Shown here: piece by piece, positions 1 to 64,000 of the stretch
How the letters are laid out: each line of letters opens with the position of its first letter
Position numbering within the stretch: position 1 is the first letter of the stretch
Origin: Actinomycetales bacterium
GTDB taxonomy: Bacteria; Actinomycetota; Actinomycetes; S36-B12
DNA: 64,000 bases
Direction: 5' to 3'
Assembly: GCA_016125355.1 (NCBI GenBank)
Contig: WGLX01000016.1
Location: 1 to 64,000 of the forward strand
Position numbers and translations under genes: made by a program
Notes under the pieces: model-generated
The model's input: the letters and a program-made list of their open reading frames with translations, nothing else
Databases searched by the model: none
Told to the model about the DNA's origin: nothing

Positions 1-840
1 ACACACCCAGATGGTGGTGGTGCGTGGGCCCGCAGGGGCCGGTGCCGGCGGGGGAACGGGTGCAGGGGCGGGCGCCGCGGCGGGCGTGGTCGGCTCCGGG
101 GCCGATGGCTGGCCCGCAGGCTCGCTCGGCGCGTGGTCCGACGTGCCGGTCGGCCCCCCGGTGATCTGCCCGAGGGTGCGTGTCATGCGAGCGATGGTGA
201 CCCGGCCGGTGCCCGCGTCGTTTCGCGGGCGGACGGTGAAGGTGTACAGCAGGTCCGGGTCGAGTCCGGTGAGCGATGCCCGCTGCACCCCGGTCGCCGT
301 CGCCCGGACCACGGGCGCGCCCGTGGCGGTCGCCGTGACCTCGTACCGGATCGCGCGGCCGCCGGTGGCCGTCGTGATGCGGTGGCGCCACGCCAGGGTG
401 ACCGAGCCTGGCGAGCGGTCGGAGCGAACCTGCAGCCCGGTAGCGGCGAGAGGCCGGTTCAGCGCCACCACGGCGCCGATGGCCTGCCCGCCCACCGCGA
501 CGGTGTACAGACGCCCCGGAGTCAGTCCTCGGAAGGCGGCGGCGCGTTGCCCGGGCGCAAGGACCCGTCGGATCCGCTCCCCCTTCGCGAACAGGGTGAC
601 CGAACGGCCCCCGTGGTTGGTCACGGTGATGGTCCGCGGCCGGTTGCTGACTGCACTGGGCACCGTGGCGGGCGTCGCTTGGCGGTCCCCCGACACCGCA
701 GGGGAAGCCTCAGCGGCCACCAGCTCGTCAGCCCTCGCGGGCAAAGCGTGCCCCCCGAGGAGGGTCGTGAACAGGAGGAGGCAGCCGATGACGGCGGCCT
801 GACTGCGGCGGGTGGGTCTCTGGGGCACGACGTGGTTCAT
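1..840 (-). CDS. Secreted fibronectin type III domain protein (3' end outside window)
   Basis: This frame stays open from an ATG at 840 to the window edge (280 codons, no stop), so the C-terminus is missing. A GAGGAG ribosome site lies 5 nt before the ATG. Residues 1-37 look like a Sec signal peptide: basic start, hydrophobic stretch, then an ALPARA-type cleavage region. Residues about 55-110 form a beta-rich segment, and about 118-205 resemble a fibronectin type III repeat (TLAW early, YTFTVRPRNDAG near the end). After that comes a Pro/Ala-rich linker. No catalytic motif is visible in the part seen. It is probably exported and carries an adhesive or carbohydrate-associated module. Signal and repeat are seen; the role is inferred. 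Confidence 0.8.
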   Translation of the reverse strand, partial: MNHVVPQRPTRRSQAAVIGCLLLFTTLLGGHALPARADELVAAEASPAVSGDRQATPATVPSAVSNRPRTITVTNHGGRSVTLFAKGERIRRVLAPGQRAAAFRGLTPGRLYTVAVGGQAIGAVVALNRPLAATGLQVRSDRSPGSVTLAWRHRITTATGGRAIRYEVTATATGAPVVRATATGVQRASLTGLDPDLLYTFTVRPRNDAGTGRVTIARMTRTLGQITGGPTGTSDHAPSEPAGQPSAPEPTTPAAAPAPAPVPPPAPAPAGPRTTTIWVC

Positions 841-990
841 GGCTTCTCCTCGCTGCCCCGGGAGGGGCACTCAGGCGAGGGTGACGCCATGAGCCCTGGC
901 GGGGAAAGCGGGAAACAGCGCTCTGTGGACAACCGGCCTACGAGGCCGCACTGTGGAAACCGGACTTGCCAGCCGAGGGACGACCTGGAC

Positions 991-1575
991 TCAGCGATCT
1001 CGTGTGGTGACGAGGTCCCCCGTGCCCACGGTGACGTAGGGGCTGAAGGAGTAGCTGTCGAGCTCCTCGTTCAGCATGTCCGCCATCGCCTGGCCGTTGA
1101 TCTTCAGGGTCATGCCACGGAAGATCGACGTGATCGTCGACGAGCCGTTGAGGCGGGCGCGGCTGCGGATCGAGGTGATCGCGAACAGCTTCGCGCTGCT
1201 GCCATCGCCGAGGACGCAGTCGACGACCCTGGCGCGGGTGTCGATGGTGGGCGACGCGCAGCGCACGCTGGCGCCCGTGCCGGTGTTGGTGATCCGGAAT
1301 CCGCCGGCCGCGGCATTAGCCGTGCCCGTCTTGGCCACCAGGGGCATGCGGACGCGGGCGGTCGTGCCGGTCGACGTCGTGGTGACCGTGGCTGGTGCAC
1401 TGCCGACGAGGACGATGTCCTCGGCCTCCCAGGTCGGCAGGATGCCGTTGCCGGTGGTGAACGTGAAGGTGCCGGTCGCCGGGACGGTCTCCGTGGAATC
1501 GACCGCATGGGCCGGGGGCGCGACCAGTGCGGTCAGCACGACGGCGCTGGCAAGCGTCACCAGACGACGCACCAT
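991..1575 (-). CDS. Secreted protein of unknown function
   Basis: A 194-residue protein with a clear signal peptide (MVRR start, hydrophobic core, cleavage after APPAHA at about residue 24). An AGGAGG ribosome site sits 5 nt before the ATG. The mature part is Thr/Val/Ser-rich, predicted beta-strand, and has two cysteines (around CASPTI and CVLGDG) that could pair. No enzyme motif is visible. It lies on the same strand as the secreted FnIII protein that follows it after about 150 nt, so the two may both be surface or extracellular proteins. I do not recognise the family. Confidence 0.75.
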   Translation of the reverse strand: MVRRLVTLASAVVLTALVAPPAHAVDSTETVPATGTFTFTTGNGILPTWEAEDIVLVGSAPATVTTTSTGTTARVRMPLVAKTGTANAAAGGFRITNTGTGASVRCASPTIDTRARVVDCVLGDGSSAKLFAITSIRSRARLNGSSTITSIFRGMTLKINGQAMADMLNEELDSYSFSPYVTVGTGDLVTTRDR

Positions 1576-1628
1576 CTGAACCTCCTGCGCTGGCCCCGGG
1601 GCAACCGGACTGCGACAGGATAACTCCC

Positions 1629-3005
1629 GTGACCGACATCAACCGAACACGCGAGGGGCTGGCGGGACGGCTCGAGGGGATCGTGGGGGCCGGGCATGTG
1701 CTCACGGACGCGTTGGTCATGGCGCAGTACCTCGAGGACTGGTCGCGCCGGTGGCGCGGGGCCGCGTTGCTCGTCGTGCGTCCCGGCTCCACCGCCGAGG
1801 TGGCCGCCGTCATGGCCGCCTGCCACGAGGCACGGGTACCCGTGATCGTGCAAGGGGGCAACACCGGACTGGTCGGCGGATCCGTGCCCCCGGCCGCGGG
1901 CTCGACGGACGCGCTGCCGGTGCTGCTGTCCACCAGAAGGCTCACGGAGATGGGCGCTGTCGATCCGCTGACGGGACAGGTGACCGTGGGCGCCGGCGCC
2001 ACCCTGGGCGACGTGCAGCGACACGTGGCTGCCGCCGGCTGGCACTACGGCGTCGATCTGGCCGCCCGAGACTCGGCCACGATCGGCGGCACGGTGGCCA
2101 CGAATGCGGGCGGCATTCACGTCGTCGCCTTCGGCATGACCCGCATGCAGGTGGTCGGAATCGAGGCGGTTCTGCCCGATGGCGCCGTGCTGTCCCACTT
2201 GGCAGGGATGCTCAAGGACAACACCGGATACGACCTCGGCTCCCTCTTCTGCGGCTCCGAGGGCACGCTGGGCGTCATCACCGCGATCCGGCTGCGACTT
2301 CACCGGCCCGTCGGCAGGACGACGGTGGCGCTCATCGGCTGCGCGTCGTACGACGAGGCCCTTGCCCTGATGACGTCAGCGGTGGGACCCACGGCCCGGC
2401 TCATCGCGGCCGAGGTGACCGACGAGAAGGGCATGGAACTGGCCATGGACCTGCGTGGGCTGCCGTGGCCGCTCGCAGCCCGGCATCCGCTGGTGCTGCT
2501 CCTCGAGGTCGCGGACGGGGGTGATGCGTCGGGGCTCGTCGGTCTCGACGACGCCGATGTCGTGGTCGGGTTCGATGCGAGCGAGCAGTCGCGCTTCTGG
2601 GCCTACCGTGAAGCGCAGGGGGAGGCCTTCTCCGCACTGGGGGTGACCCACAAGCTCGACGTCTCCGTTCCGCTGCCCTCGCTGGCCGCCTGCTGCGACG
2701 AGTTGCGCGGCATCGTCGGCGCCTATCCGGGGATGGTCGCCTTCGGCGTCTTCGGCCATCTGGCGGACGGCAACATCCACGTGGAGATGCACGGCCCCGA
2801 CGCGGACGATCCCGCCCCCGATCTCGCGGTGCTGCGCTGCGTCGCACGCTACGGCGGCTCGATCTCCGCGGAGCATGGTGTGGGACGGGCCAAGGCTGCT
2901 CAATTGCACCTATGCCGCTCGGAGGCGGAGATCGCCGCGATGCGAGCCGTCAAGGCTGCGTGGGATCCCGAGGGGCTGATGAATCCCGGCGTGATCTTCG
3001 CCTGA
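1629..3005 (+). CDS. FAD-binding oxidase, GlcD/D-2-hydroxyglutarate dehydrogenase type
   Basis: A 458-residue flavoprotein predicted to oxidise a D-2-hydroxy acid (glycolate, D-lactate or D-2-hydroxyglutarate class). The N-terminal half is a PCMH-type FAD domain: GGNTGLVGGS binds the pyrophosphate and IGGTVATNAGG is the second FAD contact. The C-terminal cap ends in the family signatures HLADGNIHVE (metal/substrate histidines) and SAEHGVG. Length is usual for the family. The start is GTG 1629, with AGGA 9 nt upstream; an upstream in-frame ATG at 1527 would run back through the divergent secreted-protein gene. Substrate cannot be assigned from sequence. Confidence 0.88.
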   Translation: MTDINRTREGLAGRLEGIVGAGHVLTDALVMAQYLEDWSRRWRGAALLVVRPGSTAEVAAVMAACHEARVPVIVQGGNTGLVGGSVPPAAGSTDALPVLLSTRRLTEMGAVDPLTGQVTVGAGATLGDVQRHVAAAGWHYGVDLAARDSATIGGTVATNAGGIHVVAFGMTRMQVVGIEAVLPDGAVLSHLAGMLKDNTGYDLGSLFCGSEGTLGVITAIRLRLHRPVGRTTVALIGCASYDEALALMTSAVGPTARLIAAEVTDEKGMELAMDLRGLPWPLAARHPLVLLLEVADGGDASGLVGLDDADVVVGFDASEQSRFWAYREAQGEAFSALGVTHKLDVSVPLPSLAACCDELRGIVGAYPGMVAFGVFGHLADGNIHVEMHGPDADDPAPDLAVLRCVARYGGSISAEHGVGRAKAAQLHLCRSEAEIAAMRAVKAAWDPEGLMNPGVIFA

Positions 3006-3007
3006 GG

Positions 3008-4507
3008 TCACCGAGGTGGCGCCGTGCAGATGATCACGTCGCGCGAGTCGTAGAGCACGAGCCCGCAGTCGCTCGCCGCGGCATGCGCGTCGCTCCAGCC
3101 GCCCTCGACGCGGCTCTGCAGCGATGTCCGCACGGTGAAGGGCGGATCGGCCGGTCCCGGTTGGCGGATGGGCAGCCCGGAGAGCAGCGCGAGGTCCGGA
3201 TGCGTCCAGTAGCTGTCTGCCGGCACGTAGCCCACGTCCGCGCGCAGCACCTGCACCGCTGCCTCCTGCGCGCTCAGCAACTGCTGCCCGCTGCTGTCTC
3301 TCGCGACGGCGACGATCGCGACGGCGGGCAGTGCCCGGGTCAGGAACTGACCGGGCGCGATCTCGCGGAGCCTCGCGAGCAGGTAGCCGAGGAGGCCGAA
3401 GCAGATGACGGACAAGAGGAGGACGGAGGGGAGGGCAGGGCGTCCGCTCGTCTGGGCGGAGCGCAGGAGCCACCACGCGAGCCCGGCCAGTGCCCCGAGG
3501 CCGAGGCCGCCGATGGAGGCCCACGGCAGGTCGACGAGCCGGGGCAGGCGATCGCTCTCGGCCGACCTCGCCGGACGTCTCAGAGACCACCCCACGACGG
3601 CGACTGCCGCGACGGCCACGAGCAGCGCCCCCACCAGCAGCGCGATCCCCACCTGGAGGTCGAGCTCGTGCGCCTTCTCCCTCAGGACCCGGGTGGCGGA
3701 CGCCTCCTCGATGCCCTGGGCGGCCATGAAGGAGCGGGTCTGGCTGAGGTGCTGCCGGTAGCCGTCGACGCCCAAGGTCAGCACCTTGGCGAGCTCGAAC
3801 GCCAGGAGGGGGATCAGGACGGCCGCGCCGTACCGGAGCAGCGTCCGCCAGGCCGAGGATCGGTCGCGCACGAGCGACCAGGCGATGACGGTCAGCAGCA
3901 GGACGGCCACGGGCAGCAGGAACACGAACTTCGTCAGCACCGCCAGGCCGCCGAGGAGGCCGGCCATGAAGGGGCGCCGTGCCGCGAGGAGGGCGGCGGA
4001 GGCCACCAGCAGGGCGGTGGCGGGCAGCTCGCCCACGAGGCGTCCGGGCATGAGCGAGGTGTTCTGCAGGTCGGGGGTGACGACCGGTATCGCGAGGAGG
4101 CCGGCCAACGCGCCCAGTGATGTCCATGGCCCGCCGGCACGGAGGAACAGCCAGGCGATCGAGACGAGCAGGACGGCGAAGTACAGCAGCGGCACGATGC
4201 GCACCGCTTCGATGGCGCCATCGGTCAGCCACCAGACTCCGGCCGCGGGGAGGACGACGGTCGGCCCTGTGGAGATTCGCGGCTCGAACGGCGCACCGCT
4301 CGTGCCGAACGTGATCCCGTCGTCGACGTAGCCGCGGCCGGCGACTAGGTTCCTGACCACGCCGAGCAGGTACGACTCGTCATACTCCAGGCCGTACCCG
4401 AACTGCCGGAGGACGGTGAGCAGGAGGCCGGCGGCCACGAGTCCGGCAAGGACGAGGAATGCGGCCGTCTCGCCGCGGCTCCATCCGCCGAAGGGCCGCG
4501 GGCTCAT
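3008..4507 (-). CDS. Polytopic membrane glycosyltransferase-like protein (GT-C type)
   Basis: A 499-residue protein with roughly 9-11 hydrophobic segments and a short soluble C-terminal tail. Near the N-terminus, after the first membrane segment, is an acidic motif (YDESYLLG), the position where GT-C/ArnT/PMT-type enzymes carry catalytic acidic residues in the first external loop. Such proteins move sugars from polyprenyl-phosphate donors onto envelope acceptors. Its ATG overlaps the stop of the upstream HAD phosphatase (ATGA), so the two are translationally coupled. It ends 2 nt from the convergent oxidase gene. GT-C is an inference from topology and motif; the acceptor is unknown. Confidence 0.6.
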   Translation of the reverse strand: MSPRPFGGWSRGETAAFLVLAGLVAAGLLLTVLRQFGYGLEYDESYLLGVVRNLVAGRGYVDDGITFGTSGAPFEPRISTGPTVVLPAAGVWWLTDGAIEAVRIVPLLYFAVLLVSIAWLFLRAGGPWTSLGALAGLLAIPVVTPDLQNTSLMPGRLVGELPATALLVASAALLAARRPFMAGLLGGLAVLTKFVFLLPVAVLLLTVIAWSLVRDRSSAWRTLLRYGAAVLIPLLAFELAKVLTLGVDGYRQHLSQTRSFMAAQGIEEASATRVLREKAHELDLQVGIALLVGALLVAVAAVAVVGWSLRRPARSAESDRLPRLVDLPWASIGGLGLGALAGLAWWLLRSAQTSGRPALPSVLLLSVICFGLLGYLLARLREIAPGQFLTRALPAVAIVAVARDSSGQQLLSAQEAAVQVLRADVGYVPADSYWTHPDLALLSGLPIRQPGPADPPFTVRTSLQSRVEGGWSDAHAAASDCGLVLYDSRDVIICTAPPR

Positions 4508-5217
4508 GCCTGACCGGCCGCCGCCCCCTCGCGCAGCAGCGCCGTCGCGAGGGCCCGGGGGGAGTCGACGAGCAGCTCTGCGCCGGCTGCGCGAAGCTCA
4601 CCGGCGCTGCCGTATCCCCACAGCACGCCGATCGTCGAGATGCCGTGTCTCGCTGCTCCCTCGACGTCGTGCCGCCGATCGCCGACCATCAGCGTTCCCG
4701 AATCCGGTGACCACGCCCCCGTCGCGCCGAGCTCCTCCAGCGTGTGCGCGATCACGGCGGCCTTGTCGTGGCGCAGGCCCTCGAGGTCGCTGCCACCGAT
4801 GAAGGCGAATCGGTCGCTGAGGCCGAAGTGGTCGAGGATGCGCGTCGCGGAGTACGTGGGCTTCGACGTGGCGACGGCGAGCGTCAGGCCGGCGTCGGCG
4901 AGCCGGCCGAGGACGTCGGGGATGTCGTCGTAGACGGCGTTCTCGTAGAGGCCGACATCGTGGTACCGCTCGCGGTACTTGGCGATGGCGATGCGGATCT
5001 GGTCGTCGTCCATGCCGAAGTGGGTGCCGAAGGTGTCCGCCAGCGGCGGACCGAGGAAGGTCCGCATCGTGGCGTCGTCGGGGTGGTCGATCCCCATATC
5101 GTCCAGCGCGTAGCGGATGCAGTTCACGATGCCCGGTGCGGCATCGGTGAGCGTGCCGTCGAGGTCGAAGAGCACGACGTCGAGGAGTCGGGAAGCCACG
5201 CGGCGACTATGGCACAT
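4504..5217 (-). CDS. HAD-superfamily phosphatase, phosphoglycolate phosphatase-like
   Basis: A haloacid dehalogenase-type phosphatase of 237 residues. Motif I is FDLDGTLTD (nucleophile Asp), motif II lies at VATSKPT, the conserved lysine follows in RHDKAAV, and motif IV is VGDRRHDVEGA. A small helical cap fits Gph/PpaX-type enzymes, which hydrolyse 2-phosphoglycolate or similar small phosphate esters. The start is uncertain: ATG 5217, or GTG 5199 six codons later; neither has a clear Shine-Dalgarno. The ATG lies at the edge of the inverted repeat in the divergent promoter. It is coupled by a 4-nt overlap to the membrane glycosyltransferase-like gene. Confidence 0.82.
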   Translation of the reverse strand: MCHSRRVASRLLDVVLFDLDGTLTDAAPGIVNCIRYALDDMGIDHPDDATMRTFLGPPLADTFGTHFGMDDDQIRIAIAKYRERYHDVGLYENAVYDDIPDVLGRLADAGLTLAVATSKPTYSATRILDHFGLSDRFAFIGGSDLEGLRHDKAAVIAHTLEELGATGAWSPDSGTLMVGDRRHDVEGAARHGISTIGVLWGYGSAGELRAAGAELLVDSPRALATALLREGAAAGQA

Positions 5218-5290
5218 GGGAGAAATGAGCTGAAGTGGGCCGAAACCGGGCCGTTTGGCTCATCTCTCCCACGTAGTGGGAGAAACGAGA
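5217..5290. repeat. Imperfect inverted repeat plus third copy in a divergent promoter
   Basis: TGGGAGAAATGAGC (5217-5230) is mirrored by GCTCATCTCTCCCA (5258-5271) with one mismatch. A related direct copy, TGGGAGAAACGAGA, follows at 5277-5290. It lies between the phosphatase and GDPD starts, so it is better read as an operator or promoter-linked palindrome than as a terminator. Confidence 0.6.
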
Positions 5291-5299
5291 CGGGCGGCC

Positions 5300-5312
5300 T
5301 ACGCTGCGGGAC
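5300..5312 (+). promoter_or_regulatory. Leaderless -10 element of the GDPD gene
   Basis: TACGCT at 5300-5305 ends 7 nt before GTG 5313, and no ribosome site is present. This fits transcription starting at the start codon. Confidence 0.55.
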
Positions 5313-6098
5313 GTGGACGGCATCGAGGTGGTGGCGCATCGAGGGGCCAGCGAGGAGGAGCCCGAGCACTCGCTGGCGGCCTATCTGCTCGCCGTCGAGC
5401 AGGGTGCTGATGCCATCGAGTGCGATGTCCGCCTCACGGTCGACGGCACGTTGGTCTGCGTGCACGACCGGCGCATCGACCGCACCAGCACGGGCCGCGG
5501 ATCGGTGAGCAGCAGGACGCTCGAGGAGCTGGGCGAGCACGACTACAGCCGCAGCGCCGACGTGTGGCGGGACTTCGAGGAGCCCGCCCTGGACGAGACC
5601 CGGACGCGCCTTCTGACCTTGGAGACGCTCCTCGCCACGATGCTGGACGCCTCGCCGACACTGCGGTTCGCGATCGAGACGAAGCATCCGGTGCGCTACG
5701 GCGGATACGTAGAGGAGGCCGTGGCGGAGACGGTCCGGCGCTTCGGGCTCACCGCGGAGAACGGGAATCCGCCTCGTGCCCGGGTGATGTCGTTCAGCCG
5801 CACCGCCGTGCAGCGGGTGAATCGGCTGCTGCCCGGCACGCCGACGGTCTACCTCATGGACCCGATCCCGTGGTGGCACCGCAACGGCTCTCTTCCGCCG
5901 GGGACGGACATCGCCGGACCGTCGATCACCTTCCTGCGGATCCACCCGGAGTACGTCCAGCGGGTGCGCGACCGAGGAGGTCGGGTGCACGTGTGGACGG
6001 TCGACGAGCGCGAGGACGTCGACCTGTGCGTGCGCCTCGGCGTGGACGCCATCATCACCAACAGGCCAGCAGCCGTCGTGCGGTGGCTGGGCCGGTAG
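5313..6098 (+). CDS. Glycerophosphodiester phosphodiesterase family protein
   Basis: A 261-residue cytosolic GDPD-family protein (no signal peptide), predicted to hydrolyse glycerophosphodiesters from phospholipid turnover to glycerol-3-phosphate and an alcohol. The hallmark HRG (VAHRGAS, residues 8-10) is followed by the metal-binding acidic pair in DAIECDVRLT and the second active-site His in VCVHDRRIDRT. The C-terminal TIM-barrel strands are conserved (HVWTVDE, AIITNRP). GTG 5313 is chosen because a TACGCT hexamer lies 7 nt upstream with no Shine-Dalgarno. The next gene follows after 9 nt and its own -10 hexamer overlaps this stop codon. Confidence 0.88.
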   Translation: MDGIEVVAHRGASEEEPEHSLAAYLLAVEQGADAIECDVRLTVDGTLVCVHDRRIDRTSTGRGSVSSRTLEELGEHDYSRSADVWRDFEEPALDETRTRLLTLETLLATMLDASPTLRFAIETKHPVRYGGYVEEAVAETVRRFGLTAENGNPPRARVMSFSRTAVQRVNRLLPGTPTVYLMDPIPWWHRNGSLPPGTDIAGPSITFLRIHPEYVQRVRDRGGRVHVWTVDEREDVDLCVRLGVDAIITNRPAAVVRWLGR

Positions 6099-6107
6099 GT
6101 TTCCCTC
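6096..6107 (+). promoter_or_regulatory. Leaderless -10 element overlapping the GDPD stop codon
   Basis: TAGGTT (6096-6101) ends exactly 6 nt before ATG 6108. Its first three bases are the TAG stop of the GDPD gene. Confidence 0.5.
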
Positions 6108-7064
6108 ATGGGTAAGAAGAGCTCCGCGAAGCGCACTCAGGTCGTCGTTGCCGAGGGCGCGGACGTCCCCGTCGTCGGCATGCGCGAGCCGTGCCCCTGC
6201 GGGTCGGGGCGCCGCTACAAGGCCTGCCACGGCAAGGCCGCGGCGGCCGCGTTCGTGGGAGCCACACGGCCGTTCGAGGGCATGGCGTCCGAGTGCGACA
6301 TCGTGGCGATGCGGGAGATCGTGCCTGCGGCCTCCACCAAGCTCGCCCTGACGGGCGAGCACGCCGATCGCGACGTGACCCTTGTGACGGTGCTGCCGCT
6401 GGCCTGGCCCGCATTGGTGCGTCAAGACGGCTCGATCCTGCTCGGCCTGCAGGTCAACGTCGGCTCCGGCGACGCCAGCCGGGACCTGGCCGATGCGCTG
6501 CTGGGCGCGCTCGAGGCGCAACCCGGGGATCCGGTCTCCATCGGCCGAGTGACAGCCGAGTCCCCGAGGCTGCAGGACCTGGTGGATCCGGATGCCGTCC
6601 TCGACATCACCGTGCACGAGAACTTCGACTTCTGGGTGGACGAGTCCGTGGAGGCGACCGACGACGTGCGCGCCTCGCTCGAACGGGCCAGCGCCTACGC
6701 GCACCCCACCGTTCGCCTGTCCAGCGTGCCCTCCGCCTACTGGACGCAGATGGGCGAGAAGGAGTACCTGCGCTGGGTCCTGCCGCAGGACGAGGACGTC
6801 GTCCTGAACGGCCTGGCCCGACTGCATGCTGCGGGTGCGGACACCATCGGAGAGGGCACCCGCTGCATCGGGATGTTCCGCACGCAGGGCGTCGTGGTGC
6901 CGGTCTGGGAGCTGCCCGTCGGCACCGGGGCGTCGGCGATCGAGGCCGAGGTGGCCGACCTCGCCGGCCGGCTCGACACGGCGATGGCGAGCACCGAGCC
7001 CCTGACGAGCGACGAGCGCCGCGCGCGTGCCGGGTTCACCACCCGGCAGATCACCCTGCGCTAG
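6108..7064 (+). CDS. SEC-C motif protein, DUF5926-type
   Basis: A 318-residue protein. Residues about 27-41 (CPCGSGRRYKACHG) form a SEC-C zinc-binding motif as at the SecA C-terminus. The rest resembles the uncharacterised actinobacterial DUF5926 family. SEC-C motifs usually bind Zn and contact SecB, ribosomes or other proteins, so an adaptor role is possible. Downstream sequence is soluble alpha/beta without an obvious catalytic signature. The stop codon TAG and the stop of the convergent WecG/TagA-type gene share one CTAG tetramer (7061-7064). The start at ATG 6108 is supported by TAGGTT 6 nt upstream. Confidence 0.8.
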   Translation: MGKKSSAKRTQVVVAEGADVPVVGMREPCPCGSGRRYKACHGKAAAAAFVGATRPFEGMASECDIVAMREIVPAASTKLALTGEHADRDVTLVTVLPLAWPALVRQDGSILLGLQVNVGSGDASRDLADALLGALEAQPGDPVSIGRVTAESPRLQDLVDPDAVLDITVHENFDFWVDESVEATDDVRASLERASAYAHPTVRLSSVPSAYWTQMGEKEYLRWVLPQDEDVVLNGLARLHAAGADTIGEGTRCIGMFRTQGVVVPVWELPVGTGASAIEAEVADLAGRLDTAMASTEPLTSDERRARAGFTTRQITLR

Positions 7065-7861
7065 CGGGATTCCCGGGTGGCGCGAACAGTCCGCAGCGCC
7101 TCGAGGGCGAACACCGAATTGCCCCAGACGTAGCGCCGGCCGAGACGGCGTGGCTCACTCGCGAGCCGGAACGCCCACTCCGTGCCGGTGCGCTGCATCC
7201 AGACGGGCGCCTGCGCTTTCGTTCCGGCAAGGAAGTCGAACGCGGCACCCACGGCCATGGCCAGGACGGGAACGCTGGAGGCGAGCCTTCGGACTTCGAC
7301 GTCCTGCTTCGGCGTGCCCAGCCCCACCCACACGATCGTGGCGCCGCTGGCGCGGATCCGGTCGTCGCGCTCCACGAGCTCCTGTGCGCTGGCCGCGCGG
7401 AATGGCGGGCTCTCGGCCCCCGCCACGACGGCGTCGGGATGCTCGTCGGCAATCCGACGCTGCAGGGCGGCGAGCGTGTCAGGGTCGCCGCCGAGCAGAT
7501 AGTGACGAGGCTCCGGCGACGCCGCCAGCACCCCCCGCATCACGTCCGGTCCGTAGACCCGGTCCCACTGAGCGGCGACATCCGGGTAGGCGCGCTTACC
7601 CACCCACGTGATCGGCACCCCATCGCTGAAGACCACGTCCGCCTCGGCCAGCAGCTGGGCGTACTGAGCGTCCTTGCGGGCCAGGGCCACGTTGTACGCA
7701 TTGCAGAAGTGGACGGCGAGTCCGGGATGGCCGAGGGCGCCTGCCGAGACATCGGCCGAGGCGGCGGTCACCCAGCCGATGGCACGGGGCAGGGGCAGGA
7801 CGGTGAAGTCGATGGCGCCCACCGCGTGATCACGGGCGGGCAGGCCCAGCAGCTCCGACAC
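7061..7861 (-). CDS. WecG/TagA/CpsF-family glycosyltransferase (GT26)
   Basis: A 266-residue enzyme of the family that transfers N-acetylmannosamine or a related sugar onto a polyprenyl-diphosphate-linked GlcNAc during teichoic-acid or surface-polysaccharide assembly. Family marks are CNAYNVALA and the Asp of VVFSDGVPITWVG in the N-terminal half, and GLGTPKQDVEV in the nucleotide-sugar region. The start is GTG 7861 with a strong AGGAGG 4 nt upstream; longer readings upstream run into the neighbouring transporter. It lies 8 nt after the GDT1 gene in a three-gene minus-strand operon. The acceptor is inferred from family only. Confidence 0.85.
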   Translation of the reverse strand: MSELLGLPARDHAVGAIDFTVLPLPRAIGWVTAASADVSAGALGHPGLAVHFCNAYNVALARKDAQYAQLLAEADVVFSDGVPITWVGKRAYPDVAAQWDRVYGPDVMRGVLAASPEPRHYLLGGDPDTLAALQRRIADEHPDAVVAGAESPPFRAASAQELVERDDRIRASGATIVWVGLGTPKQDVEVRRLASSVPVLAMAVGAAFDFLAGTKAQAPVWMQRTGTEWAFRLASEPRRLGRRYVWGNSVFALEALRTVRATRESR

Positions 7862-7869
7862 CGGACCTC

Positions 7870-8499
7870 CTACGCCTGCACGAACTCGATGGCTGTCCAA
7901 ACGGCCAATGCGGTCAGGATGCCACCTGAGACGAGTCGGATCCTCCAGAGGGCGACACGAGCGCGCAGGGCGGCGCCCAGGAGCACGGCCAGTCCGGACA
8001 CGAGCAGCAGGGCCGTCCACGAGCCGATGAAGACCGACAGCGGTGCGTCCGTCCGCGCGGCCAGGCCCGCCGTGAGCAGTTGGCTGAGGTCCCCCCACTC
8101 GGCGGTGAAGAGGACGACGAAGCTGGTGGCGACGATCCGGAGGGGGGTTGTGACTTCGCCGGTTCCCGCGGCCCGCTCGTTCACCTCGCGCTCCTCCTCC
8201 TGAGCTGCCTCGAGTTCGGCAGCCCGGGAGGCGAGTCCACCCCTGATAAGCACCACCGCGCCGATCGCGAAGAGTGCGAACGTCAGGCCGAGGACGAGCC
8301 GCTGCGGGAGCAGTGCGAGCAGGCCGCCCGCAGTGACCGCGATGAGGACCTGGACGAAGAAGGCCGCGGCGACGCCGAGCCAGACCCAGAGGTGCCGGTA
8401 GCGGCTGGCCAGGACGAGCGTGGCGATGAAGGTCTTGTCGGGCAGTTCCGCCGGGAAGATGAGGGCGAAGGTGGCCGCGACGACGGCGAGGTCGATCAC
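7870..8499 (-). CDS. GDT1/TMEM165 (UPF0016) family cation transporter
   Basis: A 209-residue membrane protein with about six hydrophobic segments and the duplicated UPF0016 signature: ELPDKTF in the first half and EWGDLSQ in the second. These acidic motifs line the cation pathway in family members that export Mn2+ or Ca2+ (Mnx/TMEM165/Gdt1). A charged Glu-rich loop separates the halves. GTG 8499 overlaps the upstream gene's stop (GTGA), so translation is coupled. Mn2+ export is the likeliest role from family knowledge; the ion is not proven by sequence. Being next to a metal-dependent glycosyltransferase echoes the eukaryotic link between this family and glycosylation. Confidence 0.85.
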   Translation of the reverse strand: MIDLAVVAATFALIFPAELPDKTFIATLVLASRYRHLWVWLGVAAAFFVQVLIAVTAGGLLALLPQRLVLGLTFALFAIGAVVLIRGGLASRAAELEAAQEEEREVNERAAGTGEVTTPLRIVATSFVVLFTAEWGDLSQLLTAGLAARTDAPLSVFIGSWTALLLVSGLAVLLGAALRARVALWRIRLVSGGILTALAVWTAIEFVQA

Positions 8500-9818
8500 G
8501 GGACGCCCGGGTCCTCCGCCGAAGGCCCTTCGTCGACATCGAACTCGGGGAGGACGGAGACAGCGAGCGTCGGCCACATCACGGACGTGGGGAAGCGACG
8601 GTTGCCGGTCCACGGGGCCCGGGGCGCATCCAGGCGGCGGCACAGCGCATAGGCCGCGAACTCATAGCGTGAGCGGGCCACCCGGAACTGGTCCCACGCA
8701 TGATCGAGGTCGACCCCGTCGTCGACGGGGAAGCCCGCCTCCTCGAGCATCTCGACCGCCTTGTCGAAGTCCTCCCGCGTCAGCAGCACCGGGTGCTTCT
8801 CCCCGTGGGCGAGTGTGGCGACCGCGTCCGCGTCCATGCCCTGGATCGCGTCGAGGTCCGACGCGATCTCCGTGGCGATGATGTGCCGGTTCCATCCGGG
8901 GAGCCCGCTCTCCAGCCGGCGGAGGTCAGGCGGGCTCACATCAAGGCGGCCGGCGAACGGCAGCATTCGGCGCCAGCTGTGCCGCTGGATGCTGGCGATC
9001 TCGAGCACCTGCATCGCCTGGCCGCCCTGCGCGAGGAGGGCATAGGCGCCGGACTTGCGCAACGAGGGCTTGAGGGAGACGAGGAGCGCGGCCGCGTCCA
9101 GCACGGCGAGCAGGGAGACCACGTAGTGGCGTCGTGCTCGTCCCGAGCGAACCCAGATGAGCACGGGGTAGGTCATGTGCGTCATCCGGATGTGCGCGCT
9201 GATGGCCGTCCAGCGGGTGAAGATCGGGGTGACACCCTCGAGGTTGTCGGCCAGGCTGAGGCGGCTCAGGAGTTCCGGCCCCCAGGCCGGTTCGCCGGCC
9301 AGCGACCCGAGCGCCGTGACGTCGGCCTCCCGCTCGATGTACACGGAGTAGATCGTGGGCAGGAAGCCGATCATGAGCGCGATGACGATCGGGCCGGTAG
9401 CCGCGGCAATGAAGTCGATGATGGTCTGGCTCTCCGCGTTGACCGAGGCGAAGCCGAGGGTGAGCAAGCTGGAGCCGGACTCCCGCAGTGCATTGCCGAA
9501 GTTCATGCCGCTGGCGCCATAGATCAGCAGGCCGTAGGCGAGGAGGAACAGCAGCATCCATGTGACGAGCTGCCCCAGGATGATCAGCGGCCCGGCCCAC
9601 GCGAGAACGCCGTCGCGTCGCACGTACGAACGCGAGAGCCGTGCGATCGCGAAGGCGATGCCCAGCACGACGCGGGTGACGGCGTCGGAGATGACCGAAC
9701 GCAGGGACCTCGGGACGACCACGGTGCGCAGAAGGCTCAGACTGGTGGCGAACAGGAGGAAGAGCCCGAAGATCGTGGCTCCCGTGCGGGAGGCGATGTC
9801 AGCGACCAACTGCGACAC
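8496..9818 (-). CDS. Ion-channel-like membrane protein of unknown function
   Basis: A 440-residue protein with at least four N-terminal membrane segments and a soluble C-terminal half of about 250 residues. Between two hydrophobic segments, SSLLTLGFASVN resembles the pore loop of two-TM ion channels (as in KcsA-type TxGxG filters, but not matching them), so a channel is only a suggestion. Start: GTG 9818 has a weak GACCAT hexamer 6 nt upstream. The alternative ATG 9863 would overlap the divergent DUF4446 start, so I prefer GTG. The stop overlaps the GDT1 gene start by 4 nt, implying a shared transcript. Confidence 0.6.
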   Translation of the reverse strand: MSQLVADIASRTGATIFGLFLLFATSLSLLRTVVVPRSLRSVISDAVTRVVLGIAFAIARLSRSYVRRDGVLAWAGPLIILGQLVTWMLLFLLAYGLLIYGASGMNFGNALRESGSSLLTLGFASVNAESQTIIDFIAAATGPIVIALMIGFLPTIYSVYIEREADVTALGSLAGEPAWGPELLSRLSLADNLEGVTPIFTRWTAISAHIRMTHMTYPVLIWVRSGRARRHYVVSLLAVLDAAALLVSLKPSLRKSGAYALLAQGGQAMQVLEIASIQRHSWRRMLPFAGRLDVSPPDLRRLESGLPGWNRHIIATEIASDLDAIQGMDADAVATLAHGEKHPVLLTREDFDKAVEMLEEAGFPVDDGVDLDHAWDQFRVARSRYEFAAYALCRRLDAPRAPWTGNRRFPTSVMWPTLAVSVLPEFDVDEGPSAEDPGVP

Positions 9819-9844
9819 CTGCCGATGGTCCCATATCGGCCGAC

Positions 9845-9856
9845 TACGCTGCGCGT
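9845..9856 (+). promoter_or_regulatory. Leaderless -10 element of the DUF4446 gene
   Basis: TACGCT (9845-9850) ends 6 nt before GTG 9857, and no Shine-Dalgarno is present. It lies in the divergent gap with the ion-channel-like gene. Confidence 0.5.
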
Positions 9857-10345
9857 GTGACATCGGATCCCCAATCGGCCCTCGTGGTGGCGCTCGTCGG
9901 CATCGTCGTGGGCGTGGTGGGTGTGGTCCTGGCGTCCGTGGCCTTCGTCCGGCTCCTGAGGCTGCAGAAGTCCTATGAGCTGCTGCAGACCGCGGAGGGA
10001 CGCGAGACCATCGTGGACGTCATGGCCCGCACGATGGGGGAGTTCAGCGACCTGCGTGACGAGGTGGCGAGGCTCGAGCGCGGGCTCGCCGCGACCCGCC
10101 GCGACCTCGCCATGGCCCTTCGGCACGTCTCCGTTGTGCGCTACGACGCTTTCGGCGACATGGGCGGCCGGTACTCGTTCTCGGCGGCCCTGCTCGATGA
10201 TTCGGGCGACGGACTCGTCATCACGTCCATCCACGCGCGCAGCGAGACGCGTACCTACCTCAAGGGCCTGTCGGCGGGTGACAGCGACATCATGCTCTCC
10301 CCCGAGGAGCAGCAGGCGGTGCGGATCGCGAGGGGGCAGGAGTGA
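9857..10345 (+). CDS. DUF4446 family membrane-anchored protein
   Basis: A 162-residue protein with one N-terminal membrane segment (about residues 8-32, Val/Gly-rich). A charged coiled-coil follows (about 38-90), then a compact beta-rich C-terminal domain containing VVRYDAFGDMGGRYSFS and the conserved RSETRTY. This architecture is typical of DUF4446, found widely in Gram-positives with unknown function. The gene has a leaderless-type start and overlaps pheA by 4 nt, so it heads an operon with pheA and rmlB. No catalytic residues stand out. Confidence 0.8.
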   Translation: MTSDPQSALVVALVGIVVGVVGVVLASVAFVRLLRLQKSYELLQTAEGRETIVDVMARTMGEFSDLRDEVARLERGLAATRRDLAMALRHVSVVRYDAFGDMGGRYSFSAALLDDSGDGLVITSIHARSETRTYLKGLSAGDSDIMLSPEEQQAVRIARGQE

Positions 10346-11277
10346 CGCCTCCGAACCGGATCGCGTTCCTGGGGCCGGAGGGGACGTTCTGCGAGGCGGC
10401 GCTGCTGACGATGCCGGCGTGGCAGGCGGCCGAGCACGTCGCCGCCCCCTCCGTGCAGGCCGCCATCGATGCCGTGCGCGCCGGTGAGGTCGACCAGGCG
10501 CTCATCCCCATCGAGAACTCGGTCGAGGGCTCGGTCTCGATCACCCTCGACGAGCTGGCCAACGGGAAGCGGCTTGTCATCATCGACGAGGTCGCCCTGC
10601 CGGTCCGATTCACGCTGATGGGCCGTCCGGGCGTGACTCTGGACGAGGTCTCCTCGGTCGCGTCGCACCCCCACGCCCTGGCGCAGGTGCGTTCGTGGGT
10701 CGATGCCCACCTGCCGGACGCTGTGGTCATCCCCTCCCTGTCGACCGCCGGCGCCGCGGCGGCGCTCCTGCAGTCTCCGCCGCCCTTCGATGCGGCCGTC
10801 GCTCCCCGGCTGGCCGCTGACCGCTACGGGCTCCCCGTCCTCGCGGACAACATCGGCGACACCGAGGAGGCGACGACGAGGTTCGTCATGGTGCGTCTGC
10901 CGGGGGAGATCCCGTCCCCCACGGGTGCGGACAAGACCACCCTGTCGCTCTACATGAAGCAGGACGAGCCCGGTGCCCTCCTCGCCATCCTCACCGAGTT
11001 CGCCGTCCGGGGCGTGAACCTGACGCGAATCGAGTCGCGTCCGACGCGGAAGGTGCTCGGCGACTACTTCTTCAGCGTCGACATCGAAGGCCATGTCGCC
11101 GATGCGCGGGTGGCCGAGGCGCTCATGGGGCTGCACCGGGTGTGCCTCGACGTGCGGTTCCTGGGCTCGTACCCGCGGCACGATGGCAAGCAGCCGGTGC
11201 TGCGAGAGGGCGTGACCGACTCCGACTTCGCCGAGGCCCGAGGCTGGCTGGACCGATTGAAGGGAAACCGCACGTGA
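10342..11277 (+). CDS. pheA: Prephenate dehydratase
   Basis: A 311-residue monofunctional enzyme converting prephenate to phenylpyruvate, the committed step to phenylalanine. The N-terminal catalytic domain opens with FLGPEGTFCE and contains the TRF triad region (EEATTRFVMV), needed for catalysis. The C-terminal ACT domain (KTTLSLYMKQ to about residue 280) holds the ESRP motif that binds phenylalanine for feedback inhibition. No chorismate mutase domain is fused. GTG 10342 overlaps the DUF4446 stop, and the stop overlaps rmlB (GTGA), so the three genes form one translationally coupled operon. Confidence 0.93.
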   Translation: MTPPNRIAFLGPEGTFCEAALLTMPAWQAAEHVAAPSVQAAIDAVRAGEVDQALIPIENSVEGSVSITLDELANGKRLVIIDEVALPVRFTLMGRPGVTLDEVSSVASHPHALAQVRSWVDAHLPDAVVIPSLSTAGAAAALLQSPPPFDAAVAPRLAADRYGLPVLADNIGDTEEATTRFVMVRLPGEIPSPTGADKTTLSLYMKQDEPGALLAILTEFAVRGVNLTRIESRPTRKVLGDYFFSVDIEGHVADARVAEALMGLHRVCLDVRFLGSYPRHDGKQPVLREGVTDSDFAEARGWLDRLKGNRT

Positions 11278-12254
11278 GGTACTTCGTCACCGGCGCCGCC
11301 GGGTTCATCGGATCGCACTTCGTGCGCGAACTGCTCGGCGGTGCGTACGGCGTCGAGCCCACCGGCGTCACCGTCTACGACAAGCTGACGTACGCCGGCA
11401 ACCTCGAGAACCTGGCCTCCGTCTCGTCCGACCCGCGCTTCTCGTTCGTCCAAGGGGACATCTGCGACGGTGACCTCCTCGATCGGGTCCTGCCGGGCCA
11501 CGACGTCGTGGTCAACTTCGCGGCGGAGACGCATGTCGACCGGTCGATCCACGGCCCGCAGGACTTCATCGTCACCAACGTCGTCGGCACGCAGACGCTG
11601 CTGGACGCCTGCCTCCGTCATGGCATCCCGCGCACGGTGCACATCGGCACCGACGAGGTCTACGGATCCATCGACGAGGGCTCCTGGGACGAGAACCAGC
11701 CGCTGCGGCCCAACTCGCCGTACTCCGCCGCCAAGGCGGCTGCCGAGATGCTCGTGCGCGCCTACTTCGTGACCTACGGCCTGAACGTCTCGAGCACGCG
11801 CTGCTCGAACAACTACGGCCCCTACCAGTTCCCGGAGAAGGTGATCCCGCTGTTCGTCACCAACCTGATCGACGGGGCGAAGGTGCCGCTCTACGGCGAC
11901 GGGCTGAACGTGCGCGACTGGCTGCACGTCGACGACCACTGCCGGGGCATCCACCTCGTCGTCGAGAAGGGCGCGCCGGGCGAGTCGTACAACATCGGCG
12001 GCGGCCTGGAGCTGAACAACCGCGAGCTCACCGAGCGGGTGCTCGCCGCCATGGGTGCCGACTGGTCGATGGTGCAGCCGGTGGAGGACCGCAAGGGCCA
12101 CGATCGCCGCTACTCGGTCGACGACAGCAGGCTGCGCGCGCTCGGCTATGCACCTCGGCACCGCTTCGAGGACGGCCTTGCCGAAACCGTGCAGTGGTAC
12201 AAGGACAACGAAACGTGGTGGCGTCCGCTCAAGGCGAAGGCGGCCATCGGCTGA
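11274..12254 (+). CDS. rmlB: dTDP-glucose 4,6-dehydratase
   Basis: A 326-residue short-chain dehydrogenase/reductase that converts dTDP-glucose to dTDP-4-keto-6-deoxyglucose, the second step of dTDP-L-rhamnose synthesis. It shows the Rossmann motif TGAAGFIGS, the catalytic YxxxK (YSAAK) and the family block RCSNNYGPYQFPEK. GTG 11274 overlaps the pheA stop by 4 nt, with AAGGGA about 8 nt upstream. It is separated from rmlD by a 94-nt gap containing a hairpin. rmlA and rmlC are not in the window, so the pathway must be completed elsewhere. Confidence 0.93.
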   Translation: MRYFVTGAAGFIGSHFVRELLGGAYGVEPTGVTVYDKLTYAGNLENLASVSSDPRFSFVQGDICDGDLLDRVLPGHDVVVNFAAETHVDRSIHGPQDFIVTNVVGTQTLLDACLRHGIPRTVHIGTDEVYGSIDEGSWDENQPLRPNSPYSAAKAAAEMLVRAYFVTYGLNVSSTRCSNNYGPYQFPEKVIPLFVTNLIDGAKVPLYGDGLNVRDWLHVDDHCRGIHLVVEKGAPGESYNIGGGLELNNRELTERVLAAMGADWSMVQPVEDRKGHDRRYSVDDSRLRALGYAPRHRFEDGLAETVQWYKDNETWWRPLKAKAAIG

Positions 12255-12273
12255 CCCCCGGCCACAAGCTCGG

Positions 12274-12331
12274 CGAGTGGCGGGATGTGAGGGTCACATC
12301 CCCATGGCCCTCCCGCACAACCCGCCACTCG
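12274..12331. repeat. Nested hairpin between rmlB and rmlD
   Basis: CGAGTGGCGGG (12274-12284) pairs perfectly with CCCGCCACTCG (12321-12331). Inside it sits a second palindrome, GATGTGAGGGTCACATC (12284-12300). It is about 20 nt after the rmlB stop and just before the rmlD promoter, so it could terminate or protect the upstream transcript. There is no U-tract. Confidence 0.6.
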
Positions 12332-12336
12332 GCTGA

Positions 12337-12348
12337 TTGGATGGGCCT
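12337..12348 (+). promoter_or_regulatory. Leaderless -10-like element of rmlD
   Basis: TTGGAT (12337-12342) ends 6 nt before GTG 12349. No Shine-Dalgarno is visible. Confidence 0.4.
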
Positions 12349-13209
12349 GTGCGCGTCCTCTTGATCGGCAATCGGGGCCAATTGGGCTCCGAGGTCCAGT
12401 CCGTCCTCGAACGCAACCACAGCCTGGCCGTGCTGGGCATCGACTACCCCGACATCGACCTCGGTGACGATGCATCCGTGGAGCTGGTGTTCGGCGGGTT
12501 CGACCCCGACTTCGTCATCAACTGCGCCGCCTACACGGCCGTCGATGCGGCGGAGACCGATGAGGAAGCGGCAATGACCGTCAACGGCATCGGCCCGCGG
12601 CTGATCGCGGAGGAGTGCCGCAAGGCCGGGGCCTGGCTCATCCACGTGTCGACGGACTACGTGTTCGACGGCACGGCGACGACCCCCTATCGCGAGGAGG
12701 CGCAGCCCGCGCCCGCCACCGCCTACGGACGCACCAAGCTGGTGGGCGATCGAGCCGTGCAGGAGCTGCTGGCGGACTCGCACTACCTCATCAGGACGGC
12801 ATGGCTGTACGGAATCCACGGCACCAACTTCGTCAAGACCATGCTCCAGCTGGAGCGGGATCGGGACACGGTCTCCGTCGTGACCGATCAGGTGGGCCAG
12901 CCGACCTACGCCCGTGACCTGGCGGAGCACCTCGTGATGCTGATGGACCGCCATCCCCAGCCCGGCACGTACCACGGGACGAACTCCGGTGAGGTGTCCT
13001 GGTACGACTTCGCCCGTGAGATCTTCCGGCTGGCCGGCGCGGACCCCGATCGGGTCCTGCCCACCACGTCGGCCGACTTCGTCCGTCCGGCACCTCGGCC
13101 CGCGTACTCCGTGCTGGGCCATGATCGCTGGCTGCAGCAGGGCCTGCCGGAGATGCGACCGTGGCAGGAGGCCCTCGCCGCGGCCTTCGCCGACGGCATC
13201 AACGCCTGA
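12349..13209 (+). CDS. rmlD: dTDP-4-dehydrorhamnose reductase
   Basis: A 286-residue NAD(P)H-dependent reductase for the last step of dTDP-L-rhamnose synthesis. The N-terminal Rossmann motif is LIGNRGQLGSEV. The catalytic YxxxK is YGRTK, and the typical STDYVFDGT block lies before it. The C-terminal region has the usual substrate-binding pattern. It follows rmlB in the same direction but seems to have its own leaderless-type promoter, so the pair is not strictly one transcript. Rhamnose probably feeds a cell-wall or surface polysaccharide, in line with the TagA-type and GT-C genes nearby. Confidence 0.92.
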   Translation: MRVLLIGNRGQLGSEVQSVLERNHSLAVLGIDYPDIDLGDDASVELVFGGFDPDFVINCAAYTAVDAAETDEEAAMTVNGIGPRLIAEECRKAGAWLIHVSTDYVFDGTATTPYREEAQPAPATAYGRTKLVGDRAVQELLADSHYLIRTAWLYGIHGTNFVKTMLQLERDRDTVSVVTDQVGQPTYARDLAEHLVMLMDRHPQPGTYHGTNSGEVSWYDFAREIFRLAGADPDRVLPTTSADFVRPAPRPAYSVLGHDRWLQQGLPEMRPWQEALAAAFADGINA

Positions 13210-13227
13210 CGGGCGCGGACCGGGTGC

Positions 13228-14052
13228 TCAGCCGCCGATGGCGTTGAGGGCCGCCGCCACGCCCAGTCCGGGTGTCGGGGTCGTGACGACGTCGGCGTAG
13301 GGGCGCATGGACGGACTCGCGTGCCCCATGAGCACGCCGACACCGGCCCACCGCAGCATCTCGCGGTCGTTCATGGAGTCCCCGATGGCCATCGTGCGTG
13401 CCGGGTCGATGTCGAGCCGCTCGCACAGTCGCGCGAGCATCGTGGCCTTGCTCACGCCCTTGGGGCCGATGTCCATCCACGCCACGTCACCCGTGCCGAA
13501 CACGACGGAGTGCAGCCCGAGCTGCTCGGCGAGGAAGCCGAGTCCCTCGTCCAGGTGGTCGTCGCTCCGGATGACGAGTCGGATCGCGGGCTCCTCCATG
13601 AGCATCTTGAAGGGGACCTCGCGCACCTCCTCGGTGAGAGCGGCGTGCGTGAACGCCCGGTTGGTGCGGAACAGGCCGGTGACGCTCTCGACGCCGAAGG
13701 ACGCGTTCGGCACGATCTCGCGCACTCTGGTGAGCAGATCGCTGGGGTCGAAGGCGATGGACTCGACGATCTCCTCCGGCTGCAGGCGCACAAGCAGGGC
13801 ACCGTTGCTGCACACGGCCCAGTCGGTCATCCCGGCCGCGCGGCAGACCGGCGTGGTGGTGGAGCGGGACCGGCCGGTGGACGCAACCACCATGATCCCC
13901 ATGTCCCGGACGCGCGCGATCGCGTCGACGACCGACTCGTGCACGGGTCCATCGTGCTCGATCAGCGTGTCGTCGATATCGAGCGCGATGAGCTGGGGAC
14001 GGAACCCGTGCAGGTCGGTGAGGTCGGAGAGTCGCAGTTCAGTCATAGTCAT
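13228..14052 (-). CDS. HAD-IIB (Cof-type) hydrolase
   Basis: A 274-residue phosphatase of the Cof subfamily. Motif I is ALDIDDTLIEHDG, motif II is VASTGRS, the conserved Lys is in GPKGVSKATM, and motif IV is AIGDSMNDREML. Between them lies a type IIB cap (about residues 95-195) that sets substrate choice, often sugar phosphates or flavin nucleotides in this subfamily. It lies 12 nt after serS on the same strand, and a serS-HAD pair is common in actinomycetes. The start is ATG 14052; a second in-frame ATG is two codons later. Confidence 0.87.
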   Translation of the reverse strand: MTMTELRLSDLTDLHGFRPQLIALDIDDTLIEHDGPVHESVVDAIARVRDMGIMVVASTGRSRSTTTPVCRAAGMTDWAVCSNGALLVRLQPEEIVESIAFDPSDLLTRVREIVPNASFGVESVTGLFRTNRAFTHAALTEEVREVPFKMLMEEPAIRLVIRSDDHLDEGLGFLAEQLGLHSVVFGTGDVAWMDIGPKGVSKATMLARLCERLDIDPARTMAIGDSMNDREMLRWAGVGVLMGHASPSMRPYADVVTTPTPGLGVAAALNAIGG

Positions 14053-14064
14053 GGTGCCTGCACG

Positions 14065-15384
14065 CTACGGCGCGGGCGTGAACACCTCGCGACCACCGAG
14101 GAACGGGCGAAGGGCCTGCGGGATAACAACGCTGCCGTCGGCCTGCTGGTGGTTCTCCAGCAGCGCCACGATGATGCGCGGCATCGCGCAGAGGGTGCCG
14201 TTGAGCGTCGCCAGCGGCCGGGTGCCGGACTCGTCCCGCATGCGGATCCGCAGGCGCCGCGCCTGGAACTCCGTGGTGTTCGAGGTGGACGTGATCTCGC
14301 GGTAGGTGCCCTGCGTGGGGATCCACGCCTCCATGTCGAACTTGCGGGCCGCACTCGAGCCGAGATCCCCCGTGGCGACGTCGATGACCCGGTAGGGGAT
14401 CTCGAGGGCGTCCACGAACTCCCGCTCCCACGACAGCAGGCGCGCGTGCTCGGCCTCGGCGTCCTCCGGGCGGCAGAAGACGAACATCTCGACCTTGTCG
14501 AACTGGTGGACGCGGATGATGCCGCGGGTGTCCTTGCCGTAGGACCCGGCTTCACGCCGGTAGCAGGACGACCAGCCGGCATACCGCAGCGGGAGCCGAT
14601 CGGCCTCGATGATCTCGTCCGCGTGGTACCCAGCCAAGGGCACCTCCGAGGTGCCGACGAGGTACATGTCGTCCTGCTCGATGCGGTAGACGTTCTCGGC
14701 TGCCTGGCCCAGGAACCCCGTGCCCTCCATGGCGCTGGGCAGTACAAGGCTCGGTGTGATCATCGGGATCAGTCCGTGCGCGGTGGCCTGCGACATGGCG
14801 AGGTTCAACAGGGCGATCTCAAGGAGCGCTCCCGGGCCGGTGAGGTAGAAGAACCGCGAGCCGGAGACCTTGGCGCCGCGCTCCACGTCGATGGCGCCGA
14901 GCAGCTCCCCGAGTTCGAGGTGATCGCGCGGAGCGAAGCCCTCGGCGTCGAAATCCCTCGGGGTGCCGACATTCTCGACGACGGCGAAGTCTTCCTCGCC
15001 ACCTACCGGCGAGTCCATGTTGACGATGTTCGAGACCTGCAGCCACAAGGCATCCAGCCGCTCGCTCGCCTCCGAGGCAGCGCGCTCAGCCTCCTTCACC
15101 TGGTCGGAGAGGGACTGCGCCTGCGTCATGAGCGCATCGACCTCAGCCTGTGCGGCTGCCCGTGCCGCGTCGTCGGTCACCTTCTTCAGCGCCCCCTGCA
15201 GCGGCCCGATCTGCTTGCCCAGGACCTTCTGCTGGTTCCGCAGCTCGTCGAAGGCAGCCTGTGCCGAGCGCTTCGCGACATCGGCCGCGACGAGCTCGTC
15301 GATGAGCTCGACGCTCTCCCCACGGCGCCGCTGTGACTCGCGCAGCAGGTCCGGGTTCGTACGAAGGATGGCGGGATCGATCAC
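14065..15384 (-). CDS. serS: Seryl-tRNA synthetase
   Basis: A 439-residue class II aminoacyl-tRNA synthetase. Residues about 1-110 form the long antiparallel coiled-coil arm that grips the serine tRNA variable arm. The catalytic core follows, with motif 2 in [19 protein letters not shown] and motif 3 near [11 protein letters not shown]. It charges serine tRNAs such as the two encoded in this window (UGA at 34 kb, GCU at 48 kb). The start is GTG 15384; TAGGCT ends 6 nt upstream, so the mRNA is probably leaderless. Confidence 0.95.
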
Positions 15385-15396
15385 AGGGGAAGCCTA
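15385..15396 (-). promoter_or_regulatory. Leaderless -10 element of serS
   Basis: On the minus strand TAGGCT (15396-15391) ends exactly 6 nt before the serS GTG. There is no ribosome site. Confidence 0.55.
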
Positions 15397-15446
15397 GGCG
15401 CAGCCGGTCGGGTGCTCGCAGTCACCTCCGTGTGGCAAAATTCGCT

Positions 15447-15458
15447 CACTTTGCCTGC
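15447..15458 (+). promoter_or_regulatory. Leaderless -10-like element of the SET gene
   Basis: CACTTT (15447-15452) ends 6 nt before ATG 15459, and no Shine-Dalgarno is present. Confidence 0.4.
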
Positions 15459-15989
15459 ATGAGGGCATTCGGAAAGGGACCTTGGTTGGACTACAACTGG
15501 CTGACGCCGAAGGCGCAGGCTCGACCTGTCGGCGAGAAGGGCTGGGGCTCGTTCGCGATCGAGCCCATCTCGGCGGGGGAGACCGTCGCCGCTTTCGGGG
15601 GCTGGGTGGTCAGCCGGGCGACGCTGGACACGATGTCGCATGACCGCCAGTCGCGGTCGATCCAGGTCGACGACGATCTCTACCTCGTGTCCGACGAGAC
15701 ACCGGAGCCGGGCGACATGCTCAACCACTCGTGCGAGCCGAACGCGGGCCTGAAGGGATCGGCCCTCCTCGTCGCCATGCGTTCGATCGCCGTGGGCGAG
15801 GAGATCACCTTCGACTACGCGATGTGCGACGCCAGCGACTACGACGAGTTCACCTGCCTGTGCGGAATGCCGACCTGCCGTCAGGTGGTGACGGGAGCGG
15901 ACTGGCGTGATCCCGTCCTGCAGGCGAAGTACGACGGCTGGTTCTCCCCTTACCTGGTGAAGCGGATCGCGGCACTGCCTACGCTGTAG
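15459..15989 (+). CDS. SET domain protein
   Basis: A 176-residue protein consisting almost entirely of a SET domain, the fold of lysine methyltransferases. The SAM and pseudoknot motifs are visible: GWGSFA at the N-terminus, NHSCEPNAG in the middle and GEEITFDYAM after it. A post-SET-like cysteine cluster follows (CLCGMPTCR). Stand-alone bacterial SET proteins are thought to methylate proteins, but the target here is unknown. ATG 15459 is chosen because CACTTT ends 6 nt upstream. A tandem GNAT gene starts 5 nt after the stop, so the two may be co-expressed. Confidence 0.82.
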   Translation: MRAFGKGPWLDYNWLTPKAQARPVGEKGWGSFAIEPISAGETVAAFGGWVVSRATLDTMSHDRQSRSIQVDDDLYLVSDETPEPGDMLNHSCEPNAGLKGSALLVAMRSIAVGEEITFDYAMCDASDYDEFTCLCGMPTCRQVVTGADWRDPVLQAKYDGWFSPYLVKRIAALPTL

Positions 15990-15994
15990 TCGAG

Positions 15995-16939
15995 ATGGCT
16001 GTCGATCTGGTTCCGCTGCGCGCCGGCTCCGCTGACCTCGTCGACGCGGCGGTGGCCGTGACGCGTGACTCGGACGCGGAGTCCGATGTCACGAGCGCGG
16101 CCGCCCTCCGGGCGCAGCTGGGCAGCCCCGACACCGTCATGGGCAGCAGCCGGCTGGCGATGGTCGACGGCCACCCGGAGGGCCTGCTCATCGTCGAGCG
16201 GACCGCCGGGTCCAACACGGTCTTCCTCGATGTGCGCGTCCGCGGGGAGCGGGCCATCGACGTGGCGGCCGCCCTGCTCCGGTCCGGCCTCGAGAGAGCC
16301 GATGGTCTGGGCGGCGTCAGCCTGGTGCAGGCGTCGGCCGACGAGAACGACTCGGCCATGGCCGCGGCGCTCGCGGATGCCGGCTTCCTCGAGGTGCGGC
16401 GCATCTGGCGCATGTGGCGTCCGCTGGGCGATGGGGACGCCACTGAGCCAGCGCCGCCGACGGGTGTGGCACGCCGCGTCGTGTCGGGACCAGAGGACCT
16501 GCGGATCCTCCATGCCCTGCGTGAGGCCTCCTTCGAGGGCACCTACGGCTTCGAGTCGCGTGCCTTCGAGAACTACGTGGAGGTGCTCGACTCCCCGGAT
16601 CACGCCGACCCCGAAGGCTGGTGGATCGCCACCCTCGATGATCGGCCGGTCGGACTGTGCGTCCTGGACGACTCGCATGCCGATCGCGGGGACGCCTACA
16701 TCCGAACGGTGGGCGTGATCCCCGAGGCACGGGGCCGCGGCATCGGCCGCTGGCTGCTCGGCTGTGCCGCGGCATATGCCGTGCGAGGGGGACGCCATCG
16801 GATCGGGCTGACGGTCGACGGCCGCAACGACACCGGCGCAACCGACCTCTACCTGTCGGAGGGCTACGAGGCCCTCGAGATCGTGGACCTCTGGGAGCGG
16901 CCGTTGGGGAACGCCGCGGTGAGTGCGACCAGCAGGTAG
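15995..16939 (+). CDS. Tandem GNAT N-acetyltransferase
   Basis: A 314-residue protein with two GNAT folds. The N-terminal copy (about 1-140) is degenerate. The C-terminal copy (about 155-310) keeps the acetyl-CoA motif A, VIPEARGRGIGRWLL, and a late Asn/Tyr-rich strand (NDTGATDLYLSEGYE). Mycothiol synthase (MshD) has a similar two-domain layout, but I see nothing specific enough to call it that. It starts 5 nt after the SET gene. Its last 76 nt overlap the convergent GH88 gene. Confidence 0.78.
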   Translation: MAVDLVPLRAGSADLVDAAVAVTRDSDAESDVTSAAALRAQLGSPDTVMGSSRLAMVDGHPEGLLIVERTAGSNTVFLDVRVRGERAIDVAAALLRSGLERADGLGGVSLVQASADENDSAMAAALADAGFLEVRRIWRMWRPLGDGDATEPAPPTGVARRVVSGPEDLRILHALREASFEGTYGFESRAFENYVEVLDSPDHADPEGWWIATLDDRPVGLCVLDDSHADRGDAYIRTVGVIPEARGRGIGRWLLGCAAAYAVRGGRHRIGLTVDGRNDTGATDLYLSEGYEALEIVDLWERPLGNAAVSATSR

Positions 16940-18129
16940 GCGTCCCCCCACGCGTACGTGCCCTCCCGAGGATCGATGGGGATGCTGTACGCCTGCCTCA
17001 GCAGGAGGCCACGTCCGCCATCGGTCACGAACGGCGGCGACACGAGGGTTCCCAGGGTGGTCAGTGCGTAGTTCCGGTAGGTGCTCGCTCGAGCAGGGTC
17101 GGGTTCGACGGCGGCCAGGCGCAGCAGCCCGTCTGCGGCGATGGCGGCGGCTGATGAGTCGAGGGGTGCCCGAGGGTCGCGGATGCTCAGGTCCCACGCA
17201 GGAACGCAGCCCGCCGGAACGCGCGAGACCCAGTAGTCGGCTGTCCTGCGGGCCGCGTCCAGCAGCACGGGATCATCGGTCAGTGCGAAGGCACGTCCGA
17301 AGCCGTTGATGGCCCAGGCCTGCCCGCGGGACCAGGTGCTGGAGGTGCTGCGTCCCTGGCCGGCGATCGGGCCCAGGAACCTGCCGGACCGCGGGTCGAA
17401 GGCTCCCCGGTGCAGCGTGGACCCGTTGGCTCGGACGTACGTGTCTGCGAGCGTGCGCACGTGCGCCACGCCTCGTGCCACCAGGCGCCGGCCCGCGGCC
17501 GACGCCATCTCTTGCCCGGCCTCGATGAGCAGGGGAGCGTTCATGGCCGAGTCGATGATCAGGCCCCAGCGGCCCGAATACGTCGAGGACTGAAGAGCCC
17601 TGACCGCTGGATTCCATCGGGTCGAGAGGCTGCGTGCGGCGGTGTCGTGCACGCGTCGATAGGCCCCGCGCCGCACCTCGTCCGGGTCGAGCGAGGCCCC
17701 GAGCGCCGTCGGCGTGCCCACCATGAAGCCGAGGTCGTGGTTCCAGCGCACCCTGGCCATCCCCTCGACGAGCGCGGTGTAGGTGCGCGCTCGCCGCAGC
17801 CAGGATGCGCTGCCCGTGTGCTCGTACATCAGCCACAGCGCCGTAGGGAAGAAGCCGGAGGTCCACGACGACGGACCCGTTCGGACGACGGGGGACCCGC
17901 CGGTGGCGCCGAAGGGCAGGCTCCGGGGTCCGGTGAGCTGTGCGAGCCGGTCGGCGGCGATCGACCACGCCCGGTCGGCCTGCTGCTCCGTGACGGGTGC
18001 CGGCACCGCAGGGCACAGTGCGGCCGTGCTCGCGGTGACCGGAGCGGCCCGTACCGGGAGAGGGCCGATCGAGACGGCGGCCGTCGCGCCCACGGTGACG
18101 GCCAAGGCAGCGATGCTGCGCCGGATCAC
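16864..18129 (-). CDS. Secreted GH88/GH105-like unsaturated glycuronyl hydrolase
   Basis: A 421-residue exported enzyme; the signal peptide spans about residues 1-28 (RRSIAALAV core, PVRAAP end). The two catalytic-type aspartates of unsaturated glucuronyl hydrolases are visible in family context: NHDLGFMVG and IIDSAMNAPLL. The many aromatic helices fit an (alpha/alpha)6 barrel. Such enzymes remove the unsaturated uronate left by polysaccharide lyases, so the protein could process pectin, hyaluronan or other uronate polymers outside the cell. GTG 18129 overlaps the stop of the quinone oxidoreductase gene (GTGA). The 3' end overlaps the convergent GNAT gene by 76 nt. The substrate is inferred from family. 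Confidence 0.75.
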   Translation of the reverse strand: MIRRSIAALAVTVGATAAVSIGPLPVRAAPVTASTAALCPAVPAPVTEQQADRAWSIAADRLAQLTGPRSLPFGATGGSPVVRTGPSSWTSGFFPTALWLMYEHTGSASWLRRARTYTALVEGMARVRWNHDLGFMVGTPTALGASLDPDEVRRGAYRRVHDTAARSLSTRWNPAVRALQSSTYSGRWGLIIDSAMNAPLLIEAGQEMASAAGRRLVARGVAHVRTLADTYVRANGSTLHRGAFDPRSGRFLGPIAGQGRSTSSTWSRGQAWAINGFGRAFALTDDPVLLDAARRTADYWVSRVPAGCVPAWDLSIRDPRAPLDSSAAAIAADGLLRLAAVEPDPARASTYRNYALTTLGTLVSPPFVTDGGRGLLLRQAYSIPIDPREGTYAWGDAYLLVALTAAFPNGRSQRSTISRAS

Positions 18130-19106
18130 GTGACCAGCAGGATCTTCCCCGTGGCAGCGCCGTCGGCGAGCAGCCGATGCGCTTCTGCCGCCTCGCTCAT
18201 CGGGACCTTCCGGTCGATCACCGGGCGCACGACGCCGGCATGGATCCACGGCCAGACGGTGCGTTCCACCTGACGGCAGATGGCAGCCTTCTCCGACTCC
18301 GGCCGGCCGCGGAGGCTGGTGGCGTGGATGGATCCGTTCTTGCGCAGCAGGGCGTTGATGTCGAGCTCGGCCTTGACGCCGCCCTGCAGGCCGATGATGA
18401 CGAGGCGGCCCTCCCGCGCCAGCGCCGCCACGTTCCGGCTGAGGTAGGCACCGCCCATGTTGTCGAGGATGACGTTGGCACCGCGGCCGCCTGTGGCATC
18501 GCGGATGACGTCGACGAAGTCCTCCTCGTGGTAGTTGATCAGCACCTCGGCGCCGAGGGCCGCACACTGGTCCAGCTTCGCCTGGCTACCGGCGGTGACG
18601 GCAACGCGCGCACCCAGCGCCCGCCCGATCTGGATCGCCATCGTGCCGATCCCGGAACCACCTCCATGGATCAGCAGCCATTCGCCCTCGCTCAGGTTGG
18701 CGACCATGTCGAGGTTGCTCCAGACGGTGCAGGCCACCTCAGGCAGCGCTGCCGCATCCGCCAGGCTGATGCCGTCGGGGATGCTCATCAGCTGGCCGAT
18801 GGGGACGGCGACCTTCTGCGCGTATCCGCCGCCGGCGAGGAGGGCACACGCCTTCTCGCCGATATGATCGAGGGAGATCGCCGCTCCGACCGAGCTCACC
18901 GTTCCTGAGCACTCCAGGCCGAGGATCTCCGAGGCGCCGGGCGGGGGCGGGTACAGACCCTGCCGCTGGAGCAGGTCCGCGCGGTTCACGGCTGTGGCGG
19001 CCACGTCGATGATGACCTCACCGGGCGCGGGCGTCGGGTCCGGGACCTTGGCCCACTCGAGGACCTCGGGGCCGCCGGGTGTCGTGCTCGTGATGGCGTA
19101 CATCAA
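18126..19106 (-). CDS. NAD(P)H:quinone oxidoreductase, zinc-independent MDR family
   Basis: A 326-residue medium-chain dehydrogenase/reductase of the quinone oxidoreductase/PIG3 type. The GroES-like domain carries RQGLYPPPPGAS (a PIG3-type signature), and the Rossmann dinucleotide motif is HGGGSGIGTMAIQIG. The zinc-binding cysteines of alcohol dehydrogenases are absent. It probably reduces quinones or alpha,beta-unsaturated carbonyls with NADPH. It starts 5 nt after the stop of the K+ channel gene, with AGGGGG upstream, and overlaps the GH88 gene start. So it sits in the middle of a four-gene minus-strand operon. Confidence 0.85.
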   Translation of the reverse strand: MMYAITSTTPGGPEVLEWAKVPDPTPAPGEVIIDVAATAVNRADLLQRQGLYPPPPGASEILGLECSGTVSSVGAAISLDHIGEKACALLAGGGYAQKVAVPIGQLMSIPDGISLADAAALPEVACTVWSNLDMVANLSEGEWLLIHGGGSGIGTMAIQIGRALGARVAVTAGSQAKLDQCAALGAEVLINYHEEDFVDVIRDATGGRGANVILDNMGGAYLSRNVAALAREGRLVIIGLQGGVKAELDINALLRKNGSIHATSLRGRPESEKAAICRQVERTVWPWIHAGVVRPVIDRKVPMSEAAEAHRLLADGAATGKILLVT

Positions 19107-19111
19107 TCCCC

Positions 19112-20197
19112 CTAGTGATCGACCTCGTTGTGGCGAATCACGACGAGCCGATCCCCGGGCTCCAGTCGGGTGATGGCGTCGGTGTCGAAGCGGTGCGCAA
19201 CCCCCTGGCGGATGACCGCGAGCACGATCTGGCCCTGCGCGTCGAGGTCCGTGGGGGACTGGCCGAGCTCATCCCTCGTGATCTCGCGCTCGCTGACTTC
19301 GAGGCCGCGTGCCGAGTCGAGCAGATCCTCCATGATCTCGCCTGCGGTGGACGACAGCAGTGAGAGGCTCATGAGCCGGCCCGCGGACTCGGCGGTGGGG
19401 ATGACGTTGTTCGCCCCGGACTGCCGGAGGATGTCCATGTTCTGGGCCTCGCGGGCGGCCGCGACGATGGTCGCGTGGGGAGCGAGACGTCGTGCCGTCA
19501 GGGTGACGAGGATGGACGTGTCGTCCTCGTTGGTGGCGACGACGACCCGGGCGGCCCGTTCGATCGCCGCATCGCGCAGCACGACCTCACGCCGGGCGTC
19601 CCCGACCACGCCGACGAATCCGTCCCGCGTGGCCTCATCGACCGCCGAACGGTCGCTGGCCACGACGACGATCTCGTTGTGGGCCGTGCCCGCATCGACG
19701 AGGGAGCGTGCGGCGGCACGGCCCTTGACGCCGTAGCCGATGATCACCGTGTGGTTGTTCACGTTGTTCCTCCAGCGGTTCGACCGCATCTGCTCGCGCG
19801 TGCGTTGCGTGAGGACCTCGATCGTCGTCCCGACCAGCACGATGAGGAAGACGAAGCGCAGTGGCGTGATCACCAGGACGTTGGCCAGTCGGGCGGATTG
19901 GCAGACCGGCGTGATGTCGCCGTAGCCGGTCGTCGACAGGGTGACCGCTGCGTAGTACAGGGAGTCGATGAACGTCATGCCGTCGCCACCGGCGGTGTCG
20001 CGGTAGCAGTCGCGCTCCTGGTAGACGATCAGCGTGGTGGCGACGAGAGCCGCGAACGCGATGAAGACGCGAACACCGATGTTGCGGATCGGGCTGAAGC
20101 GCCGTTCAGGAAACTTCAGAGGCGGTGGCTGGGACGGATCGCCCGCCAGGGTGATCCGTCGCGACTTCCGGCTGGCCATTCCACCGCTCTCTGACAT
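19112..20197 (-). CDS. Two-TM potassium channel with RCK (TrkA-N/TrkA-C) domains
   Basis: A 361-residue K+ channel subunit. Two membrane segments flank a pore loop with the selectivity filter TTGYGD (about residues 90-95). A cytosolic RCK domain follows, whose Rossmann motif is IIGYGVKGRAAA (about 150-160), and a TrkA-C-like tail (about 280-361) completes the usual MthK/Kch layout. It probably gates K+ flow in response to a ligand such as Ca2+, NAD(H) or c-di-AMP. The ATG at 20197 overlaps the upstream TauE gene by 92 nt; a second ATG at 20179 still overlaps by 74 nt. No later start leaves the N-terminus intact, so the overlap seems real. Confidence 0.88.
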   Translation of the reverse strand: MSESGGMASRKSRRITLAGDPSQPPPLKFPERRFSPIRNIGVRVFIAFAALVATTLIVYQERDCYRDTAGGDGMTFIDSLYYAAVTLSTTGYGDITPVCQSARLANVLVITPLRFVFLIVLVGTTIEVLTQRTREQMRSNRWRNNVNNHTVIIGYGVKGRAAARSLVDAGTAHNEIVVVASDRSAVDEATRDGFVGVVGDARREVVLRDAAIERAARVVVATNEDDTSILVTLTARRLAPHATIVAAAREAQNMDILRQSGANNVIPTAESAGRLMSLSLLSSTAGEIMEDLLDSARGLEVSEREITRDELGQSPTDLDAQGQIVLAVIRQGVAHRFDTDAITRLEPGDRLVVIRHNEVDH

Positions 20198-21053
20198 AGA
20201 GGACGCTCACCACAAGGGTGCCTGCGATGGCGATCATGCCAGCAACGAGGGTGGCCACGCCCAGCAGTTTCAGAGCCGTGGCCGCCAGGACGACCATGAG
20301 GAGCCACCGGAGCGCCTGTCCGTCGTAGCGCGACGACATCCGCGCGCCGATCCACACACCGGGGATCTGGCCGATCAGGAGGGACACGACGACAGCGATG
20401 CTGATCTCACCGAAGCCAGCGTGGGCGATGGCGCCGGCGATGAGCATGGGCACCGCCTGCGTGAGGTCGGTGCCGACCAGGATGGACGGCCGCAGCAGCG
20501 GGTAGAGCAGGAGCATCGTCGTCACGACGAGCGAGCCGGAGCCCACGCTCGTCATGCCGACCAGCAGTCCCACGAACACGCCCAGGAGCAGCGTCGGTCC
20601 GCGGCGGACGGGCATGTCCGTCCCGGCGGTGAGCAGCGCGGCGCGCATCCCTGAAGCGCGCCGCGCCACCCAGATCTTCGCGATCATGGCGAGGACGGCG
20701 AGGATGAGGACCCAGCCGACCCAGGTACGGATCGTGTCCCCGGCCGCGTCGGTGCCGAGCACCTTGGCGAACACGAGGGTGCCGAGGAGGACTCCGGGGA
20801 TGGAGCCCGCCGAGAGCCAGGCCACCAGGCCCCAGTGCACGGTGCGTGCCCGGATGTGGACCATCGCGCCGACCGGCTTCATGATGGCCGAGGCCACCAC
20901 GTCGCTGGACACCGCGACGGCCGGGCTCACGCCGAAGACCAGGACCAGCATCGGAGTGACGAGCGCGGCGCCCCCCATCCCGGTCAGTCCGACCATGAGC
21001 CCCGCGATGAGGCCGCCGAGCGCCAGCGCCGGATCGATCGAGAGCAGGTCCAC
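20106..21053 (-). CDS. TauE/SafE-family membrane transporter
   Basis: A 315-residue protein with 8-9 hydrophobic segments and the duplicated TauE/SafE pattern (GLTGMGGAALVTPML in the first half, GMTSVGSGSLVVTTML in the second). The family exports sulfite, sulfoacetate or related organosulfur anions, but many members are unassigned. GTG 21053 is supported by TACCGT ending 6 nt upstream and no ribosome site. It heads the operon running through the K+ channel, quinone oxidoreductase and GH88 genes. Confidence 0.84.
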   Translation of the reverse strand: MDLLSIDPALALGGLIAGLMVGLTGMGGAALVTPMLVLVFGVSPAVAVSSDVVASAIMKPVGAMVHIRARTVHWGLVAWLSAGSIPGVLLGTLVFAKVLGTDAAGDTIRTWVGWVLILAVLAMIAKIWVARRASGMRAALLTAGTDMPVRRGPTLLLGVFVGLLVGMTSVGSGSLVVTTMLLLYPLLRPSILVGTDLTQAVPMLIAGAIAHAGFGEISIAVVVSLLIGQIPGVWIGARMSSRYDGQALRWLLMVVLAATALKLLGVATLVAGMIAIAGTLVVSVLYVRERWNGQPEVATDHPGGRSVPATASEVS

Positions 21054-21065
21054 GCGGACACGGTA
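21054..21065 (-). promoter_or_regulatory. Leaderless -10 element of the TauE operon
   Basis: On the minus strand TACCGT (21065-21060) ends 6 nt before GTG 21053. No Shine-Dalgarno is present. Confidence 0.5.
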
Positions 21066-21115
21066 CTGCGGATCGCGGGCTTTTCCTAGTTACTAGGCAG
21101 GAATTATGGGAAATG

Positions 21116-22345
21116 TCACCAGCGCGCCCGCCCCCAGCGGTCGAGCACCTCCACGACGTCGCCGCGCTGGCCCGCTCCGGGCGCGACGACGGCGATCCCG
21201 TCGGCCCGTGCCCAGCCCGCCAGGGCGTCGGCGCCGACGGCCGGCAGCGGACGTGCCTGCGTCCCTGCGCTGGACACCTCGAGGGCGACGGGCACCAGGG
21301 CGGTGTCGTCTGCGTAGTCGGCGGGCGGAGCGTCCTCCATGAGGACGGCGGCATGTCGCTCTCCCGACTCGGTGTCGCCCCGCAGGGTGGCCAGCAGCGG
21401 GCTGGCCAGCGTGACCAGGGCGGCAAGGGCGGCCGGCGGGTCGCCCGGGAGCCCCATGAGGAGTCGCCCGTCGGGCAGGCGCGCGAGCAGCATCTGCGCC
21501 CCTGGGGTGACGCTGACGCCGTCGATGAGCCAGTGCGCCCCCAGATCCCGCAGCACCTCGCGCAGGTGGTTGTCCGGCCCGGAGGCGGTGGAGCCGGTCG
21601 TGACGAGCACGTCGACGGCCGCATCGTCGATCTCCTGGAGCAGGAGGTCGCGGGTGTCCGGCGCTCGAACCGCCGGGTTCCCGCGGGCCCCCAGCGCGCC
21701 GACGAAGGCCGGAACCGCGTGACCGAGCGCATCGCGGACCCGGCCGTGGCGCGGCAGCCCACGGTCGAGCAGGTGCCCGCCGAGCACGAGGACGCCGACC
21801 ACGGGAGGCGGGACCACGTCGAGGGCGTCCAGCCCCCGGGCCGCGGCCAGGGAGATGACCGCGGGGGTCACCGGTGCCCCGGATTCCAGCAGCACATGAC
21901 CCGCCTCCGTGATCACGCCCTGCCGCAGGATCCCGCTGCCGAGGTCCGGTCGCACGCGCTCGTCAGGGAGGTCCGTGAGGGGATCGTGCATCAGGAGCTC
22001 CCGCCGACCGTCCGGCCGGGTGCGCACGGAGCCTGCCGCCTGCGGGATCACCGCGTCGGTGCTGCGCGGGATCTCCCAGCGCTCGAGAACCGGGGTGGCC
22101 CAGCCCGGCGAGAGCACGTCGAGCTCGTCCACGAGCCACGGTCCCTCGCCGCACACGGCGAAGCCGTCGGCGCGCGCGCTGTCCCGTGCTGGATCGTCCT
22201 GGACGGTCACGAGATCGCCGCCGAGGTTGCTGCCGGCCGCCTCGTCGAGGCGGGCCGAGCGCACCGGCAGGGGGCGCCCGCAGTGCGCGGCGACGGCCCG
22301 GGCCTGCGGCCAGGGCAGGACGCCATCGAGGCCGAACGTGCTCAC
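21116..22345 (-). CDS. MoeA-like (molybdopterin molybdotransferase family) protein
   Basis: A 409-residue protein related to MoeA, which inserts molybdate into adenylated molybdopterin. Recognisable landmarks are SARADGFAV near the N-terminus, the MoCF-fold block TTGSTASGPDNHL, and the late LMGLPGDPPAALA, where canonical MoeA has GLPGNP. The N-to-D change and a loose N-terminal half make it divergent. No other molybdenum-cofactor gene or molybdoenzyme is nearby. The GTG at 22345 lies inside a 17-bp hairpin, and a weak GAGCAT hexamer ends 6 nt upstream. It may be a specialised MoeA paralogue rather than the housekeeping enzyme. Confidence 0.7.
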   Translation of the reverse strand: MSTFGLDGVLPWPQARAVAAHCGRPLPVRSARLDEAAGSNLGGDLVTVQDDPARDSARADGFAVCGEGPWLVDELDVLSPGWATPVLERWEIPRSTDAVIPQAAGSVRTRPDGRRELLMHDPLTDLPDERVRPDLGSGILRQGVITEAGHVLLESGAPVTPAVISLAAARGLDALDVVPPPVVGVLVLGGHLLDRGLPRHGRVRDALGHAVPAFVGALGARGNPAVRAPDTRDLLLQEIDDAAVDVLVTTGSTASGPDNHLREVLRDLGAHWLIDGVSVTPGAQMLLARLPDGRLLMGLPGDPPAALAALVTLASPLLATLRGDTESGERHAAVLMEDAPPADYADDTALVPVALEVSSAGTQARPLPAVGADALAGWARADGIAVVAPGAGQRGDVVEVLDRWGRARW

Positions 22346-22379
22346 GGGCCCATGCTCGCATGGAGCATGGGCCCGTGAG
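22341..22379. repeat. 17-bp perfect hairpin covering the MoeA-like start codon
   Basis: Arms 22341-22357 and 22363-22379 are perfect reverse complements around a 5-nt loop (GCATG). The minus-strand GTG of the MoeA-like gene (22345) lies inside one arm. It also sits 34 nt after the stop of the upstream gene, so it could both end that transcript and control translation of the next. Confidence 0.65.
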
Positions 22380-22413
22380 GGGGGTCGCCGCGATCCGCGG
22401 GTGGGGTGGATCG

Positions 22414-23076
22414 TCAGCTGGTCTTGGTCGTCGTCTGAGCGCCGCCACCGCCGCCGCCACCGGACGGGGCAGGGGCCGCTTGCTGCTTGGGCGCTGCAGC
22501 CGGAGCCGGGGGCTTCTTCGCCGGCGCAGCGGGCTGCGCGGGCGCCGCGGGAGCGGCAGGGGCCGCGGGAACGGCAGCCTGGCTGCCCCCCGACGACTTC
22601 TTGGATGTCGTCTTCTTCGCGGGGGCCTTCCACGTCGACGTCGAGCCGCTGGAGGAGGAGACCGCCGGCGCCGACCACGTCTGGACCGATGCCGCTGCCT
22701 GGGCCCTCGCGAGCGCGGCCGCCTGCTTCTTCAGCTTGCTGGCCGTCTTGACGAGCTTGGCGCGGTAGTCGTCCAGGCGCGTCTTCTCCTGCGCGAGCGC
22801 GGCCGCGTAGGCATCCAGATCGGCCTGCGTGAGGCCCTGGGAGCTCGTGACGACGGGCTGCGCCGTATCGGTCTGCGCGACGTCGGTGCTGACCGCCAGC
22901 GAGGCATCGGTCGACTCCGGCGCCTGGGCGTTCGCCTCGGCGTTGGCCTCGATCGTCTTGGTGCCCAGCAGGCCCACGATGCCCACGCAGGTGGCGGTGG
23001 CCAGGCCGGCCGACAGGATGCGCGACGGCATGGAGGAGCGGCGCAGCGGAGCGCTGGTGACGGTGTGCCTAGTCAT
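22414..23076 (-). CDS. Membrane-anchored coiled-coil, Ala/Pro/Lys-rich protein (paralogue A)
   Basis: A 220-residue protein I do not recognise. After a basic N-terminus there is a membrane or signal segment (about residues 18-37, SAGLATATCVGIVGLLG). A helical region follows with GLTQADLDAYAAAL and a Lys-rich heptad stretch, then a long low-complexity linker of Ala/Pro/Lys, a run of glycines, and a C-terminal TTTKTS. The segments SAGLAT..CVG, GLTQA.LD.YA and the terminal TTKTS recur in the protein at 25435-25932, so the two are paralogues within one locus. It overlaps the PepSY gene by 8 nt. An anchored envelope scaffold or linker is possible. Confidence 0.72.
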   Translation of the reverse strand: MTRHTVTSAPLRRSSMPSRILSAGLATATCVGIVGLLGTKTIEANAEANAQAPESTDASLAVSTDVAQTDTAQPVVTSSQGLTQADLDAYAAALAQEKTRLDDYRAKLVKTASKLKKQAAALARAQAAASVQTWSAPAVSSSSGSTSTWKAPAKKTTSKKSSGGSQAAVPAAPAAPAAPAQPAAPAKKPPAPAAAPKQQAAPAPSGGGGGGGAQTTTKTS

Positions 23077-23788
23077 CGTCGTGCTCGCTCTCGTGCTCGT
23101 GCTCGTGGCTCGACGAGCCGGAGCTGGAGCCGCTGTTCGTCTGCGGAGCGGCGGGGGCGGGAGCCTCCTGGTTGACAACCCAGTCGAAGACGACGCCGCT
23201 GCTGAGATCGACGTAGCCGGTGATGATCGAGCCATCGTGACGGAGCACCCGGATCGCCCAGGCGTCGTAGCCGCCGTGATTCTCCTTGTCAGCGTTCTTG
23301 ACGACGCCGCCGTCGGTGGCGTTCAGGACGACCTCGACGGCCTTCTCCAGGGAGATCTCCGGGGCCTGCGACTCGGACTGCGTGGCCGACGCGCTCGGGC
23401 TCGGCTTCGCAGACGGCTTCTTGGCCACCTTCTTCTTGACGACCTGCTTCTTGGTGACGGTCTGCTTCTGGACCGGGGCCGCGGGCGCCTGTCGCGTGAT
23501 CACGATGGGGCCCTGCTCCACAGTCGGCAGCTCGGGGAGCGGCTCCTCGGACAGGCTGGGCAGCGGTGCCGGAACGTCGGTCGCGACGGGGGCGCTGGTC
23601 TCCTGCGCGGTGTCGGTCACGAAGGCCGTGTCCTGGGCCTGATCGGGCTGGGGCTCCGCCAGTGCCATGGCGTGGGGTTCGGGCTGGGCACTGCTGGCGG
23701 CGTTGATCACGGCCACGCTGGCGACCGATCCGGCAACAAGGATGCTGCCGGCGGCGACCACGGTGGCGATGACGCTCGTGCGCTGCAT
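23069..23788 (-). CDS. Membrane-anchored PepSY-domain protein with His/Asp-rich tail
   Basis: A 239-residue protein with an N-terminal membrane anchor (about 7-30). An acidic/Pro linker and a Lys/Val-rich stretch follow. A PepSY-type domain (about 150-205) runs from LEKAVEVVL through GGYDAWAIRVLRHDG to YVDLSSGVVFDW. The C-terminus is Ser-rich and ends in HEHEHESEHDDD, a likely divalent-metal binding tail. PepSY domains occur in reductase and protease-linked envelope proteins. A clear AAGGAGAT ribosome site precedes ATG 23788. The gene sits between the ferric-reductase-like gene and paralogue A. The domain call rests on sequence pattern only. Confidence 0.75.
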   Translation of the reverse strand: MQRTSVIATVVAAGSILVAGSVASVAVINAASSAQPEPHAMALAEPQPDQAQDTAFVTDTAQETSAPVATDVPAPLPSLSEEPLPELPTVEQGPIVITRQAPAAPVQKQTVTKKQVVKKKVAKKPSAKPSPSASATQSESQAPEISLEKAVEVVLNATDGGVVKNADKENHGGYDAWAIRVLRHDGSIITGYVDLSSGVVFDWVVNQEAPAPAAPQTNSGSSSGSSSHEHEHESEHDDD

Positions 23789-23877
23789 TCGAATCTCCTT
23801 GGGATCCTCGGGTGGACGGGTGTTCCCTGATGAGTGCGACGGTATGGGGAACGGCCCTAGATCCGCCCCACGGTGGG

Positions 23878-23895
23878 GTTAAGCCGAGGTAAGGC
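23878..23895. promoter_or_regulatory. Tandem GTTAA/GTAAG half-site upstream of the PepSY gene
   Basis: GTTAAGC at 23878 and GTAAGGC at 23889 are 11 bp apart, one helical turn, as in OmpR-family response-regulator sites. The embedded 13-mer GCCGAGGTAAGGC (23883-23895) recurs with one change at 26009-26021. It lies about 95 nt upstream of ATG 23788 and overlaps the stop of the ferric-reductase-like gene. Confidence 0.5.
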
Positions 23896-24469
23896 TGTTG
23901 CCGGATGTGGCCGGGAACTGGCGCTGGGGGCCGGGAGCCGGCACGAAGCCGCGAGCGAGCAGGGCCATCACGACCAGCCCGGTGCCGGCGAACAGCAGCC
24001 CCACCGACCACTCGGCGAGCGCATCCGTGCCGGCGAGAACGTAGTGCGCCGTGGCGATCGGCCAGGCCGCGTAGGCGAGCAGGTGGACCCGCTTGAACCA
24101 GCGGTTGCCCGCCTGTCCCATGCGCGCGCGCAGACGACCGAGGAACGAGACCGGGATCATCAGCCAGAAGGCGATGCTGCCGAGGGCGACCGCGACGGTC
24201 TGCCAGGGCGCCGTTCCGGGGATCAGGATCTGGCCGACGGTGAAGCTGATGTAGGGATCGACGAGCAGCAGGGCCATGTGCACGGCCAGGAAGCCGAGGG
24301 CGATGGCGCCGAGCCAACGGTGCAGGTCGAGGAGTCGGATCTCCGGTGCGAGGCGCCCGAGCACGCGAGTGCGCAGCAGGATGCCCCACACGACCACGGC
24401 GGTGAGCAGCCCCCACGCGGTGATCCCGGACGCGCGGATGGCCAGCCAGGTCCAGGGAAGATCAGCCAT
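23879..24469 (-). CDS. Ferric-reductase-like transmembrane haem protein
   Basis: A 196-residue integral membrane protein with about six hydrophobic segments. Two helices carry spaced histidine pairs expected to bind two b-type haems across the membrane: H in LDLHRWLG with H in LAVHMALLL, and H in KRVHLLAY with H in ATAHYVLAG. This matches the ferric-reductase-like transmembrane (NOX/MsrQ/YedZ) fold, and no soluble flavin domain is fused. The ATG at 24469 overlaps the apbE stop by 8 nt. Next to a flavinyltransferase, it could pass electrons to covalent flavin outside the cytoplasm; this is inference. Confidence 0.82.
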   Translation of the reverse strand: MADLPWTWLAIRASGITAWGLLTAVVVWGILLRTRVLGRLAPEIRLLDLHRWLGAIALGFLAVHMALLLVDPYISFTVGQILIPGTAPWQTVAVALGSIAFWLMIPVSFLGRLRARMGQAGNRWFKRVHLLAYAAWPIATAHYVLAGTDALAEWSVGLLFAGTGLVVMALLARGFVPAPGPQRQFPATSGNSLTSA

Positions 24470-25433
24470 GGACGTGCTCCTTCGGGTGGTGGGTGGAAGG
24501 TGACATGAGGTCCTCGGGCACGGTGGTGATGTCATCCGCTGTCATCAGGATGGCAGTGACGCCGTGCGGTTCCAAGAGTTCGACGGCGGCCGCGGGCTCG
24601 AGCAGCAGTGCTGCTGTGGCCAGCACCTCGGCCTCCCAGGCCGAGTTGGCGACGAGGGTCACCTGGACCAGGGGGCTGGAGCTCATCGTCCCGGTGCGGG
24701 GATCGATGACGTGGTGGCGTCGGCCCTGCGCCCACCGGCGCTTGAGCGTCGTGGAAGTAGCCGTGCCCAGTCGGGTAGCCTCCGCGTCGAACTCCAGGAC
24801 GGTGAGCACTCGCTCGGAATGCGCGGCCGCCAGGCGCTCGTCCTGGACCGCGATTCCCCACGGGCTCGTGTCGGCACCGACGATGGATACGTCGCCTCCC
24901 AGGTTGACGAGGACACCGCTTGCGCCGGCGCCGGCGAGCTCCTCCGCGATGACATCGGCGGCCAGCCCCTTGCCGATGGCGCCGGGATCGATCCCGATGC
25001 CAGCCGGCAAGGCGACCGTGCCAGCGCGTCGATCCACCTGCACCCCGCTCATGCCCGGGGTGCTGGAGAGGACGACGTCGCTGATGGAGCCCGCGGGCCG
25101 GGCACTGACGACGTCGAAGTCGGCGTCGTAGCCGTGGGCGCGCATGGCGGCAAGGACGGTGGGATCGAACAGGCCTGCGGTGATCTCCCAGGCGGAGACC
25201 ATGCGCTCGACGAGCAGCAGCAGGTCCTCGGACACGGGGATCGGGCCCCGGCCCGCCCAGGCGTTCAGGTGGTTGAGGTCGCTGTCCTCCCGGAAGCGGC
25301 TCCAGCACTGCTCGAGCATCTCCACCCGGTCGCGTCCGAGCTGGACGAGATCCGACGCCGAGTCGCCGGGCGCGATCACCAGGATCTGGCAGTCGGTGCC
25401 CATGGCCCGGAAGTGCAGCTCGGCGTGGGACAT
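24462..25433 (-). CDS. apbE: FAD:protein FMN transferase (ApbE family)
   Basis: A 323-residue ApbE-family enzyme, which uses FAD to attach FMN covalently to Thr/Ser of an acceptor protein in the envelope. Family motifs are RAMGTDCQ at the N-terminus, GAIGKGLAADVI, LVNLGGDV and the late HHVIDPRTG. No lipobox or signal peptide is visible, so the enzyme seems cytosolic or its export is atypical. The sequence ends in a His-rich tail. A canonical acceptor motif (Dxx[ST]G[AS]T) is not found in neighbouring proteins. The gene starts 1 nt after the upstream paralogue B stop and overlaps the next gene, so the three are one operon. Confidence 0.9.
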   Translation of the reverse strand: MSHAELHFRAMGTDCQILVIAPGDSASDLVQLGRDRVEMLEQCWSRFREDSDLNHLNAWAGRGPIPVSEDLLLLVERMVSAWEITAGLFDPTVLAAMRAHGYDADFDVVSARPAGSISDVVLSSTPGMSGVQVDRRAGTVALPAGIGIDPGAIGKGLAADVIAEELAGAGASGVLVNLGGDVSIVGADTSPWGIAVQDERLAAAHSERVLTVLEFDAEATRLGTATSTTLKRRWAQGRRHHVIDPRTGTMSSSPLVQVTLVANSAWEAEVLATAALLLEPAAAVELLEPHGVTAILMTADDITTVPEDLMSPSTHHPKEHVHG

Positions 25434-25434
25434 G

Positions 25435-25932
25435 TCAGCTCGTCTTGGTGGTTGCCTGGGCGCGCTGCGGCGCGGGCTTGGGGGCGGGCTTCGGTGCGGG
25501 CTTGGCGACGGGCGCGGGCTTGGCCACGGGCTTGGGCTGCGCCACGACGGCCGGTGCCCTCGTGATCTTGGCCTTCTTGGCCGTCGTCGCCTGCTGGGAC
25601 TGCGCCTTCAGCGCCTCGGCGACGGAGACCAGCTGGGTGCGGTACGCGTCGAGCTGCGAGGCCTCCATCTGCAGCTGTCGCGCGTAGCTGTCCAGCTGCG
25701 CCTGCGTGAGGCCGGTGGACGTGGTGGGGACGCTGTCGACGGCCAGGCTGGCGGAGCCAGCCTGCGCGCCGAGGGTCGACGCCGAGGCCGCGTTGTCCGA
25801 CGCGGTTCGCGCACCGATTGCGGCGACCAGGCCCACGCAGGCGACGGTGGCCAGTCCAGCGGAGATGTAGCGGTCGGTCGTCCGGGTGCGGGACCGACGG
25901 AGCGGGGCTGCGTGCTGGTCGTTGGCGGCCAT
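25435..25932 (-). CDS. Membrane-anchored coiled-coil, Pro/Lys-rich protein (paralogue B)
   Basis: A 165-residue protein heading the apbE operon. It has a basic N-terminus and a hydrophobic anchor (about 25-45, SAGLATVACVGLVAAIG). A helical region with GLTQAQLDSYARQL and RTQLVSVAEALK comes next. A Pro-Lys-Pro-Ala linker (about 125-155) precedes a C-terminal ATTKTS. It is shorter than paralogue A but shares the anchor, the GLTQA motif and the terminal TTKTS. AAGGAG lies 6 nt before ATG 25932. The extended Pro-Lys linker would suit a protein that reaches through the cell wall. The function is unknown. Confidence 0.72.
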   Translation of the reverse strand: MAANDQHAAPLRRSRTRTTDRYISAGLATVACVGLVAAIGARTASDNAASASTLGAQAGSASLAVDSVPTTSTGLTQAQLDSYARQLQMEASQLDAYRTQLVSVAEALKAQSQQATTAKKAKITRAPAVVAQPKPVAKPAPVAKPAPKPAPKPAPQRAQATTKTS

Positions 25933-26008
25933 GATCGCTCCTTGACTCTCGGCGGCGCTGGTCGCCGTCGCAGATGAAGGTAGGGGCTGTCCAACAGGGT
26001 CTCTCCAT

Positions 26009-26033
26009 GCCGAGGTAAAGCACGAGTAAGAGC
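26009..26033. promoter_or_regulatory. Tandem GTAAA/GTAAG half-site in the TCS/apbE divergent promoter
   Basis: GTAAAGC at 26015 and GTAAGAG at 26026 are 11 bp apart. The 13-mer GCCGAGGTAAAGC (26009-26021) matches the site at 23883-23895 except for one base. It lies 77 nt upstream of paralogue B and about 80-100 nt upstream of the response-regulator gene. Confidence 0.5.
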
Positions 26034-26100
26034 AGCCGCTGCGTGTGTGGAATGCGCCTCACGAGCGCCCATGAGCACGCGCGACCGGCGCTGACCGTGC

Positions 26101-26112
26101 CACGATGTGGCC
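26101..26112 (+). promoter_or_regulatory. Leaderless -10-like element of the response regulator gene
   Basis: CACGAT (26101-26106) ends 6 nt before ATG 26113, with no ribosome site. This decides ATG 26113 over the GTG two codons upstream. Confidence 0.45.
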
Positions 26113-26766
26113 ATGAAGGTGCTCGTCGTCGAGGACGACAAGGCAGTGGCCGACCCCCTCGTCGCCGGACTGCGCCGCAACGGGATCGACACCGACCACG
26201 TGGTGTTCGCCTCACAGGTTCTCGGGGCCGCCCAGTCGGCTGATGTGGTCCTGCTCGACCTCGGACTTCCGGATGGCGACGGCCTTGAGGTCCTTCGCGA
26301 CCTGAGGCGCGTCTCGGACGTCCCCGTCATCATCGCCACCGCGCGCGGCGAGGAGACGGACCGGATCGTCGGTCTCGAACTCGGGGCCGACGACTACGTC
26401 GTCAAGCCCTTCTCGGTTCGCGAGCTCGCCGCGCGCGTGCGTGCGGTGGCACGACGCCGCCGGGTAGACGCCCCCCTCGACACCGGTCGGATCAGCGTCG
26501 ATCGCAACCGCCACCGCGTCACCGTCGACGGCGACGAGATCGACCTGACCGCGAAGGAGTTCGATCTGCTCGCGGTGCTCGCCGAGGATCCGGGCCGAGC
26601 GGTGTCGCGGCAGGAGCTGTTCTCGCGCGTCTGGGATCCGGTCTGGGTGGGCACGGGGAAGACGCTGGACGTCCACATCGCGTCACTGCGGAAGAAGCTG
26701 GGTGACGCCGACCTCATCGAGACCGTGCGAGGGGTGGGCTACCGCCTGGCAACAGGCAGCACGTGA
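26113..26766 (+). CDS. OmpR-family response regulator
   Basis: A 217-residue DNA-binding response regulator. The receiver domain (about 1-115) has the acidic pair VEDD, the phospho-acceptor Asp in LLDLGLPDGDG and the conserved Lys in VVKPFSV. The C-terminal winged helix (about 125-215) has ELTAKEFDLL-type and DVHIASLRKKLG recognition-helix patterns. It overlaps the kinase gene by 4 nt (GTGA). The tandem half-sites at 26009 and 23878 are the natural candidate targets, which would tie it to control of the apbE and PepSY operons. Confidence 0.92.
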   Translation: MKVLVVEDDKAVADPLVAGLRRNGIDTDHVVFASQVLGAAQSADVVLLDLGLPDGDGLEVLRDLRRVSDVPVIIATARGEETDRIVGLELGADDYVVKPFSVRELAARVRAVARRRRVDAPLDTGRISVDRNRHRVTVDGDEIDLTAKEFDLLAVLAEDPGRAVSRQELFSRVWDPVWVGTGKTLDVHIASLRKKLGDADLIETVRGVGYRLATGST

Positions 26767-28157
26767 CTCGACGCCTCGTCCTGGCCATGGCGGTGCTGGT
26801 CGCGGTCGTGGCCGCCGCCCTGGCGCTGCCGTTGGCCCGAGTCGTGGCGAATGACCAGCGGGCCGCCTTCATCTCGGATCTCCAGGTCGACACGTTGTCG
26901 ACGGCCGCGTCGCTCGCGGCGCAGCCATTCGTCGACTGGCAGAAAACCTCCGAGGCGGCCGCTCAGCGGACCGGAGCGCGGGTGGTCGTGGTGTCCCCGA
27001 GCGGGTCGTTGCTGGCGGACAGCGACTTGACATCCCTCGACCGGCAGTTCGACCGTCCCGAGATCACCGCCGCGCTGGCCGGCTCGCTGACCTCGGACGT
27101 GCGCAACTCCGTGACCCTCGGAGAGCCCTTGCGGTTCGTGGCGGCGCCGGTCATCCAGAACTACGACGTCGTGGGGGCCGTGCGGCTGTCTCTCCCTGAG
27201 TCGATCGTCGACGATGAGGTGCGCGAGACCCAACGGTGGCTGGTGGCGTTCGTTGTGGCTGTCGTCTTCGGTGCGGGTGTCGTGGCGTGGCTGCTGGCCC
27301 GATCCATCTCATCACCGCTCAAGCGCGTGGCGCAGGTGGCGGAGGACCTGAAGGACGACCTCGACCTGCGTGCCGATGAGGGCCATGGGCCGCATGAGGT
27401 GCGCTCGGTGGCGATTGCCCTGAATGCCACTGCGGCGCGGCTCTCTGGCATCCTGCAGCGCACCCAACGCGTGGCTGCAGACGCCTCGCACCACCTTCGG
27501 ACCCCGCTCACCGGCGTGCGCCTGCGACTCGAGGCGATCGAGGACACCTCGGACCAGGCTGACGTGAAGGACGAGGCGCGCGCGGCGACGGCCGAGGTCG
27601 ACCGGCTCACCCACCGGATCGAGCAGGTTCTTGCCCTCGCCCGGAGCGATGTCGGCGCGGTGGCGACGGTCGTCGAGGACGTCTCCGAGGTGGTGCACAA
27701 CCGCGTGGACGCGGCCACCCCCTTGTTCGAGGAGAACGGCATCGGTCTCCACGCCCACGTCGAACCGCGGGTTCACGTGCTGGCGCCGACCGGCGCCATC
27801 GCTCGGATCGTGGACGAACTGCTCGGCAACGCCCTGCTGTATGCGGAGCACCGGGTCGACATCTCTGTGGGTATGGAGGGCCGCACGATGGTCCTCACCG
27901 TCTCGGACGACGGGCCCGGTGTCCCGGAGGGCGAGCGTGAGTCCGTGTTCGAGAGGTTCCGCCGGGGCGCGGGCTCGGTACCGGGTGGCAGTGGCCTGGG
28001 GCTGGCCCTCGTTCGGGAGACGGCCATGGCCATGGCCGGGAGCGCGCGAGCCGAGGAGTCTCCCCTGGGCGGCCTGCAGGTGGTGATCAGGATGCCGCTG
28101 GTGGACCCGGTGTCGGGTCCTCTAGGCGGGGAGGATGCGTCCCATCCCGCTGTATGA
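26763..28157 (+). CDS. Sensor histidine kinase
   Basis: A 464-residue membrane kinase paired with the upstream regulator. Two membrane segments (about 5-25 and 160-182) flank a roughly 135-residue extracytoplasmic sensor domain. HAMP follows, then a HisKA dimerisation helix with the phospho-acceptor His in ADASHHLRTPL. The HATPase domain has the N-box (NALLYAE), G1 box (DDGPGVP) and G2 box (GSGLGLAL). The sensor domain resembles no ligand-binding domain I can name. The stop lies 36 nt inside the convergent NlpC/P60 gene. Confidence 0.92.
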   Translation: MTRRLVLAMAVLVAVVAAALALPLARVVANDQRAAFISDLQVDTLSTAASLAAQPFVDWQKTSEAAAQRTGARVVVVSPSGSLLADSDLTSLDRQFDRPEITAALAGSLTSDVRNSVTLGEPLRFVAAPVIQNYDVVGAVRLSLPESIVDDEVRETQRWLVAFVVAVVFGAGVVAWLLARSISSPLKRVAQVAEDLKDDLDLRADEGHGPHEVRSVAIALNATAARLSGILQRTQRVAADASHHLRTPLTGVRLRLEAIEDTSDQADVKDEARAATAEVDRLTHRIEQVLALARSDVGAVATVVEDVSEVVHNRVDAATPLFEENGIGLHAHVEPRVHVLAPTGAIARIVDELLGNALLYAEHRVDISVGMEGRTMVLTVSDDGPGVPEGERESVFERFRRGAGSVPGGSGLGLALVRETAMAMAGSARAEESPLGGLQVVIRMPLVDPVSGPLGGEDASHPAV

Positions 28158-28739
28158 GCGTCCCCACCACGAGCCCGAGACGGGGCTGACCTTGACGCCT
28201 TCGCCGTAGCCGCGGGCGTCGATCATCCTGCCGTTGCCGATATAGATGCCCACATGGTGGGCACCGCCCCGGAAGAAGAAGACCAGGTCGCCGGGCTTGG
28301 CCTGCTTGCGGCTGATCTTCTTGACGCGCGAGTACTGGGCATGCGAGTTGTGCGGGAGGCTGCGTCCGGTGACGACCTTGTAGACATAGCGGGTCAGCCC
28401 CGAGCAGTCGAAGGCGTTCGGTCCAGAGGAACCAGCCGAGTAGCGGTCGCCCAGCTGCTTGCGGGCCACCGACACCAGCTTGGTACGCGTCGCCGCGATC
28501 TGGGCGACGTGGATGGCCTTCGCCGTGGCCTGGAGTCGCTGGGAGACCGCGGTGTTCGCGCGGGCCACGACCAGGGATCGATCGGTCACCACGAGGACCG
28601 TGGCATGGGCGGGAGTGCCCGCCCGCTGCACGGCGCTGGGCTGCCCGGCCTGCGCCGAGCGGGACAGCGCGAGGAGTCCCGAGACCAGCGTGACGACGAG
28701 GAGGAGGGCGAGCAGGGGCAGGCGCACGGCAGCGCGCAT
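28122..28739 (-). CDS. NlpC/P60-family peptidoglycan hydrolase
   Basis: A 205-residue exported cell-wall hydrolase. The N-terminal signal or anchor spans about 8-28, and a helical region follows (about 60-95). The C-terminal NlpC/P60 domain has the catalytic Cys in NAFDCSGLT and His in HHVGIYIGNG. It is expected to cut gamma-D-Glu-meso-DAP type bonds in stem peptides. ATG 28739 has AAGGAG 7 nt upstream. The gene is preceded by a ydaO-type c-di-AMP riboswitch and GTCAC repeats. Its 3' end overlaps the histidine kinase gene by 36 nt. Confidence 0.9.
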   Translation of the reverse strand: MRAAVRLPLLALLLVVTLVSGLLALSRSAQAGQPSAVQRAGTPAHATVLVVTDRSLVVARANTAVSQRLQATAKAIHVAQIAATRTKLVSVARKQLGDRYSAGSSGPNAFDCSGLTRYVYKVVTGRSLPHNSHAQYSRVKKISRKQAKPGDLVFFFRGGAHHVGIYIGNGRMIDARGYGEGVKVSPVSGSWWGRSYSGMGRILPA

Positions 28740-28754
28740 CAAGCGTCTCCTTCG

Positions 28755-28936
28755 GTGGCTGCCTCCCAGGTGAGCTGACGGGCTCGGGCGTGAAGGCCGC
28801 CCTACCGCGGTGCGCGCACCTGCGGATTCGCCCCGTGGCCAGCGAGCTGGCCGGTGGGTCCCCGGTACGACGCCACAAGGGCGTCAGATTCGGCAGGTCG
28901 CCGGCGCTCGACGGATGTCGAGGTGTCACCGGCGAC
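28755..28936 (-). ncRNA. ydaO/yuaA (c-di-AMP) riboswitch
   Basis: Read on the minus strand, the leader holds the ydaO hallmarks in order: GCCGAATC, then GGGGACCCACC (about 28866-28854), GGGGCGAATCC, GGTAGGG, and the 3' block CCCGAGCCCGTCAGCTCACC followed by TGGGAGGC (about 28790-28761). Stem-loops lie between them. In actinomycetes this class sits in front of NlpC/P60 and Rpf hydrolase genes and switches expression off when c-di-AMP binds. The element ends about 15 nt before the start codon, so it could mask the AAGGAG site or stop transcription. The 5' end is set at a predicted start near 28936. Confidence 0.85.
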
Positions 28937-28942
28937 CGCATG

Positions 28943-29052
28943 ACGGTAGAACGTCACGAGAAGGTCACAGAAATGTCCCACCCGAAATGCGGACGGCCGG
29001 CTGCGCCGATGTGGGACTCGTCACACTGTGTCACTCAGATAACTTCTGTCAC
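28943..29052. promoter_or_regulatory. Promoter of the riboswitch transcript with GTCAC tandem repeats
   Basis: A minus-strand TACCGT (28948-28943) is a good -10 for the riboswitch RNA. Directly upstream GTCAC occurs at 28953 and 28964 (11 bp apart), then at 29020 and 29030 (10 bp apart) and 29048. Paired GTCAC repeats resemble MtrA sites known from actinobacterial cell-wall hydrolase promoters. No mtrA gene is in the window, so the link is inferred. Confidence 0.45.
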
Positions 29053-29136
29053 ATCAGCACCAAAGGGTGACTTTCGGCTGCACGGGCTCCGGGGCGGCGC
29101 TAGTTTCCGAGGCACCGCTTCTGGAGGAGGCCACAG

Positions 29137-30510
29137 ATGGATGACACCGTTCGGCAGCACAAGTACGTCCTCACCGAGGACCAGATGCCGACCACCTGGT
29201 ACAACCTCCTGGCGGACCTGCCGACACCGCCGCCCCCGCCGCTGCACCCCGGGCGCATGGATCCGGTGGGGCCGGATGATCTCGCCCCCCTGTTCCCGAT
29301 GGACCTGATCCTGCAGGAGGTCTCGCAGGAGAGGTACATCGACATCCCGGGCGGGGTCCTCGACGTCTACCGGCAGTGGCGGCCCTCGCCGCTCTTCCGG
29401 GCGCACCGACTCGAGAAGGCACTGGGCACCCCGGCGCGCATCTACTACAAGTACGAGGGCGTCTCGCCCGCGGGCTCGCACAAGACGAACACCTCGGTGC
29501 CGCAGGCCTACTACAACAAGAAGGAGGGGACCACGCGGCTGACGACCGAGACCGGTGCGGGCCAGTGGGGCACGGCCCTTGCCTTCGCCTGTGCCCTCTA
29601 CGACCTCGAGTGCGAGGTCTGGCAGGTCGGGGCCTCCTACGACTCCAAGCCGTACCGCCGCCTCATGATCGAGACGTTCGGCGGCACCGTCCATCGCTCG
29701 CCCTCGGACGTCACGGACATCGGCCGCGAGCTGGCAGCCGACCCGAAGAACTGGTCCGGGTCCCTGGGCATCGCCATCTCCGAGGCCGTCGAGATGGCGG
29801 CGAAGGACCCCAACACCCGCTATGCGCTCGGGTCCGTGCTGAACCACGTGCTCCTGCACCAGACGATCATCGGCGAGGAGGCGCTGCTGCAGATGGAGAT
29901 GGCCGGGGACACCCCGACCCTCATCGTCGGCTGCACCGGCGGCGGCTCGAACTTCGCGGGCCTGTCCTTCCCCTTCATGCGCGAGAAGCTGGCCGGCAAG
30001 ATCGACCCGCGGATCCTTGCGGTCGAGCCCGCGTCGTGCCCATCCCTCACCAAGGGCGTCTACGCGTACGACTTCGGCGACACAGCGGGGATGACGCCGC
30101 TGATGAAGATGCACACCCTCGGCCACGACTTCATCCCCGATCCCATCCACGCCGGTGGGCTTCGCTACCACGGGATGGCCCCGCTGATCTCCCACGTGTA
30201 CGAGGAGGGCCTGCTGGACGCGGTGGCCGTCCCGCAGACGGAGTGTTTCGCCGCGGCCGTCCAGTTCGCCCGCACCGAGGGCATCGTCCCGGCACCGGAG
30301 CCGACGCACGCGCTCGCCATGGCGATCCGCGAGGCGCTCAAGGCGAAGGAGACCGGCGAAGAGACGGTCATTCTCACGGCCCTGTGCGGGCACGGACACT
30401 TCGACCTGGCCGCGTACGACCAGTACCTCAACGGCGCGATGATCGATGAGGAGGTCAGCGACGAGCGCTTCGCCGAGGCGCTGGCCAGCCTGCCCACCGT
30501 TCCCGCCTGA
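29137..30510 (+). CDS. Tryptophan synthase beta-like protein (TrpB2)
   Basis: A 457-residue PLP-dependent enzyme of the TrpB2 class, longer than canonical TrpB (about 400). Lys in SPAGSHKTN binds PLP, GAGQWG follows the catalytic region, and GCTGGGSNF is the phosphate-binding loop. The N-terminal [13 protein letters not shown] segment is typical of TrpB2. It would condense indole and serine to tryptophan; TrpB2 proteins may act as indole-salvage or stand-alone enzymes because they lack the TrpA contact region. No trp genes are adjacent. GGAGGAGG precedes ATG 29137, and a TAGTTT hexamer at about 29095-29100 could be its promoter. Confidence 0.9.
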
Positions 30511-30549
30511 CCGCAGCCTCGGCGCCACCGCCCCTCGGACCGGCGGCGC

Positions 30550-30561
30550 TAGGGTGACCGC
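30550..30561 (+). promoter_or_regulatory. Leaderless -10 element of the flippase gene
   Basis: TAGGGT (30550-30555) ends 6 nt before GTG 30562. No Shine-Dalgarno is present. Confidence 0.55.
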
Positions 30562-31791
30562 GTGAGCAGCATCCCGAGCCATCGGCGCACGCTGGCCAAG
30601 GGGCTGATCTTCGTCGGCGTCGCCACGCTCGTGGGCAACGGCGCCGCCTACCTGCTCAGCATGATCGCTGCGCGGGTCCTCTCACCCGAGGCATTCGGCG
30701 CGCTCGGCGCGCTCCTCGGGCTGCTCGTCATCATCAGCACCATCGGCATCGGTACGCAGGCGCTGACGGCTCGTCGGGTCGCGGTGGCCGGGGACGACCT
30801 CCTCGATGTCGAGGGCCAGGCCATCCGTCTGTCCGTGATCATCGCCATCGTCATCGCGGTCGTGGGGCTCGGCCTGTCGTGGCCGCTGGCCGCGATCTTC
30901 CAGATCCCCTATGCGGCGCTGGCGACGGGCATCGCGTCGATCGGTTTCGTGGTGATCGGGTCTGCCGCGATGGGCATCGCCCAAGGACGCGAGCAGCATG
31001 CGGCCCTGTCGTGGGCCTTCATCGCCAACGGCGTCGGGCGAGCGCTCGGCGGCGTACTCGGTGTCCTCTTCCTTCGGAACGTGACCGGCGTCGGCATCGG
31101 CATCCTCGTTGGCTGCGCGGTGGGCGCGTTCATCGCCTATCGCATCAGCTGCCCGGGCCGCTGGGCGTCGGCGATCGGCCCCGGCGTCGCCGTGGAGTTC
31201 GGGCACGTGATCCATGCCCTTGCGGTCCTGTTCACGCTGACCAACGTGGACGTCCTGCTGGCCCGCGTCTTCCTCACCGAGTACGAGTCCGGCGAGTATG
31301 CGGTCGGCGTGCTGCTCGCGAAGATCGCGTTCTTCCTCCCGAATGCCATCATCATCGTGCTGTTCCCCAAGATGACCGCGGGGCGCAACAACCGGACCGT
31401 GTACCTGGCCACGGGGCTCACCGCGCTCGTGGGGGCGGTGATCGTGGCCTTCAGCTACGTCTTCGGTGAGCTGGTCATACGCATCCTCGGAGGCGCGCAG
31501 TACACCGAGCTGGGCTCAGAGGCGTGGCTGTTCGCCCTCGAGGGCTCGGCCTTCGCCCTGGTCCAGGTCCTCCTCTACGCGCGACTGGCCACGCAGGACC
31601 GCAAGGCGGCGATCGCGGTGTGGGCGGCACTGGTCGCCTTGGTCGGCATCGTGACGTTCTGGCGGAACGGCTCCGTGACGGAGATCGTGACGACGGTGGT
31701 CGCGGTGTCCCTCGTGCTGACGGTTGCCGGCCTGATCATGGACCGTCGCCAGTCCCCCGACGTGCCGATACCCGTGGAGTCCGCTGAGTAG
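30562..31791 (+). CDS. Polysaccharide-flippase-like membrane protein (MOP superfamily)
   Basis: A 409-residue protein with about 12 hydrophobic segments and the MOP/Wzx pattern, including an N-terminal VGVATLVGNGAAYLLS and a PEAFGALG segment after the first helices. Family members flip lipid-linked oligosaccharides or other amphiphiles. With rml genes and membrane glycosyltransferases in the window, export of a surface glycan unit is plausible, but no gene cluster surrounds it. GTG 30562 is chosen from the 6-nt spaced TAGGGT. It ends 25 nt before the convergent nucleosidase gene. Confidence 0.75.
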   Translation: MSSIPSHRRTLAKGLIFVGVATLVGNGAAYLLSMIAARVLSPEAFGALGALLGLLVIISTIGIGTQALTARRVAVAGDDLLDVEGQAIRLSVIIAIVIAVVGLGLSWPLAAIFQIPYAALATGIASIGFVVIGSAAMGIAQGREQHAALSWAFIANGVGRALGGVLGVLFLRNVTGVGIGILVGCAVGAFIAYRISCPGRWASAIGPGVAVEFGHVIHALAVLFTLTNVDVLLARVFLTEYESGEYAVGVLLAKIAFFLPNAIIIVLFPKMTAGRNNRTVYLATGLTALVGAVIVAFSYVFGELVIRILGGAQYTELGSEAWLFALEGSAFALVQVLLYARLATQDRKAAIAVWAALVALVGIVTFWRNGSVTEIVTTVVAVSLVLTVAGLIMDRRQSPDVPIPVESAE

Positions 31792-31816
31792 CCCACGCCG
31801 GCCGAACATCCGACGG

Positions 31817-32392
31817 TCAGGTGGCGAGATGGGTGCGAACCCAGGCTCCGAGACGCTCGGCGCACTCGTCGACGGTCTCCTCCCACGTGCGGCCGGCGTA
31901 CTCGTCTGCCCGGTCGCTGACCTCCTTGACCAGGGAGACCGCGACACCGGCGGCAAGGGCGGCCTTGGCCACCGCATAGCCCTCCATGTCCACGAGGTCC
32001 GCGTGCAGCGCGAGCCGTGATCGCGTGGCCGCGTCCTTGACGAAGGTGTCTCCGGTGACGAGGCGGACGCCGGTGTCCGTCAGTTCCACCGGTGCTCCGA
32101 AGTGCAGTCCCGTGGAGGCGAAGATCGCCTCATCGTCAAGATCGTGCTGGCCGACCCAGCCGACCACATGGGTGCCGCCGAGGTGGTCGTGGAGCGCGCC
32201 GGCCGTGCCGAGGTTCACCACGCGTGTCGGGGATGCCTCCGCGAGGATCGCCGTGACGGCAATGGCAGCATTCACCTTGCCGGCCCCGGTCACGAGGACG
32301 GGGAGCCCACTGACATGCAGGTGGGCGGCCTCCTGCTCGAGCGCCACGACGAGGAGGGGCAAATCCGGCGAGATGGTTCGATGAAGCCGCAT
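31817..32392 (-). CDS. Phosphorylase/nucleosidase superfamily protein (MTAN-like)
   Basis: A 191-residue member of the PNP/UDP phosphorylase fold, in the size range of small nucleosidases such as MTA/SAH nucleosidase or futalosine hydrolase. Visible motifs are [10 protein letters not shown] at the N-terminus, NLGTAGAL, and the ribose-binding DMEGYAVA near the end. The catalytic acid seems to be in KEVSDRADE. It probably cleaves an N-glycosidic bond of a nucleoside; the base is not clear. ATG 32392 is supported by TACCGT ending 6 nt upstream on the minus strand. Confidence 0.75.
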
Positions 32393-32404
32393 GATGGCAC
32401 GGTA
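32393..32404 (-). promoter_or_regulatory. Leaderless -10 element of the nucleosidase gene
   Basis: TACCGT on the minus strand (32404-32399) ends 6 nt before ATG 32392. No ribosome site is visible. Confidence 0.5.
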
Positions 32405-32427
32405 GTCGCGAGGCAAGGGAGAGGTCT

Positions 32428-34068
32428 GTGGGCGAGGACGGTACGCCGGAGGAGACATCGGGCGTAGATCCGACGCCGACCGAGCCGACGCCCGAGGAGC
32501 CGGGCGCCGAGGCCGCCCCCATGTCGGGCTCGTCGGCCGAGGGGGGTGCCCCCACGCAGGAGCTGCCCGCCCTGACCGATGCGCCGCCACCCGAGGAGCC
32601 GGCGGCTGAGGAGCCGGTAGCTGAGGAGCCGGTAGCTGAGGAGCCGGTCACTGAGGAGCCCGCGGCTGAGGAGCCGGTAACTGAGGAGCCGGTAGCTGAG
32701 GAGCCCGCGGCTGAGGAGCCGGTAGCTGAGGAGCCGGTCACTGCTGAGCCCGTGAGTGCCGCGGCCGCCCTGCCCGCCGTCGAGGGCCCCGCTCATGCCG
32801 CGCCACGGCGGAAGCGCTCCGTCTGGCGTCCGATCCTCGCGACGATCGCGTCCCTCGCGATCCTCGCCGGCGTCGGACTGGCCGGGTTCGCCTACGGCCG
32901 GTCGTCCGCCCCGGGACCCGACATCGTCGTCCAGCCCGGCCCCGTGACCGAGGTGGGGGCCGACGCCCAGTCCCTTCCCCAGTCCGTCATGCCCTCGACC
33001 ATCGCTCCGGTGCTGACCGTGCGCAAGCAGGCTCTCGGTGCACCGGCAGCCGTCCTGACCGCCGCCCCGGGTCTGGAGGACAACCCCGGCACGGCCATGG
33101 GCTTCCGGCTGATCAACTCCGGGATCAGCGGAGCCCAGGTGGCCTCGGTGCTCGCCACGACGTTCGGCGTCAAGGGGAGCACGATCCAGCAGGATGACAC
33201 GTGGACGGTGGGCAAGGACGGCGCTCCCCAGGTCGTCGTGACCGATGACGCGCTCTTCTCATGGACCTACCGGGATCCACAGAAGCTGGCCGCACCCGAG
33301 GTGGGCCAGCAGCTGGAACCCGCCGACGCCATCGACCTGGCCAACACGCTGCTGGCGAACATCGGTGTCGACACCAACTCCGTCGACTGGCAGGTGGACC
33401 GCTACTTCGACCGGACGGCGGTCACGGCCTGGCAGCTGGTGGCCGACCAGCGAACCCAGCTGCGCTGGCTGGTTGCCTTCGACCCGAAGGGCGCGGTGGT
33501 CGAGGCCTCGGGATTCTCCGCCGGCCTCGATCCGGTCGCCTCCTACCCCGTCGTCGGTGCGGCCACTGCGGTGAAGCGGTCCACGACCGCTCCGTGGTGG
33601 ACGCTCGGTGCGACCCTGATCGCCCCGGCACCCGATGGCGCGACGGCACCGACGGTGGCGCCGGTGCCCACCGACCAGGTGACCAGCCCGACCACCGGAA
33701 CGATCAGCGAGCCCCCGGCGGTCCCGAGCCTGACCGGCGGGTCCGGCGACCCGGTGTTCGGGTCGTCGGGCCCCGAGGCCAGTGCCTCCGCTGTGCCGTC
33801 CACCGTTCCCAGCGCTGCACCCTCGGTGGAGCCGGTCGTTCCCGATGCGACCCAGCCCGGCCTGGTCGTGCGCGTCGACGATGTCACCGTCACCGAGGCC
33901 GCCATGGGCCTGGCCCAGTACTGGGAGCCTGACGGCAGCGTGCTGATGCTGCCCTCGTATGTCCTCACCGGGGACGACGGCAGCACGTGGTCGCTCATCG
34001 CGGTCGCGGACCAGTACGTCGACTTCATCCCGTCCACTGACCCTGTGACGGGCGGCGGCGCCTCCTGA
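32428..34068 (+). CDS. Membrane protein with EEPVA pentapeptide repeats
   Basis: A 546-residue protein. Residues about 1-130 are acidic and low-complexity, with eleven EEP[AV][AT]-like pentapeptides (residues 56-110). A basic patch (PRRKRSVW) then leads into one membrane segment (about 133-157), placing the repeats inside and about 390 residues outside. The external part has beta-rich stretches, a Pro/Ser/Thr linker (about 395-475) and a final compact domain. GTG 32428 follows a GGGAGAGG ribosome site. The family is unknown; topology suggests a sensor or anchor whose cytosolic tail is a disordered acidic repeat. tRNA-Ser follows it. Confidence 0.75.
32593..32757 (+). repeat. 15-bp in-frame minisatellite (11 units)
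   Basis: Eleven tandem 15-bp units (consensus GAGGAGCCGGTAGCT) encode [15 protein letters not shown]. The last unit, AEPVS, is degenerate. Because the unit length is a multiple of three, gain or loss of copies keeps the frame. Confidence 0.9.
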
Positions 34069-34088
34069 CACTACGGTTGTCCTCACTG

Positions 34089-34173
34089 GGCGAGGTGGCA
34101 GAGCGGCCGATTGCAGGCGCCTTGAAAGCGCCCGAGGGGAAACCCTCCGGGGGTTCAAATCCCTCCCTCGCCG
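34089..34173 (+). tRNA. tRNA-Ser (anticodon UGA)
   Basis: An 85-nt class II tRNA. Acceptor arms GGCGAGG (34089-34095) and CCTCGCC (34166-34172) pair, with discriminator G 34173. The anticodon stem GGCGC/GCGCC encloses CTTGAAA, giving anticodon TGA. A long variable arm and a GGTTCAAAT T-arm fit serine tRNAs. CCA is not encoded. A TACGGT hexamer at 34072-34077 is a likely -10. The next start codon is 2 nt beyond the tRNA. Confidence 0.95.
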
Positions 34174-34174
34174 C

Positions 34175-34642
34175 GTGGTCCGTTGGGGCGTGCTCGTGCT
34201 GGTGGACGTCCTCGTGGTCGTCGGCCTGTCCGTCGGGTTCGGTGCGTGGGCACCGCGCTGGCCGGACGCATGGCTGGGGCGTGATGTCTTCCCGCTGACC
34301 CGGATGCCGTGGGAGACGGTCCACCGCTACCGCCGCTGGGGTGCCGCGCGGCTGACCCGGCGCCTCCCAGAACGAGGCGAGCTGTTCGGCGGGCAGAGCA
34401 AGTCGCAGCTCCCCGGCACGGCTAACGACCAGCTCGAGCGGTACCTGCTCGAGGTGCGGCGAGCCGAGTGGGTGCACTGGCTCTCTATCGCGAGCACGCT
34501 CGTCCTGCTGCCCTTCAATCCGCTGTGGCTGGCTTCAACCTTCATCGGTGCCGTCGCGCTGGGTAATCTGCCGTTCATCATGGTGCTCCGGAACAACAGG
34601 TTCCGGCTGCAACGCATCCTGGACAGGAGCCCGACCACATGA
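34175..34642 (+). CDS. CrtO-like glycosyl-carotenoid acyltransferase family membrane protein
   Basis: A 155-residue membrane protein with an N-terminal helix (about 4-28) and a C-terminal helical pair (about 100-140). The central block RYLLEVRRAEWVHWLSI followed by NPLW and NLPFIMVLRNNRFRLQRIL resembles glycosyl-4,4'-diaponeurosporenoate acyltransferases (CrtO/AcT of staphyloxanthin synthesis). No carotenoid or carotenoid-glycoside genes are in the window, so its acceptor may be another lipid. GTG 34175 is 2 nt after tRNA-Ser and has no ribosome site. It overlaps the next gene by 4 nt (ATGA). Confidence 0.6.
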   Translation: MVRWGVLVLVDVLVVVGLSVGFGAWAPRWPDAWLGRDVFPLTRMPWETVHRYRRWGAARLTRRLPERGELFGGQSKSQLPGTANDQLERYLLEVRRAEWVHWLSIASTLVLLPFNPLWLASTFIGAVALGNLPFIMVLRNNRFRLQRILDRSPTT

Positions 34643-35499
34643 CGACTGCAGGTTCGGACTACGGGATCCGCTCGATGGTCGCGCCGTTGCGACGAGTCGC
34701 GGTTCGGCCCCCGTCACCGCGAGGCGACTACCCCGCAGCCCATTGGGCCGAACCACTGGATCTGGACCTGCTGGCTCGTCAGCACGCGGACTTCGTCGCC
34801 CTGCTGGAGCGGCTGGGCGTGACCGTTGAGGTTCTGGAACCCGCAGAGGACATGCCGGATGCGATCTTCACCTACGACCCGGCCTTCGTCGTCCCCGGCG
34901 GAGTGATCGAGTTCCGCGGTGCCAAGACCGCGCGGCAGGGCGAGCCACCCCTGCTGTCGACGCAGTTGCAGGATCTCGGCGTTCCCCTGGTCGGACGGCT
35001 CACCGCCCCGGCCACCGCCGATGGCGGCGACATGTTCTGGCTCGACGACATGACCCTCGCCGTGGGCCGCAGCTACCGTACGAACCAGGCCGCCGTGGAC
35101 CAGCTCCGCGACCTGCTCATCCCCATGGGCGTCACCGTCGAGAGCTTCGACCTTCCGCACGATCAGGGACCCGAGTACTGCCTTCACCTGATGTCCGTCG
35201 TCTCCCCGGTGCGGGAGAACCTGGCCGTCGTGTTCGAGCGCCTCGCACCCGTCCCGCTTCTGCAGGCCCTCGCGGCCCGGGGGATCGAGACCATCCCCGT
35301 CCCCGAGGAGGACTACGCCTCGCTCGGCTGCAACGTGCTCGCGGTCGCCCCCGGCGTGGTCGTCATGGCGGCGGGCAACGATGCCACCGCCAAGTCGCTG
35401 CGTGACCACGGCGTCGAGGTGCACGTCTACGCGGCGAGTGAGATCAACAAGGGCGAGGGCGGACCGACGTGCCTGACCAGGCCGATCCACCGGGCCTGA
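34639..35499 (+). CDS. Dimethylargininase/arginine deiminase-superfamily hydrolase
   Basis: A 286-residue guanidino-group-modifying enzyme of the DDAH/amidinotransferase fold. Conserved active-site parts are MPDAIFTYDPAFV (substrate-binding Asp), DGGDMFWL, the catalytic His in EYCLHLMSV, and the nucleophilic Cys near the C-terminus in GGPTCLTRP. It would hydrolyse N-omega-methylarginines to citrulline or act on a related guanidino compound. ATG 34639 overlaps the CrtO-like stop. The last 31 nt overlap the next gene, so the three form a coupled operon behind the tRNA. Confidence 0.85.
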   Translation: MTTAGSDYGIRSMVAPLRRVAVRPPSPRGDYPAAHWAEPLDLDLLARQHADFVALLERLGVTVEVLEPAEDMPDAIFTYDPAFVVPGGVIEFRGAKTARQGEPPLLSTQLQDLGVPLVGRLTAPATADGGDMFWLDDMTLAVGRSYRTNQAAVDQLRDLLIPMGVTVESFDLPHDQGPEYCLHLMSVVSPVRENLAVVFERLAPVPLLQALAARGIETIPVPEEDYASLGCNVLAVAPGVVVMAAGNDATAKSLRDHGVEVHVYAASEINKGEGGPTCLTRPIHRA

Positions 35500-36305
35500 T
35501 CGCCAGGGCCCGCGAGTGGGTCGAGGGCAGTTACCCGTTCGCGGTCGTCCGCCGATTCGTCGAGCTCGAGCTGCTCGAGCGTTCGGTCGCGCTGTCCGCG
35601 CAGGCGTTCATCGCGCTGCTGCCGATCATCATCCTCGTCGTGTCCGTGTTCTCGAACGACGTCGGGACAGCGGTTTCGGAGCAGATCGGCGACCGGTTCG
35701 GCCTCGACCGGCTCACAAGGGATGCCATCCGAGCGCTGTTCGCCGAGCAGGTGGGGCAGCGGGCCGTGTCATGGCTGGCGGTGCTCATGGTGCTCGTCTC
35801 CGCCTTCTCCCTGGCCCGAAGGCTCGCGCGCGTCTACGCCAGTGTGTTCGACGTACCGCCACTGCAGCGCCGGGACAACTGGCGCGGCCTCGTCTGGATC
35901 CTGCTCCAGGTGGCCATGATCATGTTGGTGTCAACGCTCCGGCAGGTGCGCGACGACGGCGGCCTCGCGCTCGCCGCCGCCGCCGTCATCGCCTTGATCG
36001 CGGTGTGGTTCGGCACCGATGTCGCAGCATTGCGCCTACTGGTCCCGGCGGTGCCCACCCGCCTTATCGCTGCCTCGGCGGCCGTCTCGACGTTCGGCCG
36101 CGTGCTGTTCGGCGCCTGGGCAGCCGTGTACCTGTCACACACGCTCGCGGAGCAGGCAGAGCGATACGGCCCCATCGGGCTCACGTTCTCGATCTACACC
36201 TACCTGCTCGTCGGCGTGCTCGTCTACGTCTGCGCCCCGTTGCTCGTCACGACCTGGCTGAGCTGGCGGGCAGACCGAGCACAGACCGTCAGCGCTCAGG
36301 CCTGA
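35469..36305 (+). CDS. YihY/BrkB-like membrane protein
   Basis: A 278-residue protein with six hydrophobic segments. The first contains the family-like SVALSAQAFIALLPIIIL, and a conserved pattern in later helices fits the YihY/virulence-factor BrkB (formerly mis-named RNase BN) group. Its function is not established; family members are integral membrane proteins of unknown transport role. GTG 35469 lies 31 nt inside the preceding gene. It ends 1 nt from the convergent alcohol dehydrogenase gene, leaving no room for a separate terminator. Confidence 0.65.
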   Translation: MPDQADPPGLIARAREWVEGSYPFAVVRRFVELELLERSVALSAQAFIALLPIIILVVSVFSNDVGTAVSEQIGDRFGLDRLTRDAIRALFAEQVGQRAVSWLAVLMVLVSAFSLARRLARVYASVFDVPPLQRRDNWRGLVWILLQVAMIMLVSTLRQVRDDGGLALAAAAVIALIAVWFGTDVAALRLLVPAVPTRLIAASAAVSTFGRVLFGAWAAVYLSHTLAEQAERYGPIGLTFSIYTYLLVGVLVYVCAPLLVTTWLSWRADRAQTVSAQA

Positions 36306-36306
36306 C

Positions 36307-37347
36307 CTAAAGCGTGGAGGTGTCGAGGACGAACCGGTACTTCACGTCGCTGGCAACGACGCGGTCCCACGCCTCATTCACCTGATCGAACCCGATGAGC
36401 TCGATGTCGGCGCCGAGACCGTGCTCCCCGCAGAAGTCGAGCATCTCCTGGGTCTGCGGGATGCCGCCGTTGTTGGTGCCGCTGAGGCGTCGCCGGTGGC
36501 TCGTCAGATTGAAGGCGCTCAGGGTCACATCGTTCTCGGGGAGACCCACCAGGACCATCGTGCCGTCGAAGTCCAGAAGACGCAGGTAGGGGTCGAGGCG
36601 GGTCATCGACGACGCCGTGTTGATGACCAGGTCGAGCGAGGCGTTGGCGGCTCGCATCGCCTCCTTGTCGCTGGACAGCAGGAACTTGGTGGCACCGAGC
36701 CGGTAGCCGTCCTCCTCCTTGTGGGGGGAGTGGCTGATGAGGGTGACCTCCGCACCCATGGCAGCGGCGATCTTGACACCCATGTGCCCGAGGCCACCGA
36801 GGCCGACGATGCCGACGCGCACGCCCGGACCGGCCTTCCACTCGGCCAGTGGCTGGTACAGGGTGATTCCGGCGCACAGCAGCGGAGCGGCGACATCGAG
36901 GCCGAGGGAGTCCGGGATGCGGAACACGAAGTCCTCGTTGGTGACGACGTAGGTGGAGTACCCGCCGTACGTCGGCGTGGTCCCGTCCATCTCGTAGCCG
37001 TTGTAGGTGGGAGCGATCTGCACGGAGCAGTACGACTGCTCGCCCTTCTGGCAGGTCGGGCAGGTGCCGCACGACCCGACATTGCACCCGACGCCGACGC
37101 GGTCCCCGACCTTGTACTTCGTGACCTCAGAGCCCACCTCGGAAACAATGCCCGCGATCTCATGGCCCGGCACCATGGGGAAGATCGAGGTGAACCACTC
37201 CTCGCGAGCCTGGTGGATGTCTGAGTGGCAGATGCCCTCGTACTTGATGTCGATACCGACATCGTGGGGCCCCACGTCGCGTCGCGGGACCTCGAAGGGC
37301 TCGAGGGGGGCCTTCGCCGAGGGGGCGGCGTAACCGGGAACGTGCAT
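36307..37347 (-). CDS. Zinc-dependent NAD(P) alcohol dehydrogenase, CAD/YahK type
   Basis: A 346-residue medium-chain dehydrogenase. Catalytic zinc ligands are the Cys of GICHSDIH, the HE of VPGHEIAG and a later Cys (LLCAGITLY). The structural zinc is held by the four-cysteine block CGTCPTCQKGEQSYC. The cofactor motif is GLGGLGHMGV. It should interconvert primary alcohols and aldehydes, probably with NADPH. ATG 37347 has GGAGG 5 nt upstream, better than a reading from 37383 that lacks a site. It is convergent with the YihY-like gene. Confidence 0.88.
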   Translation of the reverse strand: MHVPGYAAPSAKAPLEPFEVPRRDVGPHDVGIDIKYEGICHSDIHQAREEWFTSIFPMVPGHEIAGIVSEVGSEVTKYKVGDRVGVGCNVGSCGTCPTCQKGEQSYCSVQIAPTYNGYEMDGTTPTYGGYSTYVVTNEDFVFRIPDSLGLDVAAPLLCAGITLYQPLAEWKAGPGVRVGIVGLGGLGHMGVKIAAAMGAEVTLISHSPHKEEDGYRLGATKFLLSSDKEAMRAANASLDLVINTASSMTRLDPYLRLLDFDGTMVLVGLPENDVTLSAFNLTSHRRRLSGTNNGGIPQTQEMLDFCGEHGLGADIELIGFDQVNEAWDRVVASDVKYRFVLDTSTL

Positions 37348-37400
37348 GGGAACCTCCGTCAACTGCGTGATGCTGCTATCCAATCAGACGCCCGCCGACG

Positions 37401-38261
37401 TCACCCGGCGAAGATCTCCTCCAGCACCCGGCGCATGACTGCCCCGTCGAGGTCATGGCCGGTCCACAGCCGCGCGTTGGTGAGGGCCTGGTTGACCAGC
37501 ATGCCCAGGCCGTCCAGCGTGACCGCGCCGTGCTCCTCGGCGGCCTGCAGGAAGCGGGAGCGCGGCGGGTTCGCCACCACGTCAGCGACGACTGTTCCGG
37601 CCTCGACGGTGGCCAGGTCCACGTCGGGCATGTCGGCCTCGTCTGGGTGGAAGCCGATCGAGGTGGCGTTGATCAGGACTCCCGTGCCGTGCGGGACGTG
37701 CAGTTGCGGTGTCCACGGGAGGAACCGGGCCGCCGCGGGAGTGCGGGTGTCGATGAGATCGGCGAGTTCCTGGCCGCGGTCGGGAGTGCGGTTCACGATG
37801 GTGATGCTTGTGGCGCCTGCGAGTGCGGTCTCGACGGCGATGGCACGTGCCGCACCGCCAGCCCCGAGGACGACCACGTGCTGGCCCATCGGATCGATCA
37901 CCGTCCGGAGCGAGGCGACGAACCCCTGGCCGTCGGTGTTCTCGCCGATGAGCCGATCCGGATCGCGGCGGATGATGACCGTGTTGACCGCACCGATGAT
38001 GGCGGCCGAGGGCGCCAGCTCGTCAAGGTGCTCGAGGATGGCGAGCTTGTGCGGGATGGAGCAGTTGAAGCCAAGCCAACCCTGACCGATCGCACCGCGC
38101 ACGGCATCGGCCAGCCGGTTCGACGGGACTTCGCAGTTGATGTACCGGATGCCGAGGTCGGCCTCCGCGAAGGCCGCCTCCATGATCGCCACGGTCGGGT
38201 TCTGGGCCGCCGACGTGGAGAAGGAGCCGGTCAGCTCGGCAAGGAAGGTGCGCTCGGTCAT
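37401..38261 (-). CDS. Shikimate/quinate dehydrogenase-like oxidoreductase (AroE family)
   Basis: A 286-residue AroE-family NAD(P)-dependent oxidoreductase. It keeps the catalytic Lys in SIPHK, the Asp of ENTDGQGF and the dinucleotide motif GAGGAARA. The N-terminal substrate loop is atypical: canonical SxSPxxHN is replaced by STSAAQN, keeping Ser-x-Ser but losing the proline. Together with its neighbours (a Gfo/Idh oxidoreductase and a sugar importer), this suggests a polyol or sugar-acid substrate rather than shikimate. An AGAGGA site precedes ATG 38261. It is divergent from the Gfo/Idh gene with about 70 nt between. Confidence 0.78.
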   Translation of the reverse strand: MTERTFLAELTGSFSTSAAQNPTVAIMEAAFAEADLGIRYINCEVPSNRLADAVRGAIGQGWLGFNCSIPHKLAILEHLDELAPSAAIIGAVNTVIIRRDPDRLIGENTDGQGFVASLRTVIDPMGQHVVVLGAGGAARAIAVETALAGATSITIVNRTPDRGQELADLIDTRTPAAARFLPWTPQLHVPHGTGVLINATSIGFHPDEADMPDVDLATVEAGTVVADVVANPPRSRFLQAAEEHGAVTLDGLGMLVNQALTNARLWTGHDLDGAVMRRVLEEIFAG

Positions 38262-38332
38262 GGTGTCCTCTCGGTCACGGTCGAGCGTAGTGCGGGCGAC
38301 CTGCGAGCACAGGAGTGCGAGAGGATGCGGCC

Positions 38333-39340
38333 ATGACAGTACGGGTGGGCGTCATCGGCGCCGGCAACATCGGGACCTCCCACGCTCGCGACCTGGCCCA
38401 TCGGGTGGCCGGATCCGCGGTCAGCGTGATCTACGACTTCGACCAGGCCAGGGCCGCGGAGCTCGCCGAGGAACTCGGAGCCCGGCCAGCGGTCTCGTAC
38501 GAGGAGCTCATCGCCGCGGTTGATGTGGACGCGGTCGTCATCGCGTCACCGGATCAGTTCCACGCAGAGCAGGCCCTCGCCTGCCTGGCCGCAGGCAAGC
38601 CGACCCTCTGCGAGAAGCCGCTTGCGCCCGTTGAGTCCGATGCCAGGGCTGTTCTCGACGCCGAGGTCGCCCTCGGCCGGCGGCTGATCATGATGGGGTT
38701 CATGCGCCGGTTCGACCCGGGTTATCGCGAGCTCAAGGACACGTTCGGCCCGGACGGCATCGGTGACCCGCTCATCGTCCGGAACAGCCACCGCAACGAG
38801 GTGGCCCCGTACGGCCTCGACAGTGCGCTGAGCATCACCAACGCGGCTATCCACGAGATCGACATCACCCGGTGGCTCGTGGACGACGAGTACGAGTGGG
38901 TCGAGGTCGTTCCGGGGCGGTCGGGCCCGATCACTCCCGAGGGCCAGCGGGATCCACTCTTCCTGCTGCTGCGCACGCGGACGGGCGTGATCGTGGACAT
39001 CGAGATGTTCGTCCAGTCCCAGATCGGCTACGAGGTCACCTGCCACGTGACCGGCGGGCTGGGCAATGCCAGCATGGCGGACGGCCGCTATGTGACCATC
39101 GCGAAGGCTCGTCAGCAGGGTCACGACCTGCCCGAACTGTGGCTCGGGCGGTTCCAGGACGCCTACCGGCTCCAGCTGCAGGGATGGGTCACCTACCTGG
39201 TGGCCGGCGGTCCGATGCCCGGGGCGAGCACGTGGGACGGCTACGTCGGGGCGATCGTGGCCAATGCCGCCGTCGACTCCCTGCGCACGGAGGCCCGCGT
39301 CCCGATCACTCTCCCGGAGCGCCCCGCCCTGTACGCGTAG
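38333..39340 (+). CDS. Gfo/Idh/MocA-family oxidoreductase
   Basis: A 335-residue NAD(P)-dependent sugar oxidoreductase. The N-terminal Rossmann motif is GVIGAGNIGTSH, the conserved CEKPLAP carries the catalytic Lys, and the C-terminal domain has NAAIHEIDITRWL with the active-site His/Asp. Inositol 2-dehydrogenase and similar polyol dehydrogenases share this layout, so myo-inositol or another sugar is a possible substrate. ATG 38333 is favoured: GAGGAT ends 6 nt upstream. It lies between the AroE-like gene and the ABC importer, with which it probably works. Confidence 0.85.
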   Translation: MTVRVGVIGAGNIGTSHARDLAHRVAGSAVSVIYDFDQARAAELAEELGARPAVSYEELIAAVDVDAVVIASPDQFHAEQALACLAAGKPTLCEKPLAPVESDARAVLDAEVALGRRLIMMGFMRRFDPGYRELKDTFGPDGIGDPLIVRNSHRNEVAPYGLDSALSITNAAIHEIDITRWLVDDEYEWVEVVPGRSGPITPEGQRDPLFLLLRTRTGVIVDIEMFVQSQIGYEVTCHVTGGLGNASMADGRYVTIAKARQQGHDLPELWLGRFQDAYRLQLQGWVTYLVAGGPMPGASTWDGYVGAIVANAAVDSLRTEARVPITLPERPALYA

Positions 39341-39353
39341 CACCTCCCCAAAA

Positions 39354-39414
39354 GTTGAGTGGCCCGGTGGCGGCGATTTCCGGCAGGAAATCGGCCGCCA
39401 CCGGGCCACTCAAC
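39354..39414. terminator. Long hairpin terminator between convergent genes
   Basis: Arms 39354-39374 and 39394-39414 are a perfect 21-bp match. An inner ATTTCC/GGAAAT pairing (39376-39381 and 39386-39391) extends the stem to about 28 bp around a GGCA loop. Read on the minus strand it is followed by a T-tract (CTTTTGG), so it should end the ABC-importer transcript; it may act in both directions. Confidence 0.8.
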
Positions 39415-39420
39415 GAACGG

Positions 39421-40230
39421 CTACCTGACGGGAGCGAGTTGCTGCTCCTCCACGGGCACCGTCATGGCGCCGGTCATGATCGCGACCACGTCGTTCATGG
39501 AGTGCGATTGTGGGGTGACGACCGCAGCCCGCTTGCCGAGGCGCGCCACGTGGATCCGGTCGGCCACCTCGAACACCTGCGGCATGTTGTGCGAGATGAG
39601 GATGATCGACAGTCCGCGGTCGCGGAGGTCCTGGATCATCTTCAGGACGCGGGCAGACTCGTTGACACCCAAGGCTGCCGTGGGCTCGTCGAGGATGATG
39701 ACCTTGCTGCCGAACGCCGCGCACCGAGCGACGGCAACGGCCTGGCGCTGACCGCCGGACAGGGTCTCGACCGCCTGCGTGATGTTCTGCAGCGTGCTGA
39801 TCCCCAGGTTCCGCAGCTGCGCCGCCGACTGCTCGCGCATGGCCTTCTTGTCGAGAGTCCGGAAGATCGTCCCCATGAAGCCGGGCTTGCGTACCTCGCG
39901 ACCGAGGTACAGGTTGCTGGCGATGTCGAGGGCGGGTGCGACCGCCAGGGTCTGGAACACCGTCTCGACCCCGCCCTCGCGGGCCTCGTGAGTGCTGTGG
40001 AACACGACCTTCTCGCCGTTGACGAACATCTCGCCGCTGTCCGGGACGTGTGCGCCGGAGAAGCACTTGATGAGCGTGGACTTGCCGGCGCCGTTGTCGC
40101 CGACCACGGCGAGGACCTCGCCGGGATACAGCTCGATGTTGACCCCGTCAAGGCCGACGACGCGACCGAAGGTCTTGACCAGGTCCTTGCCCTGGAGGAT
40201 GGGCGTGACCGTGCTCGTCTGAGTCGTCAT
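39421..40230 (-). CDS. Sugar ABC transporter ATP-binding protein (FrcA-like, single NBD)
   Basis: A 269-residue ATPase. Walker A is GDNGAGKST, the signature is LSGGQRQAV, Walker B is VIILDEPTAAL, and the H-loop His is in LISHNMP. Unlike RbsA, MglA or XylG it has only one nucleotide-binding domain, as in FrcA of rhizobial fructose importers. It energises import by the permease and binding protein encoded upstream. ATG 40230 overlaps the permease stop (ATGA). A strong hairpin follows the stop. Confidence 0.88.
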   Translation of the reverse strand: MTTQTSTVTPILQGKDLVKTFGRVVGLDGVNIELYPGEVLAVVGDNGAGKSTLIKCFSGAHVPDSGEMFVNGEKVVFHSTHEAREGGVETVFQTLAVAPALDIASNLYLGREVRKPGFMGTIFRTLDKKAMREQSAAQLRNLGISTLQNITQAVETLSGGQRQAVAVARCAAFGSKVIILDEPTAALGVNESARVLKMIQDLRDRGLSIILISHNMPQVFEVADRIHVARLGKRAAVVTPQSHSMNDVVAIMTGAMTVPVEEQQLAPVR

Positions 40231-41282
40231 GCCTTGGCCTTTCTGATCCATTGGTCGACGGCGACGGCGAGGATGACCAGGATGCCGACCGCGAGGACGC
40301 GGTAGGCCTGGTCGAGGCCCGCCAGCGACAGGCCGTTCTCGACGACGGTGATGATGAACGCACCGATGAGGGTGCCGATCAAGGTGCCGCGGCCGCCGAA
40401 GAGCGACGTACCGCCGATGACGACGGCGGTGATGGTGTCGAGGTTGAGGAGCGGATCGACGTTGGGGCTCGCGGATCCGACGCGGCCGATCGTGATCCAC
40501 CCGGCGATGCCGATGATGAGGCCGGCGACGAGGTAGACGCTGAAGATGACCCGCTTGGTCGAGATACCGGAGAGCTCGGACGCGTTGGGATCGTCGCCGA
40601 CCGCGTAGATGTGCAGGCCCCAGGCGGTGTTCCGGAGGATGTAGCCGAAGATCGCGTACATGATCAGCATGAGGATGACGCCGTAGAGCAGCTGGAACTC
40701 GCCGATCTTGAACGTGCTGCCCAGCCACTTGAGCTGGTCGGGGATCTCCGGGCCCTGGATGGTCCGGGCCTTGAAGAAGATCAGGGTCAGGGCCGTCCAG
40801 ATAGACAGGGTGCCCAGCGTGACGATGAACGGCGGCAGGTTGAACCTGACGATCAGGAAGCCGTTCAGGGCACCTGCGGCCATGCCTCCCAAGATGCCCA
40901 GACCGATAGCGAGGTAGGGGTTCTGACCGGCGATCGGCAGCACGTTCGAGGCCGTGGTCGATACGGCGAGGTTGGCCATGAGCATCTGGCTGAAGATCAT
41001 GATGGCACCGATGCTCAGGTCGATGCCGGCGGTGAGGATCACCAGAGTCTGGGCGATCGCGAGCGTGCCCACGATGACCGTCTGCTGGGTGATGAACGAG
41101 AGGTTCTGCGGAAGCAGGAAGCGACTGTTCAGCAGGTAGAAGATGACGACCGCAACAGCAAGGACGATCAGAGGGCTGAGCCAGGGGTACTTGTGCAGCG
41201 CCCCCTGAATCCTCTGCATCGTGCTTCGGCGTCCCATGAACTCCTCTGCGAGGTCCACGGTGCCGGTGGATGGGCTACTCAC
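40227..41282 (-). CDS. Sugar ABC transporter permease (FrcC/RbsC-like)
   Basis: A 351-residue integral membrane subunit with 8-10 hydrophobic segments of the BPD_transp_2 family. Typical marks are the cytosolic-loop AGIDLSIGAIM, GFLIVRFNLPPFIVTLGT and the late VVIGGTSLFGGRGT. It pairs with the single-NBD ATPase and the lipoprotein binding protein. The start is ATG 41282, with a leader of about 55 nt from the hairpin upstream. The hairpin between it and the binding-protein gene probably lowers its expression relative to that gene. Confidence 0.9.
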   Translation of the reverse strand: MSSPSTGTVDLAEEFMGRRSTMQRIQGALHKYPWLSPLIVLAVAVVIFYLLNSRFLLPQNLSFITQQTVIVGTLAIAQTLVILTAGIDLSIGAIMIFSQMLMANLAVSTTASNVLPIAGQNPYLAIGLGILGGMAAGALNGFLIVRFNLPPFIVTLGTLSIWTALTLIFFKARTIQGPEIPDQLKWLGSTFKIGEFQLLYGVILMLIMYAIFGYILRNTAWGLHIYAVGDDPNASELSGISTKRVIFSVYLVAGLIIGIAGWITIGRVGSASPNVDPLLNLDTITAVVIGGTSLFGGRGTLIGTLIGAFIITVVENGLSLAGLDQAYRVLAVGILVILAVAVDQWIRKAKA

Positions 41283-41335
41283 GAGACAGGCCTTCCGACG
41301 GTGGCTTGTGGTGGTGGTGACGCTAGACCTTCAGG

Positions 41336-41380
41336 CGTGACGCGGGGCGGCAATCTGTGAGATTGCCGCCCCGCGTCACG
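41336..41380. terminator. Perfect 20-bp hairpin between binding-protein and permease genes
   Basis: Arms 41336-41355 and 41361-41380 are perfect complements with a TGTGA loop. It lies 22 nt past the binding-protein stop and about 54 nt before the permease start, with no U-tract. It fits a partial terminator or 3'-end stabiliser that lets the binding protein be made in excess. Confidence 0.75.
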
Positions 41381-41401
41381 TTCCATGTCAACGGCTGAGG
41401 A

Positions 41402-42577
41402 TCAGCCCCAGGCGTTGTCGATGCAGTACTGCGAGTTCTCCTGCGGGGCGGCCGTAACCGTGTCCTGCGGGTCGTCGGTGCACAGGGTGACACCGGTGTC
41501 GAAGAACTGGCCGTTGGCCGAGGTGTTCTCCGGCGGGGCGCCGCCATCAGCGATGGTCTTGATGGCCTTGACGCCGAGCTCGGCCATCTTCAGCGGGTAC
41601 TGCTGCGAGGTGGCCTGGATGCCGCCCGCCTGAACCGCCTGGACGCCGGCGAGACCGCCGTCGACCGAGACCACGTACACGTCCGTGCCGATCGTCTTGC
41701 CAGCGGCCTCGAGTGCCGAGTCGGCACCGAACGCGGTCGGCTCGTTGATCGTGTACACGAGGTTGATGTCCGGGTTCTTGGCCAGGCAGTTCTCCATGCC
41801 CTTCTTGCCACCCTCTTCGTTGGCGCCGGTCGCCTCAACGCAGACGATCTCGTAGTCGCCGCCCGCACCGGTGGTGTACTTGCCGGTCTTCGCTGCGCTG
41901 TTCATGTCCTCGAGGGTCGGGACGTCGATGCCCATGCCCTGGAGGAAGCCGTTGGCGCGGCAGTAGTCGACCGACACAACGCGGTCATTGAAGATCACCA
42001 GCTGGGCGATCGTCGCCTTCTCGCCGTTGAGCTTGCCGGCGGCCCACTGGCCGATGGCCTCGCCCGCGACACAGTTGTCGGTCGCGAAGGTGATGTCGAC
42101 GACGTCCGGCGGATCCGTCGGGGTGTCGAGGGCGATGACGTAGAGGCCTGCGTCACGCGCCTTCTTGATGGCGTCGTTGACGTTGACCGACATGGGCGTG
42201 ATCAGGATGCCGGCCTGGCCCTGGGCGATCGCGTTCTCGATGAGGTCGATCTGGCCCTGATCGTCGCCCTCCTGCTTGCCGGAGCCGATGGTCAGGTCGA
42301 CGCCGACCTCGTCGGCTGCCTTCTGGGCGCCCTGCTGCATAGCCACGAAGAACGGGTTGGACGAGTCCTTCGTGATGAGCGAGACGGCAACGGGCGCGCC
42401 GCCGCCGGCGGGAGCCTCGGACGCGGCGGGAGCTGAGGACGCAGCCGGAGCCTCGGATCCCGCCGCAGCCTCGGACGAGGAGGACGAGCTCGAGCTACAG
42501 GCCGCGAGCGACACGGATGCGATGCCGGCCACCGCGACAGCGGTGAGGGCACGACCGCGAGTCAAGCGGTTGATCAT
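41402..42577 (-). CDS. Sugar ABC transporter substrate-binding lipoprotein (FrcB-like)
   Basis: A 391-residue periplasmic-type binding protein of the ribose/fructose family. The signal peptide ends in a lipobox (SLAAC), so the mature protein is lipid-anchored at Cys27 and followed by a Ser/Ala/Pro-rich linker. The folded part has the Peripla_BP_4 pattern (DSSNPFFVAMQQGAQKAA, ILITPMSVN, VIALDTPTDP, DGGLAGVQAVQAGGI). The Asp/Asn residues that contact sugar are kept in family positions, but the sugar cannot be told. ATG 42577 has AAGGGA 6-7 nt upstream. The operon runs binding protein, permease, ATPase. Confidence 0.88.
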   Translation of the reverse strand: MINRLTRGRALTAVAVAGIASVSLAACSSSSSSSSEAAAGSEAPAASSAPAASEAPAGGGAPVAVSLITKDSSNPFFVAMQQGAQKAADEVGVDLTIGSGKQEGDDQGQIDLIENAIAQGQAGILITPMSVNVNDAIKKARDAGLYVIALDTPTDPPDVVDITFATDNCVAGEAIGQWAAGKLNGEKATIAQLVIFNDRVVSVDYCRANGFLQGMGIDVPTLEDMNSAAKTGKYTTGAGGDYEIVCVEATGANEEGGKKGMENCLAKNPDINLVYTINEPTAFGADSALEAAGKTIGTDVYVVSVDGGLAGVQAVQAGGIQATSQQYPLKMAELGVKAIKTIADGGAPPENTSANGQFFDTGVTLCTDDPQDTVTAAPQENSQYCIDNAWG

Positions 42578-42604
42578 GTGGAGTCCCTTCAAGGGTGGGT
42601 GGGA

Positions 42605-42635
42605 GTGACCCGAGGGTCACCCAACATTCCTAGTG
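42605..42635. promoter_or_regulatory. Palindrome and -10 region in front of the binding-protein gene
   Basis: GTGACCC-GA-GGGTCAC (42605-42620) lies in the leader, just downstream of a minus-strand TAGGAAT (about 42634-42628) that could be the -10. It may be an operator or a leader hairpin. Confidence 0.4.
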
Positions 42636-42773
42636 CGGGACCGGGCCGGGAGCCACTCGCAGCGGATCTTGAAACCGAACCGTTACGGTCGAGACAGCCC
42701 TCGGCAGGTACCCGCGCTCGGAGCGCCGGGAAACCCTCGCCGCCATCACGGTGGTGAGGTGGATCCACCGCCC

Positions 42774-42788
42774 TGACAACGTTGTCGG
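42774..42788. promoter_or_regulatory. LacI-type operator 1 (GACAACGTTGTC)
   Basis: A perfect 12-bp palindrome with the central CG typical of LacI-family operators (42775-42786). It lies between the divergent ABC and lacI-type genes, 63 nt upstream of the assigned lacI start. Confidence 0.7.
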
Positions 42789-42849
42789 AATGTCTACTGG
42801 TGCCGGGGGTTCACGTCAAGGGGATTTGTTGACATACTCCCGCTTCGTA

Positions 42850-43902
42850 ATGACAACGTTATCTAAATCGCCTGACGGTCCCCGTGGCGTGCCATCCCGC
42901 GCCACCATGCGGGATGTCGCCGCCCTCGCAGGCGTGAGCCTGAAGACCGTCTCCCGGGTGGTCAACGGGGAGGCGGGGGTGAGTGAGGCGCTCGCGACCC
43001 GCGTCAACCGAGCCGTCGCCCAGCTCGACTACCGGCACAACCTCACCGCCAGCAACCTGCGTCGGGCCGATCGCCGGACGGGCACGCTGGGGCTGCTGGT
43101 CGAGGACGTGGCCAACCCCTTCTTCGCGGACATCCACCGCGGGGTGGAGGACGTGGCCAGCCCCCGAGGGGTGGCCGTGATGGCGGCCAGCCTTGACCGC
43201 GACCCAGAGGCCGAGGAGACGCTCGTCTCGGCCTTCGCCTCGCGCAGGGTGGATGGGCTGATCCTCGTGCCGACCGCGCAGGAGCAGGGCTACCTGGCGT
43301 CCGAGATCCGCAGCGCGCTGCCCATCGTGTGCGTCGACCGCACCCCCCGTGGGGTCCGGGTCGACACCGTGCTCACGAACAATGTCGAGGCGACCCAGCA
43401 GGGTGTCCAGCACATGCTCGCCCAGGGGCATCGCCGCATTGCGTACATCGGCGGCGACTCCCGCCTGTCCACAGCTCGCGAACGGCACAGCGGGTTCCTC
43501 GCCGCGATGGCCGCCGAGGGTGCTCGCGTGCGCCCGGACTGGGTCTCGTTCGACTCCCTCACCATCGATGACGCGCATGGCGAGGTGGAACGGCTGCTTG
43601 CCCTCCCCGACCGCCCCACCGCCTTGTTCACGGCGCAGAACTTCCTCACGATGGGCGCGGTCCGCGCTTTGCGGGAGGCCGGTCTCGAGCACGAAATCGC
43701 GTTGGTGGGGTTCGACGACTTCCTCATGGCCGACCTGCTCGAGCCCGCGGTCACGGTGGTCGCCCAAGATGCCCGCGAGATGGGGCACGTGGCGGCGGAG
43801 ATCCTGTTCCGGCGTATGGACGAAGGCCCGGGTCCCACCACGGTCCACGTCATCCCGTCCCGAGTGATCCCCCGAGGATCGGGCGAGATCGCTCCGCGCT
43901 GA
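42850..43902 (+). CDS. LacI-family transcriptional regulator
   Basis: A 350-residue repressor. The N-terminal helix-turn-helix is VAALAGVSLKTVSRVVNGE, with the minor-groove hinge helix that follows in this family. The rest is a periplasmic-binding-protein-like ligand domain (about residues 75-350). It is divergent from the sugar importer and very likely controls it. Start: ATG 42850 is taken, but no ribosome site is visible; GTG 42889 and ATG 42907 are possible. Two palindromes around the start suggest autoregulation. Confidence 0.85.
   Translation: MTTLSKSPDGPRGVPSRATMRDVAALAGVSLKTVSRVVNGEAGVSEALATRVNRAVAQLDYRHNLTASNLRRADRRTGTLGLLVEDVANPFFADIHRGVEDVASPRGVAVMAASLDRDPEAEETLVSAFASRRVDGLILVPTAQEQGYLASEIRSALPIVCVDRTPRGVRVDTVLTNNVEATQQGVQHMLAQGHRRIAYIGGDSRLSTARERHSGFLAAMAAEGARVRPDWVSFDSLTIDDAHGEVERLLALPDRPTALFTAQNFLTMGAVRALREAGLEHEIALVGFDDFLMADLLEPAVTVVAQDAREMGHVAAEILFRRMDEGPGPTTVHVIPSRVIPRGSGEIAPR
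42851..42864. promoter_or_regulatory. LacI-type operator 2 (GACAACGTTATC) over the start region
   Basis: GACAACGTTATC (42852-42863) matches operator 1 except for one base. It lies 77 bp (about seven turns) from operator 1 and over the assigned start codon, so it suits autorepression by looping. A -35-like TTGACA sits at 42829-42834. Confidence 0.65.
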
Positions 43903-43954
43903 CACGTCAGCCAGGACGCCCTACGCTTCCCGTGGGGGGGCATGGAGGAGTGCC

Positions 43955-46150
43955 ATGCGCTCGGACTACCGGCCGGGGTTGAGTGAGCCGCGGGATCCTG
44001 TTCGTGGGGATGCCGCGATCCCGCTCGTCGTCGGTGTCCTCTTCACCTTGCTCGTCGTACTCGTCTACGCCTTCGGCCACGAGCCCCTGCTGGCCGTGCC
44101 GGCGATGGCGACGGCGCACGCCGTGGCCATGGTCATCATCTACGCGACGACGGCCGCCATGGTGGTCACCTACGCGCGCGCCACCGGCGAGGTGGGCTAC
44201 CTCGTCCTCGCTGGCACGTTCATGTATGCGGGCGGCGTGATGGCCATCTTCGTGACGGCCTACCCGAACGCGATCCTGCAGACGGACCCGCCCACGATCC
44301 TCTGGGGAACGCGGGACAGCGCCGTCGCCCTTTTCCACCTGTGGCAGCTGGCGGTGATCATCGGCCTGCCGATCGCGACCGTGATCATCGCCCGCGACTA
44401 TCGCCGCGGACGGCCGCCGATGCTGGGTCGAGGGGTGCCGATCACCGTCGCCGCGGTCACCGCGGCACTCGTCGCCACCGCGCTGGCCGTCGGTCCCGCA
44501 GGCGGCCTGCTCCCTTCCCTCGTCAAGGGCATCGAGGCGACTCCGGTGTCCAAGGCACTGTTCTGGGTGGAGATGCTGCTGGCGCTCGTCGGGACGTTCG
44601 TCGTGGCTGTCGAGGCCCGGCGGCGTTCGGCCATCGCCCGCTGGATGCTCGCGGTGATGGTGATCACATGGGGAGGAGCCGTCGCCTCCCTCGCTGCCGA
44701 CCGCTACTCGCTGGCGTGGTACTACAACCGGGTCGTGGGCCTCGTCGCCGCGCTCGTCCTGCTCCTCATCCTGATCAGGGATATCGGTCGCGTCGAGCGG
44801 GAGACGTTGTCGCTGCTGGGTCGGGATGCACTGACATCAGCCGCGTCGCGCGAGGCGCTGCTCATCGCGTTGGAGCGACACGTTCGACGGTCCCGGCACC
44901 TGGGTGTTCCCGTCACCGTTGTCTGGATCGACATCGACGACTTCAAGGACCTGAATGACCATTACGGCGAGCAGGTCGGCGACGCCATCCTCATCGAGGT
45001 GGCCGCCCGGATCCGTGCCCTGCTCGGACCCGGCGACATCATCGGTCGATCGGGCGGCGACGACTTCATCGTCGTGGCGGTCGGCCGGAACGTCGAGCAG
45101 AGCGAGACGCTTGCGGAGAGCATGCTCGCGGCGATCCATCAGCCCTGCAACCCGGCTGGGACGTCCGTGTCCGTCACGGCATCGCTCGGCCTCGCAGGCG
45201 GCACCGTGGTCGGCGGCAGTCCCGAGGTGCTGATCCGCCAGGCCATGCTCGCCCTTCTCGCGGCCGAACAGGCCGGAGGTGATCGGGTGGAGTCGTACAC
45301 GGAGGAACTGGGCGTTCAGGCGGCGGAACGGTCCCGCATGAGGCACGACCTCGGACGCGCGATCCGCGACGACGAGTTCGTGCTCGCCTTCCAGCCCATC
45401 GTCGACCTGCGCACCGGGGCGGTCGCAGGGGCGGAGACCCTGGTGCGGTGGCGACGGGACGGCGCCTTCGTTCCTGCCGGCGAGTTCATTGGGTTCGCCG
45501 CCGAGACCGGGATGATCGTGGGCGTCGGCCGGCGGGTGATCGAAGCCCTCGAAGGACAGGCCCCGGCCCTGCTCGAGGCCGTGCCCGCTCCGTTCTTCCT
45601 CTCGTTCAACCTGTCCGCACGCGAGCTGGCCGACGATCAGATCGTGGAGCGGCTTATCGATGGGCCGCTCCGGGCTCGCGGCCATCGGCTGGTGATCGAA
45701 GTGACGGAGGAGTTCGAGCTCACGGCCTACGCTCCGGCCGAGGACAATCTCCAACGGCTGCGGTCCGCGGGGTATCGGGTGGCGGTCGATGACTTCGGCG
45801 CCGGCTTCTCCAACCTCAGCAGCCTCACCCGGCTGCAGCCCGCCATCGTCAAGATCGACCGCAGCATCGTCGTTCGTGCCGGCATCCAGGAGAGGGGCAG
45901 CATGGCTGCCTTGGCGGCGGCTGCGGACATCGCCCGAGCGCTGGGTGCACTCGTGCTGGCCGAGGGCCTGGAGTCCAACGATGAGGCGGAGGCGTGCATC
46001 CGGCTCGACATCGATCTTGCGCAGGGGTACCGCTTTGCACGCAGTCTTGACGAGGGCGATCTGCTGGCCTTCTGCGCCTCCCGTTCCGTGGCGGCCGATG
46101 GATCACTCGGCCGGGGGCGGCAGCTCTCCCGGGACGACGCCATCGGCTGA
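43955..46150 (+). CDS. Membrane GGDEF-EAL protein
   Basis: A 731-residue c-di-GMP protein. Seven or eight N-terminal membrane segments (about 20-280) form a MASE-like sensor. The GGDEF domain (about 290-450) carries GGDDF, so the catalytic Glu is replaced by Asp, and no RxxD inhibitory site is present; cyclase activity is doubtful. The EAL domain (about 460-720) reads ETL in place of EAL but keeps the metal and catalytic residues: the first Glu, Asn in NLSARE, Glu in EVTEE, DDFGAG, KID and the late Glu in AEGLE. It is probably a phosphodiesterase. GGAGGAG lies before ATG 43955. The 3' end overlaps the EamA gene by 48 nt. Confidence 0.88.
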   Translation: MRSDYRPGLSEPRDPVRGDAAIPLVVGVLFTLLVVLVYAFGHEPLLAVPAMATAHAVAMVIIYATTAAMVVTYARATGEVGYLVLAGTFMYAGGVMAIFVTAYPNAILQTDPPTILWGTRDSAVALFHLWQLAVIIGLPIATVIIARDYRRGRPPMLGRGVPITVAAVTAALVATALAVGPAGGLLPSLVKGIEATPVSKALFWVEMLLALVGTFVVAVEARRRSAIARWMLAVMVITWGGAVASLAADRYSLAWYYNRVVGLVAALVLLLILIRDIGRVERETLSLLGRDALTSAASREALLIALERHVRRSRHLGVPVTVVWIDIDDFKDLNDHYGEQVGDAILIEVAARIRALLGPGDIIGRSGGDDFIVVAVGRNVEQSETLAESMLAAIHQPCNPAGTSVSVTASLGLAGGTVVGGSPEVLIRQAMLALLAAEQAGGDRVESYTEELGVQAAERSRMRHDLGRAIRDDEFVLAFQPIVDLRTGAVAGAETLVRWRRDGAFVPAGEFIGFAAETGMIVGVGRRVIEALEGQAPALLEAVPAPFFLSFNLSARELADDQIVERLIDGPLRARGHRLVIEVTEEFELTAYAPAEDNLQRLRSAGYRVAVDDFGAGFSNLSSLTRLQPAIVKIDRSIVVRAGIQERGSMAALAAAADIARALGALVLAEGLESNDEAEACIRLDIDLAQGYRFARSLDEGDLLAFCASRSVAADGSLGRGRQLSRDDAIG

Positions 46151-47041
46151 CCCCCGTGAGGTCTCCGCGACGATCACGCCGGCGAGGACGAGGAGCCCAC
46201 CGACGAGCTGGACGGACGCAACCGACTCACCGAGCAGGACGAACCCGATGAGGAAGGCCCACAGCGGCTCGGTGGTGGCGACGATTCCCGCACGCTGGGC
46301 ACCGAGGCGACGCAGGGATCCCAGGACGAGCAGGAAGGGCGCCACCGTGCCCATGACGATCCCCCACAGCATGATCCCCCACACCGGCAGACCATCGGTG
46401 CCGTCGAGCATGGGTGCGGCTGTCACCTGCAGGGTGGACCAGGGGAAGAGCCACCACGGCGCCACGATCGCCCACGCGACGCTGGCGAAGACGAACCCCC
46501 ACATGGACAGCGAGACGGAGTCGCGGTGCTGCTGGCCGGACTCGCCCAGGAGCCAGTAGAGGGCCAGGGCGACGGCGCAGGCCAGCCCGGCCAGCAGCCC
46601 CACGGGATCGAGCGCCAGGCCGTCCCACACCTGTGCCACCAGCGCCAGTCCGAGGATGGTGAGTCCGATAGCGACCCAGATCTGGTTGCGCACGGCGGTC
46701 CGTCGCCCGAAGCGCAGCCAGAGGGCGACGATCACCGGGGCGAGGAAGGCCAGCAGCGTGCCGATCCCGACGTTCAGCCGCGAGATGGTGACGAAGTAGA
46801 GGAACTGCACGAGAGTGAAGGCGACGACGCCGTAGGCGATGAGGAAGGGCAGCTCGGAGGGTCGGACGCGGAACCCGGACGGCCTGGTGGACGCGACCAC
46901 CACGACCAGCAGCACCATCGCTCCGGCATTGCGCAGCTGAGTGAGGTGCATCGGATCGAGCCCGGCGTTCATCGCGTTCTTCGCGATGACGCCGTTGAGG
47001 GCGAACAGGAATGCCGCGACCAGGTACATGACGACGCCCAC
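46103..47041 (-). CDS. EamA/DMT-family transporter
   Basis: A 312-residue membrane protein with ten hydrophobic segments in two EamA repeats (about 1-140 and 150-300), typical of drug/metabolite transporters such as RhaT or YdcZ-like exporters. Substrates are varied and not predictable. GTG 47041 has AGGA upstream; ATG 47029 four codons later is the alternative. It follows the ROK kinase gene by 35 nt on the same strand. The gene end overlaps the convergent GGDEF-EAL gene by 48 nt, so convergent transcripts would be antisense there. Confidence 0.82.
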   Translation of the reverse strand: MGVVMYLVAAFLFALNGVIAKNAMNAGLDPMHLTQLRNAGAMVLLVVVVASTRPSGFRVRPSELPFLIAYGVVAFTLVQFLYFVTISRLNVGIGTLLAFLAPVIVALWLRFGRRTAVRNQIWVAIGLTILGLALVAQVWDGLALDPVGLLAGLACAVALALYWLLGESGQQHRDSVSLSMWGFVFASVAWAIVAPWWLFPWSTLQVTAAPMLDGTDGLPVWGIMLWGIVMGTVAPFLLVLGSLRRLGAQRAGIVATTEPLWAFLIGFVLLGESVASVQLVGGLLVLAGVIVAETSRGSADGVVPGELPPPAE

Positions 47042-47076
47042 CGCGTCCTGCCCTCGTCGGGCGGGACGCGGGGTCG

Positions 47077-47826
47077 TCAGTCGATCAGGAGCTGCCACAC
47101 GCGGGCCCCGCCGATGAGGGCGGCGGAGTTGGGGACGATGACGATGTCGTCGCCGAGCTTGGCGAGGACGGTGGGCGTGATGTGTCGGGAGTTCCCGCCG
47201 CCGATGTAGAGCCGGTCCCAGAGGAAGACCGGTCGGAGGCCATCGACCATCCGACCGACACGTCGGGACCAGAGGGCGTCGCCGAGCCGGCGTCGCTCGT
47301 GCTCGCCGATGTAGGTGTCGTAGCTGAGCCCCCACCGCACCGGTGCCTGGGACATCTCCATGTGCGGCGCCAGCCGGCTGCCGTCGAACAGGGCGAATCC
47401 GAGTCCGGTGCCGAGGGTCATGACGAGCTCGAGGCCCGCGCCCGCGATCACGCCGGCGCCGTGGACCTCGGCGTCGTTGAGGACCCTGGTGGGGATCCCG
47501 AAGGCGTCGGCGAGGATGGTCTGGGCGTCGAAGCCGCTCCACTGCTCGACGAGTTCGGGGAGCACCCGAGTGCGCGGACCGGACTTGGTCACGTAGTGCG
47601 GGGTGCTGACGACCACGCCGTGCCGCAGCATGCCTGGCATTCCCACCGTGGCCTTCTCCGCCTTGGGCAGCTGCCCTGCGAGATCCACGAGGGTCTGGAC
47701 GAACAGGCTGGTCGGCAGGGGGTAGGGCGTCGGGACCCGGATCGGGTGCGCCCGCATCGTGCCGGCCTCGTCGAGGACGGACGCCTTGATCCCGCCTCCG
47801 CCGCAGTCGATCGCGAGAGTGGTCAT
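47077..47826 (-). CDS. ROK-family sugar kinase, polyphosphate-glucokinase-like
   Basis: A 249-residue ROK-fold kinase. The ATP/phosphate loop is AIDCGGGGIKASVLDE, and the catalytic Asp is in VLNDAEVHG. The second phosphate motif is TLGTGLGFALF, and the C-terminal LYIGGGNSRHI resembles PpgK-type proteins. The cysteine zinc motif of NagK-type ROK kinases is absent, as in PpgK. It may phosphorylate glucose with polyphosphate and/or ATP. ATG 47826 is preferred because CAGAAT ends 7 nt upstream; an ATG three codons earlier lies between. It forms an operon with the EamA transporter. Confidence 0.78.
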   Translation of the reverse strand: MTTLAIDCGGGGIKASVLDEAGTMRAHPIRVPTPYPLPTSLFVQTLVDLAGQLPKAEKATVGMPGMLRHGVVVSTPHYVTKSGPRTRVLPELVEQWSGFDAQTILADAFGIPTRVLNDAEVHGAGVIAGAGLELVMTLGTGLGFALFDGSRLAPHMEMSQAPVRWGLSYDTYIGEHERRRLGDALWSRRVGRMVDGLRPVFLWDRLYIGGGNSRHITPTVLAKLGDDIVIVPNSAALIGGARVWQLLID

Positions 47827-47839
47827 GCGGGGCATTCTG
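47827..47839 (-). promoter_or_regulatory. Leaderless -10-like element of the ROK kinase gene
   Basis: CAGAAT on the minus strand (47839-47834) ends 7 nt before ATG 47826. No Shine-Dalgarno is visible. Confidence 0.4.
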
Positions 47840-47889
47840 CCGTGAAGCGAGCCGGTATCCTTCTCGGGTCGTCGGCTCGCCGGCGGCGG

Positions 47890-47982
47890 GGAGGTGTCGC
47901 CTAGTCCGGTCTATGGCGCCGCACTGCTAATGCGGTTTGGGTTTATCGCCCATCGCGAGTTCAAATCTCGCCACCTCCGCCA
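47890..47982 (+). tRNA. tRNA-Ser (anticodon GCU)
   Basis: A class II tRNA. Acceptor GGAGGTG (47890-47896) pairs with CACCTCC (47972-47978), discriminator G 47979, then an encoded CCA (47980-47982). The anticodon stem CCGCA/TGCGG encloses CTGCTAA, so the anticodon is GCT. It has a long variable arm, a GTTCAAAT T-loop, and a TATCCT hexamer upstream at 47856-47861. Confidence 0.95.
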
Positions 47983-47986
47983 ACGT

Positions 47987-48017
47987 TGCAGGGGTCGTCC
48001 GAAGGGCGGCCCCTGCA
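47987..48017 (+). terminator. Terminator after tRNA-Ser(GCU)
   Basis: A 14-bp stem with two G-U pairs (47987-48000 with 48004-48017) and a GAA loop is followed by GCGTTTTC. It is a good intrinsic terminator for the tRNA transcript. Confidence 0.8.
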
Positions 48018-48079
48018 GCGTTTTCGCAAGGCAGTGGGATTTGGGAGGACGAGCCGAAGGCGAGCACGGTTCCTACTAG

Positions 48080-48412
48080 GTGGCGAAGGCCCGAGCCCGC
48101 AGGGGCGAGGTCGCCGACGTTGTCCGGACGTGGTTGCTGACCTACCTGAGGCAGAACCCGTGCGTGGACTGCGGCAATGACGATGTGCGAGTCCTCGAGT
48201 TCGATCATCGTGATCCGGGCCTGAAGAGGGCGGAGGTGTCCGTGCTGGCCTTGACGGGCTACTCACTCGCGACAGTCCAAGCCGAGGTGGCGCTCTGCGA
48301 TGTCAGGTGCGCGAACTGTCACACGATCCGGACGAGGTCGCAGAGGGGCTGGTGGAAGAGCGAACTGGAGCGCGCCCGGCACGATTCGAACGTGCAACCT
48401 TTTGATCCGTAG
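48080..48412 (+). CDS. Small HNH-like nuclease domain protein overlapping an antisense tRNA
   Basis: A 110-residue protein with a Cys4/His zinc site typical of small HNH endonucleases: CVDCGN, then LEFDHRDPG (catalytic His) and CANCHTIRT. The basic C-terminal tail RTRSQRGWWK would hold DNA. The last 42 nt lie inside the tRNA-Arg(ACG) gene on the other strand, so the final residues and stop codon come from tRNA sequence. GTG 48080 has only a weak ribosome site. It stands between two tRNA genes, a typical integration neighbourhood, but no integrase or repeats are seen. It may be a domesticated or decaying nuclease. Confidence 0.65.
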   Translation: MAKARARRGEVADVVRTWLLTYLRQNPCVDCGNDDVRVLEFDHRDPGLKRAEVSVLALTGYSLATVQAEVALCDVRCANCHTIRTRSQRGWWKSELERARHDSNVQPFDP

Positions 48413-48443
48413 TCAAATGCTCTATCCGTTGAGCTACGGGCGC
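48371..48443 (-). tRNA. tRNA-Arg (anticodon ACG)
   Basis: A 73-nt tRNA on the minus strand. Acceptor GCGCCCG (48443-48437) pairs with CGGGCGC (48378-48372), discriminator G. The anticodon stem TTTGA/TCAAA encloses CTACGGA, so the anticodon is ACG. The T-arm GCACG-TTCGAAT-CGTGC is standard. CCA is not encoded. Its 3' half overlaps the end of the HNH gene. Confidence 0.95.
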
Positions 48444-48750
48444 TTGGTCAACGACCGGAGAAAGTGTAGCGGCATTGAAGGCGAAGGTTGACCGGCCCCT
48501 CGGGTACCAGGCCTGCCAGCATGCCCACACACACCGTTTCCATCCCGTGCTGCCGGGTCACATCCGTGCGACTGGCCAGCCAGCGTTGCCTTGACGATGG
48601 CCCTGTTCCCCGCCATCCCCAAGGTATCGAAGTGGCGGGACAGGGTTAACTGGGTGGTGAAACACGACACCGTCTGGCGCCCCACATTGTCCGGGCGGTC
48701 CCTATCCGCCCGACGTCAGGCCCGGTGACGTCGTCCGACGGGAGGCCGAG
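48444..48750. other. Gene-poor gap with a bulged hairpin
   Basis: No convincing gene in 307 nt. It should hold the tRNA-Arg promoter near its left end and the glycosyltransferase promoter near its right. CCCTGTTCCCCGCCA (48601-48615) pairs with TGGCGGGACAGGG (48633-48645) apart from a 2-nt bulge. Confidence 0.5.
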
Positions 48751-50514
48751 ATGCCGACGGGGCGGTTGCGAACCTTCGCCATCCCAGCCCTGACGGTCCT
48801 TGCCCTGATGCTCAGCGTGGCGCTGGTGACCCTCACAGCCGTGAATCGCATGACGGACAGCGATCCCATGGGCTCGTTGCTGGTCGCCGAGAGCCTCGTC
48901 GATCGCCACACGGTCTTCCTCGATGGCTACTACCCGGACGTCCTGCAGTCGCTGTCGACCCGTATCGAGATGATCGGTGGCCGGCCCGCGTACCTCTTCC
49001 CGATCGGGACGTCATTGCTAGCTGTCCCGATCGTGGCCGTACTGCACCTGTTCGGGATCGGCGTGGTCCCTCATGATCACCAGATCCAGATAGGGATGGC
49101 TGCCGCTGCGGCCGCGCTCACGGTGCTCCTGCTCTACCTGCTCGCCCGGCGCTTCGTCGCGCACTGGACGGCGGCCGGTTTGGCCGCCGCCTTCTGGTTC
49201 GGAACGGCCCTGAGCAGCACCGGTGCCACCGCCCTGTGGTCCCACGACTACGGCGTGGTCCTCAGCCTGCTGGCTCTCGTCCTGCTGGTGAAGGTCCTCC
49301 GGGACCGGACCTGGCGCCCCCTGCCCTGGCTGGTGCTCGCGCTGGCCGCGGCCGTCGTCATCCGACCGCAGCTCGCCCTCCTCGCTGTCGGTGTCCTGCT
49401 GGTGCTCGCGGTGGTGTGGTGGCGTGCCGCCCTGGTTGTTCTGACGGGACTCGCCGCAGCAGGGGCCCTGGCCCTGGTGGCCGGTCATCAGCTGACCGGC
49501 GAGTGGCTGCCGAGCTACTACCTCCCGCAACGGCTCAGCGGAGGGGAGTTCTGGGTCGCCCTCGCCGGCAATCTCGTGAGCCCAGCGCGGGGCTTCCTCA
49601 TCTACACGCCCATGATCCTGGCCCTGCCGCTGCTCGCCTATGCGCGTGGTCGGCTCGCCCGCGACGAGGTGGCACTGCTTGCCCTCTCGGTCGGCTGGCC
49701 GGTGGCCCACCTGATCGCCATCTCGCGCTTCCCTCACTGGTGGGGAGGCTGGGCGTACGGGCCGAGGCTGATGATGGACGTGATCCCCGGACTTGCCCTC
49801 GCGACCGTCCTCCTGTGGCCGACCTGGCGGGCACGCCTGTGCCCCAAGGTCGCCATATCGGCCTTCACCCTGCTGTCCGCTGCAGGCATCTGGATCAATA
49901 CGGTGCAGGGCCTGTACAACCCCTACACCCGGTTCTGGTACATCGAGCCGAGCGTGGACCTCGAATCCGGGAACGTCTGGGACTGGTCGTATCCGCAGTT
50001 CCTCGCCAGTGAGGGGGGCCACGAGGATCGGCTGGAGCGCTCGATGGCCGCACCGCCGCCGCTGCGGCCCGGGGTCGCCTACCCTCCGGAGGCCCCGGAA
50101 CTCGGGTTCGTCGGGTGGAGTACGGGCTTCACCTCCCCGGGCATCTCCCTGGACTCCTTCCAACTCGGCCCGTCGGCGCTCCTGCGGGAGGACGGACGCC
50201 GCTGGTCCGAGGGATCCTCAGCGCGGCTCGTCTTCGCCCTGACGCCGGAATCACTCCGTGACGTGAGCGGGACCATCCGGATCCCGGTGGACCTGCTCGG
50301 CGTCCAGCGCGTCGAGATGTCGCTGAACGGCACGCCGATCTACGACAGCGTCGTGGGTCCGGATCGGGCGATCATCACCGCGGGATTCGACCCCACGCTG
50401 CTACGCGGCGGTGAGAACCGACTGACCTTCACGCTCCCCGACGCAGCGAGCGTCGGGCAGGCATCCGACTACCGGGTCATCGCTATAGCACTCAAGCAGT
50501 TCACGCTCGAGTAG
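48751..50514 (+). CDS. Polytopic membrane glycosyltransferase-like protein
   Basis: A 587-residue protein with about 11 hydrophobic segments in the first 400 residues. A roughly 170-residue soluble beta-rich C-terminal domain (about 415-587) follows. The layout and the first external loop with acidic residues resemble GT-C membrane glycosyltransferases that use lipid-linked sugars, as with the gene at 3008-4507, but no family signature is decisive. The last domain could bind the acceptor. GGGAGG sits upstream of ATG 48751. The end of the gene lies 12 nt from the convergent zinc-ribbon gene. Confidence 0.55.
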   Translation: MPTGRLRTFAIPALTVLALMLSVALVTLTAVNRMTDSDPMGSLLVAESLVDRHTVFLDGYYPDVLQSLSTRIEMIGGRPAYLFPIGTSLLAVPIVAVLHLFGIGVVPHDHQIQIGMAAAAAALTVLLLYLLARRFVAHWTAAGLAAAFWFGTALSSTGATALWSHDYGVVLSLLALVLLVKVLRDRTWRPLPWLVLALAAAVVIRPQLALLAVGVLLVLAVVWWRAALVVLTGLAAAGALALVAGHQLTGEWLPSYYLPQRLSGGEFWVALAGNLVSPARGFLIYTPMILALPLLAYARGRLARDEVALLALSVGWPVAHLIAISRFPHWWGGWAYGPRLMMDVIPGLALATVLLWPTWRARLCPKVAISAFTLLSAAGIWINTVQGLYNPYTRFWYIEPSVDLESGNVWDWSYPQFLASEGGHEDRLERSMAAPPPLRPGVAYPPEAPELGFVGWSTGFTSPGISLDSFQLGPSALLREDGRRWSEGSSARLVFALTPESLRDVSGTIRIPVDLLGVQRVEMSLNGTPIYDSVVGPDRAIITAGFDPTLLRGGENRLTFTLPDAASVGQASDYRVIAIALKQFTLE

Positions 50515-50526
50515 CCGTCGAGGCTC

Positions 50527-51135
50527 CTAGGACGACGCGTCGAAGCGGGCCTTGAAGACCTCGGCACCTGAGTCGTCCCGTGCCAGCACGCGCACCTTGG
50601 CCGCGCCGGCCGGCAGGCTCGCGACGGTGATCGACGCCCCCTGTTCGCCGTTCGCGCAGGCGGCCGATGGCTCGAGGGTCACCGCCGCCTCGACGGGGTC
50701 CCACGGATCCGTCGCGTTCGGGCGCGCCGCCACATCGACGGATGATGCCGCGGCGGGCACGCACAGGTCGGAGGACCATGCCGCGACCGTGGCCGCCAGC
50801 GGAAGGACGGCCACCGACACCGGGCTCTCGGTCGGCCGAGCGGTCGGTACGGCGGCCACCTGCAGAGGCGTCGGCGTTGCCGGGAGCGCGGCCGGCTCCG
50901 CCACGGCAACGGGCGCGGCGGGTGTGTGGCCGATGATGCCGAGCGAGCCCCCGACGAACACGCCGATGAGCATCGCGGAGGCGCCGAAGAGTGGAAGCCA
51001 GACCCGGCGACGGCGGCGACGACGGGCCGCCTCCACTTCAGGGTCCACCGGCTCCACCCGTATCCAGCACACCGTGCATAGGACGGCGTTGGGTTCGAGG
51101 GGATGACCACGTGGGCAGGTGGGGGAAGCAGCCAT
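50527..51135 (-). CDS. Zinc-ribbon membrane protein of unknown function
   Basis: A 202-residue protein. The N-terminus has a zinc-ribbon pattern (CPRGHPLEP... CTVCW, residues 7-23). A basic stretch, one membrane segment (about 45-70), a Pro/Thr/Ala linker and a roughly 90-residue C-terminal domain with two cysteines follow. With the ribbon inside and the last domain outside, it may link an intracellular signal to the envelope. CGGAG precedes ATG 51135. I do not recognise the family beyond the ribbon. Confidence 0.65.
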   Translation of the reverse strand: MAASPTCPRGHPLEPNAVLCTVCWIRVEPVDPEVEAARRRRRRRVWLPLFGASAMLIGVFVGGSLGIIGHTPAAPVAVAEPAALPATPTPLQVAAVPTARPTESPVSVAVLPLAATVAAWSSDLCVPAAASSVDVAARPNATDPWDPVEAAVTLEPSAACANGEQGASITVASLPAGAAKVRVLARDDSGAEVFKARFDASS

Positions 51136-51223
51136 CGTGACTCCGGTGTGTCGCCTACTGTTCAGCCCCCGTTGAGCGAGGATAAAGGGGATATATCCAG
51201 AATCCGCGGAGGCGGCGCGGGGA

Positions 51224-52267
51224 CTAGCTCGGAAAATCCGCCCGCAGGAACGGGTTCTCCCACAACTGCAGGCCGTCCTGGACGGTGAAGCCGGCCAGGG
51301 TGGGGTGCGTCATGGTGAACACGGCAGAACACGGGGCGTCCAGGGCGAGGCCCCAGCCACGGGGCAGGAAATGGTGCTGGAGGAGGCCCTCGTTGTAGCG
51401 GTCGGTGGTGCCGATGGCCATGAGGCGAACGTGGTCCTGGATGGTGCCGCTGGCCGGCTCGACCAGCTCGTACTCGACCCCCTGGACGTCGATGTGGAGC
51501 AGGTCCGTGACCTGTCCCCCCGCGAGCAGGTCCTCGAATGAGACGGTGGGCACGTCGTGATGGCTGAGATGGGCGCCGCGGTAGTCGACGTCCGTGCCGG
51601 GCAGCGTCCACACGGCGCCGCCCATGTCCGCCGGGTCGAGGTCGGGGAACTGCAGGACGGTGCGGGTGTGCCAGCCTGCCGCGAGCACCACCCGGAGTTC
51701 GGTCGACCCCCATGACGCTCGGACCCGTTCGGCGATCTCGTCCGGCGCACCGGTGATGAGCTCCGCGCTGACCTCGTTGTCCGCAGCGTGCTGCATGGCC
51801 CAGGACGCCCGCAGCTCCGAGGCCTCCACGGCGATGCCCGTGGCGGACAGGCCGCGCCGTCGTGCGACGACGATGCCCGCCACCGACCACGGTGCCCATC
51901 CCGCGCCGACCTCGACGATCCGGAACGTCCCTTCCGCGGTGTCGAGGGCCTGCGCCAGGGCGACGTACTCCGCGTCCTCGCTGCGGTAGCCGTCGTCGGG
52001 GATGGGCAGTTCGGTGCTCGCCTGTCCCGCAAGCGCGGGCGGCGCGAAGGGCAGCATGGCGACCCGGGTGCGCACCCCGTCCCAGCCGACGAAGAACTCC
52101 TGTCCGGGCGCTGGCAGCACGTCCGCCCGCAGGCCCTCGAGGATCCTTGGGTAGTCATCGGCACGGATCGGCACCGTCAGTCCGTTGCCGAGGCTCGGCA
52201 CGCGTGGCGGCGCGGATGGCGCGTGCTCGGCACGTCGCCGCCCCCGACGGTTACGCATCAACTGCAC
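51224..52267 (-). CDS. FkbM-family methyltransferase
   Basis: A 347-residue SAM-dependent methyltransferase. VEVGAGWAPW is the SAM-binding loop, and LLHIDVQGVEYELV matches the FkbM-family hallmark (IDVEGxE). FkbM enzymes O-methylate sugars and macrolides, so the target may be a surface glycan, in keeping with the glycosyltransferase two genes away. The N-terminal 95 residues are an extra domain or linker. GTG 52267 has AAGGA 6 nt upstream; ATG 52258 is the alternative. Confidence 0.75.
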   Translation of the reverse strand: MQLMRNRRGRRRAEHAPSAPPRVPSLGNGLTVPIRADDYPRILEGLRADVLPAPGQEFFVGWDGVRTRVAMLPFAPPALAGQASTELPIPDDGYRSEDAEYVALAQALDTAEGTFRIVEVGAGWAPWSVAGIVVARRRGLSATGIAVEASELRASWAMQHAADNEVSAELITGAPDEIAERVRASWGSTELRVVLAAGWHTRTVLQFPDLDPADMGGAVWTLPGTDVDYRGAHLSHHDVPTVSFEDLLAGGQVTDLLHIDVQGVEYELVEPASGTIQDHVRLMAIGTTDRYNEGLLQHHFLPRGWGLALDAPCSAVFTMTHPTLAGFTVQDGLQLWENPFLRADFPS

Positions 52268-52350
52268 GTTTTGTCCTTGAGCGGTTCGTCTGACTTCCCC
52301 CCGAACCCGCCGAGGCTAACCCAGCCCGACCCCCGTTGCTCGCCGATCGA

Positions 52351-52362
52351 CAGAATGGTCCG
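52351..52362 (+). promoter_or_regulatory. Leaderless -10-like element of the ABC-F gene
   Basis: CAGAAT (52351-52356) ends 6 nt before GTG 52363. No Shine-Dalgarno is present, which favours GTG 52363 over a reading nine codons earlier. Confidence 0.45.
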
Positions 52363-54129
52363 GTGCCCCCCACCCGGAACCTCGTCAATCTCGAGGCCGT
52401 CTCGAAGGCCTACGGGGAGCGTGCCCTGCTGGCGGACCTCTCGACCGGCGTCAACGGCGGCGACCGGATCGGCGTCGTCGGTCGCAACGGGGCTGGCAAG
52501 AGCACCCTGCTGCGCGTGATGGCGGGCGAGGAGCCCGTCGACGCAGGGCGGGTGAGCACGACAGGTGGCGCCCATGTGGGGATGCTCCGCCAGAACCCGC
52601 CCTTCGACCCGGACACCACGATCCTCGAGGCGGTCGTGGGACCCCGCGCCGCCCACGAGTGGGCCGTCGACCCGCGTACCCGGGAGATCCTGACCGCCCT
52701 GCTGGGCGGCTTCGACGCCGAGCTGCTGGGTCGTCGGCTGGGCCAGCTCTCGGGCGGCGAGCGGCGGCGGACTGAGCTCGCGCGGCTGCTCGTCGCCGAT
52801 CTTGACCTGCTGTTGCTCGACGAGCCCACGAACCACCTCGACGTCGACGTGGTGGCGTGGCTGGCGGCCCACCTGACGTCGAGGCCGGGACTTGCCCTCG
52901 TCGTCGTCACGCACGACCGCTGGTTCCTCGATGAGGTCTGTGAGCGGACGTGGGAGGTGGTCGGCGGGTCCGTCGAGGAGTACGACGGCGGCTACTCGGC
53001 CTATGTGCTCGCGAAGGCCGAGCGGATGCGCCAGCAGGCAGCGGCCGATGCCCGGCGGAACAACCTGCTCCGCAAGGAGCTCGCGTGGCTGCGACGCGGG
53101 GCGCCGGCGCGCACGTCGAAGCCCAAGTTCCGCATCGACGCGGCCAACGCCCTCATCACGGCGGAGCCTCCTCCGCGAGACTCCGTCCAGCTCCTGTCCT
53201 TCGCCAACGCCCGACTGGGCAAGACCGTGGTCGAGGTGCATGACGCCACCCTCGCCATGGGCGATCGGGTCCTGCTCGACCACGTCACCTGGAATCTCGC
53301 ACCCGGCGCCCGGATCGGCATCCTGGGGGCCAACGGGGTGGGCAAGACCTCGCTCCTGCGGCTGCTGCTGGGGGAGCAGAAGCCCCTCGCGGGTCGCGTG
53401 GTCACCGGCGTGACGGTGAAGCCGGCGTACCTGTCACAGCACATCGAGGAACTCGATCCGCAGTGGCGGGTACTGGAGTCGGTCGAGCACGTGGCGCAGC
53501 GCGTGGAGCTGGGCAACGGGCGGGAGCTGACCGCCTCGCAGCTGTGCGAGCGCCTCGGCTTCGGGGCCGACGGCCAGTGGACACCGGTGGGGGATCTCTC
53601 AGGCGGCGAGCGAAGACGCCTCCAGCTCACCCGCCTGCTCATGGGAGCACCGAACCTGCTCGTCCTCGACGAGCCGACGAACGACTTCGACGTCGAGACG
53701 CTGGCCGCCCTCGAGGACCTCCTGGACGGCTTTGGGGGCACCCTCGTGGTCGTCTCGCACGACCGGTACTTCCTGGAACGCGTGTGTGACGACTTCGTCG
53801 GCCTGCTCGGTGACGGCTCCGTGCGCCCCCTGCCGCGTGGGGTCGATGAGTACCTCGAGCTGCTGAGGCGGCGACGTGCCGAAACAGTCGAGCGGGCGGA
53901 ACCGGCGACGCAGCGATCGACGGCCGCACTGGACCGCGACGCCCAGAAGGCGATGTCCCGGATCGAGCGTCAGCTGGCGAAGCTGGAGGAACGGGCGGCG
54001 GCGCTCCACGACCAACTGGCCACCCACGCCACCGACTTCGAGAAGGTCGCGGACCTGCATGCGCAGCTCCGGGAGGTCGAGGCCGAGCGCGATCGGCTGG
54101 AGGGCGAGTGGCTGGAACTGGCCACCTAG
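52363..54129 (+). CDS. ABC-F family ATPase (Uup-like)
   Basis: A 588-residue protein with two ATP-binding domains and no membrane segment. Domain 1 has Walker A GRNGAGKST, signature LSGGERRR and Walker B LLLLDEPTNHLD; domain 2 repeats them (GANGVGKTS, LSGGERRR, LLVLDEPTNDFD). A linker helix pair joins them, and the C-terminal coiled coil (about 510-585) is Uup-like. ABC-F proteins bind the ribosomal E-site region and act in translation quality control or antibiotic resistance; Uup members also have a DNA-repair link. The aldo/keto reductase gene follows by 9 nt. Confidence 0.88.
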   Translation: MPPTRNLVNLEAVSKAYGERALLADLSTGVNGGDRIGVVGRNGAGKSTLLRVMAGEEPVDAGRVSTTGGAHVGMLRQNPPFDPDTTILEAVVGPRAAHEWAVDPRTREILTALLGGFDAELLGRRLGQLSGGERRRTELARLLVADLDLLLLDEPTNHLDVDVVAWLAAHLTSRPGLALVVVTHDRWFLDEVCERTWEVVGGSVEEYDGGYSAYVLAKAERMRQQAAADARRNNLLRKELAWLRRGAPARTSKPKFRIDAANALITAEPPPRDSVQLLSFANARLGKTVVEVHDATLAMGDRVLLDHVTWNLAPGARIGILGANGVGKTSLLRLLLGEQKPLAGRVVTGVTVKPAYLSQHIEELDPQWRVLESVEHVAQRVELGNGRELTASQLCERLGFGADGQWTPVGDLSGGERRRLQLTRLLMGAPNLLVLDEPTNDFDVETLAALEDLLDGFGGTLVVVSHDRYFLERVCDDFVGLLGDGSVRPLPRGVDEYLELLRRRRAETVERAEPATQRSTAALDRDAQKAMSRIERQLAKLEERAAALHDQLATHATDFEKVADLHAQLREVEAERDRLEGEWLELAT

Positions 54130-54138
54130 GATCGAGTC
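54127..54138 (+). promoter_or_regulatory. Leaderless -10 element of the aldo/keto reductase gene
   Basis: TAGGAT (54127-54132) overlaps the ABC-F stop codon and ends 6 nt before ATG 54139. Confidence 0.5.
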
Positions 54139-55080
54139 ATGAGCCTTCCCACGCGCCAGATCGGCGACCTCTCCGTGTCCGCAGTCGGACTCGGGTGCAT
54201 GCCGATGTCTTTCGAGGACATGGTCGATCATCGCGAACGTGCCCTCCAGACGATCCATCGCGCACTGGACCTCGGCATCACCTTCCTCGACACCGCCAAC
54301 ATCTACGCGCCGACGTGGGACACGGTGGGGCACAACGAGGCACTGGTCGCCGAGGCGCTCCGCTGCTACACCGGACCGGCTGATCGTGACCGCATCCTTG
54401 TGGCCACCAAGGGCGGCCTCACGCGTGGTCCCGGCGAGTCCTGGGGGCGCGATTCGAGCAGGAGCGGCCTGCGCCAGGCCTGCGAGGAGAGCCTCACAGC
54501 GCTGGGCGTCGACGTCATCGACCTGTACCAGCACCACCGCCACGACCCGGTCTTCAGCTACTACGACCAGATGCGGACCCTGGGCGAACTTCAGGAGGCC
54601 GGGCTGGTCCGGCGGGTGGGCCTGTCGAACTGCACGCTGGCGGAGCTGGAGATCGCGCTCGATGTCCTCGGCGGACCGCACGACGGAGGCGTCGTCTCCG
54701 TCCAGAACGAGTGGTCACCCCGGTACCGGGGCGAGGCGGACGTGCTCCAGCGCTGCACGGAGCTGGGCATCGCCTTCCTGCCGTGGTCTCCCCTGGGCGG
54801 CTCCACGCAGGCTCGTGACGTGGGGTCGCACTACGCGGCATTCGCCGAGGTCGGTGACGAGATCGGTGCCTCGCCGCAGGAGACCGTCATCGTCTGGCTC
54901 CTCGCGACGAGTCCGGTGCTGATCCCGATCCCCGGAGCCACCCGGCCGCAGACCGTGGACTCCATCGTGCGGTCCTTGCACGTGCGGCTCTCGGAGGAGC
55001 AGATCGCGCGGCTGGACGCGACCCAGCCCGAGATGGCGTCGATGTACCCCGACGACCTGCCGCGCAGCCCGCTGACCTGA
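54139..55080 (+). CDS. Aldo/keto reductase
   Basis: A 313-residue NADPH-dependent oxidoreductase with a TIM barrel. The catalytic tetrad is visible: Asp and Tyr in LDTANIYAP, Lys in VATKGGL and His in YQHHRHDP. The C-terminal PGATRP block binds NADP. The substrate cannot be predicted; yeast-type reductases of this group reduce aldehydes and ketones. The start ATG 54139 has its own leaderless-type -10, so transcription may be separate from the ABC-F gene. It ends 16 nt from the convergent secreted-protein gene. Confidence 0.87.
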   Translation: MSLPTRQIGDLSVSAVGLGCMPMSFEDMVDHRERALQTIHRALDLGITFLDTANIYAPTWDTVGHNEALVAEALRCYTGPADRDRILVATKGGLTRGPGESWGRDSSRSGLRQACEESLTALGVDVIDLYQHHRHDPVFSYYDQMRTLGELQEAGLVRRVGLSNCTLAELEIALDVLGGPHDGGVVSVQNEWSPRYRGEADVLQRCTELGIAFLPWSPLGGSTQARDVGSHYAAFAEVGDEIGASPQETVIVWLLATSPVLIPIPGATRPQTVDSIVRSLHVRLSEEQIARLDATQPEMASMYPDDLPRSPLT

Positions 55081-55096
55081 GCGGCGGCCCTGCCGA

Positions 55097-55966
55097 CTAC
55101 GCGGAGCCGGTGGTCGCGTTCGGATCGGCTGGGGGAGCGGGCTCCGCGGACGGCTGCGAGGCGGGCTGACGCCGAGCCAGCTCCTTCTGGTACTGCTGGT
55201 AGGGCACGAAGCACTGTGCGGCCCGACGGCCTTCCCGCCAGCCCACGCTGGTCGGCCAGATGGCCCACCAGCCGTAGTACTTGATGCCGCCGCTCCAGGC
55301 CTTGCCCTGCTTCTTGCACAGGGCACGGGTCTTGCGCTCGACGGTCTTGCTGCCGGGGAACTTCGACCCGGGACCTCCGAGGTCCTTGTCGAGCAGCTTG
55401 ATCCAGTTCTTCTTGGGGTTGAGGCACGGATAGGCATACGTGGACTTGGCGTTGGGCTCCGCCGGAGTGCAGAAGTCGAACTGTGTCGACGGGTTCGCAG
55501 CGACGAGTGCCGACGCCGTGCCGGTGAACGACTTCAGGGCCACGCCCCCCTGCAGGACGACGTCGCAGCGCACCCACCGCTCGCCGGCATTCCATTGCGC
55601 GTCGGTCGGGAACAGCACCACCGTCCGGAACCGGCTCGGCAGCACCCGATCGGGCATGCCCACGTAAGCGTTCATGACGCGCGTGCTGCAGGCCTGGCCG
55701 GCGGCCAGGCGGGCTGCCGGCGACGCCTTCGAGGGCAGGCCGAGGGCCGAGGGCGCGGCACCCACCCAGAACGTCTCCGCCGTGTGATCCGCGTTGCAGT
55801 CCACCACCGGAGCCGACGTGGAGGCATCCTTCAGCACCGCCGGCTTGTAGGCGTAGCAGGCGCCGACCTGGGGGTCGGCACTCGCCGGGGCAGGGGCGAT
55901 GAGCCCGCCGGCCAGGATGGCGGCGGTGGCAACCGAGGCGAACAGTCCGGTGCGCAGGGAGGGCAT
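55097..55966 (-). CDS. Secreted septum-formation-family-like protein
   Basis: A 289-residue exported protein. The signal peptide (about 1-31) has an ASADP cleavage region. The mature part begins with GACYAYKP and contains at least eight cysteines spaced in a disulfide-type pattern, plus VDCNADHTAETFWVG, which resembles actinobacterial 'septum formation' repeats. A Pro/Ala-rich tail follows. The role in division is inferred from family naming only. AAGGAG lies 4 nt before ATG 55966. Confidence 0.65.
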   Translation of the reverse strand: MPSLRTGLFASVATAAILAGGLIAPAPASADPQVGACYAYKPAVLKDASTSAPVVDCNADHTAETFWVGAAPSALGLPSKASPAARLAAGQACSTRVMNAYVGMPDRVLPSRFRTVVLFPTDAQWNAGERWVRCDVVLQGGVALKSFTGTASALVAANPSTQFDFCTPAEPNAKSTYAYPCLNPKKNWIKLLDKDLGGPGSKFPGSKTVERKTRALCKKQGKAWSGGIKYYGWWAIWPTSVGWREGRRAAQCFVPYQQYQKELARRQPASQPSAEPAPPADPNATTGSA

Positions 55967-56004
55967 GGGGCTCCTTCGACGACAGTCGAAAGACGATAAC
56001 CCAT

Positions 56005-56883
56005 CTACAACTGGGTGATCTCCACCGTGACGCCCAGCCCCTCGGACTGCCCGCCCGCGTAGATGCCCTTCAGCGGGGGCACATCGGCGTAGTCGCGGCC
56101 ACGAGCCACGGTGACGTGCGCCGATCCCACGGCTCGGTCGTTGGTCGGGTCCAGCGCCCGCCACCCGGCGTCCCAGTACTCGACCCACGCGTGCGACTCC
56201 CCGACCACCGTGCGGCCCACGGCCGGCTCCTCGGTATGGAGGTAGCCGCTGACGTAGCGGGCCGGGATGCCCGCTGCCCGAAGCACCGAGAGCGTCGTGT
56301 GGGTGAAGTCCTGGCACACCCCCCGCTGGCTCTCCCAAGCCTGGTGGGCCGTGGTGGAGACGTCGGTGGCGCCGGTCTCGTAGGACAGGCGTTCTCGCAC
56401 GCGCGCGATGGCCACCGACGCCGCCTCTCCTGGCGAGGCCTGATCGCGCATCTCATCCCGGATGGCCGCACGACCATCCAGGAGGTCGAGGTCCACGTAG
56501 GGGGTGCTCATGAGGAACTCCGACTGGGCGTCGAGGGTGACGGGGTCGGCCAGTTCCTCCCAGGTGCCCCCGGGTCCCCAGACCGGCAGCCGCGGAGTGT
56601 CCACCGTGCTGATGGACACCACCTCCAGCAGCCGATGGGGCACGTGGACGTCGAAGGCCTCGACGAGGGCGCCCCAGTAGTCCGTGTAGGGCTGGATGGA
56701 CGCGGACGGCTGGATGTCGAGGGTGTGGGAGAGCAGGAGCTGGCCGTCCGTCGACAGCGGGGTCATGCGCACCTCGTTGAACGAGGCGTCGACGACGTCC
56801 GCGTACCGGTAGCCCGTCCGGTGCTGGATGTGCAGTCGGCGACCGCCGAGGCTGCTGTCGCTCGGGTGCAGCGGAACGGTCAC
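56005..56883 (-). CDS. Transglutaminase-like protein with N-terminal BTLN domain
   Basis: A 292-residue protein. The N-terminal beta domain (about 15-100) is that of bacterial transglutaminase-like enzymes. The core has the catalytic triad: Cys in RGVCQDFTH, His in GESHAWVEYW and Asp in ALDPTND. It may cut or link peptide/isopeptide bonds, in partnership with the two upstream proteins. GTG 56883 starts 1 nt after the upstream stop. The trio ATP-grasp/alpha-E/transglutaminase recurs across bacteria, so the function is expected to be joint. Confidence 0.88.
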   Translation of the reverse strand: MTVPLHPSDSSLGGRRLHIQHRTGYRYADVVDASFNEVRMTPLSTDGQLLLSHTLDIQPSASIQPYTDYWGALVEAFDVHVPHRLLEVVSISTVDTPRLPVWGPGGTWEELADPVTLDAQSEFLMSTPYVDLDLLDGRAAIRDEMRDQASPGEAASVAIARVRERLSYETGATDVSTTAHQAWESQRGVCQDFTHTTLSVLRAAGIPARYVSGYLHTEEPAVGRTVVGESHAWVEYWDAGWRALDPTNDRAVGSAHVTVARGRDYADVPPLKGIYAGGQSEGLGVTVEITQL

Positions 56884-56884
56884 C

Positions 56885-57790
56885 TCAGTGGCTCCAGACG
56901 ATCGTGCCGTGCTGGCGGAAGAAGGATCGGGTCGCCTCGTCGGCCGCGCGTCGCGCGGCCTCCCGGGATTCGTCGATGAACGCGGAGACGTCGTCGGCGG
57001 GCGAGAGCCGCGCATACTCCAGCTCGGATCGGAGCATGCCGACCTCGCGCAGGAGCAGGCTGCTGTCGCTCACCCCTTGACGTTGCAGGCCGCGCACCGC
57101 CTCCTCGGCATCGGCTGCACAGCACCGCATGGACCGGGGGAAGGCCGGATCGAGGACGAGGAACCGGCGCACCTCGGCCCCCGTGATCGGATGTCCCGTG
57201 CGCAGGTAGGCCGACAGCGCCCCGGCCGCACGCAAGGCGGCCGCAGGTCCGGACGAGGGCCACAGGAGGTCGTGACGGATGGCGAGGATCCGGCCGACCA
57301 TGTCGATCCGCTCGAGCTCCCGCCCGAGGACGAGGAAGTGGTAGGCCTCGTCCCTGGGCATCACCCAGTCGATGACACCGTTGACGACCAGCAGCCGCTC
57401 CAGCACCCCGTGGAGGGCGACACCGGGGCTCGCGGCGAAGGCCACCCCGCGGGACAGGGCGAGATGCGCGGAGTTGAGGGCCTCGAAGGTGTCCTGCGAC
57501 AGGGATTCGCGGATCGCGCGGGCGTTGGCCCGCGCCGCGGACACCGCGCCGGCGATCGTGGAAGGGTCGAGCTCGGAGCCGACGACCGCTCGGACCAGCG
57601 CGCGAGGGGTCTGGACGTCGATCGTCGGCATCGAGAGGGACTCCAGCAGCGCAGCGCAGCCCAGCCCGTCCGGGACCGACTGGTCCTCGATGAGCAGCTG
57701 ATGGTGCTCGGACAGGAGGCGGACGGTGGCCTCAGCGCGCTCCACGTAGCGGCCGAGCCAGAAGTACGACTCCGCGATCCGGCTCAGCAT
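56885..57790 (-). CDS. Alpha-E domain protein (DUF403)
   Basis: A 301-residue helical protein. The N-terminal SRIAESYFWLGRYVERAEATVRL is the family signature, and the rest is a bundle of long helices. It has no catalytic motif and probably acts as a helper for the ATP-grasp ligase and the transglutaminase, with which it is regularly encoded. It overlaps the ATP-grasp gene by 7 nt. No ribosome site is needed because of the overlap. The biochemical role is unknown. Confidence 0.88.
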   Translation of the reverse strand: MLSRIAESYFWLGRYVERAEATVRLLSEHHQLLIEDQSVPDGLGCAALLESLSMPTIDVQTPRALVRAVVGSELDPSTIAGAVSAARANARAIRESLSQDTFEALNSAHLALSRGVAFAASPGVALHGVLERLLVVNGVIDWVMPRDEAYHFLVLGRELERIDMVGRILAIRHDLLWPSSGPAAALRAAGALSAYLRTGHPITGAEVRRFLVLDPAFPRSMRCCAADAEEAVRGLQRQGVSDSSLLLREVGMLRSELEYARLSPADDVSAFIDESREAARRAADEATRSFFRQHGTIVWSH

Positions 57791-59358
57791 GACGGCCCCT
57801 GCTGCTGCTGCCGCTCCTGCTGGATGATCCGGTCGTCGTGCATGTCAGGAGCGTTGACGCGCTCCGGTGCCGGCGGTGGAGGCCAGGGGACCGAGCTTCC
57901 GGTGGCCTCGACCGGGGTCTCGACGTCGGGTACGTGGGCCTCACCGAGCACCCACGTGTCCTTGCTGCCCCCGCCCTGGCTCGAGTTCACGACGAGGCTC
58001 CCCTCCGGGAGGGCCACCCGGCTCAGTCCGCCGGGAAGGACGAAGACGGAGGAGCCGTCGTTGACCGCGAACGGGCGCAGGTCGACGTGCCGGGGGGCCA
58101 TCGATCCGTCCTCCACGATGGTCGGGCAGGTGGAGAAGGTCACTACGGGCTGGGCGATCCAGTCGCGGGGGTTCTCCAGGATGTCCCGCCGTGCCTTGGC
58201 CAGCTGCTCGTCGGTTGCGCTCGGGCCCATGACGAGTCCATAGCCACCCGACGCATCACTCGGCTTGACGACCATCCGCTCGAGTCGCTCGAGCACCCAG
58301 GCGCGCTCGTCCGGATCCGACAGGTCGTAGGTGTCGACGTTGGGCAGGATCGGCTGCTCACCGAGGGAGTACTCGATCATCGCCGGCACGTACGGGTAGA
58401 CGGCCTTGTCATCGGCGACGCCGTTGCCGATGGCGTTGGCGATCGTGACCCGTCCCGCGCGCGCGGAGTTGATGATCCCCGGGACGCCGAGGACGCTGTC
58501 CGGCCGCAGGTGCACCGGATCGAGGAAGTCGTCGTCGATCCGTCGGTAGATGACGTGCACGGGCTCGGGGCCGGAGGTCGTGCGCATCCACACGGTGTTG
58601 TCGCGGCAGTACAGGTCCCGGCCCTCGACCAGCTCGACGCCCATGTGGCGAGCAAGGAACGCGTGCTCGTAGTGGGCCGAGTTGTGGACGCCGGGGGTCA
58701 GCACGACGACCGTCGGGTCGGCGACATCGAGGGGGGCGGCGCTCCGGAGGGCGGCGAGGAGGCGCTCGGGGTACTCGTTCACCGGGCGGACGCGGTGGTG
58801 GGCGAAGACCTCCGGGAGCACGTGCGCGAGCGTTCGGCGGTTCTCCAGGACGTAGGACACCCCGCTGGGATTGCGCAGGTTGTCCTCCAGGACCCGGAAC
58901 GCCCCCTGCTCGTCGCGGATCAGGTCGATCCCCGAGACGTGGATGCGCACGCCGTTCGGCGGGATCAGCCCCCATGCCTGTCGGTGGAAGTGCGTCGACG
59001 TCGTCACGAGTGACCGGGGCACGAGGCCCTCGCGCAGGATCTCGCCGTCGTTGTAGATGTCGGAGAGGAAGGCTTCGAGAGCGTGCAGGCGCTGGACGAC
59101 CCCGGATTCGATGTGCCGCCACTCGTGGGCCGTGATGAGGCGGGGCACGAGGTCCATCGGCAGCGGCCGTTCCCGCTCCCCGAGGGTGAAGGTGATGCCA
59201 TGCCGGTCGAGGTAGGCGTCGCGCTGCCGGGCCCGCTCCACCAGTCCGGACGGTCCGAGGCCGCTGAGGGTCTCGACGATGGCTCCGTGGTCGGGCCGGG
59301 GCCGCCCATCCGGGAGCAGCATCTCGTCGAAGGGAGCCATCGTCGGCACCGCCGTCAC
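57784..59358 (-). CDS. Circularly permuted ATP-grasp ligase (DUF404/DUF407)
   Basis: A ligase of about 524 residues that probably makes an amide or peptide bond from ATP, a carboxylate and an amine. Family blocks are PRLITAHEWRHIESG, EDNLRNPSGVSYVLENR, PGVHNSAHYEHAFLARHMGVELVEG and VKPSDASGGYGL; the last is an ATP-binding loop. Start: GTG 59358 has AAAGGGGG 5 nt upstream; GTG 59403 would add 15 residues but lacks a site. It starts a three-gene operon with the alpha-E and transglutaminase genes, a conserved set whose product is not known. Confidence 0.85.
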   Translation of the reverse strand: MTAVPTMAPFDEMLLPDGRPRPDHGAIVETLSGLGPSGLVERARQRDAYLDRHGITFTLGERERPLPMDLVPRLITAHEWRHIESGVVQRLHALEAFLSDIYNDGEILREGLVPRSLVTTSTHFHRQAWGLIPPNGVRIHVSGIDLIRDEQGAFRVLEDNLRNPSGVSYVLENRRTLAHVLPEVFAHHRVRPVNEYPERLLAALRSAAPLDVADPTVVVLTPGVHNSAHYEHAFLARHMGVELVEGRDLYCRDNTVWMRTTSGPEPVHVIYRRIDDDFLDPVHLRPDSVLGVPGIINSARAGRVTIANAIGNGVADDKAVYPYVPAMIEYSLGEQPILPNVDTYDLSDPDERAWVLERLERMVVKPSDASGGYGLVMGPSATDEQLAKARRDILENPRDWIAQPVVTFSTCPTIVEDGSMAPRHVDLRPFAVNDGSSVFVLPGGLSRVALPEGSLVVNSSQGGGSKDTWVLGEAHVPDVETPVEATGSSVPWPPPPAPERVNAPDMHDDRIIQQERQQQQGPSC

Positions 59359-59545
59359 GGTCGCCCCCTTTCCCGGATTCTGGACGAGTGTGACCAACGG
59401 CACGGTAGTTGGGCAATGTTTCCGCCGGATTGCGGGGAAAAGATGGGGCCAACCGGGCGGAGGGCCCTAGCGGCCCCGCCCTAGGGTTGTGTAGAACGCT
59501 GTCGGTCCCGTGTCGCGGGCCGAGGCAGAGAGGTGGGAGGACGAG

Positions 59546-61078
59546 GTGCTGATCGGAGTACCCCGAGAGACCCGTGCTGGGGAGACGCGGGTCGCCGCCA
59601 CCCCCAAGACGGTGGGCCAGCTGATGGGCCTCGGCTACGAGGTCGTCATCGAGTCCGGTGCCGGCAACTGGTGCGCATGCGCGGACGAGCAGTTCCGCGA
59701 GGCGGGGGCGCGGATCGGCACGGCGGAGGAGGCCTGGGGTGCCGACATCGTCCTCCACGTCAATCCGCCGGATGACGCCGAGATCGCGATGCTCAAGGAC
59801 GGCGCCACCCTCGTCAGCCTGATGAGCCCGGCCCTGCAGCCGGAGCTCGTCGAGAAGCTCGCCACCCGGCCCATCACCGCGATGGCCATGGATGCGGTGC
59901 CGCGCATCTCGCGAGCCCAGTCCCTCGACGTGCTCAGCTCGATGGCCAACATCGCCGGTTACCGCGCCGTCATCGAGGCCGCGAACGTCTTCGGTCGGTT
60001 CTTCACCGGCCAGGTGACGGCGGCCGGCAAGGTCCCGCCCGCCAAGGTGCTGGTCGTCGGCGCCGGCGTCGCAGGACTGGCCGCGATCGGCGCTGCGGGC
60101 TCACTCGGGGCGATCGTGCGGGCGACCGATCCTCGCCCCGAGGTCGCCGACCAGGTCAAGTCCATGGGCGGCGAGTACCTGTCGATCGAGTCGCCCGAGG
60201 CCGAGGTGAGTGCGACCGGCTACGCCAAGGAGATGAGCGACGACTACAAGGTGCGTGAGGCGCAGCTCTACGCCGACCAGGCCAAGGACGTCGACATCAT
60301 CATCACGACGGCCCTGATCCCCGGAAAGCCGGCCCCCCGGATCATCACGGCGGACATGGTCGCGTCCATGCATCCCGGATCGGTGATCGTGGACCTTGCC
60401 GCCGCGAACGGCGGCAACGTCGAGGGCTCCGAGCCGGACGAGGTGGTCGTGACCCCCAACGGCGTCACGATCATCGGCCACACCGACCTCGCGGGTCGGC
60501 TGCCCGCGCAGGCGTCCCAGTTGTACGGCACCAACCTGGTCAACCTCATGAAGCTCATGACGCCGGGCAAGGACGGCGAGCTGGTGCTCGACTGGGAGGA
60601 CGTCGTTCAGCGGTCGATGACCGTGGCGCGCGATGGGGAGAAGACGTGGCCACCGCCGCCCGTCGCGGTCTCCGCGACTCCCGCCGCTCCCCGACCGCCG
60701 GCTCCGGTCGCCGTGAAGGAGGAGAAGAAGGGCCTGTCGCCGCGGCGCAAGTACACCTACACCGCTCTTGTCGCACTGGCCCTGTTCCTCATCACGGCGG
60801 CGGCACCACCCGAACTCACCGGCAACATCACCGTGTTCGTGCTTGCGATCGTGATCGGCTACTACGTCATCGGGCACGTCCACCACGCGCTGCACACGCC
60901 GCTGATGTCGGTGACCAACGCGATCTCGGGCATCATCGTGGTCGGCGCGCTCCTGCAGATAGGCAGCGGTGAGAACGTCGTGACCGTGCTCGCGTTCGTC
61001 GCGATCCTGCTCGCCAGTATCAATATCTTCGGTGGCTTCGCGGTCACCCGTCGCATGTTGGGGATGTTCCAGCGATGA
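59546..61078 (+). CDS. pntA: NAD(P) transhydrogenase subunit alpha
   Basis: A 510-residue subunit of the proton-translocating transhydrogenase, which uses the proton gradient to reduce NADP+ with NADH. Domain I (about 1-380) is AlaDH/PNT-like, with [15 protein letters not shown] at the start and the NAD-binding [15 protein letters not shown] Pro-rich linker then leads to four membrane segments (about 415-505), so this is the full E. coli-type alpha subunit, not the split form. GTG 59546 has GGAGG 6 nt upstream. It overlaps pntB by 4 nt (ATGA). Confidence 0.92.
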
Positions 61079-62493
61079 CCGTCGAATCCGTGGCCATCGC
61101 GGCCTACCTTGTTGCTGCGCTGCTCTTCATCATGAGCCTGGCCGGCCTGTCCAAGCACGAGACCGCGAAGCAGGGCATCTGGTTCGGCATCGGGGGCATG
61201 GCCATCGCGCTGGTCGCCACCATCGCCCTCGCCCTGTGGGGACCGCACGACGGCATGTCGTCGCTGGCGGTCACCTTGATGTTCGTGGCGATCCTCATCG
61301 GCGCGGCGATCGGGCTCTGGCGCGCCCGCGTCGTCCAGATGACCGGCATGCCCGAGCTCATCGCGCTGCTGCACAGCTTCGTCGGCCTGGCTGCCGTGCT
61401 GGTGGCGTGGTCGGGGTACTACACGGTGGAGGCCCTCGGCGACGCGCAGACTGAGGTGTCCACCGACCTGCTGGGCATCCACCACGGCGAGGTCGTGGTC
61501 GGCCTGTTCATCGGTGGCGTCACCTTCACCGGGTCGATCGTCGCGTACCTGAAGCTGTCGGCCAAGATCAAGTCCGCGCCGATGATGCTGCCGGGCAAGA
61601 ACGCACTCAACATCGGCGCCCTCGTGGTGTTCGTCGTGCTGACCGTGCTGTTCGTGATGAATCCGAACGTCTGGATCCTCGTGGCCGCGACTGTGTTGGC
61701 GCTGCTGCTCGGATGGCACCTGGTCGCCTCGATCGGCGGCGGCGACATGCCCGTCGTCGTGTCGATGCTCAACAGCTACTCGGGCTGGGCCGCAGCGGCC
61801 TCGGGCTTCCTGCTCGGCAACAACCTGCTGATCGTGACCGGCGCCCTCGTCGGCTCCTCCGGTGCCTACCTGAGCTACATCATGTGCGAGGCGATGAACC
61901 GGTCGTTCATCTCCGTCATCGCGGGCGGCTTCGGCATCGAGGTCGCGCCGAGCGAGGACACCGAATACGGCGAGCACCACGAGATCACCGCCGAGGACAC
62001 GGCAGCGCTGCTGGCCGACGCCAAGTCGGTCATCATCACGCCGGGCTACGGCATGGCGGTCGCGCAGGCGCAGTACCCGGTGGCTGAGCTGACCCGTGAG
62101 CTCCGCGAGCGCGGCGTCGAGGTGCGCTTCGGCATCCACCCGGTGGCCGGGCGACTCCCCGGGCACATGAATGTCCTGCTGGCCGAGGCCAAGGTCCCGT
62201 ACGACATCGTCCTGGAGATGGACGAGATCAACGACGACTTCCCCAGCACGGATGTCGTGCTCGTCATCGGCGCCAACGACACCGTCAATCCGGCCGCCGA
62301 GGAGGATCCCGCGTCACCGATCGCCGGCATGCCGGTGCTGCGGGTCTGGGAGGCCAAGGACGTCATCGTGTTCAAGCGGTCGATGGCAGTCGGCTACGCC
62401 GGTGTGCAGAACCCGCTGTTCTTCCGGGACAACACCTCGATGCTGTTCGGCGATGCGAAGGACCGCGTCGAGGACATTCTCAAGGCCCTCTGA
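61075..62493 (+). CDS. pntB: NAD(P) transhydrogenase subunit beta
   Basis: A 472-residue subunit with eight or nine membrane segments (about 5-270) and a cytosolic NADP-binding domain III (about 290-472). The NADP motif is [13 protein letters not shown], with family blocks [22 protein letters not shown] and [12 protein letters not shown]. Together with pntA it forms the proton channel and hydride-transfer machine. The stop is followed by a 27-bp hairpin shared with the convergent upp gene. Confidence 0.95.
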
Positions 62494-62502
62494 CCACCTC
62501 CC

Positions 62503-62561
62503 GGAATTCCACGCCTGGCGTCACAAGGGCGCTCCCCTTGTGACGCCAGGCGTGGGATTCC
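62503..62561. terminator. Long bidirectional hairpin between pntB and upp
   Basis: A perfect 21-bp stem (62509-62529 with 62535-62555, loop CGCTC) extends by GGAAT/ATTCC after a mismatch, giving about 27 bp. It is placed symmetrically between convergent stops. No long U-tract, but the stem is very strong. Confidence 0.8.
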
Positions 62562-62565
62562 GAGA

Positions 62566-63204
62566 TCAGACGACGCCGTAGAGGCGGTCGCCGGCGTCGC
62601 CGAGGCCGGGGACGATGTAGCCGCGCTCGTTGAGGTGGTCGTCCACGGCCGCCACCACGACGGTCACGTCGACGTCCCGCCCGGCGAAGGCCTGCTCGAT
62701 GTGCGCGAGGCCCTCGGGGGCGGCCAGGAGGCAGATGGCGGTCACGTCGCGGGCGCCGCGCTCGAGCAGCAGCTCGATGGCCGCGGCCAGCGTTCCTCCG
62801 GTGGCCAGCATGGGGTCGAGGACGAACACCTGACGGTCGCGGAGATCGTGGGGGAGGCGCTCGGCGTACGTGCTGGCGATGAGGGACTCCTCGTCGCGGA
62901 TCATGCCGAGGAACCCGACCTCCGCGGTCGGCATGAGCTTGGTCATGCCGTTGAGCATCCCGAGTCCGGCCCGCAGGATCGGCACCACGGCCGGGCGCAG
63001 GGCCGCCAGCTCCACCCCCGTCATCGGGGCCACCGGTGTGGTGATCTCGACCGGCGTGACCCGCAGGGAGCGGGTGGCCTCATACGCGAGGAGGGTGACC
63101 AGCTCCTCCGTGAGCAGGCGGAAGGTGGCTGAGGAGGTGTCCTCCCGACGCAGCCGGGTGAGCTTGTGGGCGACGAGGGGGTGGTCGATCACCATGGTCC
63201 GCAT
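62566..63204 (-). CDS. upp: Uracil phosphoribosyltransferase
   Basis: A 212-residue salvage enzyme that makes UMP from uracil and PRPP. The PRPP loop is [15 protein letters not shown], and the C-terminal [18 protein letters not shown] matches the uracil-binding end. Length is as usual. ATG 63204 is chosen because TACTCT ends 7 nt upstream and no ribosome site is seen. It is divergent from the tadA-associated gene. Confidence 0.95.
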
Positions 63205-63217
63205 GGCGACGAGAGTA
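63205..63217 (-). promoter_or_regulatory. Leaderless -10 element of upp
   Basis: TACTCT on the minus strand (63217-63212) ends 7 nt before ATG 63204. No Shine-Dalgarno is visible. Confidence 0.5.
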
Positions 63218-63250
63218 GTGGCCCGCGTGCCAAGGAGGCCCCACCCGTGC

Positions 63251-63262
63251 CACGATGCGGAC
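63251..63262 (+). promoter_or_regulatory. Leaderless -10-like element of the tadA operon
   Basis: CACGAT (63251-63256) ends 6 nt before GTG 63263, the same hexamer and spacing as at the response-regulator gene. Confidence 0.45.
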
Positions 63263-63754
63263 GTGAGCCCCGAAGAGGTGACCTCAGACGACGTTGACTT
63301 CGCCGTGGCGGCCTACCGTGAGGAGGGCCGCTGGGTCGTGGTCCCGCTGCCGCCGCACGCTGTCGTCACGGCCGAGGGCCTCGTGGCCGCGCTCCGTCAA
63401 CTGCCGGGAGAGGGCGGTGTCTTCGGCTTCGTCTCGGTCGCTGACGAGTTCTTCCTCCTCGCGCATACCGAGCCCGGTGGCGTCCGCCTCATGATCAGCG
63501 ACGCGATGGCCCTCCTGGACTGGTCGCTGGCCGGCGAGGCTGCCGAGCTGATCGGCCTGGAGTGGGAGGAGGAGGACCTCGAGGAGTTCGAGGCCGCCGG
63601 CGATCCTTCCCTCTGCGCCGCTTACGGCCTGGACGGTGCCGAGATGATCATGATCTGCCAGGACGAGGAGCTGTACCCCGATGAGCAGGTCCGGGCCATT
63701 GCGAAGCGCATGGGCTTCGCGTCCGAGCTGGCGGTGGCGCTGCGGCAGCGATGA
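63263..63754 (+). CDS. tRNA adenosine deaminase-associated protein
   Basis: A 163-residue acidic protein of the small actinobacterial family encoded just before tadA. Visible features are [11 protein letters not shown] near the start, [19 protein letters not shown] in the middle, an acidic run ([10 protein letters not shown]) and a helical C-terminus. No catalytic motif is known. Its overlap with tadA (ATGA) suggests it helps or regulates the deaminase. GTG 63263 is supported by CACGAT ending 6 nt upstream. Confidence 0.85.
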
Positions 63755-64000
63755 GCGCCTACGACGCGGCCATGTCCGTGGCCCTCGACGAGGCGGCGCG
63801 CGCTGCCGAGGAGGGCGAGATCCCGATCGGTGCGGTCGTCCTCGACGCGCAGGGAGCCGTCATCGCGGCGGCCCACAATCGTCGGGAGGCGACCGCCGAC
63901 CCGACCGCACACGCCGAGATCCTCGCGCTGCGCTCGGCCGCCGCGACCCTGGGTCGCTGGCGGCTGGAGGACTGCACGCTCGTCGTAACCTTGGAGCCGT
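63751..64000 (+). CDS. tadA: tRNA-adenosine(34) deaminase (3' end outside window)
   Basis: 83 codons to the window edge. TadA converts A34 to inosine in tRNA-Arg(ACG), which is encoded in this window at 48.4 kb. The zinc-binding, proton-shuttling HAE motif (TAHAEILAL) is present, and LVVTLEP leads into the second zinc motif, which lies beyond the end. ATG 63751 overlaps the stop of the associated protein. Confidence 0.92.
   Translation, partial: MSAYDAAMSVALDEAARAAEEGEIPIGAVVLDAQGAVIAAAHNRREATADPTAHAEILALRSAAATLGRWRLEDCTLVVTLEP

Follow-up and report, generated by a model that had tools for sequence, protein, structure and literature searches.

The 64,000-nucleotide stretch analysed here (the window) carries, between positions 21116 and 28157, an envelope redox locus in which two paralogous anchored proteins, judged by their sequences, are likely to be the missing flavin acceptor. 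A sequence-only reading had proposed a locus of this kind, in which ApbE would flavinylate a possibly new acceptor; our analysis supports this core proposal and sharpens it to the two paralogues as the probable acceptors. Extracellular electron transfer or metal reduction, which it also proposed, is a possible end use. The parts that it named (ApbE, a two-haem protein, a PepSY protein, two paralogues and a divergent two-component system) are all present in the window, as follows.

21116..22345, minus strand: MoeA-like gene, next in line, within the interval and unnamed in the earlier reading
22414..23076, minus strand: paralogue B, 220 aa, architecture as in paralogue A
22417..22437, minus strand: C-terminal heptad QTTTKTS of paralogue B
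23069..23788, minus strand: anchored PepSY protein with an acidic/His-rich tail ending DDD
23879..24469, minus strand: ferric-reductase-like two-haem membrane protein (ferR); the start at 24469 is preferred over that of a longer frame from 24535
24462..25433, minus strand: ApbE, FAD:protein FMN transferase, 323 aa (PF02424, E 2.5e-49)
25435..25932, minus strand: paralogue A, 165 aa, gene directly before apbE, with N-terminal anchor, helix at 77-120 and Pro/Lys/Ala arm; probable ApbE acceptor
25438..25458, minus strand: C-terminal heptad QATTKTS of paralogue A, with FMN predicted to attach at Ser165 (or Thr162)
25933..26106, no strand: divergent intergenic region, 174 nt, presumed control site
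26107..26766, plus strand: OmpR-type response regulator
26763..28157, plus strand: sensor histidine kinase, HAMP/HisKA, with a weak sCache-like match (residues 33-157, E 0.0015, below the cut-off)

The description of these genes as tight operons with overlaps of 1-8 nt holds for the response regulator and kinase (4 nt), for apbE and ferR (8 nt, with the ferR start at 24469) and for the PepSY gene and paralogue B (8 nt), but not for paralogue A and apbE (a gap of 1 nt), ferR and the PepSY gene (90 nt) or paralogue B and the next gene (68 nt). That next gene, the MoeA-like one, was considered as part of the system and set aside: it is found close to the locus in many relatives, though not always on the same strand, and its membership is therefore uncertain. 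A scan of the 174-nt intergenic region for sigma-70-like promoters gave no matches. The lack of a neighbourhood with ApbE in related genomes had been named as grounds for abandoning the redox reading; the neighbourhood is in fact conserved across the family.

Paralogues A and B share an N-terminal anchor (judged by eye), a helix, a variable Pro/Lys/Ala arm that is predicted to be disordered, and a C-terminal heptad. Neither matches a Pfam domain at E 0.01, FMN_bind (PF04205) included. Their heptads, QATTKTS and QTTTKTS, align with the published ApbE motif D-x-x-[ST]-G-A-[ST] and have [ST] at positions 4 and 7, but carry Q1 for D, K5 for G and T6 for A in place of the canonical residues. Replacing D by A at position 1 is reported to have minor effects only, and a Gly-to-Ala change in the motif to cause a loss of about 50% (PMC12052999). 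The lysine at position 5 of the window heptads is a larger change than Gly-to-Ala. The heptad pattern, which was written post hoc, is kept in all 41 members whose C-terminus can be read, among them both window paralogues; this count leaves out L040, which is cut, and one L069 protein with a run of N, and takes in L038 and L070, which are cut at the N-terminus. A1 used 20 of the 38 trimmed rows.

In the window lineage, the tail protein adjoins apbE at 31 of 38 loci, against 1.3 expected by shuffling (39 loci were inspected, one of them with no usable ORF), and in five of the seven misses (L039, L041, L044, L046, L049) a paralogue with the tail follows the PepSY gene. The automatic choice of upstream ORF took spurious ORFs at L039, L040, L041, L044, L046, L049, L066 and L160, and counts are kept as computed. 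Order set B also included three further ApbE loci, one a miss (L074) and two with no usable ORF (L106, L107). Across the family, a hand count gives 39 genomes with ApbE and tail, one with ApbE only, three with tail only and 42 with neither (Fisher p 1.8e-19), and in the ApbE tree the enzyme's clade tracks motif type, both statistics being inflated by the joint inheritance of linked genes. The co-occurrence count scores as absent a 91-residue ApbE fragment (G010), a 30-residue tail-protein fragment (G058) and the weak matches for the tail protein in G041 and G066; the tree leaves out the short L069 ApbE and L116 (no match), has the L066 motif class assigned by hand and includes six rows labelled by paralogue B only.

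Sister genera carry canonical heptads at the same locus position (DATTGAS, DTSSGAS, DTWTGSSGG, DTWTGASGG, DAYTGASGG, DTSTGASG), and the tail QASTGASGG, at L114, is intermediate between these and the window heptads. Further out, the strict pattern, which was fixed before fetching, occurs in 19 of 37 further class-level loci and misses 18, where 7.2 matches are expected (p 1.4e-5); its matches at L129, L207 and L212 are in a shifted register. At 11 named actinobacterial plasmid loci, the strict pattern finds six and misses five, and the relaxed pattern finds all 11, four of these loci being near-identical Rhodococcus and three near-identical Arthrobacter; they are the actinobacterial ones among 14 plasmid matches, and the tail ORF was picked by eye. 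The relaxed pattern, which like the upstream-ORF selection rule was written after the fresh set was seen, has a background of 38 of 494 gene-like low-complexity ORFs of the same loci, and its L216 match falls in a possibly spurious ORF. At L146 there is a tail protein some 1.8 kb away from the middle of apbE. Such tails are not found everywhere, since in one genus (f7 g39) the upstream protein lacks any such tail at 10 of 12 loci. Detectable homology was rejected as the cause of the class-wide pattern: 45 of the 47 paralogue-profile matches among 166 order genomes, and 11 of 12 among 394 class genomes, come from the window's own family, so that outside it the resemblance is one of tail, architecture and position. 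Three actinobacterial DUF2271 proteins encoded before apbE have no [ST]GA[ST] at all and end in [YF]TRGS.

The window ApbE aligns with solved ApbEs (V. cholerae 6nxi, E 1.3e-18) and keeps the HxIDPxTG segment, with Glu replacing an Asp of the later ADGLAT segment. No signal peptide is evident in it by eye, though the tail is predicted to lie outside; the canonical ApbE of the same genome, on contig C27, likewise seems to lack one at its start, and there are known cytosolic ApbEs (PMC12052999). As the earlier reading stated, FMN_bind is absent from the locus, which has no PF04205 match, and the apbE loci studied have none at a distance of 8 kb or less.

The haem protein matches Ferric_reduct (PF01794, E 5.4e-7, 30.1 bits against a cut-off of 28), and the two-haem reading is supported by four histidines that do not vary in any of the 30 aligned rows, the window's among them. 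No NAD or FAD domain was matched in ferR, no solved relative was found by sequence at E 1, and its electron donor is not encoded in the window locus.

The PepSY protein, whose anchor was likewise judged by eye, scores 18.5 bits in Pfam, below the cut-off of 24, and a single folded domain is predicted for its residues ~145-210 (pLDDT 87-96 as 10-residue means). The best solved structures in Foldseek are YpmB, CD1622, Rv0603 and UipA (E 1.7e-3 to 0.17, probability 0.96-1.00), with no match among solved structures at E 0.001 or better. Most complete relatives keep the DDD terminus. Partnership in metal binding and regulation of the two-component system are equally possible roles for it.

It is very unlikely, in our judgement, that the tails are instead C-terminal docking or protease-recognition peptides, with the window ApbE modifying the FMN_bind protein of contig C27 or some other protein. 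The departures of the window heptads from canonical D, G and A would suit this alternative, as would the mere presence of a canonical FMN_bind protein in the genome. However, this protein, the genome's only FMN_bind match, adjoins its own ApbE on C27, so that it does not amount to the acceptor elsewhere that could have fully explained the window enzyme and overturned the earlier reading. Furthermore, sister loci have the canonical heptad at the same place, of the 80 genomes with apbE that were searched 49 have no FMN_bind match at all, and no membrane helix follows the motif, unlike in sorting signals. The PepSY protein has a heptad of its own, QTNSGSS, before the acidic tail, and at L108, L109 and L111 internal D-x-x-[ST]-G-A-S motifs occur in another protein, encoded upstream of the tail gene; at L111 they precede a long acidic tail. 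Nevertheless, QTNSGSS is not conserved among window-lineage PepSY proteins (for example at L062, L071 and L073), and we rejected the PepSY protein as flavin acceptor, a role that seems extremely improbable.

The PepSY protein and the two-component system might form a signalling module of the DbfQRS kind, in which PepSY regulates the kinase and has no part in electron transfer. The small PepSY protein DbfQ, encoded beside dbfRS, is reported to bind the kinase DbfS, with PepSY genes lying near such systems more than 60 times above chance (PMC12714742), and UipRS is described as upstream of UipA (PMC8963506). Against this, the long acidic/His tail, mostly ending DDD, suggests a metal role, and three loci (L055, L061, L063) have the kinase but no detected PepSY; we consider the module possible but somewhat unlikely. 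Slightly less likely still is that the electrons serve envelope repair, by reduction of methionine sulfoxide or disulfides, rather than metal reduction. Pfam places the haem protein in one family with MsrQ-like proteins (PMC8238504), but among the ten locus proteins scanned none matched an MsrP or thioredoxin family, and the acidic PepSY partner points to a cation.

The paralogues are probably domainless ApbE acceptors, whose tail FMN would be reduced by the two-haem protein and pass electrons to an outside acceptor. Alongside the gene content, conservation, tail pattern, invariant histidines and predicted disorder observed here, we infer flavinylation, electron direction, metal and regulation. 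ApbE would move FMN from FAD onto one of the Ser/Thr residues in the terminal heptad, most likely its final Ser, which corresponds to the residue that accepts FMN in D-x-x-[ST]-G-A-[ST], and the FMN would then be carried at the free end of a flexible, membrane-anchored arm. The two-haem protein would take electrons across the membrane and reduce the tail flavin; in relatives these electrons probably come from NADH via a NuoF-like protein and a ferredoxin encoded beside the haem protein. The flavin may hand them to an acceptor outside the cytoplasm, perhaps a metal that the acidic tail of the PepSY protein holds; this protein probably holds or senses a metal ion there, and the two-component system would control expression of the locus.

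Among known systems, the MsrQ-like flavinylation clusters of Actinobacteria (Meheust et al. 2021, PMC8238504) likewise combine apbE with a PF01794 haem protein, and the two haem-ligand His pairs that define them near apbE are found in the window. These clusters, of which 31 are described as a NuoF-like variant (PF10589), typically, though not absolutely, include an FMN-binding-domain gene, whereas the window has a domainless neighbour with a C-terminal heptad. In Lactococcus FMN_red proteins the ApbE site lies on a disordered C-terminal extension, as predicted for the window tails, but there the extension is attached to a folded flavin-binding domain (PMC11334425), while the paralogues match none. 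An engineered tag of seven residues, best at a protein terminus, is reported to suffice for ApbE (PMC12052999); tags of this kind are artificial and use the canonical D-x-x-[ST]-G-A-[ST] (PMC12052999, PMC10722498), from which the window heptads differ. DUF2271 (PF10029), the family of the three proteins mentioned above, has members proven to be flavinylated by ApbE (PMC8238504). The PepSY-like flavinylation system has a three-helix PF03929/PF16357 protein, whereas the window matches only PF03413, and weakly. As with UipA and DbfQ (PMC8963506, PMC12714742), the window PepSY protein has the PepSY fold and is encoded near a two-component system, but it differs in having one PepSY domain followed by a long acidic/His tail and in being part of an ApbE locus.

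More broadly, we think it likely that Actinobacteria use a natural flavin tag, with FMN on the last residues of a disordered anchored arm that has no flavin-binding domain. In one ApbE lineage, recognition would have shifted from D-x-x-[ST]-G-A-[ST] to Q-x-x-[ST]-[K/R/Q]-[G/S/T/A]-S, and the tail would be modular, being found on DUF2271, on a protein that contains GGGGWGQYGGS and on arms that are either coiled-coil or rich in Ser/Thr. Nearly all of the short disordered terminal-heptad proteins tried are without a Pfam match, and plasmid gene tables (incomplete by design) annotate them as hypothetical or omit them, so domain searches would miss them. In a 2021 survey, apbE had no known substrate in 670 genomes, 4% of the dataset (PMC8238504); terminal-heptad proteins could explain many actinobacterial apbE genes, and the similar tails beside ApbE in many actinobacteria may show where these enzymes place flavin. 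An ApbE preferring K or R at position 5 would supply biotechnology with a second flavin-tagging pair. A flavin on a floppy arm, if true, would be a different route for electrons through the thick cell wall.

The locus lies in a metagenome-assembled genome (MAG) of 3.34 Mb, and every gene named in the sequence-only reading (ApbE, a ferric-reductase-like protein, a PepSY protein, two paralogues and a two-component system) was located there:

21116-22345, minus strand: MoeA-like gene, next after paralogue B
22414-23076, minus strand: paralogue B, last of a five-gene row
23069-23788, minus strand: PepSY gene (profile score 18.5 bits, below the cut-off of 24)
23879-24469, minus strand: ferric-reductase-like gene, encoding the haem protein
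24462-25433, minus strand: apbE (PF02424, E 2.5e-49)
25435-25932, minus strand: paralogue A, first gene of the row
26107-28157, plus strand: response regulator and histidine kinase, divergent from the row

The window ApbE matches solved ApbEs at E 1.3e-18 and retains the HxIDPxTG segment. In the haem protein, four His are invariant in all 30 aligned rows, that of the window among them; they form two pairs with a spacing of 13-14 residues, as two bis-His haems would require. Many relatives also have the MoeA-like gene and a TauE-like gene (20106-21053, minus strand in the window) close to the redox locus, in some cases in reversed orientation. Beyond the kinase gene, a c-di-AMP riboswitch (28745-28905, minus strand; Rfam RF00379, 52.9 bits) stands directly upstream of the adjoining NlpC/P60 cell-wall hydrolase gene (28122-28742).

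Paralogues A and B, the probable flavin acceptors, are built alike: a basic N-terminus is followed by a hydrophobic anchor, then a helix (LTQAQLDSYARQLQ... in paralogue A) and a Pro/Lys/Ala arm whose length varies, and the extreme C-terminal end reads QATTKTS or QTTTKTS. An AlphaFold2 model of paralogue A, based on 12 sequences, has two predicted helices (17-57 and 77-120) and no order past residue 120 (mean pLDDT 57). Across 12 aligned rows, Q159 and S165, which open and close the terminal heptad, are invariant, and the arm preceding them is mostly variable. The published ApbE motif is likewise a heptad, D-x-x-[ST]-G-A-[ST], whose last residue carries FMN (PMC12052999). The pattern x-x-x-[ST]-[KRQHW]-[AGST]-S, followed by no more than two residues, fits every one of the 41 members whose C-terminus is readable, including both from the window; it was formulated post hoc from these same sequences.

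The usual FMN-binding-domain acceptor had been reported absent from the locus, and this holds: [ST]GA[ST] occurs in none of the ten locus proteins tested, and the genome's single FMN_bind match is on another contig, C27, where an ApbE of its own and a longer ferric reductase lie beside it, so that the window ApbE is without a canonical partner at hand. Among 80 apbE-bearing genomes, FMN_bind is present in 31, at 46 places, none of them within 8 kb of the studied apbE loci. The tail protein does accompany the enzyme: by hand count (Fisher p 1.8e-19), 39 of 85 genomes of the family have both window-type ApbE and tail protein, 1 has ApbE only, 3 have the tail only and 42 have neither. Two of the tail-only cases are cut by a contig edge. 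The third (L102, a 5-kb contig of genome G011, C41, without apbE) has its tail gene amid genes identified by eye as NuoF-like, ferredoxin-like and DoxX-Rieske-like.

Sister genera within the family serve as a control. There ApbE has diverged (~30-36% identity) and the gene directly before apbE has the same kind of architecture as the paralogues. Its product ends in DATTGAS, DTSSGAS, DTWTGSSGG, DTWTGASGG, DAYTGASGG, DTSTGASG or QASTGASGG; each of these ends matches the canonical ApbE motif fully or almost fully and stands in the same place as the window tails. In a quickly built tree of 141 ApbE rows, the window falls inside a 40-row clade (SH-aLRT 96), in which position 5 of the heptad is K, R, Q, H or W in 32 rows and A in one (L105), six rows being labelled paralogue B only and one lacking a reading. 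Another group, of 18 rows (support 92), takes in the sister-genus ApbEs, and all its rows have G. Elsewhere in the tree the motif classes are mixed, the K/R/Q/H class taking 13 changes against 36.0 with shuffled labels. Because of operon linkage, the contrast between window and sister motifs represents a single event or a few rather than a large number. Three sister-genus loci (L108, L109, L111) encode a further protein upstream of the tail gene, with between one and three copies of D-x-x-[ST]-G-A-S in its interior, ahead of a long acidic tail in L111; these motifs make it a possible further target of flavinylation, perhaps at several sites.

Upstream neighbours of apbE, picked automatically within and beyond the family, were scored with a strict pattern, [ST][GKRQH][AGST][ST] followed by five residues at most, against shuffles of their own last 40 residues. 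It matched 31 of 38 in the window lineage (1.3 expected), 8 of 10 in the sister genera, a genome of f7 and some additional ApbE loci (0.3), 20 of 38 in the rest of the order (4.2) and 9 of 11 first class-level loci (1.6). For a fresh class set (40 loci fetched, three without a usable ORF) the pattern was set down beforehand, the ORF-choice rule being fixed only at scoring, and 19 of 37 matched (7.2 expected; p 1.4e-5); matches at L129, L207 and L212 are in shifted register. Relaxing the pattern to [ST]x[AGST]S, once this set had been seen, brings the matches to 31 of 37 (13.9 expected), exactly C-terminally in 30 of 37; as background, it also occurs in 38 of 494 gene-like ORFs of low complexity at other places in these loci, several being true tail proteins. 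Named actinobacterial plasmid loci, tried next, match the relaxed pattern in 11 of 11 cases and the strict one in 6, with ends HARSAGS (Rhodococcus, four loci near copies of one another), T-R-A-S (Arthrobacter, three, likewise), HTAAS (Gordonia), RSGGS (Streptomyces), VSKASGG (Mycolicibacterium) and FTRGS (Nonomuraea). Two of the Arthrobacter plasmids carrying the operon (L241, L242) are typed as conjugative, and there it lies close to arsR-type regulators. Locus L074 (G062:C6), a second ApbE locus, contains one ORF with the end TTSGGS and one with NTSGS.

The heptad is missing from 10 of 12 loci of one genus, f7 g39 (L150, L151, L155, L162, L164-L167, L169, L170), where the upstream protein is of another kind, ending in YGYVLTQI or in other segments, often Cys-containing, such as CWTPNHHKKKKC and CISPTSGYHKKPKGQTCPSGYVLTQK, and is possibly another acceptor type. 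Further misses end in, for example, GQSKQS or GNSSQS. When ten order- and class-level tail proteins were scanned against Pfam at E 0.01, nine matched nothing and the tenth was a DUF2271 protein (E 6.5e-14), of a family with a member proven flavinylated (PMC8238504). The motif [ST]GA[ST] is absent from the three actinobacterial DUF2271 proteins encountered, whose C-terminus is TYTRGS or TFTRGS, and order-level upstream proteins of other families combine a different ectodomain with similar ends (DSNSGGS, GQSKSS). We found no report of such disordered-tail proteins, by title or opening of the abstract, in the literature on ApbE, FMN transferases and flavinylation; subscription papers, mostly outside the search, may contain one. 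The nearest precedent is FMN_red, which carries a flavinylated C-terminal extension (PMC11334425).

NuoF-like genes accompany 31 of 40 fresh class loci as against 9 of 39 window-lineage loci. The locus of Rhodococcus sp. BH4 begins with a two-component system, after which come the tail gene (missing from the plasmid's gene table, which is incomplete by design), apbE, ferric reductase, NuoF-like (PF01512, PF10589) and ferredoxin. Since such genes adjoin the relatives' loci, we favour for them a path from NADH through ferredoxin and haem to the tail FMN. The window holds no NuoF-like gene at E 1e-6; a 61% identical one, with an adjoining ferredoxin-like ORF, is on contig C8 of the genome. The window's electron donor may be this remote pair, or quinol.

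The predicted fold of the PepSY protein is confident at about residues 145-210, with best Foldseek matches (E 1.7e-3 to 0.17, probability 0.96-1.00) to YpmB, CD1622 and Rv0603, which we take to be PepSY proteins, and to UipA. Its tail abounds in Glu, Asp and His, and in most complete relatives the protein ends in DDD. Among PepSY proteins, UipA binds metal (via the review PMC8963506) and DbfQ regulates a kinase (PMC12714742). Metal reduction is a plausible, if tentative, end use of the window locus.
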